Below, one piece after another: positions 1-36,385 of a DNA stretch of 36,385 bases; positions within the stretch are counted from its first letter, which is position 1; the number at the start of each line of letters is the position of its first letter. This DNA comes from Fibrobacterales bacterium (lineage in GTDB: Bacteria > Fibrobacterota > Fibrobacteria > Fibrobacterales > CADBQJ01): assembly GCA_017650365.1 (NCBI GenBank), contig JAGCEZ010000086.1, positions 1-36,385 on the forward strand, written 5' to 3'. The notes beneath the pieces are model-generated. The model was given only the letters and a program-made list of their open reading frames with translations, was not told the origin of the DNA and did not search any database. The translations under genes were made by a program, and so were the position numbers.

Positions 1-1046
1 AGCAGGACCGAGGTGAGCAGAATGCCGGTCAGCATGTCGCTGAAGACGCCGTTGACGGCCTGCTCGATGTAGGTGGAGTTGTCCTGGACGATGTCCATCG
101 ACCAGCCCTGCGGGAATTCCGCGTTCAGCTTCGCCAGCTCCTTGCGGACGGCCGCCGCGGTCTTCACGGTGTTGGCGTCGGAGCGCTTGCTGATGCTGAA
201 GCCCACCGTCTGCTTGCCGTTGAGCCAGGTGCGCTGGTCGGGGTCCTCCCAGGAGTCGACCACGCGGGCCACGTCCTTCAGGCGGATCGTCCCGCCGGCG
301 ACGGGAATCTCGATGTTCTCGATTTCCTCGAGCGTGGCGAATTCGCCGTCCAGGCGGACGGTGGTCTCGCCCTTTCTGCCCTTGATGCTCCCGAGCGGGT
401 AGTTGAGGTTGCTCGCGGCGACCAGCCCGTAGACGGTCTGCAGCCCGAGGCTGCGGGACTCGAGCTCGGCGGGGTTGACCTCCACGTGGATTTCGCGTTC
501 GAGGCCGCCGGAGATGGTGGCGGTGGCGACGCCGCTCGTGCGGGCCAGGCGCGGCCCGATTTCGTCCTCGGCGACGCGGCGGAGCTCGACGAGGCTCACG
601 TCCTCGGGCACGGAGAGGGCAATCTGCATGATCGGCATGGCCCCGAGGTCCACCTTGTAGACCACCGGCGTCTCGATGTCGTCGGGCAGGTCGTCGCGGA
701 TCTGGTCCAGCTTGTCCTTGATGTCGATGGCCGCCATGTCGATGTCGCGGTCCGTCGCGAACTCCAGCATGAAGAAGGTGACGTTCTCCATCGTCGTCAC
801 CGTCTGGTGCTTGAGCCCTTCCAGGCCGGAGAACTGGTCTTCGACCGGGCGGACGACCGTGTTCTCGATGTCCTCGGGGCCGGCGCCGGCGTAGACGATC
901 CCCACCGCGACGATCGGGAGGTCGATGTCGGGCAGGAGGTCGACCGACATCATGCGGTAGGTGTAGAGGCCGAAGACGACGACGGCCAGAAGCATCATCA
1001 GCGTCGCGATCGGGCGCCGGATCGTGAATTTGATCAGCTGGTCCAC
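1..1046 (-). CDS. RND efflux transporter, inner-membrane pump (AcrB/MexB-like), N-terminal part
   Basis: Proton-driven inner-membrane pump of a tripartite drug/solute exporter. I translated the minus strand from a GTG at 1046: the frame stays open for about 348 codons to the window edge, so the C-terminal two thirds are missing. It begins VDQLIKFTIRRPIATLMM, the usual RND start, with the first membrane helix at about residues 13-33, followed by LLPDIDLP, a family hallmark. The porter domain follows, with VVRPVEDQFSGLEGL and SGVATATISGG. It starts 4 nt after the stop of the adaptor gene and is last in view of a tetR-tolC-hlyD-pump operon. The GTG is the only good start just after the upstream stop. 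Substrate cannot be read from sequence. Confidence 0.93.
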   Translation of the reverse strand, partial: MDQLIKFTIRRPIATLMMLLAVVVFGLYTYRMMSVDLLPDIDLPIVAVGIVYAGAGPEDIENTVVRPVEDQFSGLEGLKHQTVTTMENVTFFMLEFATDRDIDMAAIDIKDKLDQIRDDLPDDIETPVVYKVDLGAMPIMQIALSVPEDVSLVELRRVAEDEIGPRLARTSGVATATISGGLEREIHVEVNPAELESRSLGLQTVYGLVAASNLNYPLGSIKGRKGETTVRLDGEFATLEEIENIEIPVAGGTIRLKDVARVVDSWEDPDQRTWLNGKQTVGFSISKRSDANTVKTAAAVRKELAKLNAEFPQGWSMDIVQDNSTYIEQAVNGVFSDMLTGILLTSVL

Positions 1047-1050
1047 TGCG

Positions 1051-2103
1051 CTAGTCCCCGGAAACGATCTTGACCTTGGTGGAGCCCTCCTTCAGGAGGG
1101 ACATGCCGTCCACGGCGATCATGTCGCCGGGGTTGACCTGGCCTTCGAAGGCGGTGTAGGCGCCTGCGGTCGCGCCCTTCTTCACGCGCACGGGGAAGGC
1201 CTGGTCGCCGTCGACCTTGAAGATCACCACGGAGTCGCCGCGGACCACGAACGCGTCGTTCTCGGCGGAGACGGCGTCCTGCGAGCTCAGGGCCACCTCG
1301 GCCTGGACGAACATGCCCGGGCGGAGGAGCTTCTTCGAGTTGTTGAAGGAGATTTCGACGTTGAAGAGGCGGGAGGCGGCGCTGGCGGCCATCGGGACCT
1401 TGGTGACCGTCCCCTCGACGGTCTGGTCGGCCACGCGGACCTTCGCCTTCTTGCCCTTCTTGAAGTAGTGGATGTCGCCGCCGGTCACGGGGATCGTCAG
1501 GACCATCTTCGAGATGTCGGCCACCTGGAGCAGCGGATGCTCGTCGCGGCCGACGACCGCGACGTTGCCCTGGCGGACGTAGACGTCGGTCACCACGCCG
1601 GCGATCGGCGAGCGGATCTCCATCATCCGGTCCACGGCGTCCTTCTGGGCCTCGAGCGCGGCCAGGCCGGCCTCGGCCTCGTCCAGCTGCTGCTTCGAGA
1701 CGCCGCCGGCCTTGTAGAGCTCGCGGACGCGCTCGACGTTGGCCTTGGTCACCTTGTACTGCGCATCCATCTGGCGGGCGGTCGCGGTGTTGCCGTTGCG
1801 GTCGAGCTTCGCGACGATCTGGTCCTTGGCGACGACGTCGCCGACCTGCACCAGGATCTCCTTGATCTCCTCGGGCTGCGCGGCGTAGACGCTCTTCTGC
1901 AGGTGGCCCTCGACGGCGCCGCTGAAGAGGCGGACCTGCTCGAGCTTGCGGATCTGGGCCTTGGAGACGACGACCGGCACGCCTTCGCGCTCCTGGATCT
2001 TCTCCACGGTCTCCTGGACGACCTCCTCCTTCTTGGAGCCGCACGCGGCGAGCAGCAGCGCGGCGGCGGCGAGGGCGGCGAGTTGGATCTTGGCGGTGTT
2101 CAT
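1051..2103 (-). CDS. RND efflux periplasmic adaptor lipoprotein (HlyD/AcrA family)
   Basis: Membrane fusion protein linking the RND pump to the TolC-type channel. About 350 residues, normal for the family. The N-terminus has a lipoprotein signal with lipobox LLAAC (about residues 17-21), so it is probably anchored to a membrane by lipid. Next come a beta-barrel/lipoyl segment, an alpha-helical hairpin (about residues 90-150, with LYKAGGVSKQQLDEAEAGL), the return lipoyl half (RSPIAGVVTDVYVRQGNVAV) and a beta-barrel end. Two ATGs are adjacent at 2106 and 2103; AGGAGG at 2109-2114 is 2 nt from the first and 5 nt from the second, so I prefer 2103. It lies 12 nt downstream of tolC and 4 nt upstream of the pump gene. 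Confidence 0.93.
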   Translation of the reverse strand: MNTAKIQLAALAAAALLLAACGSKKEEVVQETVEKIQEREGVPVVVSKAQIRKLEQVRLFSGAVEGHLQKSVYAAQPEEIKEILVQVGDVVAKDQIVAKLDRNGNTATARQMDAQYKVTKANVERVRELYKAGGVSKQQLDEAEAGLAALEAQKDAVDRMMEIRSPIAGVVTDVYVRQGNVAVVGRDEHPLLQVADISKMVLTIPVTGGDIHYFKKGKKAKVRVADQTVEGTVTKVPMAASAASRLFNVEISFNNSKKLLRPGMFVQAEVALSSQDAVSAENDAFVVRGDSVVIFKVDGDQAFPVRVKKGATAGAYTAFEGQVNPGDMIAVDGMSLLKEGSTKVKIVSGD

Positions 2104-2115
2104 CATGGCCTCCTG

Positions 2116-3480
2116 TTACCTTTTGCCCTGCGCGGCTTCGAGCGCGCGGTACGCGACCTGCGCGTCCATCCGGGCCTTGAGCAGATCGAGCTTGGCGTTG
2201 CGCCAGCCCAGATGGGCGTCGAGAAGTTCGAGCTGCGTGGAGTTCCCCACGGCCCAGGTCTTTTCGGCGATCTCGAGCGCCTTCTTCGAAAGTTCCTCCT
2301 GGCGTTCGCGCACGGGGAGCCGCGAGAGGGCCTCCTCGTAGGCGTTCCAGAGCGATTCGACCTCGAGGCGGATCCCGCGGCGGGCGGTTTCGTCGGAGAT
2401 CTCCATGCGGCGCACCTCGGTGCGGGCCTGCGCGGCCTTGTTCTTCGTCTGCATCCCGTTGAAGATGTTCCACGAGGCCATCAGGAAGATCCGCTTGTCG
2501 GTCCCCATCTCGAAGTCGATGTCGGAGAATTCGTCCCAGCCGCCGGTCTTGGTGTAGGCGGCGCCGAGCACCACGGTCGGCTTGTAGTTCGCGGTCTGGA
2601 TGTCGACGAGCTTCTCCTGGATCTTCTTGCCCTGTTCGAGCTGCTTCAGCTCCTGGCGGTTGGACATCGCGTTCGCGACGGCCTCCTCCAGGTCGACGCG
2701 GGGAAGGTCGCCGTCGAGGGAGCCGACGAAGCGCGCGGTCGTGTCGGCGTCGAGCCCGATCGCGTTGAGGAGCGAATAGCGCAGCAGCTTGAGGTCGGCC
2801 TGCATCTTCTGCCGGCCGGCGACCAGGTCCTCCTCGGAGACGCGGGCGCGCAGCGCGGTCAGCTCGTTGGCCATCCCCTGGTCGAACATCGATTCGGCCA
2901 GCTCGCGGTAGCGCCCGGCCTGGGCGACGGCGGAGTCGTAGACGGCGACCGCCTCCTCCACGTAGAGCACCTGCATGAAGGTCTGGCGGACGCTCTTGGA
3001 GAGGTCGCGGATCTTGGCGTCCAGCTGGACCTCCATCATCCGCTTGGTCTCCTTGGCGATGTCGACGCCCGTGGAGACCTTGCCCTGCGCGTAGAGAATC
3101 TGCGTGAGGGTGAACCCGGCCTGGAGCTGCCAGGGCTTGGGGGCCATCGACGACCCGAGGAACCCGGCGGCCATGGCCGCGCTCGCGTCGAAGGCGGGGT
3201 CGTCGGGGTCGAGGAACGCGGGCGTGGAGCCGGTCTTGGCGGCGTCGTACCAGTCGCGCGTGAACTGCGCGGAGAAGTCGATGCTGGGCATGGCGTTGCC
3301 GTAGGCCTCGTCGATCTGCGCGTCGACCTTGGCGATCTGCTCCTTGTAGTCGCGGATGTCGCCGCTCTTCTCCTCGGCGATGCGCAGGCAGTCCTCGAGC
3401 GTGTATTCCGCGCCCCAGACCGCCCCCGCGCACAGGAGCGCGAGCGCGGCGAGCCGTGCGGGCGTTCTCGATCTACTCAT
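2116..3480 (-). CDS. TolC-family outer-membrane efflux channel protein
   Basis: Outer-membrane channel component of the efflux complex, 454 residues, usual TolC size. It has a Sec signal peptide (about residues 1-24, ending AVWGA) followed by YTLEDCLRIAEEKS, the typical first helix of the OEP domain. Long amphipathic helices follow, with the second internal repeat beginning near VDLEEAVANAMSNRQEL. The start ATG at 3480 overlaps the tetR stop by 8 bp (3473-3480), so the two are probably translationally coupled. Operon order regulator, channel, adaptor, pump is common for TetR-controlled RND systems. Confidence 0.93.
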   Translation of the reverse strand: MSRSRTPARLAALALLCAGAVWGAEYTLEDCLRIAEEKSGDIRDYKEQIAKVDAQIDEAYGNAMPSIDFSAQFTRDWYDAAKTGSTPAFLDPDDPAFDASAAMAAGFLGSSMAPKPWQLQAGFTLTQILYAQGKVSTGVDIAKETKRMMEVQLDAKIRDLSKSVRQTFMQVLYVEEAVAVYDSAVAQAGRYRELAESMFDQGMANELTALRARVSEEDLVAGRQKMQADLKLLRYSLLNAIGLDADTTARFVGSLDGDLPRVDLEEAVANAMSNRQELKQLEQGKKIQEKLVDIQTANYKPTVVLGAAYTKTGGWDEFSDIDFEMGTDKRIFLMASWNIFNGMQTKNKAAQARTEVRRMEISDETARRGIRLEVESLWNAYEEALSRLPVRERQEELSKKALEIAEKTWAVGNSTQLELLDAHLGWRNAKLDLLKARMDAQVAYRALEAAQGKR

Positions 3481-4117
3481 CGGAAGCGTTCTCCTTTCGT
3501 CCTTCCGCGGACTTCAGCAGCCCGTTGCGGAAGGCTCGGTAAAAGCGTTCGCACCGCTCCTCGTCCGGCTCGATCAGGTCGAGCATCCGGCAGTCGCGGA
3601 TGATGGTGGCGATGTGGAGGAACATCATGGCGGTCAGCTGCGGGTCGACGGAGGCGATGCCCCCCTCGCGGATGCCCTTGGCGAAGAACTCCGCGATGGT
3701 GTCGACGAGCTGCGTGGCGGCGGCCTTGACGGTCTTCTGGTACTTCCCGTGGTTCAGGAAGAAGTGGTCGATCTCGCGCATCACGACGAGGCTGTCCTTG
3801 ATCTGGGCGAAGAGGACGGCGTAGATGCGGTCCAGGCGGGAGGCGTAGGAGCTTCCCTCGTCGGCGAAGATCCCGGCGAGCGTGGCGTTCATCCGGTCCA
3901 TGCTGTGCCGGACCATCTCGCAGACGAACTTGTCCTTGCCGGAGAAGTAGTTGTAGATGCTGCCCTTGGCGTAGCCGGCCTTCTGGGCGATCTCCTCCAT
4001 CGAGATGCCGCCGACGCCCTTTTCGACGATCAGCTCGGAAGCCGCGGCGAAGAAGAGCTCGCGCGTCTGCATGCGACGGAGCTCCTTGATCCTGTTTTTC
4101 GCCACCAATTCAGCCAT
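3473..4117 (-). CDS. TetR/AcrR-family transcriptional regulator
   Basis: Probable repressor of the efflux operon that it heads. 214 residues. The N-terminal TetR helix-turn-helix is clear (about residues 17-63): RELFFAAASELIVEKG, then ISMEEIAQKAGYAKGSIYNYF and KDKFVCEM. The C-terminal ligand-binding half is all-helical and Met-rich, without a recognisable ligand signature. ATG at 4117; a second Met at residue 16 is possible but would trim the first helix. Two 14-bp palindromes and a TATCTTTA promoter element lie upstream (4151-4216), which fits autoregulation of the whole tetR-tolC-hlyD-pump operon. The inducer is unknown. Confidence 0.92.
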   Translation of the reverse strand: MAELVAKNRIKELRRMQTRELFFAAASELIVEKGVGGISMEEIAQKAGYAKGSIYNYFSGKDKFVCEMVRHSMDRMNATLAGIFADEGSSYASRLDRIYAVLFAQIKDSLVVMREIDHFFLNHGKYQKTVKAAATQLVDTIAEFFAKGIREGGIASVDPQLTAMMFLHIATIIRDCRMLDLIEPDEERCERFYRAFRNGLLKSAEGRKENASDE

Positions 4118-4150
4118 TTCGGCGCGGATTCCCCGTTTTTGTCCTGCATC

Positions 4151-4164
4151 GTCAGTTTTCTGAC
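4151..4164. promoter_or_regulatory. putative TetR operator, palindrome 2
   Basis: GTCAG-TTTT-CTGAC is a second perfect 5-bp inverted repeat with a 4-bp centre, 31 bp (about three helical turns) from palindrome 1. It shares the CTGAC/GTCAG half-site with palindrome 1, which supports a two-site operator. Confidence 0.5.
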
Positions 4165-4181
4165 CATCTTGTTCAAAAAAC

Positions 4182-4195
4182 TGACCGCTTGGTCA
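4182..4195. promoter_or_regulatory. putative TetR operator, palindrome 1
   Basis: TGACC-GCTT-GGTCA is an inverted repeat with perfect 5-bp arms, just downstream of the tetR promoter element at 4209-4216 and so near the expected transcription start. TetR-family dimers bind such sites; the link to this regulator is inference from position. Confidence 0.55.
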
Positions 4196-4208
4196 TTTTA
4201 GGCGAGTG

Positions 4209-4216
4209 TAAAGATA
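4209..4216 (-). promoter_or_regulatory. -7 promoter element of the tetR-efflux operon
   Basis: TATCTTTA on the minus strand fits TAnnTTT, the element seen before many first genes in this window. It lies 92 nt before the tetR ATG, with both palindromes in between, so this transcript would have a leader. No -33 element was recognised. Confidence 0.45.
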
Positions 4217-4266
4217 GAATTGCGTTGCGGGGAAGACAAGGGGAACGGCCCTTTTTTCGCCCTTTT

Positions 4267-4728
4267 TCAGGCGTGGTGGTAGCCGTGTCCCTTCTGGATG
4301 CAGAGGGCGCGGTAGAGCTGCTCGATCAGCAGCACCCGGGCGTGGTCGTGGGCCAGGGTCATCGGGGAGAGGGAGAGCAGCCATTTCGCCCGTTTCGCGA
4401 ACTCGGGGTCGAGTCCGTAGGCCGATCCGACGACGAACGTGAGCTTCCCGGCCCCGCTCCCCTCCCGGCGCTCGATCTCCTTCGAGAACTCGACGCTCGT
4501 GAAGAGCTTCCCGCGCTCGTCCAGGACGACCAGCTCGTCGTTCCAGCCGACGCGCCGCGCGAACTCCTCGCGCTCGGCCTTCAGCGAGGCCTCCACGGTC
4601 CCGAGGTTGAAGGTCCTGAGCTCGACCACCTCGACCGGGCGCCAGGCGCGGATCCGCTTGACGAAACGCTCCTCCTCCGCGGCCGCGAAGGGGGACGCCT
4701 TGCCGAAAAGGACGATTTTCCAGGCCAT
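4267..4728 (-). CDS. rlmH: 23S rRNA (pseudouridine1915-N3)-methyltransferase RlmH
   Basis: SPOUT-class methyltransferase that methylates pseudouridine 1915 in helix 69 of 23S rRNA on assembled 70S ribosomes. 153 residues, the usual length. The C-terminal half is canonical: LDERGKLFTSVEFSKEIE, the SAM-knot segment LTFVVGSAYGLDPEF, then LSLSPMTLAHDHARVLLIEQLYRA and the terminal GHGYHH tail that matches the family's G-x-P/G-Y-H ending. Its ATG at 4728 directly follows the TAG of the phosphoesterase gene (4729-4731), so it is last of a three-gene minus-strand operon. Confidence 0.96.
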   Translation of the reverse strand: MAWKIVLFGKASPFAAAEEERFVKRIRAWRPVEVVELRTFNLGTVEASLKAEREEFARRVGWNDELVVLDERGKLFTSVEFSKEIERREGSGAGKLTFVVGSAYGLDPEFAKRAKWLLSLSPMTLAHDHARVLLIEQLYRALCIQKGHGYHHA

Positions 4729-5457
4729 CTAGCAGCCCCGCGAGAGGCGCATCGCCAGGAACTCGGGCAGGCCGCGCTCCAGCATCTTCTTCTGGACGGC
4801 GCCCACGTCGTAGGGAACCCGGACGAAGGAGACCTGGCGCGACTCCGTGTCGAACAGTGCGGCGGTCGCCCTCGGGTCGTTGTCGCGGGGCTGGCCCACG
4901 CTCCCCACGTTGACCACGAGCCGTTCACCCTCCTTCAGCGCGAACCGGTCCGCGTCGAGGATCCGGAACCGTCCGTCCCCCTCGCGCAGGGCGAGCATCG
5001 GGCGGTGGGTGTGGGCCAGGAAGCAGACCGGTTCGGAGAAGAACTCGGAGATCTCGACCACGTCCTCGAGCGTCGCGACGTAGCTCCAGTCCGCGGGCGA
5101 ACGGGGCGAGGAGTGGACGAAGACCGCTCCGTCCCCGCGCTTCACGAAGGGAAGCCCGCGCAGGTATTCCGCGCTTTCGGGCGAGAGGTGGCGGCGGGTC
5201 CATTCCATGGCTCGCCGCGCGTGGAGGTTGATGTACTCGGGCATCGCCTGGCCCACGGCCATGGCGTCGTGGTTCCCGAGGAGCGACCAGGCGGCGCGCT
5301 CCCGGACCAGCGCCACGCACTCGTCCGGCTCGGGGCCGTAGCCCACGATGTCGCCCAGGCAGACGATCTTCTCCGCGCCGCGGCGATCCAGCTCGTCCAG
5401 GACGGCCCGGAGCGCCTCCTGGTTGGAGTGGACGTCGGAGACCAGGCCCAGCTTCAT
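4729..5457 (-). CDS. metallophosphoesterase (YfcE/calcineurin-like family)
   Basis: Probable di-metal phosphodiesterase or phosphatase of the calcineurin-like superfamily, 242 residues. The metal-binding motifs are in order: SDVHSN (near residue 8), CLGDIVGYGPEPDEC, LLGNHDAMAVG, FVHSS, and AHTHRPM. NVGSVGQPRDNDPRA near the C-terminus is typical of the bacterial subgroup related to DNA-diadenylate/serine-threonine-phosphatase-like proteins. The physiological substrate is not predictable. The start ATG at 5457 overlaps the stop of the phosphatase gene upstream by 4 bp. Confidence 0.9.
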   Translation of the reverse strand: MKLGLVSDVHSNQEALRAVLDELDRRGAEKIVCLGDIVGYGPEPDECVALVRERAAWSLLGNHDAMAVGQAMPEYINLHARRAMEWTRRHLSPESAEYLRGLPFVKRGDGAVFVHSSPRSPADWSYVATLEDVVEISEFFSEPVCFLAHTHRPMLALREGDGRFRILDADRFALKEGERLVVNVGSVGQPRDNDPRATAALFDTESRQVSFVRVPYDVGAVQKKMLERGLPEFLAMRLSRGC

Positions 5458-5930
5458 CGGCGCTTCCCCTCGCCTTCCGCGGGCGCGGAGAGCTCCTCGA
5501 ACATCGCGCGGACCCCGGCGAAGAGCATCGCCAGCACGCGGTCGAAGCCCTCGGGGCCGCCGGTGTAGGGGTCGGGCACGTCGCGGCCGGTCCAGCGGGA
5601 CATCGGGACCACCTGCGCCCGCGCATGGACCGGGCGGAGGTCCTTCAGATCCGCGACGTTTTCGGAGTCCATCCCCACGATCAGGTCGAATTCGTCGAAA
5701 TCGGAGCGCTCCACCTGCCGGCCCCGCAGCGGCGTCAGGTCCAGCCCGAAGCCCGAGGCGGCGCGGATCATGCGCGGGTCAGGCGGGTCGCCGACGTGCC
5801 AGTTCCCGATTCCGGCGGAGTCGATCCGCCCGACGGCAGGAAACTCCTCCTTGAGCCGCAGAGCGATCGCCTCCGCGGCCGGAGAGCGGCAGATGTTCCC
5901 GAGACAGACGAAAAGGACGTCGGTGGCCAT
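5454..5930 (-). CDS. low-molecular-weight protein-tyrosine phosphatase
   Basis: Cytoplasmic LMW protein-tyrosine phosphatase, 158 residues, standard size. The P-loop is intact near the N-terminus: VCLGNICRSP, giving C9-x5-R15-S16. The general-acid loop DPYTGG is present near residues 119-124. Start chosen at ATG 5930 because MATDVLFVCLGN is the normal family start. No Shine-Dalgarno sequence precedes it; instead TAATTTTG ends 8 nt before the ATG, suggesting a leaderless or nearly leaderless transcript. It heads the operon with a phosphoesterase and rlmH. No tyrosine kinase or exopolysaccharide gene is next to it, so the target is open. Confidence 0.94.
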   Translation of the reverse strand: MATDVLFVCLGNICRSPAAEAIALRLKEEFPAVGRIDSAGIGNWHVGDPPDPRMIRAASGFGLDLTPLRGRQVERSDFDEFDLIVGMDSENVADLKDLRPVHARAQVVPMSRWTGRDVPDPYTGGPEGFDRVLAMLFAGVRAMFEELSAPAEGEGKRR

Positions 5931-5938
5931 GACGTGCC

Positions 5939-5946
5939 CAAAATTA
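5939..5946 (-). promoter_or_regulatory. -7 promoter element TAATTTTG (phosphatase operon)
   Basis: Exact match to TAnnTTTG on the minus strand, 8 nt before the ATG at 5930. It lies back to back with the plus-strand element at 5964-5971. Confidence 0.65.
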
Positions 5947-5963
5947 CTTAATCGCCGGATTGC

Positions 5964-5971
5964 TAGATTGG
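5964..5971 (+). promoter_or_regulatory. -7 promoter element TAGATTGG (slyD-like-rpiA)
   Basis: TAnnTT match, 7 nt before the ATG at 5979, with no clear Shine-Dalgarno sequence between. Confidence 0.55.
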
Positions 5972-5978
5972 GGGCCGC

Positions 5979-6560
5979 ATGCAAACCGTCGAAAAGAACC
6001 AGCACGTCGTCCTCAGCTACTGCATCCGCAGCTGGGGCGGGGAGCTCATCGAAGAGGCCCCCTACAACGCCCCCATCTCCTACGTCCACGGCTACGGGCA
6101 GATCCTGGGCCGCCTGGAGAGCGCCCTCGAGGGAAAGGCCCCGGGGGACTCGGTCTCGGTCCGGCTGCGCGCCGCCCAGGCCTACGGCGAGTGGAGCGAG
6201 GAGTTCGTGCGCGCGGTCCCGAAGCGCGACCTGGCCCACCTCGAAGGACTGGCCGTGGGGGACGAAATCGAGATCCGCAACGGCCGCTGGGAGCTCGTGG
6301 ACGACTCCGTTCCAGCCCCCGACCCGCTCTTCTCCGAAGGGGAAGCCTTCTCGGACGACGACGAGGACGAGGGCGCGGACGAGCCCTCGATCTACGAAGT
6401 GCGCGAAATCTTCGAAGAGACCGTCCTCCTCGACGGGAACCACTACCTCGCCGGGCAGGACCTGATCTTCGACCTCCACGTGCTGGACGTCAAACCCGCG
6501 ACGTTCGAGGAAATCGAACGCTGCCGCTGGGACTGCGGTCCCGAGGACGATCTCTACTGA
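5979..6560 (+). CDS. SlyD-like FKBP-type peptidyl-prolyl isomerase
   Basis: Cytoplasmic prolyl cis-trans isomerase/chaperone of the SlyD type, 193 residues. The FKBP first half is present (HVVLSYCIRSWGGELIE; YVHGYGQILGRLESALEGKAPGDSVSV), then the insert-in-flap region (AYGEWSEEFVRAVPKRDL) and the returning FKBP strand LDGNHYLAGQDLIFDLHVLDV (about residues 151-171), which closely matches the SlyD pattern. Unusual is an acidic linker at about residues 119-139 (SDDDEDEGADE) between flap and final strand. There is no His-rich tail as in E. coli SlyD, so nickel handling is not implied. The stop overlaps the rpiA start as TGATG. Confidence 0.9.
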   Translation: MQTVEKNQHVVLSYCIRSWGGELIEEAPYNAPISYVHGYGQILGRLESALEGKAPGDSVSVRLRAAQAYGEWSEEFVRAVPKRDLAHLEGLAVGDEIEIRNGRWELVDDSVPAPDPLFSEGEAFSDDDEDEGADEPSIYEVREIFEETVLLDGNHYLAGQDLIFDLHVLDVKPATFEEIERCRWDCGPEDDLY

Positions 6561-7255
6561 TGGCAGACCTATCCACACTCAAGCGCGACGCCGGCCGCCA
6601 CGCGGCCGACATGGTCCAAAGCGGCATGCTCGTGGGCCTCGGCACCGGCTCCACCGCCTACTTCGCGATCGAACGGATCGCCGAACGGCTCCGCGACGAG
6701 GCCGGGTTCTCGGTCAAGGCGGTCAGCACCTCCTTCTCCACCACGCTCCTCTGCGAAAAGATGGGGATTCCGCTCCTCAACGTCGGCTCGGTCTCCGCGC
6801 TCGACGTCGCGATCGACGGCGCGGACGAGATCGACCCCGCCCGCAATCTGATCAAGGGGCGCGGGGCCGCGCACCTGATCGAGAAGATCGTCGCCCGCAT
6901 GGCGAAGAAGTTCGTCGTGGTGGCCGACGAGACCAAGCGCGTGAAGACCCTCGGCGCATCGATGCCGGTTCCGATCGAAGTCCACCCGCTGGCGCTCGCG
7001 AGCCTGACGAAGCAGGTGATGGACCTGACGGGCGCGGAACGCGTCGAGGTCCGCATGGCGGGCAAGTCCAAGGACGGGCCCGTGATCTCCGACAGCGGCA
7101 ACCTGATCGTGGACGCCTGGATTTCCGGCATCGAGGACCCCAAGGCCCTGGCCGAGACGCTCGACGCGCTTCCCGGCTGCGTGGGCCACGGCGTCTTCGC
7201 CGGGCTCTGCTCGCAGGTGATCCTCGCCACGTCCGAAGGCCTGGTCGAGTTCTGA
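6560..7255 (+). CDS. rpiA: ribose-5-phosphate isomerase A
   Basis: Interconverts ribose 5-phosphate and ribulose 5-phosphate in the non-oxidative pentose phosphate pathway. 231 residues, normal for RpiA. Motifs in order: VGLGTGSTAYFAI (phosphate-binding loop, about 26-38), DVAIDGADEID (catalytic Asp region), KGRGAAHLIEKIVA (catalytic lysine region) and SDSGNLIVD. ATG at 6560 overlaps the upstream TGA by one base, so it is likely coupled to the isomerase-chaperone gene. A strong hairpin follows at 7273-7306. Confidence 0.97.
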   Translation: MADLSTLKRDAGRHAADMVQSGMLVGLGTGSTAYFAIERIAERLRDEAGFSVKAVSTSFSTTLLCEKMGIPLLNVGSVSALDVAIDGADEIDPARNLIKGRGAAHLIEKIVARMAKKFVVVADETKRVKTLGASMPVPIEVHPLALASLTKQVMDLTGAERVEVRMAGKSKDGPVISDSGNLIVDAWISGIEDPKALAETLDALPGCVGHGVFAGLCSQVILATSEGLVEF

Positions 7256-7272
7256 TTCCGGGCCACAAGCGC

Positions 7273-7306
7273 GGAAAGCCCGGGAGAAACTTCTCCCGGG
7301 CTTTCC
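7273..7306 (+). terminator. hairpin terminator after rpiA
   Basis: Perfect 16-bp inverted repeat, GGAAAGCCCGGGAGAA and its complement, separated by 2 nt (a real loop would open a few pairs). It starts 17 nt after the rpiA stop and is followed by GTTTCCGGTTTTCC, a weak T-rich tail. Its symmetry means it could also act on the opposite strand. Confidence 0.75.
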
Positions 7307-7360
7307 GTTTCCGGTTTTCCCGGTTTCCGGAATTCCGGCGCGCGGCGCCCCGGACGCGAA

Positions 7361-7384
7361 AAGACCGGGCCGAAGCCCGGTCTT
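7361..7384 (-). terminator. hairpin terminator after the outer-membrane-protein operon
   Basis: On the minus strand AAGACCGGGC-TTCG-GCCCGGTCTT forms a perfect 10-bp stem closed by a stable C(UUCG)G tetraloop; the stem's terminal TT runs into a further TT to give a short T tract. It lies 22 nt beyond the stop at 7407. Confidence 0.8.
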
Positions 7385-7406
7385 GCGAATCGACGCCGGT
7401 CGCGGA

Positions 7407-9545
7407 CTAGAACTGCAGCGAGAAGCTGACCGCCGGAACGTTCAGCGTCACGAGTTCGTCGCCGTCCGAGTTTTCGCCGCAGATGCGGGTGTAGGAGAGC
7501 GTCAGCGTGCCCGCTTCGGAGATCTTGCTGCGCACGCCGAACGAGAGGTTCTGCTGGATCAGGTCGACCGGGAGGCCGGCGTAGGTGCCGCTGTTCTCCA
7601 GGCGCTGGTAGCCGGCGAGCAGGGCGTGGTCGCGGAAGAACCCGAAGGTCAGGCCCGCGCTCAGCATCCCCATTTCGTAGTCGTGGACCTTCTTCAGCTC
7701 GATGTCGTTGTGGACGTAGCCGCCGTTCAGCTCGATGCCGTCCTTCCAGCCGACGAGCGCGCCGAGGCGGACCGTGGCGCCGGCGCCCCAGCGGCCGTAG
7801 GAGGTCTTGCCGGCGGGGTTGGCCTTGTCCAGGTCGTCCAGGGCGGTGAAGAGGGCCGTCGCCTCGACGGCGTTGTCGAGCCCGGCGAGGTGGAGCGCCA
7901 GGTCGAAGCCGGTGCGGTTCGGGGTCGCGTAGCCGTTCGGGAGGATCCCCTCGAAGGCGAGCGAGTTGACCTCTTCGCCGTCGCGGCGTTCCATGTAGCT
8001 GGAGACGTCGTCGGTGTAGGCGTTCTTGACGAAGGCCTGGCGGAGGTAGTTGTTGGTCCCGTTGTAGTAGTAGGCTTCCAGCGGGTTGTTCACTTCCTGC
8101 GAGTTGCGCATCGTGATCGGGTCGATCACGTAGGCCGAGTTGTAGAGCCCGTCGAGGTCGAGGATGACCGGGTTCGCGAAGCTCGCGGAGATGTTGCGGG
8201 GCTCGTAGGCGGTGGACTGGGCCATGTCGGCGACGTAGCCGGCGTCCACGCGCATCCACTTCGCGTCGAGCAGGGCGGCGAAGGGCTTCGAGCGCCAGCC
8301 GACGTTCAGGGTGACCAGGGCGGCGAACTGGCGGTAGAGCTCGTCGTAGTCGTCCAGGCGCATTTCGTAGTTGTCGGCCGTCTGCTGGCCGGGAACGCTC
8401 TTGCCCGGCAGGTTCCACTTCGCCGAGGAGTCGATCGTCGTGGGCGTGCCGTTGACCTGGCCGGCGATGGAGTCGTGGATCGCCGCGACGATCGGCGCGT
8501 AGGTGTCGCCCTGGAGATCCCAGAAGGAGAGGGCGAAGTCGGCGGTCACGCTGGCGACGAGCGAAGAGCTCTTCAGCAGCTTGGCGAGGTCGAAGCCGAC
8601 GCTCCCCTCGACCACGTAGTTCCGTTCGTAGAAGCGGCCCCAGATCGAGTCGCCGTCCACGACGACCTGGTCGCCGTAGGCCTGGAGGAGCTTCTGGACG
8701 ATCGGGTAGTTCGCCTGGATGTAGTTGTAGGCGCGGGAGCTGCGGATGCGGTCGTAGGTCGTCGAGGCGGAGGCCCCGACGGTGACGGCGTCCAGCAGCG
8801 TGCCGCTCACGCCGAACAGGCCGGCGTACTTTTCGACGTCGGAGTTGTAGTACTGGATGATGCCGGTGTTGGCCCAGGGGGTGCGCATGCGCGCGCCCAT
8901 CACGGTCACGTCGATCCTGTTCGGGTCGTTCGCGCCGGAGGTCCAATGGATGTTGGCGCCCTGGAGGTGGCGGGTGTTGTCCGCGGCGAGGCCGGCTTCG
9001 GCCATCGCCTTGGCGCGGCGTTCCGCGAAGACGGCCGGCTCGAACTCGAGGTTCATGAGGCCGGGGGTCCAGACGGTCAGCGGCGAGTGCTTGAAGCGGA
9101 AGTCGCCCAGTTCGTAGCTCGCGTGGCCGCCCAGGATCTTCCCTTCCAGGTTCATCCAGCGCAGGACGAGCGGGTTGATCCCTTCGTCGTAGTAGTTGTT
9201 CCAGTCCTGGTGGACGCGGAGTTCGACCAGGGCGCGGAACTCCTCGCTCGCGCGGAACTCGAAGTCGAGGTCGGCCTGGGTGTAGCCGTCGTATTCGCGG
9301 TTCCCGGCCTTGTCGTCGACCATGTCGCCATCCGCCGTGGCGGAGGAGATTTTGCTGTCGAACTGGCCGTAGATGCTGAAGCCGCGCTTGGTCGCCTCGA
9401 TCGAGTCGAGGCGGTCGGAAAGCGCCTGCTGCTGCGCGGCGATCTCCTGGGCGGCGGCGGGCGCGGCCAGGCAGAGGGCGGAGAGGAGGGCCAGGGACGT
9501 GCGCTTCATCGCGGATTCCTTGATGCTCGTGTGTTTCGTGTTCAT
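7407..9545 (-). CDS. exported outer-membrane beta-barrel-type protein, paralogue 3
   Basis: Family not recognised. 712 residues with a Sec signal peptide (long basic N-terminus, hydrophobic core, APAAAQ cleavage region at about residue 33), then a short coiled-coil-like stretch (QQQALSDRLDSIEATK), then alternating polar/aromatic strands to the end. The final residues VSFSLQF end in Phe with alternating hydrophobics, the outer-membrane barrel (BAM) signal. It shares ordered motifs with its upstream neighbour: QDW..Y, LRW....GK, GDF..K.SPLT.W.P, FA..R..AMA, LQGA and YATPNRTGFDL. AAGGAGGG 6 nt before the ATG at 9545 fixes the start. It is last gene of a four-gene operon, 12 nt after the previous stop. 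A porin-like role is inference only. Confidence 0.78.
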   Translation of the reverse strand: MNTKHTSIKESAMKRTSLALLSALCLAAPAAAQEIAAQQQALSDRLDSIEATKRGFSIYGQFDSKISSATADGDMVDDKAGNREYDGYTQADLDFEFRASEEFRALVELRVHQDWNNYYDEGINPLVLRWMNLEGKILGGHASYELGDFRFKHSPLTVWTPGLMNLEFEPAVFAERRAKAMAEAGLAADNTRHLQGANIHWTSGANDPNRIDVTVMGARMRTPWANTGIIQYYNSDVEKYAGLFGVSGTLLDAVTVGASASTTYDRIRSSRAYNYIQANYPIVQKLLQAYGDQVVVDGDSIWGRFYERNYVVEGSVGFDLAKLLKSSSLVASVTADFALSFWDLQGDTYAPIVAAIHDSIAGQVNGTPTTIDSSAKWNLPGKSVPGQQTADNYEMRLDDYDELYRQFAALVTLNVGWRSKPFAALLDAKWMRVDAGYVADMAQSTAYEPRNISASFANPVILDLDGLYNSAYVIDPITMRNSQEVNNPLEAYYYNGTNNYLRQAFVKNAYTDDVSSYMERRDGEEVNSLAFEGILPNGYATPNRTGFDLALHLAGLDNAVEATALFTALDDLDKANPAGKTSYGRWGAGATVRLGALVGWKDGIELNGGYVHNDIELKKVHDYEMGMLSAGLTFGFFRDHALLAGYQRLENSGTYAGLPVDLIQQNLSFGVRSKISEAGTLTLSYTRICGENSDGDELVTLNVPAVSFSLQF

Positions 9546-9557
9546 CTTCGTCCCTCC

Positions 9558-11723
9558 TTAGAATTCCGCCCGGACCTTGACCTGGGTGAGGAACTGCGAG
9601 AAGTCTTCGGAAGAGAGGGCTCCGGTCGCGTCGGCGACGTCGGCGTCGACGAAGACCTGGCCGACGCTCCACTGCGCGTAGGAGTTGTTCTTCAGGCGGT
9701 ACTGGACGCCGGCGCGCCACTGCTGCTGCGTCTTTTCGCCGGGAGCCTTGTCCCACGAGGCGTCGATGCGCTGGTAGCCGCCGAGGAGGAAGAACTTGTC
9801 GACGAATTCCCACTTCAGGCCGGCGTTGACCATCGCCGAGGTGTAGGTGTCGGCGCCGCCGATCAGGTAGTCGTAGTCGGCGGTGGTGAGGGTGTAGCCG
9901 CCGGAGATCTGCAGCGGGCGCTTCCAGCCGGCGAACCCGGCGACGTCGACCATCGCGCCGCCGCCGAACTTCGCGAACTCGGCGGTCGAGGCGAAGCCCG
10001 CTTCCGCTTCCTTTTCGGCGAGCATCGAGAGGACGCCTTCCACGCCGAGCTTGCCGTTCAGCGCGCCGGAGAGCTTCAGGTCGAAGCCGGTGCGGTTCGG
10101 GGTGGCGTAGCCGAAGGGCAGCAGCAGCTGGAGGTCGGGGTCGGGGACGAAGCCGCTCGTGCCGATCGAGTTGGTGTAGGCGTTCTGCATGTAGGGCGCC
10201 TGCTGGTAGGGCACGTTGCGCAGGGGCGAGGCCTTGGGGCGGTACTGGTACATCGCGTCGAACGCGCTGTAGAGCGGGGCGGCGACGCCGGCGGCCGAGA
10301 GGTCGTTTTCGACGTTCATGATCCGCTCCGCGCGGAACGTGGGCGACTGCGCCATCAGGTTGACGTAGGAGGAGTCGACGTCGACGAAGCGGCCGGTGAC
10401 GACGGCGCTCATCGCGTCGGTCTTCCAGCCGGCGTTCAGTTCGAGGTAGATCGCCTGCCCTTCGAGCGCGTCGGGCGCTTCGGCGCCGAGCACGTCGTAG
10501 GAGGCGTTCACGACGGAGTCGGCGAAGCTGCCGGTGCCGGTCACGGAGACGACCTCCATCTGGAGGGAGGAGGGGTCGACGCGGAAGCCGTTCGCCATCG
10601 CGCGCGCTTCGGCGGGGCTGACGTTCTCGACGTAGACCTTGTGGCCCGGTTCGGCGGGGGGAAGCCAGTTGTAGCTCAGGCCGGACATCGCGAATTCGCC
10701 CGTCGCGTCGGCGATGAGGTTCTTGAGCCCGAGGAAGCCGGCGACGTCGACGCCGCCGCGGACGGAGACCACCTTGTTGTCGGTCGCCCAGAGGTTGTCG
10801 AGATACCAGTTCTGGCCGTTGAGCGAATAGCCGCTGTCGGCGCGGGCCGGGTCGTCGTTCTTGCGCCAGGTGTTCTCGTCCTCGAACGTCCAGACGAAGG
10901 AGCCGCCCACGTAGGCGTTCTTCGCGACCATCAGCTCGGCGTTGGCGCCGAAGGACCACTGTTCGAGGTCGGACTGGATCCCGAACTCGGAGCCGTGCTT
11001 GGCGACCATGACCGTCGGGTGCTTGTTCGCGTCGAGCGTGGCGCTGGCGCCGTCGAGGAATTCCGCGCGGCGGACGCGGCTGGCGTAGCCGTCCAGGCGG
11101 AGTTCCAGCAGTTCGCCGAAGGGGAGGACGGAGTTGACCTTCGCGCCCTGCAGCACGCGGTCGTTGCCGCCGACGAACTCGTCGGCCATCGCCTCTTCGC
11201 GGGCCTGCGCGAAGATCGGGGCCTCCATCAGCACTTCGAGCTCGGGGGCCCACAGCGTCAGGGGGCTCCACTTCTCCTTGAAGTCGCCGACGGCGTAGGC
11301 GACCTTGCCGAACGCCTTGCCGTGGATCTGCGCCCAGCGCAGGTGGATCGGACGGCTGCGGTTCGAGAAGTAGGTCTGCCAGTCCTGCTGGAAGCGGATC
11401 ACGACGTCGGCGCCGAGTTCGCTCCAGGGGCGGGCGCCGATGCGCAGGTCGACCAGCGTGGACTGTTCCTTGTCGATCGTCTCGCGGTCGGGGTTCGAGA
11501 GCGAGCCGTCCACTTCGGACTTGAGGTACTCCCCTTCCGCGACCATGCCGAACTCGAGTCCGGCGCGGGCGACCAGGGCGTCCCACCTGCTCTGCAGCGT
11601 TTTCTGGTTTTCGATCTCCGCCGAGAGCGGAGAGGCGGCCTGCGCGGCGGCGAAGAGACCCGCGGCGCAGAGGATGGAGGCGCTCTTCTTCAGCATGGCG
11701 TTTCCAATGTGTTGAGTCTTCAT
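9558..11723 (-). CDS. exported outer-membrane beta-barrel-type protein, paralogue 2
   Basis: Family not recognised. 721 residues. The signal peptide ends about AAAQA-ASPLS (residue 30), followed by a short helical stretch (AEIENQKTLQSRWDALVARAG) and a long beta-rich body rich in Trp, Tyr and Asp. The C-terminus TQVKVRAEF has the Phe-terminated barrel signature. Shared with paralogue 3: GDFKEKWSPLTLWAPEL, FAQAREEAMADE, RVLQGA, NAYT and FGYATPNRTGFDLKL. The start at 11723 is supported by AAAGGAGG 6 nt upstream; a second ATG at 11696 (MLKKSAS) would also leave a signal peptide but has no good ribosome site. It lies 12 nt after paralogue 1. Confidence 0.78.
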   Translation of the reverse strand: MKTQHIGNAMLKKSASILCAAGLFAAAQAASPLSAEIENQKTLQSRWDALVARAGLEFGMVAEGEYLKSEVDGSLSNPDRETIDKEQSTLVDLRIGARPWSELGADVVIRFQQDWQTYFSNRSRPIHLRWAQIHGKAFGKVAYAVGDFKEKWSPLTLWAPELEVLMEAPIFAQAREEAMADEFVGGNDRVLQGAKVNSVLPFGELLELRLDGYASRVRRAEFLDGASATLDANKHPTVMVAKHGSEFGIQSDLEQWSFGANAELMVAKNAYVGGSFVWTFEDENTWRKNDDPARADSGYSLNGQNWYLDNLWATDNKVVSVRGGVDVAGFLGLKNLIADATGEFAMSGLSYNWLPPAEPGHKVYVENVSPAEARAMANGFRVDPSSLQMEVVSVTGTGSFADSVVNASYDVLGAEAPDALEGQAIYLELNAGWKTDAMSAVVTGRFVDVDSSYVNLMAQSPTFRAERIMNVENDLSAAGVAAPLYSAFDAMYQYRPKASPLRNVPYQQAPYMQNAYTNSIGTSGFVPDPDLQLLLPFGYATPNRTGFDLKLSGALNGKLGVEGVLSMLAEKEAEAGFASTAEFAKFGGGAMVDVAGFAGWKRPLQISGGYTLTTADYDYLIGGADTYTSAMVNAGLKWEFVDKFFLLGGYQRIDASWDKAPGEKTQQQWRAGVQYRLKNNSYAQWSVGQVFVDADVADATGALSSEDFSQFLTQVKVRAEF

Positions 11724-11735
11724 GTGCCGCCTCCT

Positions 11736-14591
11736 TTAGAACCAGACCTTGGTTTCGAGGAAGAGGACGCCCATCGTCACGTCGTTGTCGATGATCTTCG
11801 ACTCGTGGGCTTTCTTCATGGTGTAGGCGTCGCTGAGCTTGGCGTATTCGGCCGTGGTCAGCGGCGTCTTCTCGGACTTGTCCATCAGCGTCTTGTAGGT
11901 CGCCTTGGCGGTCTTGTACTGGTCGTCCGAGCGGAGATCGTCGCGGACGTCCTCCATCGTCATGTCGATGTGCTTGGACCACTTGTAGCGGACGTGCAGG
12001 GAGGCGCGCTTGGAGAAGTCCCAGTCGAAGCCGGCGCCGAAGGCGAACTGCAGGTACCGCAGGTCGCTCTTCTCGATGTCGCGTTTGAAGTTCTCCACGC
12101 CCACGACGGCGCCGTCGATCATGCGCGGTCCGAGGAGGACGTCGGGCTGTTCGGGCACGCCGGAGTTGCGGATGGTGTTGCGCAGGGCGTTGTCGGCGTT
12201 GTAGTAGTCCAGGCCGGCCATCCCGATGATCGCGAAGCTCTTGCCCAGCCCGACCACGGGTTCGGTCATCAGCAGGACCTCGTTCATGACGGGGGCGACG
12301 GGGTTTTCGTCTTCCTTGATGCGGGAGATCTGGTTGTATTCGCCGTAGACGTTCCAGAAGAGCCAGGGGGTCAGGCGGCGGCCCCAGTCGAGGCTCAGGC
12401 TGAGGGAGAGCTTGCGGCTCTTCTGCAGCTCGGGCGCCTCGTAGACGGAGTCGACGACGGCCATCGAGTCGAGGTTCGCGTAGCGGGCGGTGTCGACGCG
12501 GACCAGGACGGGGTCGTTGTCGTAGACCGCGAACTCTTCCCAGAGCTCGTAGTCGTCGCCGAAGAGGCCGCCGTCCTGCTGCATGTTCATGTGGGGGGCG
12601 TCGTCGACGACGCCGACCCGGCCGTTGTAGGACTCGGTGTTGTAGGGGCGGCCTTCGTCCCAATGGCGGTCGGGTTCGGTCTTCGACCAGAAGGTGGAGC
12701 CCTTCCACCAGTCGCGGCCGAGCAGCTTGTGCTGGAACGCGATCACGTCGTTGCCCTTTTCGAGCTGGGCGTGCGCGCCGAGGCCGATGCGGAGGTAGCC
12801 GTTGGAGAGCTTGGGAATCCAGGTGAAGGTCGCGCCGAAGAGGTTGTTCTGCAGCACGCTGTTCCCCACGCCGAGCTTCATGCGGTCCTTCTTGATCGGA
12901 AGGGTGTTCTGCGTGAGCGAGTAGGGCGAGTAGAAGTCGGCGCCCGCGACCAGGGCCTCCAGCTGCCAGTTGTGGGTCGGATTCTGCTTGTAGAGCTTCA
13001 GGTAGTAGGCGCCGGAGAAGTTGGTCGCCTCCTCGTCCGACGGGCTGTCGACGTCGTAGACGCGGTAGCCGGAGTTGGAGCCGACGTCTTCGTAGTACCT
13101 GTTGAGGCCCGCGACGACGTTGTTGTCGAGATTCCAGGCGGCCTGCCAGAGGTCGGCGTTGAAGTAGCGGGCGACGGAGTCGGCGTCGGTGCCCTGCGGG
13201 TTGGAGGGGTCGAAGGAGTAGACGCTCATGATGCGCGGATAGTATTCGCCGTCCGTTTCGCCGTCGCGGTGCGCGAGGAAGGCGAACTGCTCGTCGCTCG
13301 CGGCGATCGGGTCGGCGGTCAGCGAGGGGAGCGTCGTCGTCGGGTTGTTCGCGTTCCACTCGGGGGCGTAGTAGTACTTGTCGCCGGCGGAGGAGCGCTT
13401 TTGGCTCCAGGTGCGCTTGTTCTCGTAGGAGAAGGCCGCGTCGGATTCCCAGTAGAGGGTGGGAGTCAGCATGCCGACGGAGCTGAAGCTGAAGACGCGC
13501 GGCTCGAAGACCGCCGGGTCTTCGTCGGACGAGAACTGGTGGGCCCAGCTCTTGTTGCCCATGCCGGCGTATTCGGCCGAGTTGGGCTGCTGGAGGAAGT
13601 CGTTCACGATGTCGTCGTGGTAGTTCGAGGCCAGGAAGCCGAACGCGGCGTTGGCGCTGCCGAAGACGTTGCCCCTTTCCACGAACCCGGCGAAGACCAT
13701 CCCGGGATGGCTGACGGAGGTGATGGCCTCGGCGTCGCCGTAGTGCGACATCATCGTCGCGCGGGGCATGGTGGCGCGGGAGTTGATCGGCTCGGCGACC
13801 AGGAACTGCCCCTTCAGGCCGAAGGGCATCTGGTAGATGTCGGCGTGGACGCCGCCGAAGGTGCGACGCGGCCAGGTGGAGGCCCCGCCGTAGTCCTGGC
13901 GGTTGTAGGACTTGCCCTGGTAGTAGGCGTCGACGCCCTGCTCGGGCTCGTAGGACTCGTAGTTCCAGGCGAACTTGTGGCGCGGGTCGCGGCGCCAGAC
14001 CAGCATCGGGCTCATCTGGATCCACTGCGCGCCGCCCAGCGTGATCTCCGCGGAGACCAAGGAGGAGCGGACGTTGGCGCTGATCAGCATCTCCTCGAAG
14101 ATGCCGACCGCCTCGCGCTCGGTGCTGATGACGTCGCGGTAGCGCGTGTAGTCCTGCTCGATCGAGGTGACGGAAGTCGCCTTGTCGGTGGTCAGCATGC
14201 CGGTTTCGGAGGCGTACTTGTTCACGTAGGTGCCGTGGTAGTCGGCGCCGAACGTGAGGGCCGCCTTCAGCGTGAAGAAGGGGTTGGGGTTCAGCGTCAG
14301 CCAGACGTTCGCCTGGTTCTGCAGGATCGTCCGGTGCTTGAAGGACGTCATGTAGGCGGGCGCTTCGTAGAAGTTGTCGTCGTACATGCGCGCGATGACG
14401 TTCCCGTGGGCGCCGATCGGGCTGGGCGAGACGCCCATCTGGGCGCTCTGCGCGCGCTGCGCGACGCTGTCCAGCGCGGCCTGCTTGGCCGCGAGGTCTT
14501 CGGAAATCTGGTCGCTCGTGACGGCTTCGGCGAAGAGGGCCGAGGTCATCAGGGCCGCGAAGGCCAGGCTGTGGTGCAGGATCTTGCTCAT
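11736..14591 (-). CDS. large exported outer-membrane beta-barrel-type protein, paralogue 1
   Basis: Family not recognised. 951 residues from the ATG at 14591, chosen because MSKILHHSLAFAALMTSALFAEA is a good Sec signal peptide and GGAGG lies 9 nt upstream. After it comes a coiled-coil-like segment (SEDLAAKQAALDSVAQRAQ), then a long Tyr/Trp/Asp-rich beta body. The C-terminus VLFLETKVWF ends in Phe, as in outer-membrane barrels. It is larger and more diverged than the next two genes but keeps the SPM-LVW block (WIQMSPMLVWRRDP) where they have SPLTVW/SPLTLW. Likely an outer-membrane channel or assembly platform, by inference. Second gene of the operon, 17 nt after the exported jelly-roll-like gene. 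Confidence 0.75.
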   Translation of the reverse strand: MSKILHHSLAFAALMTSALFAEAVTSDQISEDLAAKQAALDSVAQRAQSAQMGVSPSPIGAHGNVIARMYDDNFYEAPAYMTSFKHRTILQNQANVWLTLNPNPFFTLKAALTFGADYHGTYVNKYASETGMLTTDKATSVTSIEQDYTRYRDVISTEREAVGIFEEMLISANVRSSLVSAEITLGGAQWIQMSPMLVWRRDPRHKFAWNYESYEPEQGVDAYYQGKSYNRQDYGGASTWPRRTFGGVHADIYQMPFGLKGQFLVAEPINSRATMPRATMMSHYGDAEAITSVSHPGMVFAGFVERGNVFGSANAAFGFLASNYHDDIVNDFLQQPNSAEYAGMGNKSWAHQFSSDEDPAVFEPRVFSFSSVGMLTPTLYWESDAAFSYENKRTWSQKRSSAGDKYYYAPEWNANNPTTTLPSLTADPIAASDEQFAFLAHRDGETDGEYYPRIMSVYSFDPSNPQGTDADSVARYFNADLWQAAWNLDNNVVAGLNRYYEDVGSNSGYRVYDVDSPSDEEATNFSGAYYLKLYKQNPTHNWQLEALVAGADFYSPYSLTQNTLPIKKDRMKLGVGNSVLQNNLFGATFTWIPKLSNGYLRIGLGAHAQLEKGNDVIAFQHKLLGRDWWKGSTFWSKTEPDRHWDEGRPYNTESYNGRVGVVDDAPHMNMQQDGGLFGDDYELWEEFAVYDNDPVLVRVDTARYANLDSMAVVDSVYEAPELQKSRKLSLSLSLDWGRRLTPWLFWNVYGEYNQISRIKEDENPVAPVMNEVLLMTEPVVGLGKSFAIIGMAGLDYYNADNALRNTIRNSGVPEQPDVLLGPRMIDGAVVGVENFKRDIEKSDLRYLQFAFGAGFDWDFSKRASLHVRYKWSKHIDMTMEDVRDDLRSDDQYKTAKATYKTLMDKSEKTPLTTAEYAKLSDAYTMKKAHESKIIDNDVTMGVLFLETKVWF

Positions 14592-14608
14592 CTGTTCACG
14601 CCTCCGGC

Positions 14609-15358
14609 TCAAAAGCCTTCGTTCTTGAAGGGATAACCGTCGCCGCCGCCGCCGAGGCCCTTCGGGACCTTCTTGACGATGCGGATGTCGTCCACGTAGA
14701 CCTTGAACGAGGTGAAGCGGTTCTTGTCGATGTCCATGCCGAGGCAGCGGATGCCCTTCCAGTTGAACGGGGCGCTCACGCGCTTGTTGAGGGCGTCGGA
14801 CCAGTAGGAACCCACGCCGCCGAAGTCGCGGAGCGGAACCGTGAGCTCGAACCACTCGTCCTTGCTCATGATGCCGTAGGAGCGGGTGCTGGCCGGGGGC
14901 CAGGCCTGCTGCAGGTGGCCGTCGGAGTTCAGGCCGTCGTCCATCAGCGAGAAGGAGAAGATCTCGCCGCCCTTGGTGCCGTGGACCGCCATCGTCAGCC
15001 CGCCTTCCTCGAAGTAGGGCGAGAGGTCGACGGCGCCGCTCAGGCAGACCTGCGCGCCGGACCAGGCGTTGGCGGTGAGAATCATCTCGACCGAGTAGTC
15101 GCCCGTGTGGGCCATCGCGTCGGTGACCTGGGGCTTGGGCGTCTGGGGCCAGGGATAGACGTACATCGCGCCGCCCCGGGCGATCCCCTCTCCCACGAAC
15201 TCCAGCACGACGTTGTCGTCGGTCGGCTTCTGGGGAATGGGTTTGAGGACTTCGGCGCTGCGGTTCCGAACCTGGTCGAAGCCCGCGAAGCTCGTTCCGA
15301 TGGCGGCGATCAGCCCCACCAGCAAGGCCGTTTTCGGCCAATGACCCTTAATCGCCAT
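14609..15358 (-). CDS. exported protein with a CBM11/galactose-binding-like fold, function unknown
   Basis: 249 residues. A short basic start and hydrophobic helix (about residues 9-25, KTALLVGLIAAIGTSFAG) look like a Sec signal or anchor. The mature part has features of jelly-roll carbohydrate-binding domains of the CBM11/CIA30 type: GDYSVEMILTANAWSGAQVCL, FSFSLMDDG, EWFELTVPLRDFGG and FTSFKVYVDDIRIVK near the end. It closes with a Gly-rich tail (GLGGGGDGYPFKNEGF). Resemblance is by pattern only. ATG at 15358 has AAGGA 6 nt upstream. It heads the operon with three outer-membrane proteins, so it may be a surface or periplasmic partner of those barrels. Ligand unknown. Confidence 0.7.
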   Translation of the reverse strand: MAIKGHWPKTALLVGLIAAIGTSFAGFDQVRNRSAEVLKPIPQKPTDDNVVLEFVGEGIARGGAMYVYPWPQTPKPQVTDAMAHTGDYSVEMILTANAWSGAQVCLSGAVDLSPYFEEGGLTMAVHGTKGGEIFSFSLMDDGLNSDGHLQQAWPPASTRSYGIMSKDEWFELTVPLRDFGGVGSYWSDALNKRVSAPFNWKGIRCLGMDIDKNRFTSFKVYVDDIRIVKKVPKGLGGGGDGYPFKNEGF

Positions 15359-15387
15359 ATCTGTTCCTTGTGACAGAAGGGTGACCT

Positions 15388-15404
15388 ATGAGAGACAATC
15401 TCAT
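15388..15404. promoter_or_regulatory. inverted repeat just downstream of the export-operon promoter
   Basis: ATGAGA-GACAA-TCTCAT has perfect 6-bp arms and a 5-nt centre. It starts 2 nt past the TATATTCG element, covering the expected transcription start. It could be a repressor operator or a 5' leader hairpin. Confidence 0.5.
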
Positions 15405-15405
15405 G

Positions 15406-15413
15406 CGAATATA
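15406..15413 (-). promoter_or_regulatory. -7 promoter element TATATTCG (export operon)
   Basis: TAnnTT match on the minus strand in an AT-rich island (15405-15430) that stands out from its GC-rich surroundings. It lies 47 nt before the ATG at 15358, giving a leader of roughly 40 nt that holds an AAGGA ribosome site. Confidence 0.55.
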
Positions 15414-15494
15414 GCACAAAAACCTTTATTTCCAACGAGAGGGAAAGGAAAACAATCGCAACACTCCCCTTTCCGGCCAAGTGGGCGAAAAGGG

Positions 15495-17327
15495 TCAGAA
15501 ATCGCCGTTTTCGAACTCTTTCTGGGCCTCTTCGAGCTCCTGGCTGGCCAGAAGCCACTTTTCGAAGGCGTCGTCGCGGGCGTTCTCCGCCTCGGAGAGC
15601 TTTTTGGAGAGCTCGACGATCCGCTGGCCGTCGCCGGCGGATGAGCTGGCCTCCAGTTCGGCGTGGAGCCCCGAGACCTCGGCCTCCAGCTTCGCGATCC
15701 TCTCTTCGACCGCGGAAAGCCGCTTTTTGAGGGGATTGAGCCGTTTCGAGCGCTCCTCGACCAGCTTGGCGCGGAGACGGCGGTCCTCCTTCCGGCTCCC
15801 CTTCTTCTCGTCGGCGTCGCCGGAGACCGCCATCCTGGCCGGGCCCCACCCCTCGCGCTGGAGGAACTCCGCGTACTCCTGCTCGCGGAGCTGCGCGTTC
15901 CCGTCCTTGAAGACGACCAGCTTGTCGGCCAGGCGGTCGACGAACTCCTCGGAGTGGCTGACCAGGACCACGTTCCCGCCGAAGGCCTCGAGCGCCTGGA
16001 GGAGCGCCTCGCTCGACTCGAGGTCGAGGTGGTGGGTCGGCTCGTCGAGCAGCAGGGTCTGGCACGGGGCGGCGATGATCCGCCCCAGGAGCACGCGGCT
16101 CTTCTCGCCGCCCGAAAGCACGCGGACGGGCTTGAGCGCGTCGTCGCCGCTGAACATCATCGCGCCGCAGATGCCGCGGACCGCGGTCCGCCCCAGGTCG
16201 GGCGCGGCGTTCGACACGGCCCCCTCCACGGTCCACTCCGGGGGCAGGCGGTCGACGTTCGTCTGCCCGAAGACGCCGAACGCGGCGTCCGGGTGCCGCC
16301 AGACGCTCCCCTCCTCGGGCTCGAGCTCGCCGGCGAGCACGCGCAGGAGCGTGGACTTCCCGCGCCCGTTGGGGCCGACGACCGCGAGCCGTTCGCCGGG
16401 ATGCAGCTCGAACGAGAGGTTCCGGAAGAGCCACGGCCCGCCCGGGAAGCGGAACCCGAGGTCCCTGGCGCGCAGGACGGTCTTGCCGTCGAACGGGCTC
16501 TCGCGGAACTCGAACGAGAGGGTCTCCAGCCGGCTCAGGTGTTCGAGCGAGCCCTGGTGCTCCAGCTGCTTGATCCGGGACTGCACCGCGCGCGCCTTCG
16601 TCGCCTGGTAGCGGAAGCGCTCGATGAAGCGCTCGGCCTGCCGGCGCGCGCGCTCCTCGTTCGCGACGCGGCGTTCGTGGGTCTCCTCCTCCTCCTCGAT
16701 CCGCGAGTACCAGTGGTTTGTGTCGCCCGGGAACATCTTCGCGCGGCCGCGGTGGATCCCGAGGACGTGGGTGCAGACGCCGTCCATGAAGCCGCGGTCG
16801 TGGGTGATGAGGATCAGGCCGCGCCGCCAGGAGCGCAGGTAGCGCTTGAGCCAGGCCATCGCCACGATGTCGAGGTAGTTGGTCGGCTCGTCGAGCAGCA
16901 GGAGGTCGGGCTCGGAGAGGAGGGCGCAGGCCAGCGTCAGCCGGATCTGCTGTCCGCCGGAGAGGATGTTCGGGTCGGAGTTCCGCTCCTTCTCGCCCAG
17001 GCCGAGGCCCGAGAGGATCTCCTCGGCGCGGTGCTCGGGGACCCAGCCCTCCTCGGCCGCGAGGAACGAGCAGGCCTCCTCCATCGCCGTGGCATGCGAG
17101 AACTTCAGCTTCTGCTTGAGGTAGCCGATCTTCAGCCCCGAGGCCCTGGCGATCGTCCCGCGGTCGACCGCCTCCTCGCCGACGATCATCTTCAGGAGCG
17201 TGGACTTGCCGCAGCCGTTGCGCCCGACAAGCCCGATCCGCTGCCCCTCGTCCACCGAGAAGGAGACGTCCTCGAAGAGCGTCCGGGCGCCGAAGGACTT
17301 CGAGAGGCCGCTGGCCTGGAGGAGCAT
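15495..17327 (-). CDS. ABC-F family ATP-binding protein (duplicated ABC ATPase, no membrane domain)
   Basis: Soluble twin-ATPase of the ABC-F family, which acts on ribosomes (translation factors, ribosome protection) rather than in transport. 610 residues. First cassette: Walker A GRNGCGKST (about 35-43), signature LSGGQQIRLTLA, Walker B LLLLDEPTNYLD. The interdomain linker is helical and charged (EEEEETHERRVANEERARRQAERFIERFRYQ). Second cassette: GPNGRGKST, LSGGEKSRVLLG, LLLDEPTHHLD. A C-terminal coiled coil (about residues 530-610) resembles Uup-type tails. ATG at 17327 overlaps the preceding TGA as TGATG. Subfamily and ribosomal role cannot be fixed by eye. Confidence 0.92.
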   Translation of the reverse strand: MLLQASGLSKSFGARTLFEDVSFSVDEGQRIGLVGRNGCGKSTLLKMIVGEEAVDRGTIARASGLKIGYLKQKLKFSHATAMEEACSFLAAEEGWVPEHRAEEILSGLGLGEKERNSDPNILSGGQQIRLTLACALLSEPDLLLLDEPTNYLDIVAMAWLKRYLRSWRRGLILITHDRGFMDGVCTHVLGIHRGRAKMFPGDTNHWYSRIEEEEETHERRVANEERARRQAERFIERFRYQATKARAVQSRIKQLEHQGSLEHLSRLETLSFEFRESPFDGKTVLRARDLGFRFPGGPWLFRNLSFELHPGERLAVVGPNGRGKSTLLRVLAGELEPEEGSVWRHPDAAFGVFGQTNVDRLPPEWTVEGAVSNAAPDLGRTAVRGICGAMMFSGDDALKPVRVLSGGEKSRVLLGRIIAAPCQTLLLDEPTHHLDLESSEALLQALEAFGGNVVLVSHSEEFVDRLADKLVVFKDGNAQLREQEYAEFLQREGWGPARMAVSGDADEKKGSRKEDRRLRAKLVEERSKRLNPLKKRLSAVEERIAKLEAEVSGLHAELEASSSAGDGQRIVELSKKLSEAENARDDAFEKWLLASQELEEAQKEFENGDF

Positions 17328-18331
17328 CAGCGCCCCTCCCCTTCTTTTTCGCGCATATGCCTTTCGTCGGCCGCGGGCCGCGTCTGCGCGGTCAGGAAGG
17401 CGATGCCGCCTGGGAGCGAGACGAGGATCACGACGAGCACCGAGAGCTCGGTCAGCACGAACGACTCCACCGGGGAGAAGGCGACCAGCGCGAAGAGCGA
17501 CTGCGCCAGGGCCTCGCGCGGGCCGAAGCCGCCGACGGAGATCGGGAGCGCGCTGACCACGCCGAGCAGCGGGACGAAGTAGAGGAAGGCGACGAACGGC
17601 GCCTCCAGCCCGATGGCCACGGCGAGCATCCAGTGGATCAGCACTCGCGTGAACTGGATGAACCCGGAGAGCGTGAGCAGGCCGGCCCAGAGCTTCGGGT
17701 CGCGGTAGAGGTGGAAGCGGCGGCGGATCGAATCGAACGCCTCCGCGGGCTTCCGCAGGCGGAGCGCTTCGAGCGCGCGGACCGCGAGCGCGCCCAGGCG
17801 GCGCGAGAAGACGGCGGCGAAGAAGAGGCACATCGCCGCGAAGATCCAGACGATCGGCATCAGCGCGGGGCTCGACGCGGGCGTCGTCCGCACCATCCAG
17901 AAGCCCGCGGCCATGCCGATCACGTCGAGCATGAAGAGCCCGAAGACGCGGTCGAAGAGCGTCGCGGTGAAACCGCCGGCGAGGTCCTTCGCGCCGCGGT
18001 AGACGTCGTAGACCTTCTTCGCGTCGCCGCCGGCGTTCCCGGGCATGAACGTGTTGAAGAAGAGCCCGACGAAGTAGCACTTCTGCGTTTCGTAGAGCGA
18101 AAGCCCGATGCCCTGGCGCCGGAGGAGGATCCACCACTGGAGGCCCGAGAGGGCCATCGAGACCGCGGTGACGGCCAGCGCGCCGAGGAGCCACAGGGCG
18201 TCCGAGTCGCGGACCATCTCGACGAGCGCGTCCTGTTCGCGCGCCAGCTCGTCGGCCATGCTGAGCGCGACCCAGCCGATGCCCCCGAAGGTGACCGCGA
18301 GCTTCAGGGCGAAGACCAGGATCCGCTTCAC
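17327..18331 (-). CDS. lysylphosphatidylglycerol synthase/flippase-like (UPF0104) membrane protein
   Basis: Polytopic inner-membrane protein of the LPG synthase transmembrane/flippase-like superfamily, 334 residues with about eight hydrophobic helices. Family hallmarks: the loop FNTFMPGNAGGDAKKVYDVYR (about residues 95-115) and, later, the PISVGGFGPREALAQSLF block (about 265-282). There is no aminoacyl-transferase domain, so it is not an MprF enzyme; such proteins are thought to move lipids or lipid-linked products. GTG at 18331 overlaps the stop of the glycosyltransferase (GTGA), and its own stop overlaps the ABC-F start. The neighbouring glycosyltransferase suggests a glycolipid or lipid-linked sugar substrate (inference). 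Confidence 0.88.
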   Translation of the reverse strand: MKRILVFALKLAVTFGGIGWVALSMADELAREQDALVEMVRDSDALWLLGALAVTAVSMALSGLQWWILLRRQGIGLSLYETQKCYFVGLFFNTFMPGNAGGDAKKVYDVYRGAKDLAGGFTATLFDRVFGLFMLDVIGMAAGFWMVRTTPASSPALMPIVWIFAAMCLFFAAVFSRRLGALAVRALEALRLRKPAEAFDSIRRRFHLYRDPKLWAGLLTLSGFIQFTRVLIHWMLAVAIGLEAPFVAFLYFVPLLGVVSALPISVGGFGPREALAQSLFALVAFSPVESFVLTELSVLVVILVSLPGGIAFLTAQTRPAADERHMREKEGEGR

Positions 18332-19494
18332 CGCGCGCCTCCCGCGATCCGCTCCAGGATCTCGCGCGTCGCGTCGGCGGCGCCCTCCCACGTGAAGCGC
18401 TCCGCCCAGAGGAGCGCCGCCTCCTCGAGGCGCTTCCGCAGCCCGGGATCCGAAAGGAGCCGCTCCTGCGCCGCGGCCAGCGCCTCGACGTTCCCGGGCT
18501 CGTAGAGCAGCCCGGTCTCGCCGTCGCGGACGCTGTCGCGCAGCCCGGGCGAATCGGCGGCGACGACGGTCCTGCCGCAGGCGTTCGCCTCGACCACGGT
18601 GAGGCCCCAGCCCTCCTTGCGCGAAGTCTGCAGCACGAACTCCGCGCCGCGCAGGAGGGCGAGCTTCTCCTCCTGCGGCACGAACCCGAGGAAATCGACG
18701 TCGCCGCCGATTCCGAGCGCGCGGGCCCGCTTTTCGGCCTCGGGGCGGAAGGGGCCGCTCCCCGCGACCTTCAGCCGGAGACCCGGGAAGCGGCCGCGGA
18801 CGAGGGCGAAGCTTTCGAGCGCGTCGAGCACGCCCTTGTAGCGCTGGAGCCGCCCGAGCCAGAGGACGAAGGGGGCGGCTCCGGCGCGGGCGGCCTCGGG
18901 TTCCGCGGGCGAGTAGAACCCGTGGTCCAGGCCGTTGTGGACCACGGCGATCCGGTCGCGCGGGATCCCCATGCCGGCGAGCTCGCCGGCGGTCGAGGCG
19001 CTCACCACGCAGAACTCCGCCTTCCGGTAGAAGAGCCGGATCGTCTGCTCGGCGGCCCAGACCGCGAAGGCCACGGGGAAGGACGCCTCGCGGAAGATCG
19101 ACCCGCGCCAGAGGTGGTGCATCTGCACCAGGACCGGGACCGTGGAGAGGACGGGCGCGAAATAGGGCAGCTTGTTGAAGTCCTCCACGACCATGTCCGC
19201 GCCCGTTTCGCGGATCCATCTCCGGAGGTTCTTCATGCAGAGGAGCTCGTAGGTCGCGTCGCTTCCCAGGCGATGCACCTCGATGCCGTCCACGACCTCG
19301 TCCTCCGGGCAGCCCGGCCAGGCGCAGGAGAAGAGGACGACCCGCGTCCCCGTCCGGACCAGCCGGGAGTAGATTTCGTGCAGGTGCACTTCGGCCCCGC
19401 CGGCCCGCGGATGGAGCCGGTCCCGCCAGTTGAGGATGAGCACGCACCGGGGCCCGCGTGGAGCGCCATGCGGGGCGGTTTCTTCGGGAATCAT
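18328..19494 (-). CDS. glycosyltransferase family 4 (GT-B fold)
   Basis: Probable sugar transferase to a lipid or polysaccharide acceptor, 388 residues. The N-terminal acceptor domain has LHPRAGGAEVHLHEIYSRLVRTG; the donor domain has FVLWLGRLQRYKGVLDALES, then FLGFVPQEEKLALLRGAEF and the E-x7-E-type block SRKEGWGLTVVEANACG with DSPGLRDSVRDGETGLLYEPGN. These are typical of GT4. I chose ATG 19494; an in-frame TTG at 19503 lies inside the promoter element. TATCCTTG ends 6 nt before the ATG and no ribosome site is seen, so the transcript may be leaderless. First gene of the operon with the flippase-like and ABC-F genes. Confidence 0.92.
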   Translation of the reverse strand: MIPEETAPHGAPRGPRCVLILNWRDRLHPRAGGAEVHLHEIYSRLVRTGTRVVLFSCAWPGCPEDEVVDGIEVHRLGSDATYELLCMKNLRRWIRETGADMVVEDFNKLPYFAPVLSTVPVLVQMHHLWRGSIFREASFPVAFAVWAAEQTIRLFYRKAEFCVVSASTAGELAGMGIPRDRIAVVHNGLDHGFYSPAEPEAARAGAAPFVLWLGRLQRYKGVLDALESFALVRGRFPGLRLKVAGSGPFRPEAEKRARALGIGGDVDFLGFVPQEEKLALLRGAEFVLQTSRKEGWGLTVVEANACGRTVVAADSPGLRDSVRDGETGLLYEPGNVEALAAAQERLLSDPGLRKRLEEAALLWAERFTWEGAADATREILERIAGGAR

Positions 19495-19500
19495 CGCCCG

Positions 19501-19508
19501 CAAGGATA
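19501..19508 (-). promoter_or_regulatory. -7 promoter element TATCCTTG (glycosyltransferase operon)
   Basis: Seven of eight positions fit TAnnTTTG on the minus strand; it is 6 nt before the ATG at 19494. Confidence 0.45.
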
Positions 19509-19590
19509 GAAAAATCCCCGAAAAGGGGCCGTTTTGGCCGTTTACGGCGCCAAAAAGAAAATAAATGAACCGGGAACTTGCCTAAAATCG

Positions 19591-19598
19591 TATATTTG
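19591..19598 (+). promoter_or_regulatory. -7 promoter element TATATTTG (sigma factor)
   Basis: Exact TAnnTTTG match, 20 nt before the GTG start, in an AT-rich patch (19545-19600). Confidence 0.65.
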
Positions 19599-19606
19599 GG
19601 CGCGAG

Positions 19607-19613
19607 AAAGGAG
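19607..19613 (+). promoter_or_regulatory. ribosome binding site that selects a GTG start
   Basis: AAAGGAG lies 5 nt before GTG 19619. An overlapping ATG at 19617 is in another frame, so the GTG must be used for the sigma factor. Confidence 0.7.
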
Positions 19614-19618
19614 CGCAT

Positions 19619-20518
19619 GTGCATTTCGATTCCAACGACGACACCCTGCGGCGGTACCTGGACGACATCCGCCAGACCGCTCCCCTGAATCGAATCAGCG
19701 AGCAGACCTACTTCCAGCTCATCCAGGAAGCGCGCGAGATCAAGGCGAACCCCAACGCGACCAAAAAGGAGCTGGCCGACGCCGAGGCCAAGCACAAGCA
19801 CGGCTGCGAGGCGCTGATCAGCGCCAACATGCGGTTCGTCCTGAAGGTGGCGATCCAGTACCGCCACTGCCCGATTCCCCTGCCCGACCTCGTCTCCGAG
19901 GGGGCGATGGGGCTCGTCCGCGCCATCGAGAGCTTCGACGCCTCCCGCGGCCTGAAGTTCATCTCCTACGCCGTCTGGTGGATCAAGGCCTACATCACCC
20001 GCGCCATCAACGAAAACGGCAGCCTGATCCGCCTCCCCGCCAACCAGCACCTCCGCGTCCGCAAGGCGCTGAAGGAGCAGGCGCGCGGCAAGGAGATCGA
20101 CGAGGACATCCGCGAGCTGATCCAGCTGGGCGAACGGGGCATCTCCTTCGACTCCCCGCTGAAGAGCGACACCAAGACCACCTACTCCGAGGTCCTCGCC
20201 GACACCAAGGCGAGCAACCCCGAGGCCGAGGCCGAGTCGAACAACTTCGGCATCCTGACGCGCGACCTCCTGGCCGAGCTCCCCGAGCGCGAGGCCAAGG
20301 TGATCGCCGGCATCTACGGCATCAACCAGGAGTCCCCGCAGACCCTGCGCGAAGTGGGCGAATCGATGGGCATCTCCCACGAGCGCGTCCGCCAGCTGCG
20401 CGACCAGGCGCTGCGACGCATCCGCAAGCTGCACACCGTCGAATCGATCAACGAGCAGACCGGCGGCCTGCTCGGCGGCTCCGCGCGCGCGGCCGAAGCC
20501 GCGCAGAACGCGAACTGA
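19619..20518 (+). CDS. RNA polymerase sigma factor, RpoD/sigma-70 family (compact, no region 1.1)
   Basis: Sigma-70 type factor, 299 residues. Region 1.2 is seen at DTLRRYLDDIRQTAPLNR (about residues 8-25). Region 2 is strong: LISANMRFVLKVAIQYR, DLVSEGAMGLVRAIESFD, GLKFISYAVWWIKAYITRAI. Region 3 follows (RLPANQHLRVRKALKEQ), then region 4 with LPEREAKVIAGIYGI and the helix-turn-helix TLREVGESMGISHERVRQLRDQALRRIRKL. Region 1.1 and the large non-conserved insert of proteobacterial RpoD are absent, as in Bacteroidetes-type primary sigmas. Together with the TAnnTTTG elements in this window it is a good candidate for the housekeeping or a group 2 sigma; which one I cannot tell. algH follows 36 nt downstream. 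Confidence 0.93.
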   Translation: MHFDSNDDTLRRYLDDIRQTAPLNRISEQTYFQLIQEAREIKANPNATKKELADAEAKHKHGCEALISANMRFVLKVAIQYRHCPIPLPDLVSEGAMGLVRAIESFDASRGLKFISYAVWWIKAYITRAINENGSLIRLPANQHLRVRKALKEQARGKEIDEDIRELIQLGERGISFDSPLKSDTKTTYSEVLADTKASNPEAEAESNNFGILTRDLLAELPEREAKVIAGIYGINQESPQTLREVGESMGISHERVRQLRDQALRRIRKLHTVESINEQTGGLLGGSARAAEAAQNAN

Positions 20519-20554
20519 CCTCTCCCGCGCCGAAGCGGACGCAGGACCGGAACG

Positions 20555-21166
20555 ATGGAAGAACGCGACATCCGAAACGGCGCACCCGCCCTGGGCGCGG
20601 GCGTCTTCCTGCTCGCCAGGCCCGTCCTCGACGGCTCCTGGTTCGAGAAGAAGATCGTCCTGCTGATGCAGCACGGGAACGAGGAGGGCGCGCTGGGCTT
20701 CGTCGTCAACGCCGTCGTCGCGATGCCGGTCAACGAGGTGATTCCGGGCGCCGCGCGCGACCCCGGCAGGCGCCGCCCCGTCTTCCTCGGCGGACCGGTC
20801 GAGCCGGGCAGCGTCCGCATCCTCGAGTTCTCGCGCACGGAGGGAAGCCCCGCGGACCGCGTCCGGGAGCTCGCCCAGGCCGAGAGCCCCGAGGAGCTGG
20901 CCGAAACGCTGGTCCGCAGGCTCGACAGCCCCTCCGTCGGCCTCTTCATGGGCTACAGCGGCTGGGCGCCCGGACAGCTGGAGCGCGAAATCGCCGACGG
21001 CTGCTGGGAGGTCTATTCCGCGGACCCCGCCGCCGTCCTCGCCGACCGCGAAAAGCTGAAGGGCGTCACGCCCGACCAGTTCAAGGCGAGCTACCCTCCC
21101 GCCGTCGTCCATGTCGTCGAGCCCTCCCCGCGCGAAGGGGACTTCGGGGGCGACGGTGGGCTATAA
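20555..21166 (+). CDS. YqgE/AlgH family protein
   Basis: Member of the YqgE/AlgH family (DUF179), whose biochemical function is not settled. 203 residues. Hallmarks: GVFLLARPVLDGSWFEKKIVLLMQH near the N-terminus, GALGFVVN, LGGPVEPGS, and GYSGWAPGQLEREIADGCW (about residues 130-148). The end is slightly extended and Gly/Asp-rich (REGDFGGDGGL) where it overlaps the next gene by 11 bp. It lies 36 nt after the sigma-factor stop and probably in the same transcript. The name does not imply alginate regulation here. Confidence 0.92.
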   Translation: MEERDIRNGAPALGAGVFLLARPVLDGSWFEKKIVLLMQHGNEEGALGFVVNAVVAMPVNEVIPGAARDPGRRRPVFLGGPVEPGSVRILEFSRTEGSPADRVRELAQAESPEELAETLVRRLDSPSVGLFMGYSGWAPGQLEREIADGCWEVYSADPAAVLADREKLKGVTPDQFKASYPPAVVHVVEPSPREGDFGGDGGL

Positions 21167-22034
21167 CGCGCTGCGCCAGGCGACGGTCGAAGGGGCGAAG
21201 GAAAACCTCGTCGGATTCTCGATCTCCGGGCTGGCGACCTACGTCCAGATCCCCGAGCTCGACCTCTGCCTCGACATGGGCGAGTGCCCGCTCTCGGCGC
21301 TCCCGCTCGACCACGTCTTCCTCTCGCACGCGCACGGCGACCACTCGCGCTGCCTGATGCGGCACTACAGCCTGCGCCGCATGACCGGAATCGAGCGCCC
21401 GGCGGCCTACTACCTCGAGGCGGACCTCGTGGAGCGCGCACGCGACCTGGTCCGCGCCGAGGCCCGCTTCGAGGGGACTCCCCTCGCGAAGCTCGCGATG
21501 CCGGACTTCGTCGGGCTGGAGGTCGGCGCGGAGCCCGTGCCGCTGGCCTGGCGCAAGGACCTGCGGATCGGCGCCTTCCGCGTGCACCACTCGATTCCGG
21601 CGATCGGCTGCACGGTCTACGACCACAAGCGCAAGCTCAAGGAGGAGTTCGCGGGCCTGCCCGGACCGAAGCTCGCCGAGCTGCGCCTGGAGCAGGGCGT
21701 GGAGATCACGCGCGAGATCCTGGAGCCGCGCGTCTCCTTCTGCGGCGACACGACGATCAAGGGGCTGGCCGCGAACCCGCAGATCTGGAAGAGCCGGATC
21801 GTGGTCGTGGAGAGCACGTTCCTGGAGCCCGGCGAAGAGGCGATGGCCCGCCACAAGCGCCACACGCACGTCACCGAGCTGGTCGCGCTGCTGAAGGAGC
21901 TCGGGCCCGAGCTGAAGTCCGAAACGGTCGTCCTGTCGCACTTCTCGATGAAGCACACGCCCGCGCAGATCCTCGCGCTCGTGGCGCAGGCCGTTCCCGA
22001 AGAGCTGCGCGAACGGGTCCGCGTCCTGATCTAG
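21156..22034 (+). CDS. MBL-fold metallo-hydrolase (RNase Z-like)
   Basis: Metallo-beta-lactamase-fold hydrolase, 292 residues from GTG 21156. The metal motif H58-A-H60-G-D62-H63 is intact (VFLSHAHGDHSR), and later conserved pieces are present: FRVHHSIPAIGCTVYDHKRKL, VSFCGDTT, VVVESTFL and VVLSHFSMKHTP. The layout resembles RNase Z and related tRNase-like hydrolases, but I do not see enough to assert tRNA 3' processing. An upstream ATG at 21111 would overlap algH by 56 bp and add a Pro/Ser tail with no family look, so I prefer the GTG (11-bp overlap). Last gene of the sigma-algH-MBL run. Confidence 0.85.
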   Translation: MGYNALRQATVEGAKENLVGFSISGLATYVQIPELDLCLDMGECPLSALPLDHVFLSHAHGDHSRCLMRHYSLRRMTGIERPAAYYLEADLVERARDLVRAEARFEGTPLAKLAMPDFVGLEVGAEPVPLAWRKDLRIGAFRVHHSIPAIGCTVYDHKRKLKEEFAGLPGPKLAELRLEQGVEITREILEPRVSFCGDTTIKGLAANPQIWKSRIVVVESTFLEPGEEAMARHKRHTHVTELVALLKELGPELKSETVVLSHFSMKHTPAQILALVAQAVPEELRERVRVLI

Positions 22035-22059
22035 TCCGCTCCCCCGCCCGGAGGCGCGC

Positions 22060-22410
22060 TCACCCGAGGGCGCGCGAGATCTCCTCCGCCAGTTTCCGCA
22101 CGTTCCCGACGATCCGCGCGATCGCCTCGCGCGAGATGGAGTCGTAGTGGATCCCCGCGACCACGACCAGGCGGCCGCCGAGCTTCGGGCCGAGCGTCCG
22201 CGCCGCCTCGGCGGCCAGGGCGCCCTCGCGGTGGCCTTCGATCTCGATCCACTTCGGCTCCCCGTCGAAGAGCGCGAGGGCGCCGACGTGTTCCGCGCCG
22301 CCCGAGATCCGCAGCAGGAAGTCGGGCCCGATCCGTTCGAGCCGGAGTTCGACCGCGTCCTGGGTTTCTGGCGCGCCCGCGCGCGCGACGATCGGGAACG
22401 ACGCGGTCAA
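22060..22410 (-). CDS. LpdD-like (prenylated-flavin chaperone-like) domain protein
   Basis: 116 residues. The pattern GGAEHVGALALFD, then GHREGALAAEAARTL, RLVVVAGIHYDSISREAIARIVGNVRKL matches what I know of the LpdD-like domain, a small protein linked in some bacteria with UbiD-type decarboxylases and prenylated flavin. No ubiD or ubiX homologue is in this window, so the specific role is open. The start appears to be TTG at 22410, overlapping the upstream TGA (TTGA); no ATG or GTG is available before the domain. AAAGG lies about 9 nt upstream. Last of a three-gene minus-strand cluster. Confidence 0.65.
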   Translation of the reverse strand: MTASFPIVARAGAPETQDAVELRLERIGPDFLLRISGGAEHVGALALFDGEPKWIEIEGHREGALAAEAARTLGPKLGGRLVVVAGIHYDSISREAIARIVGNVRKLAEEISRALG

Positions 22411-22694
22411 CGGGAGTCCGCCTTTCCGCGGCGCGCGCGGGCGGTTTTTCCCCTTTCCGCGACGGAGGAGCGGAGATTCTTCTTCCCTGTCACGCAGTCT
22501 GCCGCGAGCGCGACGTCAGACGCGCGAACGGATCCGCTCCTTTCCGCGACGGAGGAGCGGAGATTCTTGTCCTTTTTCTTCAGCGGGAACTCGAACCGGC
22601 CCGCGAGCACGCAGCCCTCCGCGCCCGGTTCGCACGGTTTCATCCCGCGGCGGCGGCATTCGGTCGCGACCTGCCAGGGACAGGGCCAGGACAT
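22407..22694 (-). CDS. small Cys-containing protein with a duplicated C-terminal segment, unknown
   Basis: 95 residues from ATG 22694, which overlaps the upstream TGA by one base (TGATG). The first 40 residues look like a compact domain with four spaced cysteines: WPCPWQVATECRRRG, then KPCEPGAEGCVLAGRFEFPL. That could be a zinc or Fe-S site. The second half is basic and holds the decapeptide KNLRSSVAER twice, encoded by two identical 30-bp stretches (22452-22481 and 22539-22568) exactly 87 bp apart, i.e. 29 codons. The tail therefore looks like DNA-level repeat material added to a small domain. Tight coupling on both sides argues that it is translated. Family not recognised. Confidence 0.6.
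   Translation of the reverse strand: MSWPCPWQVATECRRRGMKPCEPGAEGCVLAGRFEFPLKKKDKNLRSSVAERSGSVRASDVALAADCVTGKKNLRSSVAERGKTARARRGKADSR
22452..22481. repeat. 30-bp direct repeat, copy 1
   Basis: Identical over 30 bp to 22539-22568; begins CCTTTCCGCGACGGAGGAGC on the plus strand and ends AGATTCTT. Confidence 0.9.
22539..22568. repeat. 30-bp direct repeat, copy 2
   Basis: Second copy of the 30-bp repeat. Here it also overlaps a 7-bp inverted repeat, CCGCTCC (22534-22540) and GGAGCGG (22554-22560), so it can fold back. Confidence 0.9.
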
Positions 22695-23101
22695 CAACGC
22701 CCCGCGCTGGAGGGACGCGTTACGGCGCGCGGGGCGTTTCCCGCCGCCGCGGCCGAGTCCGGTTTCGCTTCCGCCGCGGACTGGGAGCTCCCGGAGGGCA
22801 GGGCCTCCTTCAGCTCCTTCACGGTCTGGACGATCGGGACGACGGTCTCCTTGACCTCCTTCCCCTTCTTCAGCGCGCCGCTCCCGAAGTCGGCGGCCTT
22901 GCCGACGAACTCCTCGACGCCCTTCACCGCCGGGCTGGAGGAGATGCGGTCGTCGCTCTTCGCGAACCAGTAGCCCGCGAAGAGGATCGCGGCCACGACC
23001 ACGGCCAGAAGCGCGATCTTCAAAAGGTTCTTGACGATGAAGAAGACGCCGACCGCGACGAGCACGGCTCCGACGAGGAAGAGAACGACGGGGAGGTCCA
23101 T
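22694..23101 (-). CDS. small membrane protein, unknown
   Basis: 135 residues. Two adjacent hydrophobic helices (about residues 3-23, LPVVLFLVGAVLVAVGVFFIV, and 27-47, LKIALLAVVVAAILFAGYWFA) make a membrane hairpin. A helical charged segment follows (VKGVEEFVGKAADFGSGALKKGKEVKETVVPIV...LKEAL) and then a Ser/Ala/Pro-rich low-complexity tail. No known family recognised. ATG 23101 lies 5 nt after TATCTTTT with no ribosome site. First gene of the cluster with the Cys protein and LpdD-like protein, divergent from greB. Confidence 0.75.
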   Translation of the reverse strand: MDLPVVLFLVGAVLVAVGVFFIVKNLLKIALLAVVVAAILFAGYWFAKSDDRISSSPAVKGVEEFVGKAADFGSGALKKGKEVKETVVPIVQTVKELKEALPSGSSQSAAEAKPDSAAAAGNAPRAVTRPSSAGR

Positions 23102-23106
23102 GGCCG

Positions 23107-23114
23107 AAAAGATA
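23107..23114 (-). promoter_or_regulatory. -7 promoter element TATCTTTT (membrane-protein cluster)
   Basis: TAnnTTT match on the minus strand, 5 nt before the ATG at 23101, back to back with the greB element 8 bp away. Confidence 0.55.
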
Positions 23115-23121
23115 GGTTTCC

Positions 23122-23129
23122 TACCTTTG
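23122..23129 (+). promoter_or_regulatory. -7 promoter element TACCTTTG (greB)
   Basis: Exact TAnnTTTG match ending 5 nt before the greB ATG; no Shine-Dalgarno sequence fits between. Confidence 0.65.
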
Positions 23130-23134
23130 GGCGC

Positions 23135-23629
23135 ATGCCGAAATGCTACATGACGCCCGAGGGATACCGCAAAATCGTCGAGGAATGGACCGACCTCAAG
23201 GAGGTCCAGCGCCCCGAGATGCAGCGCCAGGTCCAGGCGGCCGCCGCCGAGGGCGACCGCTCCGAAAACGCCGCCTACACCTTCGGCAAGATGCGTCTGC
23301 GCGAAATCGACCGCCGGCTGCGCTACCTCGACCGGCTCATCGCCAACGCCGCCGTGGTCGAGAAGATCGTGGACGACGGCACGGTGCGCTTCGGCGCCAC
23401 CGTCAGGCTGCGCCGCCTGGCCGACGGGCGCGAATCGGAATACACCATCGTCGGGAAGAGCGAAGCCGACGTCGTCAACGGGAAGATTTCGAACGAATCG
23501 CCGCTCGCCGCGGAGCTGATCGGCAGAAAGACCGGCGACGTCATCTCGCTCCCCACGCCGCGCGGCCCGCAGAAGCTGGAGATCCTCTCCATCGCCTACG
23601 GCGCCGTGGGAACGGAAGAGAAGAGATGA
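23135..23629 (+). CDS. greB: transcription elongation factor GreB-like
   Basis: Stimulates transcript cleavage by stalled RNA polymerase through its secondary channel. 164 residues. The N-terminal coiled coil carries AAEGDRSENAAYTFGKMRLREIDRRLRYLDRLI (about residues 37-70), including the acidic tip region; GDRSENA followed by LREIDRRLRYL is closer to GreB than GreA. The C-terminal FKBP-like domain has RFGATVRLRRL, YTIVGKSEAD, ISNESPLAAELIGRKTGDVISLPTPRG. The transcript is probably leaderless. tatD overlaps its stop by 4 bp. Confidence 0.93.
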   Translation: MPKCYMTPEGYRKIVEEWTDLKEVQRPEMQRQVQAAAAEGDRSENAAYTFGKMRLREIDRRLRYLDRLIANAAVVEKIVDDGTVRFGATVRLRRLADGRESEYTIVGKSEADVVNGKISNESPLAAELIGRKTGDVISLPTPRGPQKLEILSIAYGAVGTEEKR

Positions 23630-24402
23630 TCGACTCGCACTGCCATCTCTCCGGCACCGTCGAACGGTGCGGCTTCTCCACCCTCGAGGAGCTGAAGGCC
23701 TCCGCGGAACGGTGGCCCGAATGGACCGTGGACTGCGGCTGCGAAGTCGCCGAGATCGACAGGACCGTCGCGCTCTGCGAGGCGCATCCCGAATCCATGC
23801 GGTTCGCCGTCGGCATCCATCCGCTCGAAGCGGAGAGCTATTGCGACGAAGTCGAGGCGACGCTCGTCCGCCTGATGTCGCACCCGCTCTGCGTCGCCTG
23901 GGGCGAGATCGGGCTGGACCTCCACGGCGACGGCGTCCCGGACCTCGCGCTCCAGATCGAGGTCTGCGCCCGGCAGTTCGCGAAGGCCGCGGAGCTCGGG
24001 AAGACGATCACGGTCCACGCGCGCGAGGCCGACGAGCACATGCTCCTCCTGCTGAAGTCGCTTCCCACGGGGCAGAAGGTCCACCTGCACTGCTACACGG
24101 GCGGCGCGGAGTTCCTGCGCGAAGTCCTCGCGCTCCCGCTCGACCTCTGCGTGGGGTTCACCGGCGCGATCACGTTCCCGAAGAACGAGGCGCTGCGGGA
24201 GAACGTGGAGATCGTCCCGCTCGAACGGATCCTCGTGGAGACCGACTCCCCCTACCTCGCGCCCGTCCCGCACCGCGGCAGGCCCTGCCACCCCGGCTAC
24301 GTCTTCGACACCGCGCGCGTCGTCGCCGAACGCAAGGGCGTCTCCTTCGAGGAGATCGACCGGGCGACCAGCGCGACCGCCCGCCGTCTCTACGGGTTCT
24401 AG
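23626..24402 (+). CDS. TatD-family metal-dependent hydrolase/deoxyribonuclease
   Basis: TatD-type TIM-barrel hydrolase, probably a 3'-5' DNase or related nuclease, 258 residues. Metal-binding motifs: MIDSHCHLSG (H5, H7), GIHPLEAE, AWGEIGLDLHGDG, TVHAREADEH, HLHCYTGG and VETDSPYLAPVPHRGRPCHPGYV near residue 205. All key residues are present. ATG 23626 overlaps the greB TGA (ATGA). The stop TAG shares the tetranucleotide CTAG with the stop of the convergent lipoprotein gene. Confidence 0.93.
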   Translation: MIDSHCHLSGTVERCGFSTLEELKASAERWPEWTVDCGCEVAEIDRTVALCEAHPESMRFAVGIHPLEAESYCDEVEATLVRLMSHPLCVAWGEIGLDLHGDGVPDLALQIEVCARQFAKAAELGKTITVHAREADEHMLLLLKSLPTGQKVHLHCYTGGAEFLREVLALPLDLCVGFTGAITFPKNEALRENVEIVPLERILVETDSPYLAPVPHRGRPCHPGYVFDTARVVAERKGVSFEEIDRATSATARRLYGF

Positions 24403-24809
24403 TCCGTCAGCTTTTCCGGAGGCTTGCGGCCGTGCTCGCGGTCGCGCTTGTCGGCCTCCTTCTCGGCGTCGCGGATCGCCTTCATCTCCACCTGGCGCTC
24501 CACGATGGAGGTCTCCCAGATGAGGACGGCGTCGTGCTTCTCGGCCTCGGCCGCGATCAGGTCGAGGCGGCACTTCTCGGTCACGGCCTTCAGGCTGTCG
24601 TGTTCCCGGCGGAGCTGCGCGTCGTCGGGGGCGAGGTCGAGCGCGGAGAGGACGTCCAGGTAGTTCTGCTCACCGGCCCAGCAGCTGTCGCGCAGAACCA
24701 GCCAGCGCTCCACCGAGCCGGAGACGTCCTTGGCGTGCCAGCTCCGCGCTCCGCCCGAGCAGCCGCAGAGGAGCGCGCAGAGAAGCGCGGAGGCGGCGAC
24801 GGCCTTCAC
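24399..24809 (-). CDS. small lipoprotein, unknown
   Basis: 136 residues. MKAVAASALLCALLCGCSGG is a lipoprotein signal with lipobox L-C-G-C. The mature part is helical and charged (DDAQLRREHDSLKAVTEKCRLDLIAAEAEKH, then IRDAEKEADKRDREHGRKPPEK), suggesting a coiled coil. Start is GTG 24809, overlapping the upstream TGA as GTGA. No family recognised. It is co-transcribed with the larger lipoprotein upstream, so the two may act together in the envelope. Confidence 0.75.
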   Translation of the reverse strand: MKAVAASALLCALLCGCSGGARSWHAKDVSGSVERWLVLRDSCWAGEQNYLDVLSALDLAPDDAQLRREHDSLKAVTEKCRLDLIAAEAEKHDAVLIWETSIVERQVEMKAIRDAEKEADKRDREHGRKPPEKLTD

Positions 24810-25738
24810 CGGCCGCTCCCCGTCCGGCCCTTCTCCACCGGATCGTAGGTGTAGAGCCGCTCGATCGCCTTGCGCGCGGTCACCGGACGCGATTCGCCGG
24901 TCTCCTTGTGCTCGGCCACGATGGTCAGTTCCTGCCAGTCCTGCTCGCGGCAGAGCCGGCCGTTTTCGGGCGCGATCCAGATCTTCCACCGCCCCTTCGC
25001 GGAGGCGGAGTCGGCCTTGAAGTCGGCGTAGGCGCGGCCGTCGGAGGTGTCGGCCTTCAGGAACTGCTCGAAGAGCAGGTCGGCGTCGGGCGCGTTCTCC
25101 AGGCGGTAGTCGATCTCGTAGGCGAGGCAGTCCCGGCCCTGGATCCTCTCGACGCCGGCAGTGAAGACCGAATCGACCTTCAGCGGGGCCAGGTCGGCGG
25201 CGGGAACCAGCGCCGTCACGTTCCCCTTGCGCGGGAACGTCCCGCGGAGCAGGTGCGTCGCGCGCCACCAGAGGCGGTCCTCGGCGGCGAAGCGGGCGAG
25301 CAGCTCCTTCTTGCGGAGCGGGGCGCGGAGCAGCGGATGGACCGGCAGCGGGTCGACCACGTCGGAGACGAAGTTCTCGAACCCCTTCACCTCGCCCATT
25401 CTCTCCTCGTCCACTTCGGCGCGGACGGGCACCTTGAGCGCCAGTTCCGAGGGGAGCGAGTGGCGGTGGTAGCCGAGGTTCTTCTGCGCGGAGAACTTCC
25501 GGGACCAGACGGCGGGAAGGCCCTCGCCGCCCGGGACGAGGTTCTCCATCAGCCACCAGCGCATCCCCGTGCCGACCACTTCGCCGACGGAGTTCTGCGT
25601 GCTGTAGTCCCCCTGGCTGAAGAGCTCGCGTTCGAAGGGGGTCCGCATGTCGTAGGAGACGGTCACCTCGTCCGAACAGCCGGCGGAGAGCAGCGCGGCG
25701 GCCAGGACGGGAAGCAGGGCGAAGGAGGTTTTCTTCAT
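24806..25738 (-). CDS. lipoprotein, unknown
   Basis: 310 residues. Lipoprotein signal MKKTSFALLPVLAAALLSAGC with lipobox SAGC (cysteine at about 21). The mature part has a mixed alpha/beta look: MRTPFERELFSQGDYSTQNSVGE, AGVERIQGRDCLAYEIDY, GRWKIWIAPENGRLCREQDWQELTI; the last resembles periplasmic proteins that follow outer-membrane lipids, but I do not recognise the family. ATG 25738 is chosen; an in-frame TTG 9 nt upstream lies within the promoter. TAGATTGG ends 5 nt before the ATG. Confidence 0.8.
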   Translation of the reverse strand: MKKTSFALLPVLAAALLSAGCSDEVTVSYDMRTPFERELFSQGDYSTQNSVGEVVGTGMRWWLMENLVPGGEGLPAVWSRKFSAQKNLGYHRHSLPSELALKVPVRAEVDEERMGEVKGFENFVSDVVDPLPVHPLLRAPLRKKELLARFAAEDRLWWRATHLLRGTFPRKGNVTALVPAADLAPLKVDSVFTAGVERIQGRDCLAYEIDYRLENAPDADLLFEQFLKADTSDGRAYADFKADSASAKGRWKIWIAPENGRLCREQDWQELTIVAEHKETGESRPVTARKAIERLYTYDPVEKGRTGSGR

Positions 25739-25743
25739 GCCGT

Positions 25744-25751
25744 CCAATCTA
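25744..25751 (-). promoter_or_regulatory. -7 promoter element TAGATTGG (lipoprotein pair)
   Basis: TAnnTT match on the minus strand, 5 nt before ATG 25738, and back to back with the plus-strand element at 25761. Confidence 0.55.
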
Positions 25752-25760
25752 GGAACTTGT

Positions 25761-25768
25761 TATCTTCA
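25761..25768 (+). promoter_or_regulatory. -7 promoter element TATCTTCA (pepA)
   Basis: TAnnTT match about 57 nt before the pepA ATG. The resulting leader would hold a 5-bp hairpin GGGGC/GCCCC at 25782-25797. Confidence 0.4.
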
Positions 25769-25825
25769 AGGCCAAGAAGAAGGGGCCTCCGCGCCCCGAA
25801 GACACCGTTTTCCCGAAGGTAGAAC

Positions 25826-27310
25826 ATGCCCGCGAAGAAACCCGCCCCCGCGCTCCCCCTCCAGTTCAAGACCGCCGTCGCCGGCGCGCTCCCGAAGGAC
25901 GGCGTGAACGTCGTCTTCGTCCGCAAGGGGATTTTCCTCTTCGGCGTCCCGGACTGGGACAAGGAGACCGCCGCCCGCGCCAAGCGCGCCGTGGCCGTCG
26001 GCGGCTCCCCGCTGTGCGAAATTCTCCCCTGGGGCGAGGGCGACCTGCTCCTCGTCGGCGACCCCGGACAGCCCGGGCTCGACCCCAAGGGCGACGCGCT
26101 GCGCCTGATGGGCCACGCCGCCTTCCTCGCCGCGAAGAAGCGCGGGACGGCGGTCCGCTTCTGGCTCCCCAAGGCCTCCGCCGCCGAGGCGGCCCTGCTC
26201 GCCGAAGGGATCCGCTACGCCGACTACGCCTTCACCGCCTACAAGAGCGAAGCCGAGACGCACGCGCCGATCGCCGTCGAGCTCCTCGTCGGCAAAAACG
26301 AAACCGACGCGCTGAAGCAGATGCTCGCCCGCGCCGACAAGGTCTTCGCCGGGATCAAGACCGCGCGCGACCTGATCAACACCCCCGGTTCGGACCTGAC
26401 GCCCGAGGTCTACGCCGCCAAGGTCGAGGAGCTCTTCCGCGGCACGGGCGTCAAGGTGAAGGTCCGCCGCGCCGCCGACCTCGCCGAAGAGGGCTTCAAC
26501 GGACTCCTGACCGTCGGCCGCGGCTCCAGGAACACGCCCTGCATGGTCACCCTCGAATGGTCCCCGCGCGCCCGCAAGGAGGACAAGCGGATCGGCCTCG
26601 TGGGCAAGGGCCTGACGTTCGACTCCGGCGGCATCAGCATCAAGCCCGCCGACCGCATGTGGGAGATGAAGAGCGACATGTCCGGCAGCGCCTCCGTGGT
26701 GGGCGCGATGCTCGCCGTGGCCGCGCTGAAGGTCCCCGTGCAGGTGGTCGGCGTGCTCTGCATGGCCGAAAACCGCCCCGGCGAAAACGCCGTCCTCCCG
26801 GGCGACGTCTTCACGGCGAAGAACGGCAAGACCGTGATGGTGGACAACACCGACGCCGAAGGGCGCCTCGCGCTCTCCGACGGCCTCTGCGAGGCCTGCT
26901 CGCTCGGCTGCACGCACCTGGTCGACACGGCCACGCTCACCGGCGCCTGCGTGCGGGCGCTCGGCCCCTACATCACCGGGCTCTTCTGCAACGACGAGGA
27001 GTTCGCGCGGACCATCGCCATCTCCGGCGCGTGCGAAGGCGAAAAGTTCTGGAGGCTCCCCCTCGCCGCCGAATACCGCGACACGCTCGACGACCCGGTC
27101 GCCGACATGAAGAACTGCGGCAACACGGCGGGCGCCATCACGGCGGCGCTCTTCCTGAAGGAGTTCGTCACCGAAGGGACGCTCTGGGCGCACTGGGACA
27201 TCGCCGGCCCCGCCTTCGCGGACAAGGCGTGGAAGTACTACGGGAAGGGCGGCACCGGCTGGGGCGTCAAGACCATGGTCGCCCTCGCCGAAACGCTCGC
27301 CGGCGCCTAG
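25826..27310 (+). CDS. pepA: leucyl aminopeptidase (M17 family)
   Basis: Cytosolic di-metal aminopeptidase that removes N-terminal residues from peptides, 494 residues as usual for M17. The variable N-terminal macro-like domain is followed by the catalytic domain: RDLINTPGSDLTPEVYA (about 180-197), GLVGKGLTFDSGGISIKPADRMWEMKSDMSG (about 255-287, metal Lys/Asp and catalytic Lys), NTDAEGRLALSD (about 341-352, metal Asp/Glu and catalytic Arg) and DTATLTGACVRALG. All key residues are intact. ATG 25826 has GAAGG about 9 nt upstream. The glycosylase gene follows 16 nt after the stop. Confidence 0.95.
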   Translation: MPAKKPAPALPLQFKTAVAGALPKDGVNVVFVRKGIFLFGVPDWDKETAARAKRAVAVGGSPLCEILPWGEGDLLLVGDPGQPGLDPKGDALRLMGHAAFLAAKKRGTAVRFWLPKASAAEAALLAEGIRYADYAFTAYKSEAETHAPIAVELLVGKNETDALKQMLARADKVFAGIKTARDLINTPGSDLTPEVYAAKVEELFRGTGVKVKVRRAADLAEEGFNGLLTVGRGSRNTPCMVTLEWSPRARKEDKRIGLVGKGLTFDSGGISIKPADRMWEMKSDMSGSASVVGAMLAVAALKVPVQVVGVLCMAENRPGENAVLPGDVFTAKNGKTVMVDNTDAEGRLALSDGLCEACSLGCTHLVDTATLTGACVRALGPYITGLFCNDEEFARTIAISGACEGEKFWRLPLAAEYRDTLDDPVADMKNCGNTAGAITAALFLKEFVTEGTLWAHWDIAGPAFADKAWKYYGKGGTGWGVKTMVALAETLAGA

Positions 27311-27326
27311 GCCCCGGAACCGGGCG

Positions 27327-27833
27327 ATGAAGTCCCCGAAGAGCGCCCGCGAAACCGTCCTGCACGAGCTTCCGCCCGTCTGGAGCCCGGAATCGCGCAC
27401 GCTGGTCCTGGGCTCGATCCCCTCGCCGAAGTCCCGCGAGACGGGCTTCTACTACGGACACCCGCAGAACCGGTTCTGGCGCACGCTCGCGCGCGTCTTC
27501 GGAGCGCCCGTCCCGGAGACCGTTCCGGAGAAGAGGGCGATGCTCCGGCGCCACCGGATCGCGCTCTGGGACGTCCTGGCGAGCTGCACCATCGTGGGCG
27601 CGGGCGACGCGTCCATCGAGGACGCCGTCCCGAACGACATCGCCGGGCTCGTGGCGAAGACGAAGGTGACCCGGATCTTCTGCACCGGCGCGACCGCGCA
27701 CCGGCTCTACGCCAAGCACTGCGCGAAGGCCGTCGGAATCGAGGCGGTACGGCTCCCCTCCACCTCCCCCGCCAACTGCGCCGTCTCCGACGAGGCCCTC
27801 GTCGAGGCCTACCGGGCGATCGCGGAGGAATGA
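27327..27833 (+). CDS. hypoxanthine/deoxyinosine DNA glycosylase (UDG superfamily, family 6)
   Basis: Predicted base-excision enzyme acting on deaminated adenine (hypoxanthine) in DNA, 168 residues. Uracil-DNA-glycosylase-superfamily motif 1 is seen as LVLGSIPSPKSRETGFYYGHPQNRFWRTLARVFG (about 29-62), then ALWDVLASC, and motif 2 LPSTSPAN near residues 145-152. This combination is that of the HDG/Mug-like group. ATG 27327 follows pepA by 16 nt and has no strong ribosome site, so co-transcription with pepA is likely. sbcDC, also repair, follows under its own promoter. Confidence 0.88.
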   Translation: MKSPKSARETVLHELPPVWSPESRTLVLGSIPSPKSRETGFYYGHPQNRFWRTLARVFGAPVPETVPEKRAMLRRHRIALWDVLASCTIVGAGDASIEDAVPNDIAGLVAKTKVTRIFCTGATAHRLYAKHCAKAVGIEAVRLPSTSPANCAVSDEALVEAYRAIAEE

Positions 27834-27881
27834 CTCCGGGCCGGGCTCCGGCGGCGTCGTTTCCATGACAGATTCGACTGC

Positions 27882-27889
27882 TAGCTTTT
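27882..27889 (+). promoter_or_regulatory. -7 promoter element TAGCTTTT (sbcDC)
   Basis: TAnnTTT match followed by G, about 23 nt before the sbcD ATG, leaving room for a short leader with a ribosome site. Confidence 0.5.
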
Positions 27890-27896
27890 GCTCCGA

Positions 27897-27903
27897 AAGG
27901 GAG
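27897..27903 (+). promoter_or_regulatory. ribosome binding site that fixes the sbcD start
   Basis: AAGGGAG lies 9 nt before ATG 27913. An upstream in-frame ATG at 27865 precedes the promoter element and would add 16 residues of no family look. Confidence 0.65.
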
Positions 27904-27912
27904 ATTGCAAGA

Positions 27913-29151
27913 ATGAAGATCGTCCACACCTCCGACTGGCATCTGGGCGCGAAGCTCCACGAAAGCGACCGCTCCGAAGACCAGAAGGCCTTCCTCGGAT
28001 TTCTGGAAGAACTGCTGGCGAAGGAGCGCCCCGACGCGCTCGTGGTCTCCGGCGACATCTTCGACACGCGCGCGCCTTCCGCCGGCGCGCAGAGCCTCTA
28101 CTACCAATTTCTGGGTGCGGTCTGCCGCGCGGGAAGCTGCGGCAAGATTGTCCTGACCGCGGGGAACCACGATTCCGCGTCGATGCTCTCCGCGCCGAAG
28201 GAACTTGTGGCGATGCTCGACATCCGCATCGTCGCGAAAGCGGAGGACGACGCGAAGGACGAAATCGTCGTCCTTCGGCGCGGAGACGGAACGCCCGGGC
28301 TCGCCATCGCCGCGATTCCCTTCATGAACGAGAGCGAGCTTTCGAACTTCGCCCGCGCTGCCGGAGTGCAATGCGACGACCCGCGGGAGCGGGCCGCCGC
28401 GGGGTTCCGCATCCACTGCGGAGCCGCGATTTCGGCCGCGCGTGACGCCGCCGAAGGAGCCCCGGTCGTCGCGCTCGGACACTGCGCCGTGGACGGCGCG
28501 ACCCCGAGCGACAGGAAGTCCGAGCGCAGCCGGCAGGTCGGCGGCGTCGAGAGCCAGGGCGCGGACGCGTTCGAGGGCGCGGACTACATCGCGCTCGGCC
28601 ACTTGCACATCCCCCAGCAGGTCGGAACGGACGGTCGGATTCTCTATTCCGGCTCCCCCGTCCAGATGAGTTTTTCGGAAGCCGGCCAGCGGAAATCCGT
28701 CGTCGTGGCGGAGTTCGGCGAAAAGGCCGGCGACCCGGTTTCCGTCCGCCGCGCGGAAATCCCGGAATTCACGCCTCTGCGCGCGCTGTCGGGGACACAG
28801 GAGGAGATCCTCTTCGGGCTTGACGCGCTGATCGCCGAATTCGGGCGGGAAAAACCGGTTTTCCTCTCCGCCAGGGTCGTCGAAGGCGAAGGCGACCTCC
28901 ATCCGTTCTGGGAACGGATCGACGCGACGGTGTCCGAAACGAAGTTCCTGCTGCTCGCCAAGGAGGACGGGCGAGAACGGAAGGTCGAAGCCGGACTCGC
29001 GGCGGAAAGCGCGACGCGCCTGGAGGAACTCACCCCGCGCACCGTGGCGGAACGCCGCCTGGACGAAGCGAACCTGACCGAAGAGGAAAAGGCGGAATAC
29101 CTCGGCATGGTGGACGTCGCGATCCGCGAAGCGGAAGGAGGCGCGGAATGA
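27913..29151 (+). CDS. sbcD: exonuclease SbcCD subunit D (nuclease)
   Basis: Mre11-type nuclease subunit that with SbcC cuts hairpins and protein-blocked DNA ends. 412 residues. Metal motifs: HTSDWHLGAKLHE (residues about 5-17), VVSGDIFDTRAPS, VLTAGNHDSASML, ALGHCAVDG and ALGHLHIPQ. The C-terminal capping domain matches SbcD (YSGSPVQMSFSEAGQRKSVVV). Start is chosen at ATG 27913 from the ribosome site and because the family begins MKIVHTSDWHLG. sbcC overlaps its stop by 4 bp. Confidence 0.96.
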   Translation: MKIVHTSDWHLGAKLHESDRSEDQKAFLGFLEELLAKERPDALVVSGDIFDTRAPSAGAQSLYYQFLGAVCRAGSCGKIVLTAGNHDSASMLSAPKELVAMLDIRIVAKAEDDAKDEIVVLRRGDGTPGLAIAAIPFMNESELSNFARAAGVQCDDPRERAAAGFRIHCGAAISAARDAAEGAPVVALGHCAVDGATPSDRKSERSRQVGGVESQGADAFEGADYIALGHLHIPQQVGTDGRILYSGSPVQMSFSEAGQRKSVVVAEFGEKAGDPVSVRRAEIPEFTPLRALSGTQEEILFGLDALIAEFGREKPVFLSARVVEGEGDLHPFWERIDATVSETKFLLLAKEDGRERKVEAGLAAESATRLEELTPRTVAERRLDEANLTEEEKAEYLGMVDVAIREAEGGAE

Positions 29152-31829
29152 AGCTCTGTTCCGTGGCGTTCAAGAACGTCAATTCCCTGGCCGGGGAATG
29201 GCGGATCGACTTCGAAAACGACGCCTTCCGCGACGGCCTATTCCTCATCTCCGGGCCGACGGGCTCGGGCAAGACGACCATCCTCGACGCGATCTCCCTC
29301 GCGCTCTACGGGTGCACCGTCCGCAACAAGGCCAACATCGACAACAACGAGATGATGACGCGCGGATGCGGCGACATGTGGGCCGAAGCGGTCTTCGAAA
29401 CTTCCCCGGGCGAACGCTACAAGGCCCGTTGGGCGCAGCGGCGCGCGAACAATTCCGCGCGCGGAAAACTCCAGAAATACTCCGTCTCGCTCTTCGATTT
29501 CCGCACGGGGCGCGAAGTGGACGCCGGGCACACGAACACCGACGTCGCAGCCGCGATCCAGAAGAAGATCGGGCTGACGTTCCCGGAGTTCCTTCGGACG
29601 ATGATGCTGGCGCAGGGGAAATTCGACCAATTCCTCGTCGCGGACTACAAGGAACGCGCGAAAATCCTGGAGCAGGCGACCGGGACCGAGATCTACGGAC
29701 GGATCGGCGACAAGATCTTCCAAAAGATGCAGCTCGCCGAACGATGCGTCGACGCATGGACGATCGAACTGAACGCGATTCAGACGCTCGGCGGCGAAGA
29801 GCGCGAGCAGGTCGAAAAAGATCTCGCGGCCGCGGAAACAGAGGCCGAGGAACTGCAGAAGGCGTTCTCCGAGAAAGCGGCGGTTCTGGCGGACGTCGAC
29901 GGGAAGCGGACTGCGAAAGAGAACGCCGCGGACGAACTGGAGAAAAGAGAGAAGACGCTGTTGACGGCGGACGCCGCGAAAAACGGCGCGGCGGACCTTC
30001 TGCAGAAGCGCTCCGAGGCTCTCACCCTGGCGCAGGAAGAGTTCCGGAAATGGGAGGCGCCCATCGCCAGCGCGTTGGACCTCGCGGAGAGGAAAAAGAC
30101 GGCCGGGATCCAACTGACCGGACTGCAAGAGACGCTGAGTTCCCTCGAAAAAACGCTCTGCGGACTCGAAGAAGAAAAATCCGGGACGGAGGGGAGAATC
30201 GGGGAGAACGACTCCGTCCTCGGCCTCGTCGCCGTGGCGCTCGAAACGAGGGAGTTCTCGGAACCCGGCGAAGAACGGCTCCGCGGCCGCGATGAGCTCC
30301 GGCGCGCGAAGGACTACGTGACGCTTCAGTCCTCGCTCGAATCTCGGGAAAAGGGACTCGAATCGCTCCGAGCAAACGCCGAAGAGGCGAAAAGAGACGC
30401 GGAAGAATTCCAAAAAGAACACGACCTTCTCCTGCCGGAGCGCAAGAAGAGGGTCGAAGCCTGCCGGACGGCCCACACGGCGGCGCAGCTCGTCGCCTCG
30501 CTGGACGACCATCGCGCGCATCTCGAACCGGGAAAGCCCTGTCCGCTCTGCGGCGCGCTGGAGCACCCGTACGCCTTGAAAGACGCCCTCCCCTCCAAGA
30601 GCGAGACGAAAGCCGCGCTCGAAAAGGCGGAGTCGGAACTCGAGGACCTCGAAAAACGGCTCCGCCGGACGCAGGACGCCGTGCGCGAAGCGGAAAGCAA
30701 ACTGGCAAAGGCGCAAGGCGCGGTCCAGGAAGACCAGACGAAACGCGACAATCTCATGAACGCACTCGTCGCGGACCGCACTCGCCTAGAGACGACCCTC
30801 GCCAAAGACCGCGAATCGCTTGCCGGGCTCGGCAAGAAAATCGAGGCGCAGCGGAACGACGTCGACGCAAAACGGAAGGATCGCGACGCCTGCGCGGAGA
30901 CAATCGCGGCTCTCCAGGCCGAAATCGAAAAACTGGGCCTTCCGGAAGAGGCGTCCGCGTTCAAAACGTCGCTCGAAAACCGCATCAAAGAAGCGCAAAA
31001 CGGGAAATCCGACGCGACGGCGAAAAACGAAGCGGCGGCGGCCACCCTCAAAGCCGCCGTCGACGAAAGAGACACGGCGAAAACGGCTTTGGAGGCGGCC
31101 GGAAACGCCTACGGAGCGCTCCTCCGGGAAATCGGCGATCTGGAACGGTTGCAAGCGGAACGCGACGAACTGCGGGACAAACTGAACCTGAAGAACCAAA
31201 GCATCGGCGAGCTGAAGGAAAAACTCAGCAACGACGCGGAACTCGGCAAAAAGCGCGACGCGCTCGAAAAAAAACTGCGCGAAGCGGTGCCGCGGCGCGA
31301 CAAATGGAAACGTTTGAACGGCATGCTCGGCCAGCAAAACGGCGACCTCTTCCGGCGCTACGCCCAGGGAATCACGCTCCGGCAGCTCATCCAGGCGGCC
31401 AATCCGCACCTTGACGAGATGACCGGCTCGCGCTACGCGCTCTGCTGGGACTACCGGGACAAGGACGCCGAGCAGCTGCTCCCCAAGCTCGTGGACCGCG
31501 AACAGGGCGACGAAGTCCGTCCGGTCAGCAACATCTCCGGCGGCGAACGGTTCCAGGTCTCGCTGGCGCTCGCACTCGGTCTCGCGGAGATGACCGGGCG
31601 GAACCTGCGCATCGACACGCTCTTCCTCGACGAAGGGTTCGGAACGCTGGACCCGAAGTCGCTCGATTCCGCGCTCGACACGCTCTGCCGGATCCAGCAG
31701 AACGGCAAGCTGATCGGCATCATCTCGCACGTCGCCGAAATCGGCGAACGGATTTCGACCAAGATCAACGTCGAAAAGGCCGGAGGCGGGTTGAGCCGGC
31801 TATCCGGCGCGGGCGTCTCCTCCCCATAG
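29148..31829 (+). CDS. sbcC: exonuclease SbcCD subunit C (SMC-like ATPase)
   Basis: Rad50-type ATPase partner of SbcD. 893 residues, somewhat shorter than E. coli SbcC, with shorter coiled coils. Walker A GPTGSGKT at 36-43; Q-loop region MMLAQGKFDQFL; long charged coiled coils (about 200-460 and 490-720) separated by the zinc hook C465-P-L-C468; ABC signature NISGGERFQVSLA near 795-807; Walker B LFLDEGFGTLD from about 825. All ATPase parts are present. Lysine and glutamate are often AAA and GAA here, unlike the AAG/GAG-rich neighbours. ATG 29148 overlaps sbcD (ATGA). Confidence 0.96.
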   Translation: MKLCSVAFKNVNSLAGEWRIDFENDAFRDGLFLISGPTGSGKTTILDAISLALYGCTVRNKANIDNNEMMTRGCGDMWAEAVFETSPGERYKARWAQRRANNSARGKLQKYSVSLFDFRTGREVDAGHTNTDVAAAIQKKIGLTFPEFLRTMMLAQGKFDQFLVADYKERAKILEQATGTEIYGRIGDKIFQKMQLAERCVDAWTIELNAIQTLGGEEREQVEKDLAAAETEAEELQKAFSEKAAVLADVDGKRTAKENAADELEKREKTLLTADAAKNGAADLLQKRSEALTLAQEEFRKWEAPIASALDLAERKKTAGIQLTGLQETLSSLEKTLCGLEEEKSGTEGRIGENDSVLGLVAVALETREFSEPGEERLRGRDELRRAKDYVTLQSSLESREKGLESLRANAEEAKRDAEEFQKEHDLLLPERKKRVEACRTAHTAAQLVASLDDHRAHLEPGKPCPLCGALEHPYALKDALPSKSETKAALEKAESELEDLEKRLRRTQDAVREAESKLAKAQGAVQEDQTKRDNLMNALVADRTRLETTLAKDRESLAGLGKKIEAQRNDVDAKRKDRDACAETIAALQAEIEKLGLPEEASAFKTSLENRIKEAQNGKSDATAKNEAAAATLKAAVDERDTAKTALEAAGNAYGALLREIGDLERLQAERDELRDKLNLKNQSIGELKEKLSNDAELGKKRDALEKKLREAVPRRDKWKRLNGMLGQQNGDLFRRYAQGITLRQLIQAANPHLDEMTGSRYALCWDYRDKDAEQLLPKLVDREQGDEVRPVSNISGGERFQVSLALALGLAEMTGRNLRIDTLFLDEGFGTLDPKSLDSALDTLCRIQQNGKLIGIISHVAEIGERISTKINVEKAGGGLSRLSGAGVSSP

Positions 31830-31833
31830 CGCA

Positions 31834-31865
31834 AAGCCGGCCCGGGTCCTCCCCGGAGCCGGCTT
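31834..31865. terminator. hairpin between convergent sbcC and the Lys-tailed gene
   Basis: AAGCCGGC and GCCGGCTT are perfect 8-bp outer arms; an inner CCGGG/CCCGG adds to the stem. It starts 5 nt after the sbcC stop. T-tracts are short on both sides. A second small hairpin, GGGCG-GTC-CGCCC (31874-31886), abuts the stop of the minus-strand gene. Confidence 0.6.
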
Positions 31866-31886
31866 CCGGAAACGGGCGGTCCGCCC

Positions 31887-32318
31887 CTACTTGACCTGGG
31901 CGACGCGCAGCGCGACGCGGCGGTAGTCGTCGCTCTTCTTGTCGAAGCGGTAGTCCTCGATGACGATGTTCCGGCTGAAGAACGTGACGAACTTCACGCC
32001 GTCCTGGCCGAAGGTCCGCGCGACGTAGAGCGCGTCCTCGAAGCAGAGGTTGTTGACGGCGAGGGCCTTTTCGCGGGCCTCCGTCCCTTCGAGGTCGTCC
32101 ACGGCGTAGGCGTCGCACTTGATCGCCAGGAGCCGTTCGAGCATCGCCTTCTGGCTCTTCTTCGAGACGAAGTAGGCGACGGAGCCCGTCAGGTCGACGG
32201 TCCCCGAGCTCTTCTTCGCCGCGGGCTTCTTCGCGGGCGCCTTCTTGGCGACGGTCTTCTTGGCCGGGGTCTTCTTCGCGACGGTCTTCTTGGCGGCGGG
32301 TTTCTTTGCGGTTGCCAT
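31887..32318 (-). CDS. Lys/Ala/Pro-tailed protein with an unknown C-terminal domain
   Basis: 143 residues. The first 37 are almost only Lys, Ala, Pro, Thr and Val in repeats such as KKTVAKK, KKTPAKK and KKPAAKK, like histone H1 or AlgP-type tails, so nucleic-acid or polyanion binding is likely. The rest is a compact domain: VDLTGSVAYFVSKKSQKAMLERLLAIKCDAYAVDD, then VNNLCFEDALYVARTFG, VKFVTFFSRNIVIEDYRFDKKSDDYRRVALRVAQV. I do not recognise it. ATG 32318 has AGGAG 6 nt upstream; an upstream in-frame extension lacks a start and covers the promoter. Single-gene unit, divergent from the deaminase. Confidence 0.8.
   Translation of the reverse strand: MATAKKPAAKKTVAKKTPAKKTVAKKAPAKKPAAKKSSGTVDLTGSVAYFVSKKSQKAMLERLLAIKCDAYAVDDLEGTEAREKALAVNNLCFEDALYVARTFGQDGVKFVTFFSRNIVIEDYRFDKKSDDYRRVALRVAQVK
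32221..32310 (-). repeat. degenerate 15-bp tandem repeats encoding the Lys/Ala tail
   Basis: Short units such as GACGGTCTTCTTGGC recur with small changes on the plus strand and encode 5-residue x-x-A/P-K-K blocks. Unit number is likely to vary between strains. Confidence 0.7.
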
Positions 32319-32352
32319 TTCAGCTCCTGGAAGATGTTCTGTTTCCCTTTGG

Positions 32353-32360
32353 GGAATATA
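32353..32360 (-). promoter_or_regulatory. -7 promoter element TATATTCC (Lys-tailed gene)
   Basis: TAnnTT match on the minus strand, 34 nt before ATG 32318. Its first two bases are the same TA pair that starts the plus-strand element at 32359. Confidence 0.5.
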
Positions 32361-32366
32361 GATTGA
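32359..32366 (+). promoter_or_regulatory. -7 promoter element TAGATTGA (deaminase)
   Basis: TAnnTT match ending 4 nt before ATG 32371; no ribosome site is seen. Confidence 0.55.
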
Positions 32367-32370
32367 AAGC

Positions 32371-32862
32371 ATGGAAGACGAAACGAGAATGCGCGGACTT
32401 CAGGAGAAACTCCGCGCGCTGGTCCGCTCGGGCGCGGGCTGCGGGCCGTTCTACGCGGCCGTGGTCGCGCCGGACGGCGAGGTCGTCGCGGAGGCGGCGA
32501 ACAGCGTGGTCTCCGGGAACTGCAGCCACGACCACGCGGAGATGAACGCGATCCGCCTCGCGGAGGCGCGCCTGGGGACCTGGAACCTCGCCGGCCGGGG
32601 CCTCGTCCTCTACGCCACGGCGGAGCCGTGCATGATGTGCGTCGGGGGGATTCTCTGGAGCGGGATTTCGCGCGTGGTCTACGGCGTCGGGACCGAGGCC
32701 GTGGAGCGCATCGCGGGGTTCGACGAGGGGTTCAAGCCCGCGTGGCGCGAGGAGTTCGCGAAGCGCGGGATCGAGGTCGCCGGGCCCGTGCTCCCGGAAC
32801 TCGGGGAATCCGTCCTGGAGGAGTACGTCGCGCGTTCGGGCGTGATCTACAAGCCCCGCTGA
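32371..32862 (+). CDS. nucleoside/base deaminase (CDA fold, TadA/guanine-deaminase-like)
   Basis: Zinc deaminase of the cytidine-deaminase superfamily, 163 residues. The zinc/catalytic motifs are intact: H55-A-E57 (CSHDHAEMNAIRLAEA) and P86-C87-M-M-C90 (TAEPCMMCVGGILWSGISRVVYG). The second half (IAGFDEGFKPAWREEF...YVARSGVIY) is more like free-base or nucleoside deaminases than tRNA-specific TadA, so guanine deaminase or a related enzyme is the better guess. Single gene between a divergent and a convergent neighbour. Substrate remains open. Confidence 0.85.
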   Translation: MEDETRMRGLQEKLRALVRSGAGCGPFYAAVVAPDGEVVAEAANSVVSGNCSHDHAEMNAIRLAEARLGTWNLAGRGLVLYATAEPCMMCVGGILWSGISRVVYGVGTEAVERIAGFDEGFKPAWREEFAKRGIEVAGPVLPELGESVLEEYVARSGVIYKPR

Positions 32863-32881
32863 GCCCGTTTCCGCGCGGGCG

Positions 32882-33493
32882 TCACTTCGTCGCGAAGTTC
32901 TTCAGGAGCCGCAGGCCCGCTTCGCCCGACTTCTCGGGATGGAACTGCGTCACGACCAGGTTGCCCGCGCACAGGGCGCACGCGAACGTCTGCGAACCGT
33001 AGGTCGTCTTCGCGATCGCGTGTTCCGGGTTCGCCGGCGAGGGGTAGTAGGAGTGGACGAAGTAGAAGTTCGTCCCGTCCGGGATCCCGTCGAAGACGTA
33101 GTGCGGGGTTCCGGCCGTCTTCACCTGGTTCCAGCCCATCTGCGGAATCGCCAGCCCGGGCTCGCTCGCGAACCGGACCGCCTTCCCGGGAATCAGCCCG
33201 AGGCACTCCACGCCGCCGTCCTCCTCGGAGGAGTCGAGCACGATCTGCGAGCCCAGGCAGATGCCCAGCATCGGCTTCCCGAGCTCCACGACGCGCTTCA
33301 GGGTCTCGACGAGACCGGCCGCGCGGAGGTTCTCCATCGCGCTCTTCGCGGCGCCCACGCCCGGGAAGACCACCTTGTCGGCGCGGAGGATGGTTTCGGG
33401 ATCGGAAGTGACGGCGTTTTCGATTCCGAGGAAGTCGAAGGCGTTGGCGACGGAGGTCAAGTTGCCCGCTCTGTAGTCGACGATGGCGATCAT
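32882..33493 (-). CDS. hisH: imidazole glycerol phosphate synthase, glutamine amidotransferase subunit HisH
   Basis: Class I glutaminase subunit that feeds ammonia to HisF in histidine synthesis. 203 residues. Catalytic triad: C79 in GICLGSQ, and H185/E187 in TQFHPEKSG. Other hallmarks: IVDYRAGNLTSVANAF at the start, FPGVGAAKSAM, PQMGWNQV and FVHSYY. Serine replaces the more usual Met after G in the nucleophile elbow (GSQ rather than GMQ). hisF is not in the window, so the histidine genes are scattered or lie elsewhere. Its promoter element overlaps the stop codon of the gene upstream. Confidence 0.96.
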   Translation of the reverse strand: MIAIVDYRAGNLTSVANAFDFLGIENAVTSDPETILRADKVVFPGVGAAKSAMENLRAAGLVETLKRVVELGKPMLGICLGSQIVLDSSEEDGGVECLGLIPGKAVRFASEPGLAIPQMGWNQVKTAGTPHYVFDGIPDGTNFYFVHSYYPSPANPEHAIAKTTYGSQTFACALCAGNLVVTQFHPEKSGEAGLRLLKNFATK

Positions 33494-33497
33494 GGGC

Positions 33498-33505
33498 GAA
33501 ATCTA
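33498..33505 (-). promoter_or_regulatory. -7 promoter element TAGATTTC (hisH)
   Basis: TAnnTTT match ending 4 nt before ATG 33493. Its TAG is also the stop codon of the upstream methyltransferase gene. Confidence 0.5.
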
Positions 33506-34462
33506 GCGAACTTCCAGCGCGACCACGGCGAGGTGGGAGGTTTTCGCGCCCGCGGTCTCGGGGAAGTCCGCCCCCTGGCCGCCGGAGAAGACCAGGCGCG
33601 GGGAGCGGCCGCGGCCTTCGAGCGTTTCGCGCACGACGCGCTCCAGGCGCGGAACGGAGATCGCGGAGCAGTTGGTGCCGAAGAGGAGCAGGCCGCCGGG
33701 GGCGAGAAGCGCGGCCGCGCCGGAGACGAGACCGGGAAGGTCGCGTTCCACGCGGAAGGTCTTCCCCTTGTTCTTGGAGAACGTGGGAGGGTCGACGACG
33801 ATCGCGTCGTAGCGCAGCCCTTTCTTCGCGGCCCAGGCGAGGAACTCCAGGGAGTCCCAGCGCGAGAACTCGGCGCGGCCGGCCCGGTGTCCGTTGAGCC
33901 GGAGGTTGAGCCGGGCGCGATCCAGGATCTTCGCGGAGATGTCCACCTGCTTGAGCGCGGCGGCGCCTCCGAGGTGCGCGTGGACCCCGAAGCTCCCCGT
34001 GTAGCAGAAGAGGTTGAGGAAGCGCCTCCCCCGCATCTCCGCGCCGAAGCGCAGCCGGTGGTCGCGCATGTCCAGGAAGAGCCCGGGATTCACGCCGTCG
34101 GAGAGGTCCACGGCCAGTTTCGCGCGCCCCTCCCGCACCACGGTCCGGGGACGTTCCTCCCCGAGGAACCACTCCGTCTCCGCGTGTTCGAGCGAGGATC
34201 CGTCGGGCGAGGTCCGCCTCTTCGCCACGAGCGCCTTCGGGGAGAACCGTTCCGCGACCGTTTCGCACAACGCGCGGCGGTCGCCCCAGAGGGCGTCGTC
34301 GAAGATCTGGAGCTGCCAGTGGCCGGCGTAGCGGTCGAGCGTCAGGCCCGGCAGTCCGTCGGCCGCGCCGTTGGCCACGCGGTAGGCGTCGGAGGTTTCG
34401 GCGACCGCCGCGCGCCGCTCCAGCGCTGCGTCCAGGAGATCCGCGACGCGGGCGAGGTCCAT
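33503..34462 (-). CDS. class I SAM-dependent rRNA methyltransferase (RlmI/RlmK-like)
   Basis: Probable 23S rRNA cytosine-C5 methyltransferase of the RlmI-like group, about 319 residues. The N-terminal part has GLPGLTLDRYAGHWQLQIF, the linker region seen in RlmI proteins; the catalytic domain has NPGLFLDMRDHRLR, SAM motif I LNLFCYTGSFGVHAHLGG (about 159-176), VDISAKILDRARLNLRLN and the DPPTFSKNKGK motif. The N-terminal PUA domain of E. coli RlmI is shortened or missing. Start is uncertain: ATG 34462 lies 7 nt after the pyrC stop; ATG 34492 would overlap pyrC by 23 bp. The exact target base is not predictable. Confidence 0.86.
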   Translation of the reverse strand: MDLARVADLLDAALERRAAVAETSDAYRVANGAADGLPGLTLDRYAGHWQLQIFDDALWGDRRALCETVAERFSPKALVAKRRTSPDGSSLEHAETEWFLGEERPRTVVREGRAKLAVDLSDGVNPGLFLDMRDHRLRFGAEMRGRRFLNLFCYTGSFGVHAHLGGAAALKQVDISAKILDRARLNLRLNGHRAGRAEFSRWDSLEFLAWAAKKGLRYDAIVVDPPTFSKNKGKTFRVERDLPGLVSGAAALLAPGGLLLFGTNCSAISVPRLERVVRETLEGRGRSPRLVFSGGQGADFPETAGAKTSHLAVVALEVR

Positions 34463-34469
34463 TCCGGAC

Positions 34470-35816
34470 TCAGCTGCGGCCCAGGAATTCAAGCCGTTCG
34501 CCGTTCGCGGCGACTTCGGCCTCGGGGTTTTCGTCGTCCCAGGCGAGCTTCCCGTTCACCCAGGTCTTCAGCACCTTGTGCCGGAACGTCTCCCCTTCGA
34601 ACGGCGACCAGCCGCACTTCGAGGCGACGTCGCGCCGCGTCTCGATCCAGTTTGCCGCCGGATCGACCAGGACGACGTCCGCGCGGTATCCTTCGCGCAG
34701 ATGGCCGCGGTCCACGATGCCGAAGAGCGTCGCGGGCGCGTGCGCGTAGCGCTCCACCACCTGTTCCACGGTGAAGAGCCCCTTGCGCGCCAGTTCGAGC
34801 AGCAGGAGCAGCCCTTCCTGGACGGAGGGGATCCCCGAGGGGGCGTTGAAGTAGGTGTTGCTCTTCTCGGCCAGCAGGTGCGGCGCGTGGTCGGTGCCGA
34901 TCAGGTCGATGCGCCCTTCGCGCACGGCGTGGCGGAGCGCGTCGCGGTCCTTGCGGGTCTTGATCGAGGGGTTGCACTTGATGCGCCCTTCGAGCCGCGC
35001 GTAGTCCGCGTCGGAGAACCAGAGGTGGGCCGGCGTGGCCTCGGCCGTGATCCGCTTCTTGGCGAGCGGCCCGGGCGAGAGGAGCGTCAGTTCGCGTTCG
35101 GTGCTGACGTGCAGCAGGTGCAGGCGCGTGCCGTGCTTGCGGGCGAGGTCGATGGCGAGCGAGGAGGAGCGCCAGCAGGCCTCGGCGCTGCGGATCTGCG
35201 CGTGGAGCGCGAAGGGGACGGCGTCGCCGTGGATGCGGCGGAAGCGCTCCTCGTTGGCCTGGACGATCGGCGTGGATTCGCAGTGCACGGCCAGGAGCGA
35301 GGAGACCGATTCGAAGATGTTTTCCAGCTTGGCGGGCTGGTCCACCAGGAGGTCGCCCGTCGAGGCGCCCATGAAGAGCTTGACGCCGCAGACCTTGGAG
35401 CCGTCGAGCTTCTTGATCTCGGCGGCGTTCTTCTCGGTGGCGCCGAGGTAGAAGGAGTAGTTGACCGCGGAGACCTCCGCGGCGCGGGCGAACTTCTTCT
35501 CCAGCAGTTCGAGCGTGGTCGCGGCGGGGCGGGTGTTCGGCATCTCCATCACCGAGGTGACGCCCCCGCGCGCGGCGGCGCGGCTTTCGGAGAAGATCTC
35601 GGCCTTCTCCTCCATCCCGGGTTCGCGGAAGTGGACGTGGTCGTCGATCATGCCGGGAAGGAGCCACTTCCCGTCGGCCTCCACGACCGTGTCGGCCTTG
35701 CGCGGCGCGATCTCGCGCGAGATTTCCGCGATGCGCCCCTTGGAGATGCGCAGGTCGGACTTGAACCGTCGGCCGCTTTCGAAAAGGGTCGCCCCCTTGA
35801 TCACCACGTCAGACAT
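34470..35816 (-). CDS. pyrC: dihydroorotase
   Basis: Zinc amidohydrolase that cyclises carbamoyl aspartate to dihydroorotate in pyrimidine synthesis. 448 residues, a type I/multifunctional-type dihydroorotase by length and motifs. Metal site: D59-H-V-H in DHVHFREPG (59-67), the KLFMG lysine near 146, H178 in AVHCES, H236 in LLHVSTE and D309 in GTDHAPH. MPNTRPA near 92-98 is also typical. ATG 35816 overlaps the nrdR stop by 8 bp. Coupling to nrdR links pyrimidine supply with dNTP control. Confidence 0.95.
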   Translation of the reverse strand: MSDVVIKGATLFESGRRFKSDLRISKGRIAEISREIAPRKADTVVEADGKWLLPGMIDDHVHFREPGMEEKAEIFSESRAAARGGVTSVMEMPNTRPAATTLELLEKKFARAAEVSAVNYSFYLGATEKNAAEIKKLDGSKVCGVKLFMGASTGDLLVDQPAKLENIFESVSSLLAVHCESTPIVQANEERFRRIHGDAVPFALHAQIRSAEACWRSSSLAIDLARKHGTRLHLLHVSTERELTLLSPGPLAKKRITAEATPAHLWFSDADYARLEGRIKCNPSIKTRKDRDALRHAVREGRIDLIGTDHAPHLLAEKSNTYFNAPSGIPSVQEGLLLLLELARKGLFTVEQVVERYAHAPATLFGIVDRGHLREGYRADVVLVDPAANWIETRRDVASKCGWSPFEGETFRHKVLKTWVNGKLAWDDENPEAEVAANGERLEFLGRS

Positions 35817-36267
35817 TTGCGTCGATTCCTTCGAAGTTCTGCACCTCGCTCGCGAACTCGCCGGCGTCCTTGAAGCGCCGGTAGACCGAGGCGAAGCGCA
35901 CGTAGGCGACCTGGTCGAGCGCGATCAGCTTCTTCATGACCAGGTTCCCGATGCGGGAGTAGCTCACCTCGGCGTTCTCCGTCGCGGCGAGCTCGTTTTC
36001 GATTTCGTCCACGATGCCCCGGATCGCGGCGATTTCGATCGGGCGCTTGGCGCAGGCGATGCGGATGCTGCGCTCCAGCTTGGACCGGTCGAACTCCTGG
36101 TGCGTTCCGTCGCGCTTGACGACGACGATCGGGGCCTTTTCGACGTACTCGTAGGTCGTGAACCGCTTCCCGCAGGCAAGGCACTCGCGGCGGCGTCGGA
36201 TGCTCTCCCCGCTGCTGCGGCTGTCGACCACCTTGTCGCCTTCGTGTTTGCAGTACGGGCAATGCAT
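35809..36267 (-). CDS. nrdR: transcriptional repressor NrdR
   Basis: ATP/dATP-sensing repressor of ribonucleotide reductase genes. 152 residues, normal length. The N-terminal zinc ribbon has C3-P-Y-C6 and C29-L-A-C32 around DSRSSGESIRRRRECLACGKRF; the ATP-cone follows (VVVKRDGTHQEFDRSKLERSIRIACAKRPI...), ending VAYVRFASVYRRFKDAGEF. No nrd gene or obvious NrdR box is in the window. ATG 36267 lies 4 nt after TATTTTTA, so a leaderless transcript is likely. It heads an operon with pyrC and the methyltransferase gene. Confidence 0.97.
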   Translation of the reverse strand: MHCPYCKHEGDKVVDSRSSGESIRRRRECLACGKRFTTYEYVEKAPIVVVKRDGTHQEFDRSKLERSIRIACAKRPIEIAAIRGIVDEIENELAATENAEVSYSRIGNLVMKKLIALDQVAYVRFASVYRRFKDAGEFASEVQNFEGIDANV

Positions 36268-36271
36268 GGCC

Positions 36272-36279
36272 TAAAAATA
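36272..36279 (-). promoter_or_regulatory. -7 promoter element TATTTTTA (nrdR operon)
   Basis: TAnnTTT match on the minus strand, in the only AT-rich patch of the surrounding 200 bp; 4 nt before the ATG. Confidence 0.55.
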
Positions 36280-36280
36280 G

Positions 36281-36385
36281 TCAGCGATGGGGACGCCGGC
36301 CCCAGCCGCCGGAGGCGGGCCGACCTCCCGGGCCCGGGGCCTGCGGGCGCGGGGCGCCCTGCCCGGGCCTCTCGCCGCGCGCGGC
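36281..36385 (-). CDS. possible C-terminal tail of a Gly/Pro/Arg-rich protein, partial
   Basis: Reading the minus strand from the window edge, one frame stays open for 34 codons to TGA at 36281-36283. It encodes a Gly/Pro/Arg-rich tail containing PGPGGRPASGGWGRRPHR, like disordered tails of RNA-binding proteins. The stop sits just before the nrdR promoter, as expected for an upstream gene. The rest lies outside the window, and GC-rich sequence can give such frames by chance. Confidence 0.35.
   Translation of the reverse strand, partial: AARGERPGQGAPRPQAPGPGGRPASGGWGRRPHR

Follow-up and report, generated by a model that had tools for sequence, protein, structure and literature searches.

A conserved gene set of Fibrobacterota, encoding a CBM30 protein and three predicted outer-membrane barrels, is a probable system for binding and importing beta-1,4-glycans

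What do four genes for exported proteins, set one behind the other on the minus strand of a Fibrobacterales contig, do together? A first-pass annotation of the 36,385-nucleotide stretch that we analysed (the window) read them as an export operon for one jelly-roll-like protein and three large outer-membrane barrel paralogues, recognised no family among them, and suggested that they form a complex at the cell surface, perhaps to bind or take up glycans in a fibre- or polymer-using bacterium. The open reading frames of the window bear out the gene plan: four genes, here called A to D, with the lengths claimed and with gaps of 17 nt (A-B), 12 nt (B-C) and 12 nt (C-D), each product carrying an N-terminal signal peptide and ending in Phe (Table 1).

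Table 1. Positions in the window of the four genes, their candidate control elements and two loops of protein C
Feature	Position	Strand	Basis or remark
Gene A: secreted CBM30 protein, 249 aa	14609..15358	-	Pfam CBM30 PF21582 match
Gene B: outer-membrane barrel protein (predicted), 951 aa	11736..14591	-	AlphaFold; no family above cut-off
Gene C: outer-membrane barrel protein (predicted), 721 aa	9558..11723	-	AlphaFold, 22 strands, no plug
Gene D: outer-membrane barrel protein (predicted), 712 aa	7407..9545	-	Paralogy with C
Promoter-like site TTGGAA-16-TATATT, upstream of A	15408..15435	-	Sigma-70-like scan; -10 conserved in congener
UUCG-loop hairpin, terminator-like, after D	7361..7384	-	Fold
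Second hairpin, 15 bp, between D and convergent rpiA-like gene	7273..7306	-	Fold
C residues 151-188, conserved, presumably extracellular loop (SPLTL...EAPIFAQ)	11160..11273	-	Column identity 0.76
C residues 450-543, 94-residue conserved, presumably extracellular loop	10095..10376	-	Column identity 0.79; mostly low pLDDT

The control elements claimed for the operon fared unevenly. A promoter scan of the region returned two sigma-70-like sites against 0.5 in shuffles, and the promoter-like site upstream of A keeps its -10 hexamer, TATATT, in G041, the one congener against which conservation of promoter and palindrome was judged. The operator-like palindrome, ATGAGA-N5-TCTCAT, is present, but we dropped it as an operator because its right arm is broken in that congener. 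The UUCG-loop hairpin put forward as a terminator does fold, as does a second hairpin beyond it; the former is missing from the list produced by the terminator scan because its T tract is short. The flanks of the operon are unrelated genes (an rpiA-like gene and an ABC-F ATPase gene), none of them glycan-related, and the functional link is therefore borrowed from relatives. On the same strand, upstream of the operon, 15495-17450 codes for an ATPase of ABC-F type and 17327-21112 for a protein whose membrane region is that of a lysylphosphatidylglycerol synthase.

A belongs to a family after all. It matches the Pfam profile CBM30 (PF21582) with an E-value of 6.4e-9 and 36.4 bits, above the curated cut-off of 27, in an alignment that leaves out the N-terminal half of the domain, and the profile of A in turn picks out 1wmx/2c24, CBM30 sequences of C. 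thermocellum with solved structures, at 9e-12. Judged by these profile matches, A is a CBM30 protein; the earlier description of it as exported holds, while its supposed lack of a family does not. Its signal region has no lipobox cysteine, and no membrane anchor is visible. Measured against the congener, dN/dS is 0.22 for A and 0.47 for C.

For B, C and D the first-pass annotation was right: none matches a Pfam or NCBIfam family above its curated cut-off. Their relatives have weak matches at most, commonest to generic barrel families, and C itself has a weak, sub-threshold match to OMP_b-brl. Nor did the profile of any characterised porin family match them, and the profiles of B and C have no matches among PDB sequences. 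Structure prediction, which had been proposed as a check, returned barrels for both B and C, each modelled singly. The AlphaFold model of C, made from a 60-row alignment, has 22 long strands, counted from the DSSP listing, after an N-terminal helix; that of B has about 22-24. Both models are of moderate confidence (pLDDT 70 for C and 65 for B), with the longest loops at low confidence. The coiled-coil-like stretch noted earlier behind the signal peptide appears in the models as a helix (residues 36-52 in C, 26-50 in B). In a Foldseek search, the models found only generic large barrels, with TM-scores by query of 0.33 or less. B, C and D are predicted to lie in the outer membrane. If the N-terminus of C is taken as periplasmic, its short turns face the periplasm and its long loops the outside. 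The two most conserved long loops of C are residues 151-188 and 450-543, with mean column identities of 0.76 and 0.79, against 0.61 over residues 55-720.

The barrels also lack the marks of known sugar transporters. No Pfam match to a TonB plug, such as SusC-type proteins carry among their N-terminal domains, was found in the members scanned, and in the model of C a helix alone precedes strand 1 (residue 55). There is no SusD profile match among the four proteins. Maltoporin, OprD and other sugar porins have 16-18 strands; C has 22 predicted strands and no match to them above cut-off. It differs likewise from the PopA superfamily, defined by 16 strands, a plug and oligomerisation loop 8, and PopA is absent from the best 50 Foldseek matches. 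Within the set, C and D are plainly paralogous, with an hhalign probability of 100, and a single branch of the tree, with support 100/99, separates them. The claim of three paralogues stands for this pair; B is only weakly related to both (82 with C, 95 with D), and we rejected it as a full paralogue.

We searched for relatives of the operon within Fibrobacterota. Of 168 genomes, 148 have a match to A and 146 a match to the C/D family. The three barrels represent unassigned families that extend across the entire phylum. Using the Fibrobacteraceae alignment of A, we drew 80 Fibrobacteraceae-type loci from named genomes. At 71 of them A-B-C-D is complete and in order; at the remaining nine the contig ends within the set, or ORFs are broken or merged. 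B follows A at 79 of the 80, and a GH18-family gene is found at 71 and a GH5 gene at 67. The gene order is not limited to close relatives but is kept far beyond them. A second arrangement occurs at 20 loci, from six other families and a second system in the family f4: behind B-C comes a gene for a Cel51A-type protein of the make-up CBM30-CBM11-GH51, full at 18 loci and short or interrupted at the other 2. At all 20, C is accompanied by B and a CBM30 protein adjoins the barrels; several of the Cel51A-type proteins have a lipobox-like signal. Oligopeptide-type ABC permease and ATPase genes are present at 8-10 of these loci, a family-5 solute-binding protein at 7 and GH94, whose substrate NCBIfam does not resolve, at 6. 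For example, L159, L153, L162, L052 and others have B-C-Cel51A beside an ABC transporter and GH94, apparently a complete uptake pathway.

This association bears on the idea that B, C and D are porins of a general or structural kind, for instance envelope tethers acting through the N-terminal helix, with the CBM gene an incidental neighbour. The generic barrels matched by Foldseek include OmpM1 and SlpA, which are envelope attachment proteins, and the flanks in the window hold no glycan genes. Yet incidental neighbourhood sits poorly with a CBM30 protein next to the barrels at all but one of 80 loci and at every one of 20 others. In addition, the most conserved long loops of C are the presumed outer ones, whereas the outer loops of porins are usually the variable part. 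We regard this explanation as distinctly unlikely.

The explanation that we prefer, and consider probable, is that A-B-C-D is an outer-membrane system, not of the SusCD type, that binds and imports fragments of a beta-1,4-glycan (cellulose or chitin). A, once secreted, would retain glycan chains at the surface of the cell, and the large plug-free barrels B, C and D would accept chains or oligosaccharides at their long conserved outer loops and pass them into the periplasm. Where B-C occurs in other lineages, the oligopeptide-type ABC transporter of the inner membrane and the GH94 phosphorylase that are often encoded beside it would complete the uptake pathway. The surface glycan-binding or uptake role suggested at the outset is thus supported. 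The genes themselves, the CBM30 match, the predicted barrels, the paralogy of C with D, the conserved order and the glycan-related neighbours are what the analysis shows; that the barrels sit in the outer membrane, that there is a physical complex, that it transports and does not just adhere, and which glycan it takes are what we infer. Traffic in the opposite direction, in which the barrels would export A itself or some polymer of the cell surface and would import no glycan, seems very improbable. AlgE and usher barrels do occur among the Foldseek matches, and A has no visible anchor, but those matches fall within the same low TM range, the neighbours that could be identified are degradative or import genes, and no synthase or export gene is found among those scanned.

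Fibrobacter is a main cellulose digester in herbivore guts, including the rumen. Its loci have the order GH5 (divergent), A, B, C, D, a 224-aa gene, GH18 and GH9, which connects them to genes tabulated for F. succinogenes S85: GH5 Fisuc_1523/FSU_2005, CBM30 Fisuc_1525/FSU_2007, GH18 Fisuc_1530/FSU_2012 and GH9 Fisuc_1531/FSU_2013 (PMC3079729). The GH5 protein is a measured cellulase, the GH18 protein is reported to bind cellulose, and the GH9 protein has been seen in the periplasm (PMC3079729, PMC4668043, PMC6851124). By family and order, the stand-alone CBM30 protein FSU_2007 is the likely counterpart of A, and FSU_2012 (CBP1/CBP-9) corresponds to the GH18-family gene downstream of D. The S85 tags between these two exactly fit B, C, D and the 224-aa gene, and B-D would accordingly be FSU_2008-2010, an assignment drawn from tag numbering, not from S85 sequence. 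Among open-licence papers we found no mention of FSU_2008-2010. FSU_2007, in contrast, is already known, having been catalogued and seen by proteomics: it was detected in the cell envelope on all substrates (PMC4619616) and assigned to the extracellular medium (PMC4668043). We counted its presence in the medium as well as the envelope against a tight surface complex. FSU_2007 and FSU_2012 were catalogued singly, and the role of CBM-only proteins was called unclear. The cellodextrin transporters of Fibrobacter are reported as not delineated (PMC4668043) and its transport mechanism as unknown (PMC6851124); uptake of cellulose products across its outer membrane now gains a testable gene set, FSU_2007 with, by inference, FSU_2008-2010.

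The GH18-family neighbour is an unusual one. At all 71 Fibrobacteraceae loci that have the gene, the catalytic Glu of the DxxDxDxE motif is replaced (by Q in 53, G in 9, I in 4, V in 2, L in 2 and D in 1). This loss and the report that the S85 protein binds cellulose suggest that the neighbour serves in binding and is no longer active as a chitinase, its inactivity being read from the motif. Chitin as the Fibrobacteraceae substrate, proposed on account of the adjoining GH18 gene, is weakened on the same two grounds. In loci L057-L136, the ORF downstream of D resembles a chitinase turned binding protein. In f4, where the A-B-C-D form is found with GH20 and GH18, the GH18 genes keep the catalytic Glu.

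A degenerate GH18 protein whose S85 counterpart binds cellulose is also what might be expected if the operon served adhesion alone, with A and the barrels forming a surface platform that fixes cells to insoluble polysaccharide and transports nothing. A is a CBM protein, and Fibrobacter requires contact with cellulose (PMC6204037). Such a platform, however, explains neither the three large barrels nor why, in other families, B-C is linked to genes for an ABC transporter and a GH94 phosphorylase, and we consider adhesion without transport unlikely.

If glycan capture and import is the correct reading, the substrate may differ between organisms. The window genome has 17 GH18 matches and one match each to GH20, GH94, GH5 and GH9, and at least 7 of the GH18 loci keep the catalytic motif. 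On this evidence chitin is a serious candidate in the window organism, and may be the substrate of its operon, as cellulose is a serious candidate in Fibrobacter. So many GH18 matches in a 2.08-Mb assembly point to a lifestyle based on chitin or another GlcNAc polymer. We rejected Cel51A as a component in this genome, where the only match to it is A itself. More tentatively, and with the odds somewhat against it, plug-free barrels of about 22 strands and a CBM30 protein could constitute a class of importer, so far seen solely in Fibrobacterota (the only phylum searched), that carries beta-1,4-glycan into the periplasm. It would have diversified into one form for cellulose, accompanied by Cel51A, an ABC transporter and GH94, and another, A-B-C-D, tied to chitin enzymes; in Fibrobacteraceae the GH18 partner would have lost catalysis and turned to cellulose binding.

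Among the closest known systems, SusCD-type polysaccharide utilisation loci of Bacteroidota likewise combine a surface glycan-binding protein with a large outer-membrane barrel, and, as among the relatives of our operon, have glycoside hydrolases alongside; the proposed job is the same. The operon would thus work like a SusCD-type locus yet falls outside that class: it has no TonB plug, SusC domain or SusD, its barrels match no family, and A, in the window, is not a lipoprotein. In Cytophaga hutchinsonii, the cluster chu_1276-chu_1280, required for cellulose use, groups two outer-membrane proteins, a CBM-like cellulose-binding protein and an endoglucanase (PMC12016534), a likeness that we draw from the published description and not from sequence. 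It differs in that CHU_1279 is a two-domain SGBP-B-like protein outside known CBM families, whereas A is CBM30, and in that CHU_1276 is reported to resemble TonB-dependent transporters (PMC12016534), whereas the operon barrels are plug-free. The PopA superfamily, also of outer-membrane proteins, has the Fibrobacter members FSU_2404 and FSU_0230, but these have 16 strands, against 22 predicted for C, and are encoded elsewhere (PMC12228718).

One genome, G158, has both arrangements (L038, L143): A-B-C-D is accompanied there by GH20 and GH18, and B-C-Cel51A by a large protein of GH9 type. In the tree, the C proteins of the f4 A-B-C-D form group with that of the window with support 90/68, below the starred level. 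Proteins of about 1645 aa are encoded downstream of Cel51A-type genes at L147:12831-17777, L143:1624-6558 and L144:3670-8607; the one at L147 was scanned and contains GH9 with fibronectin-type and other domains.
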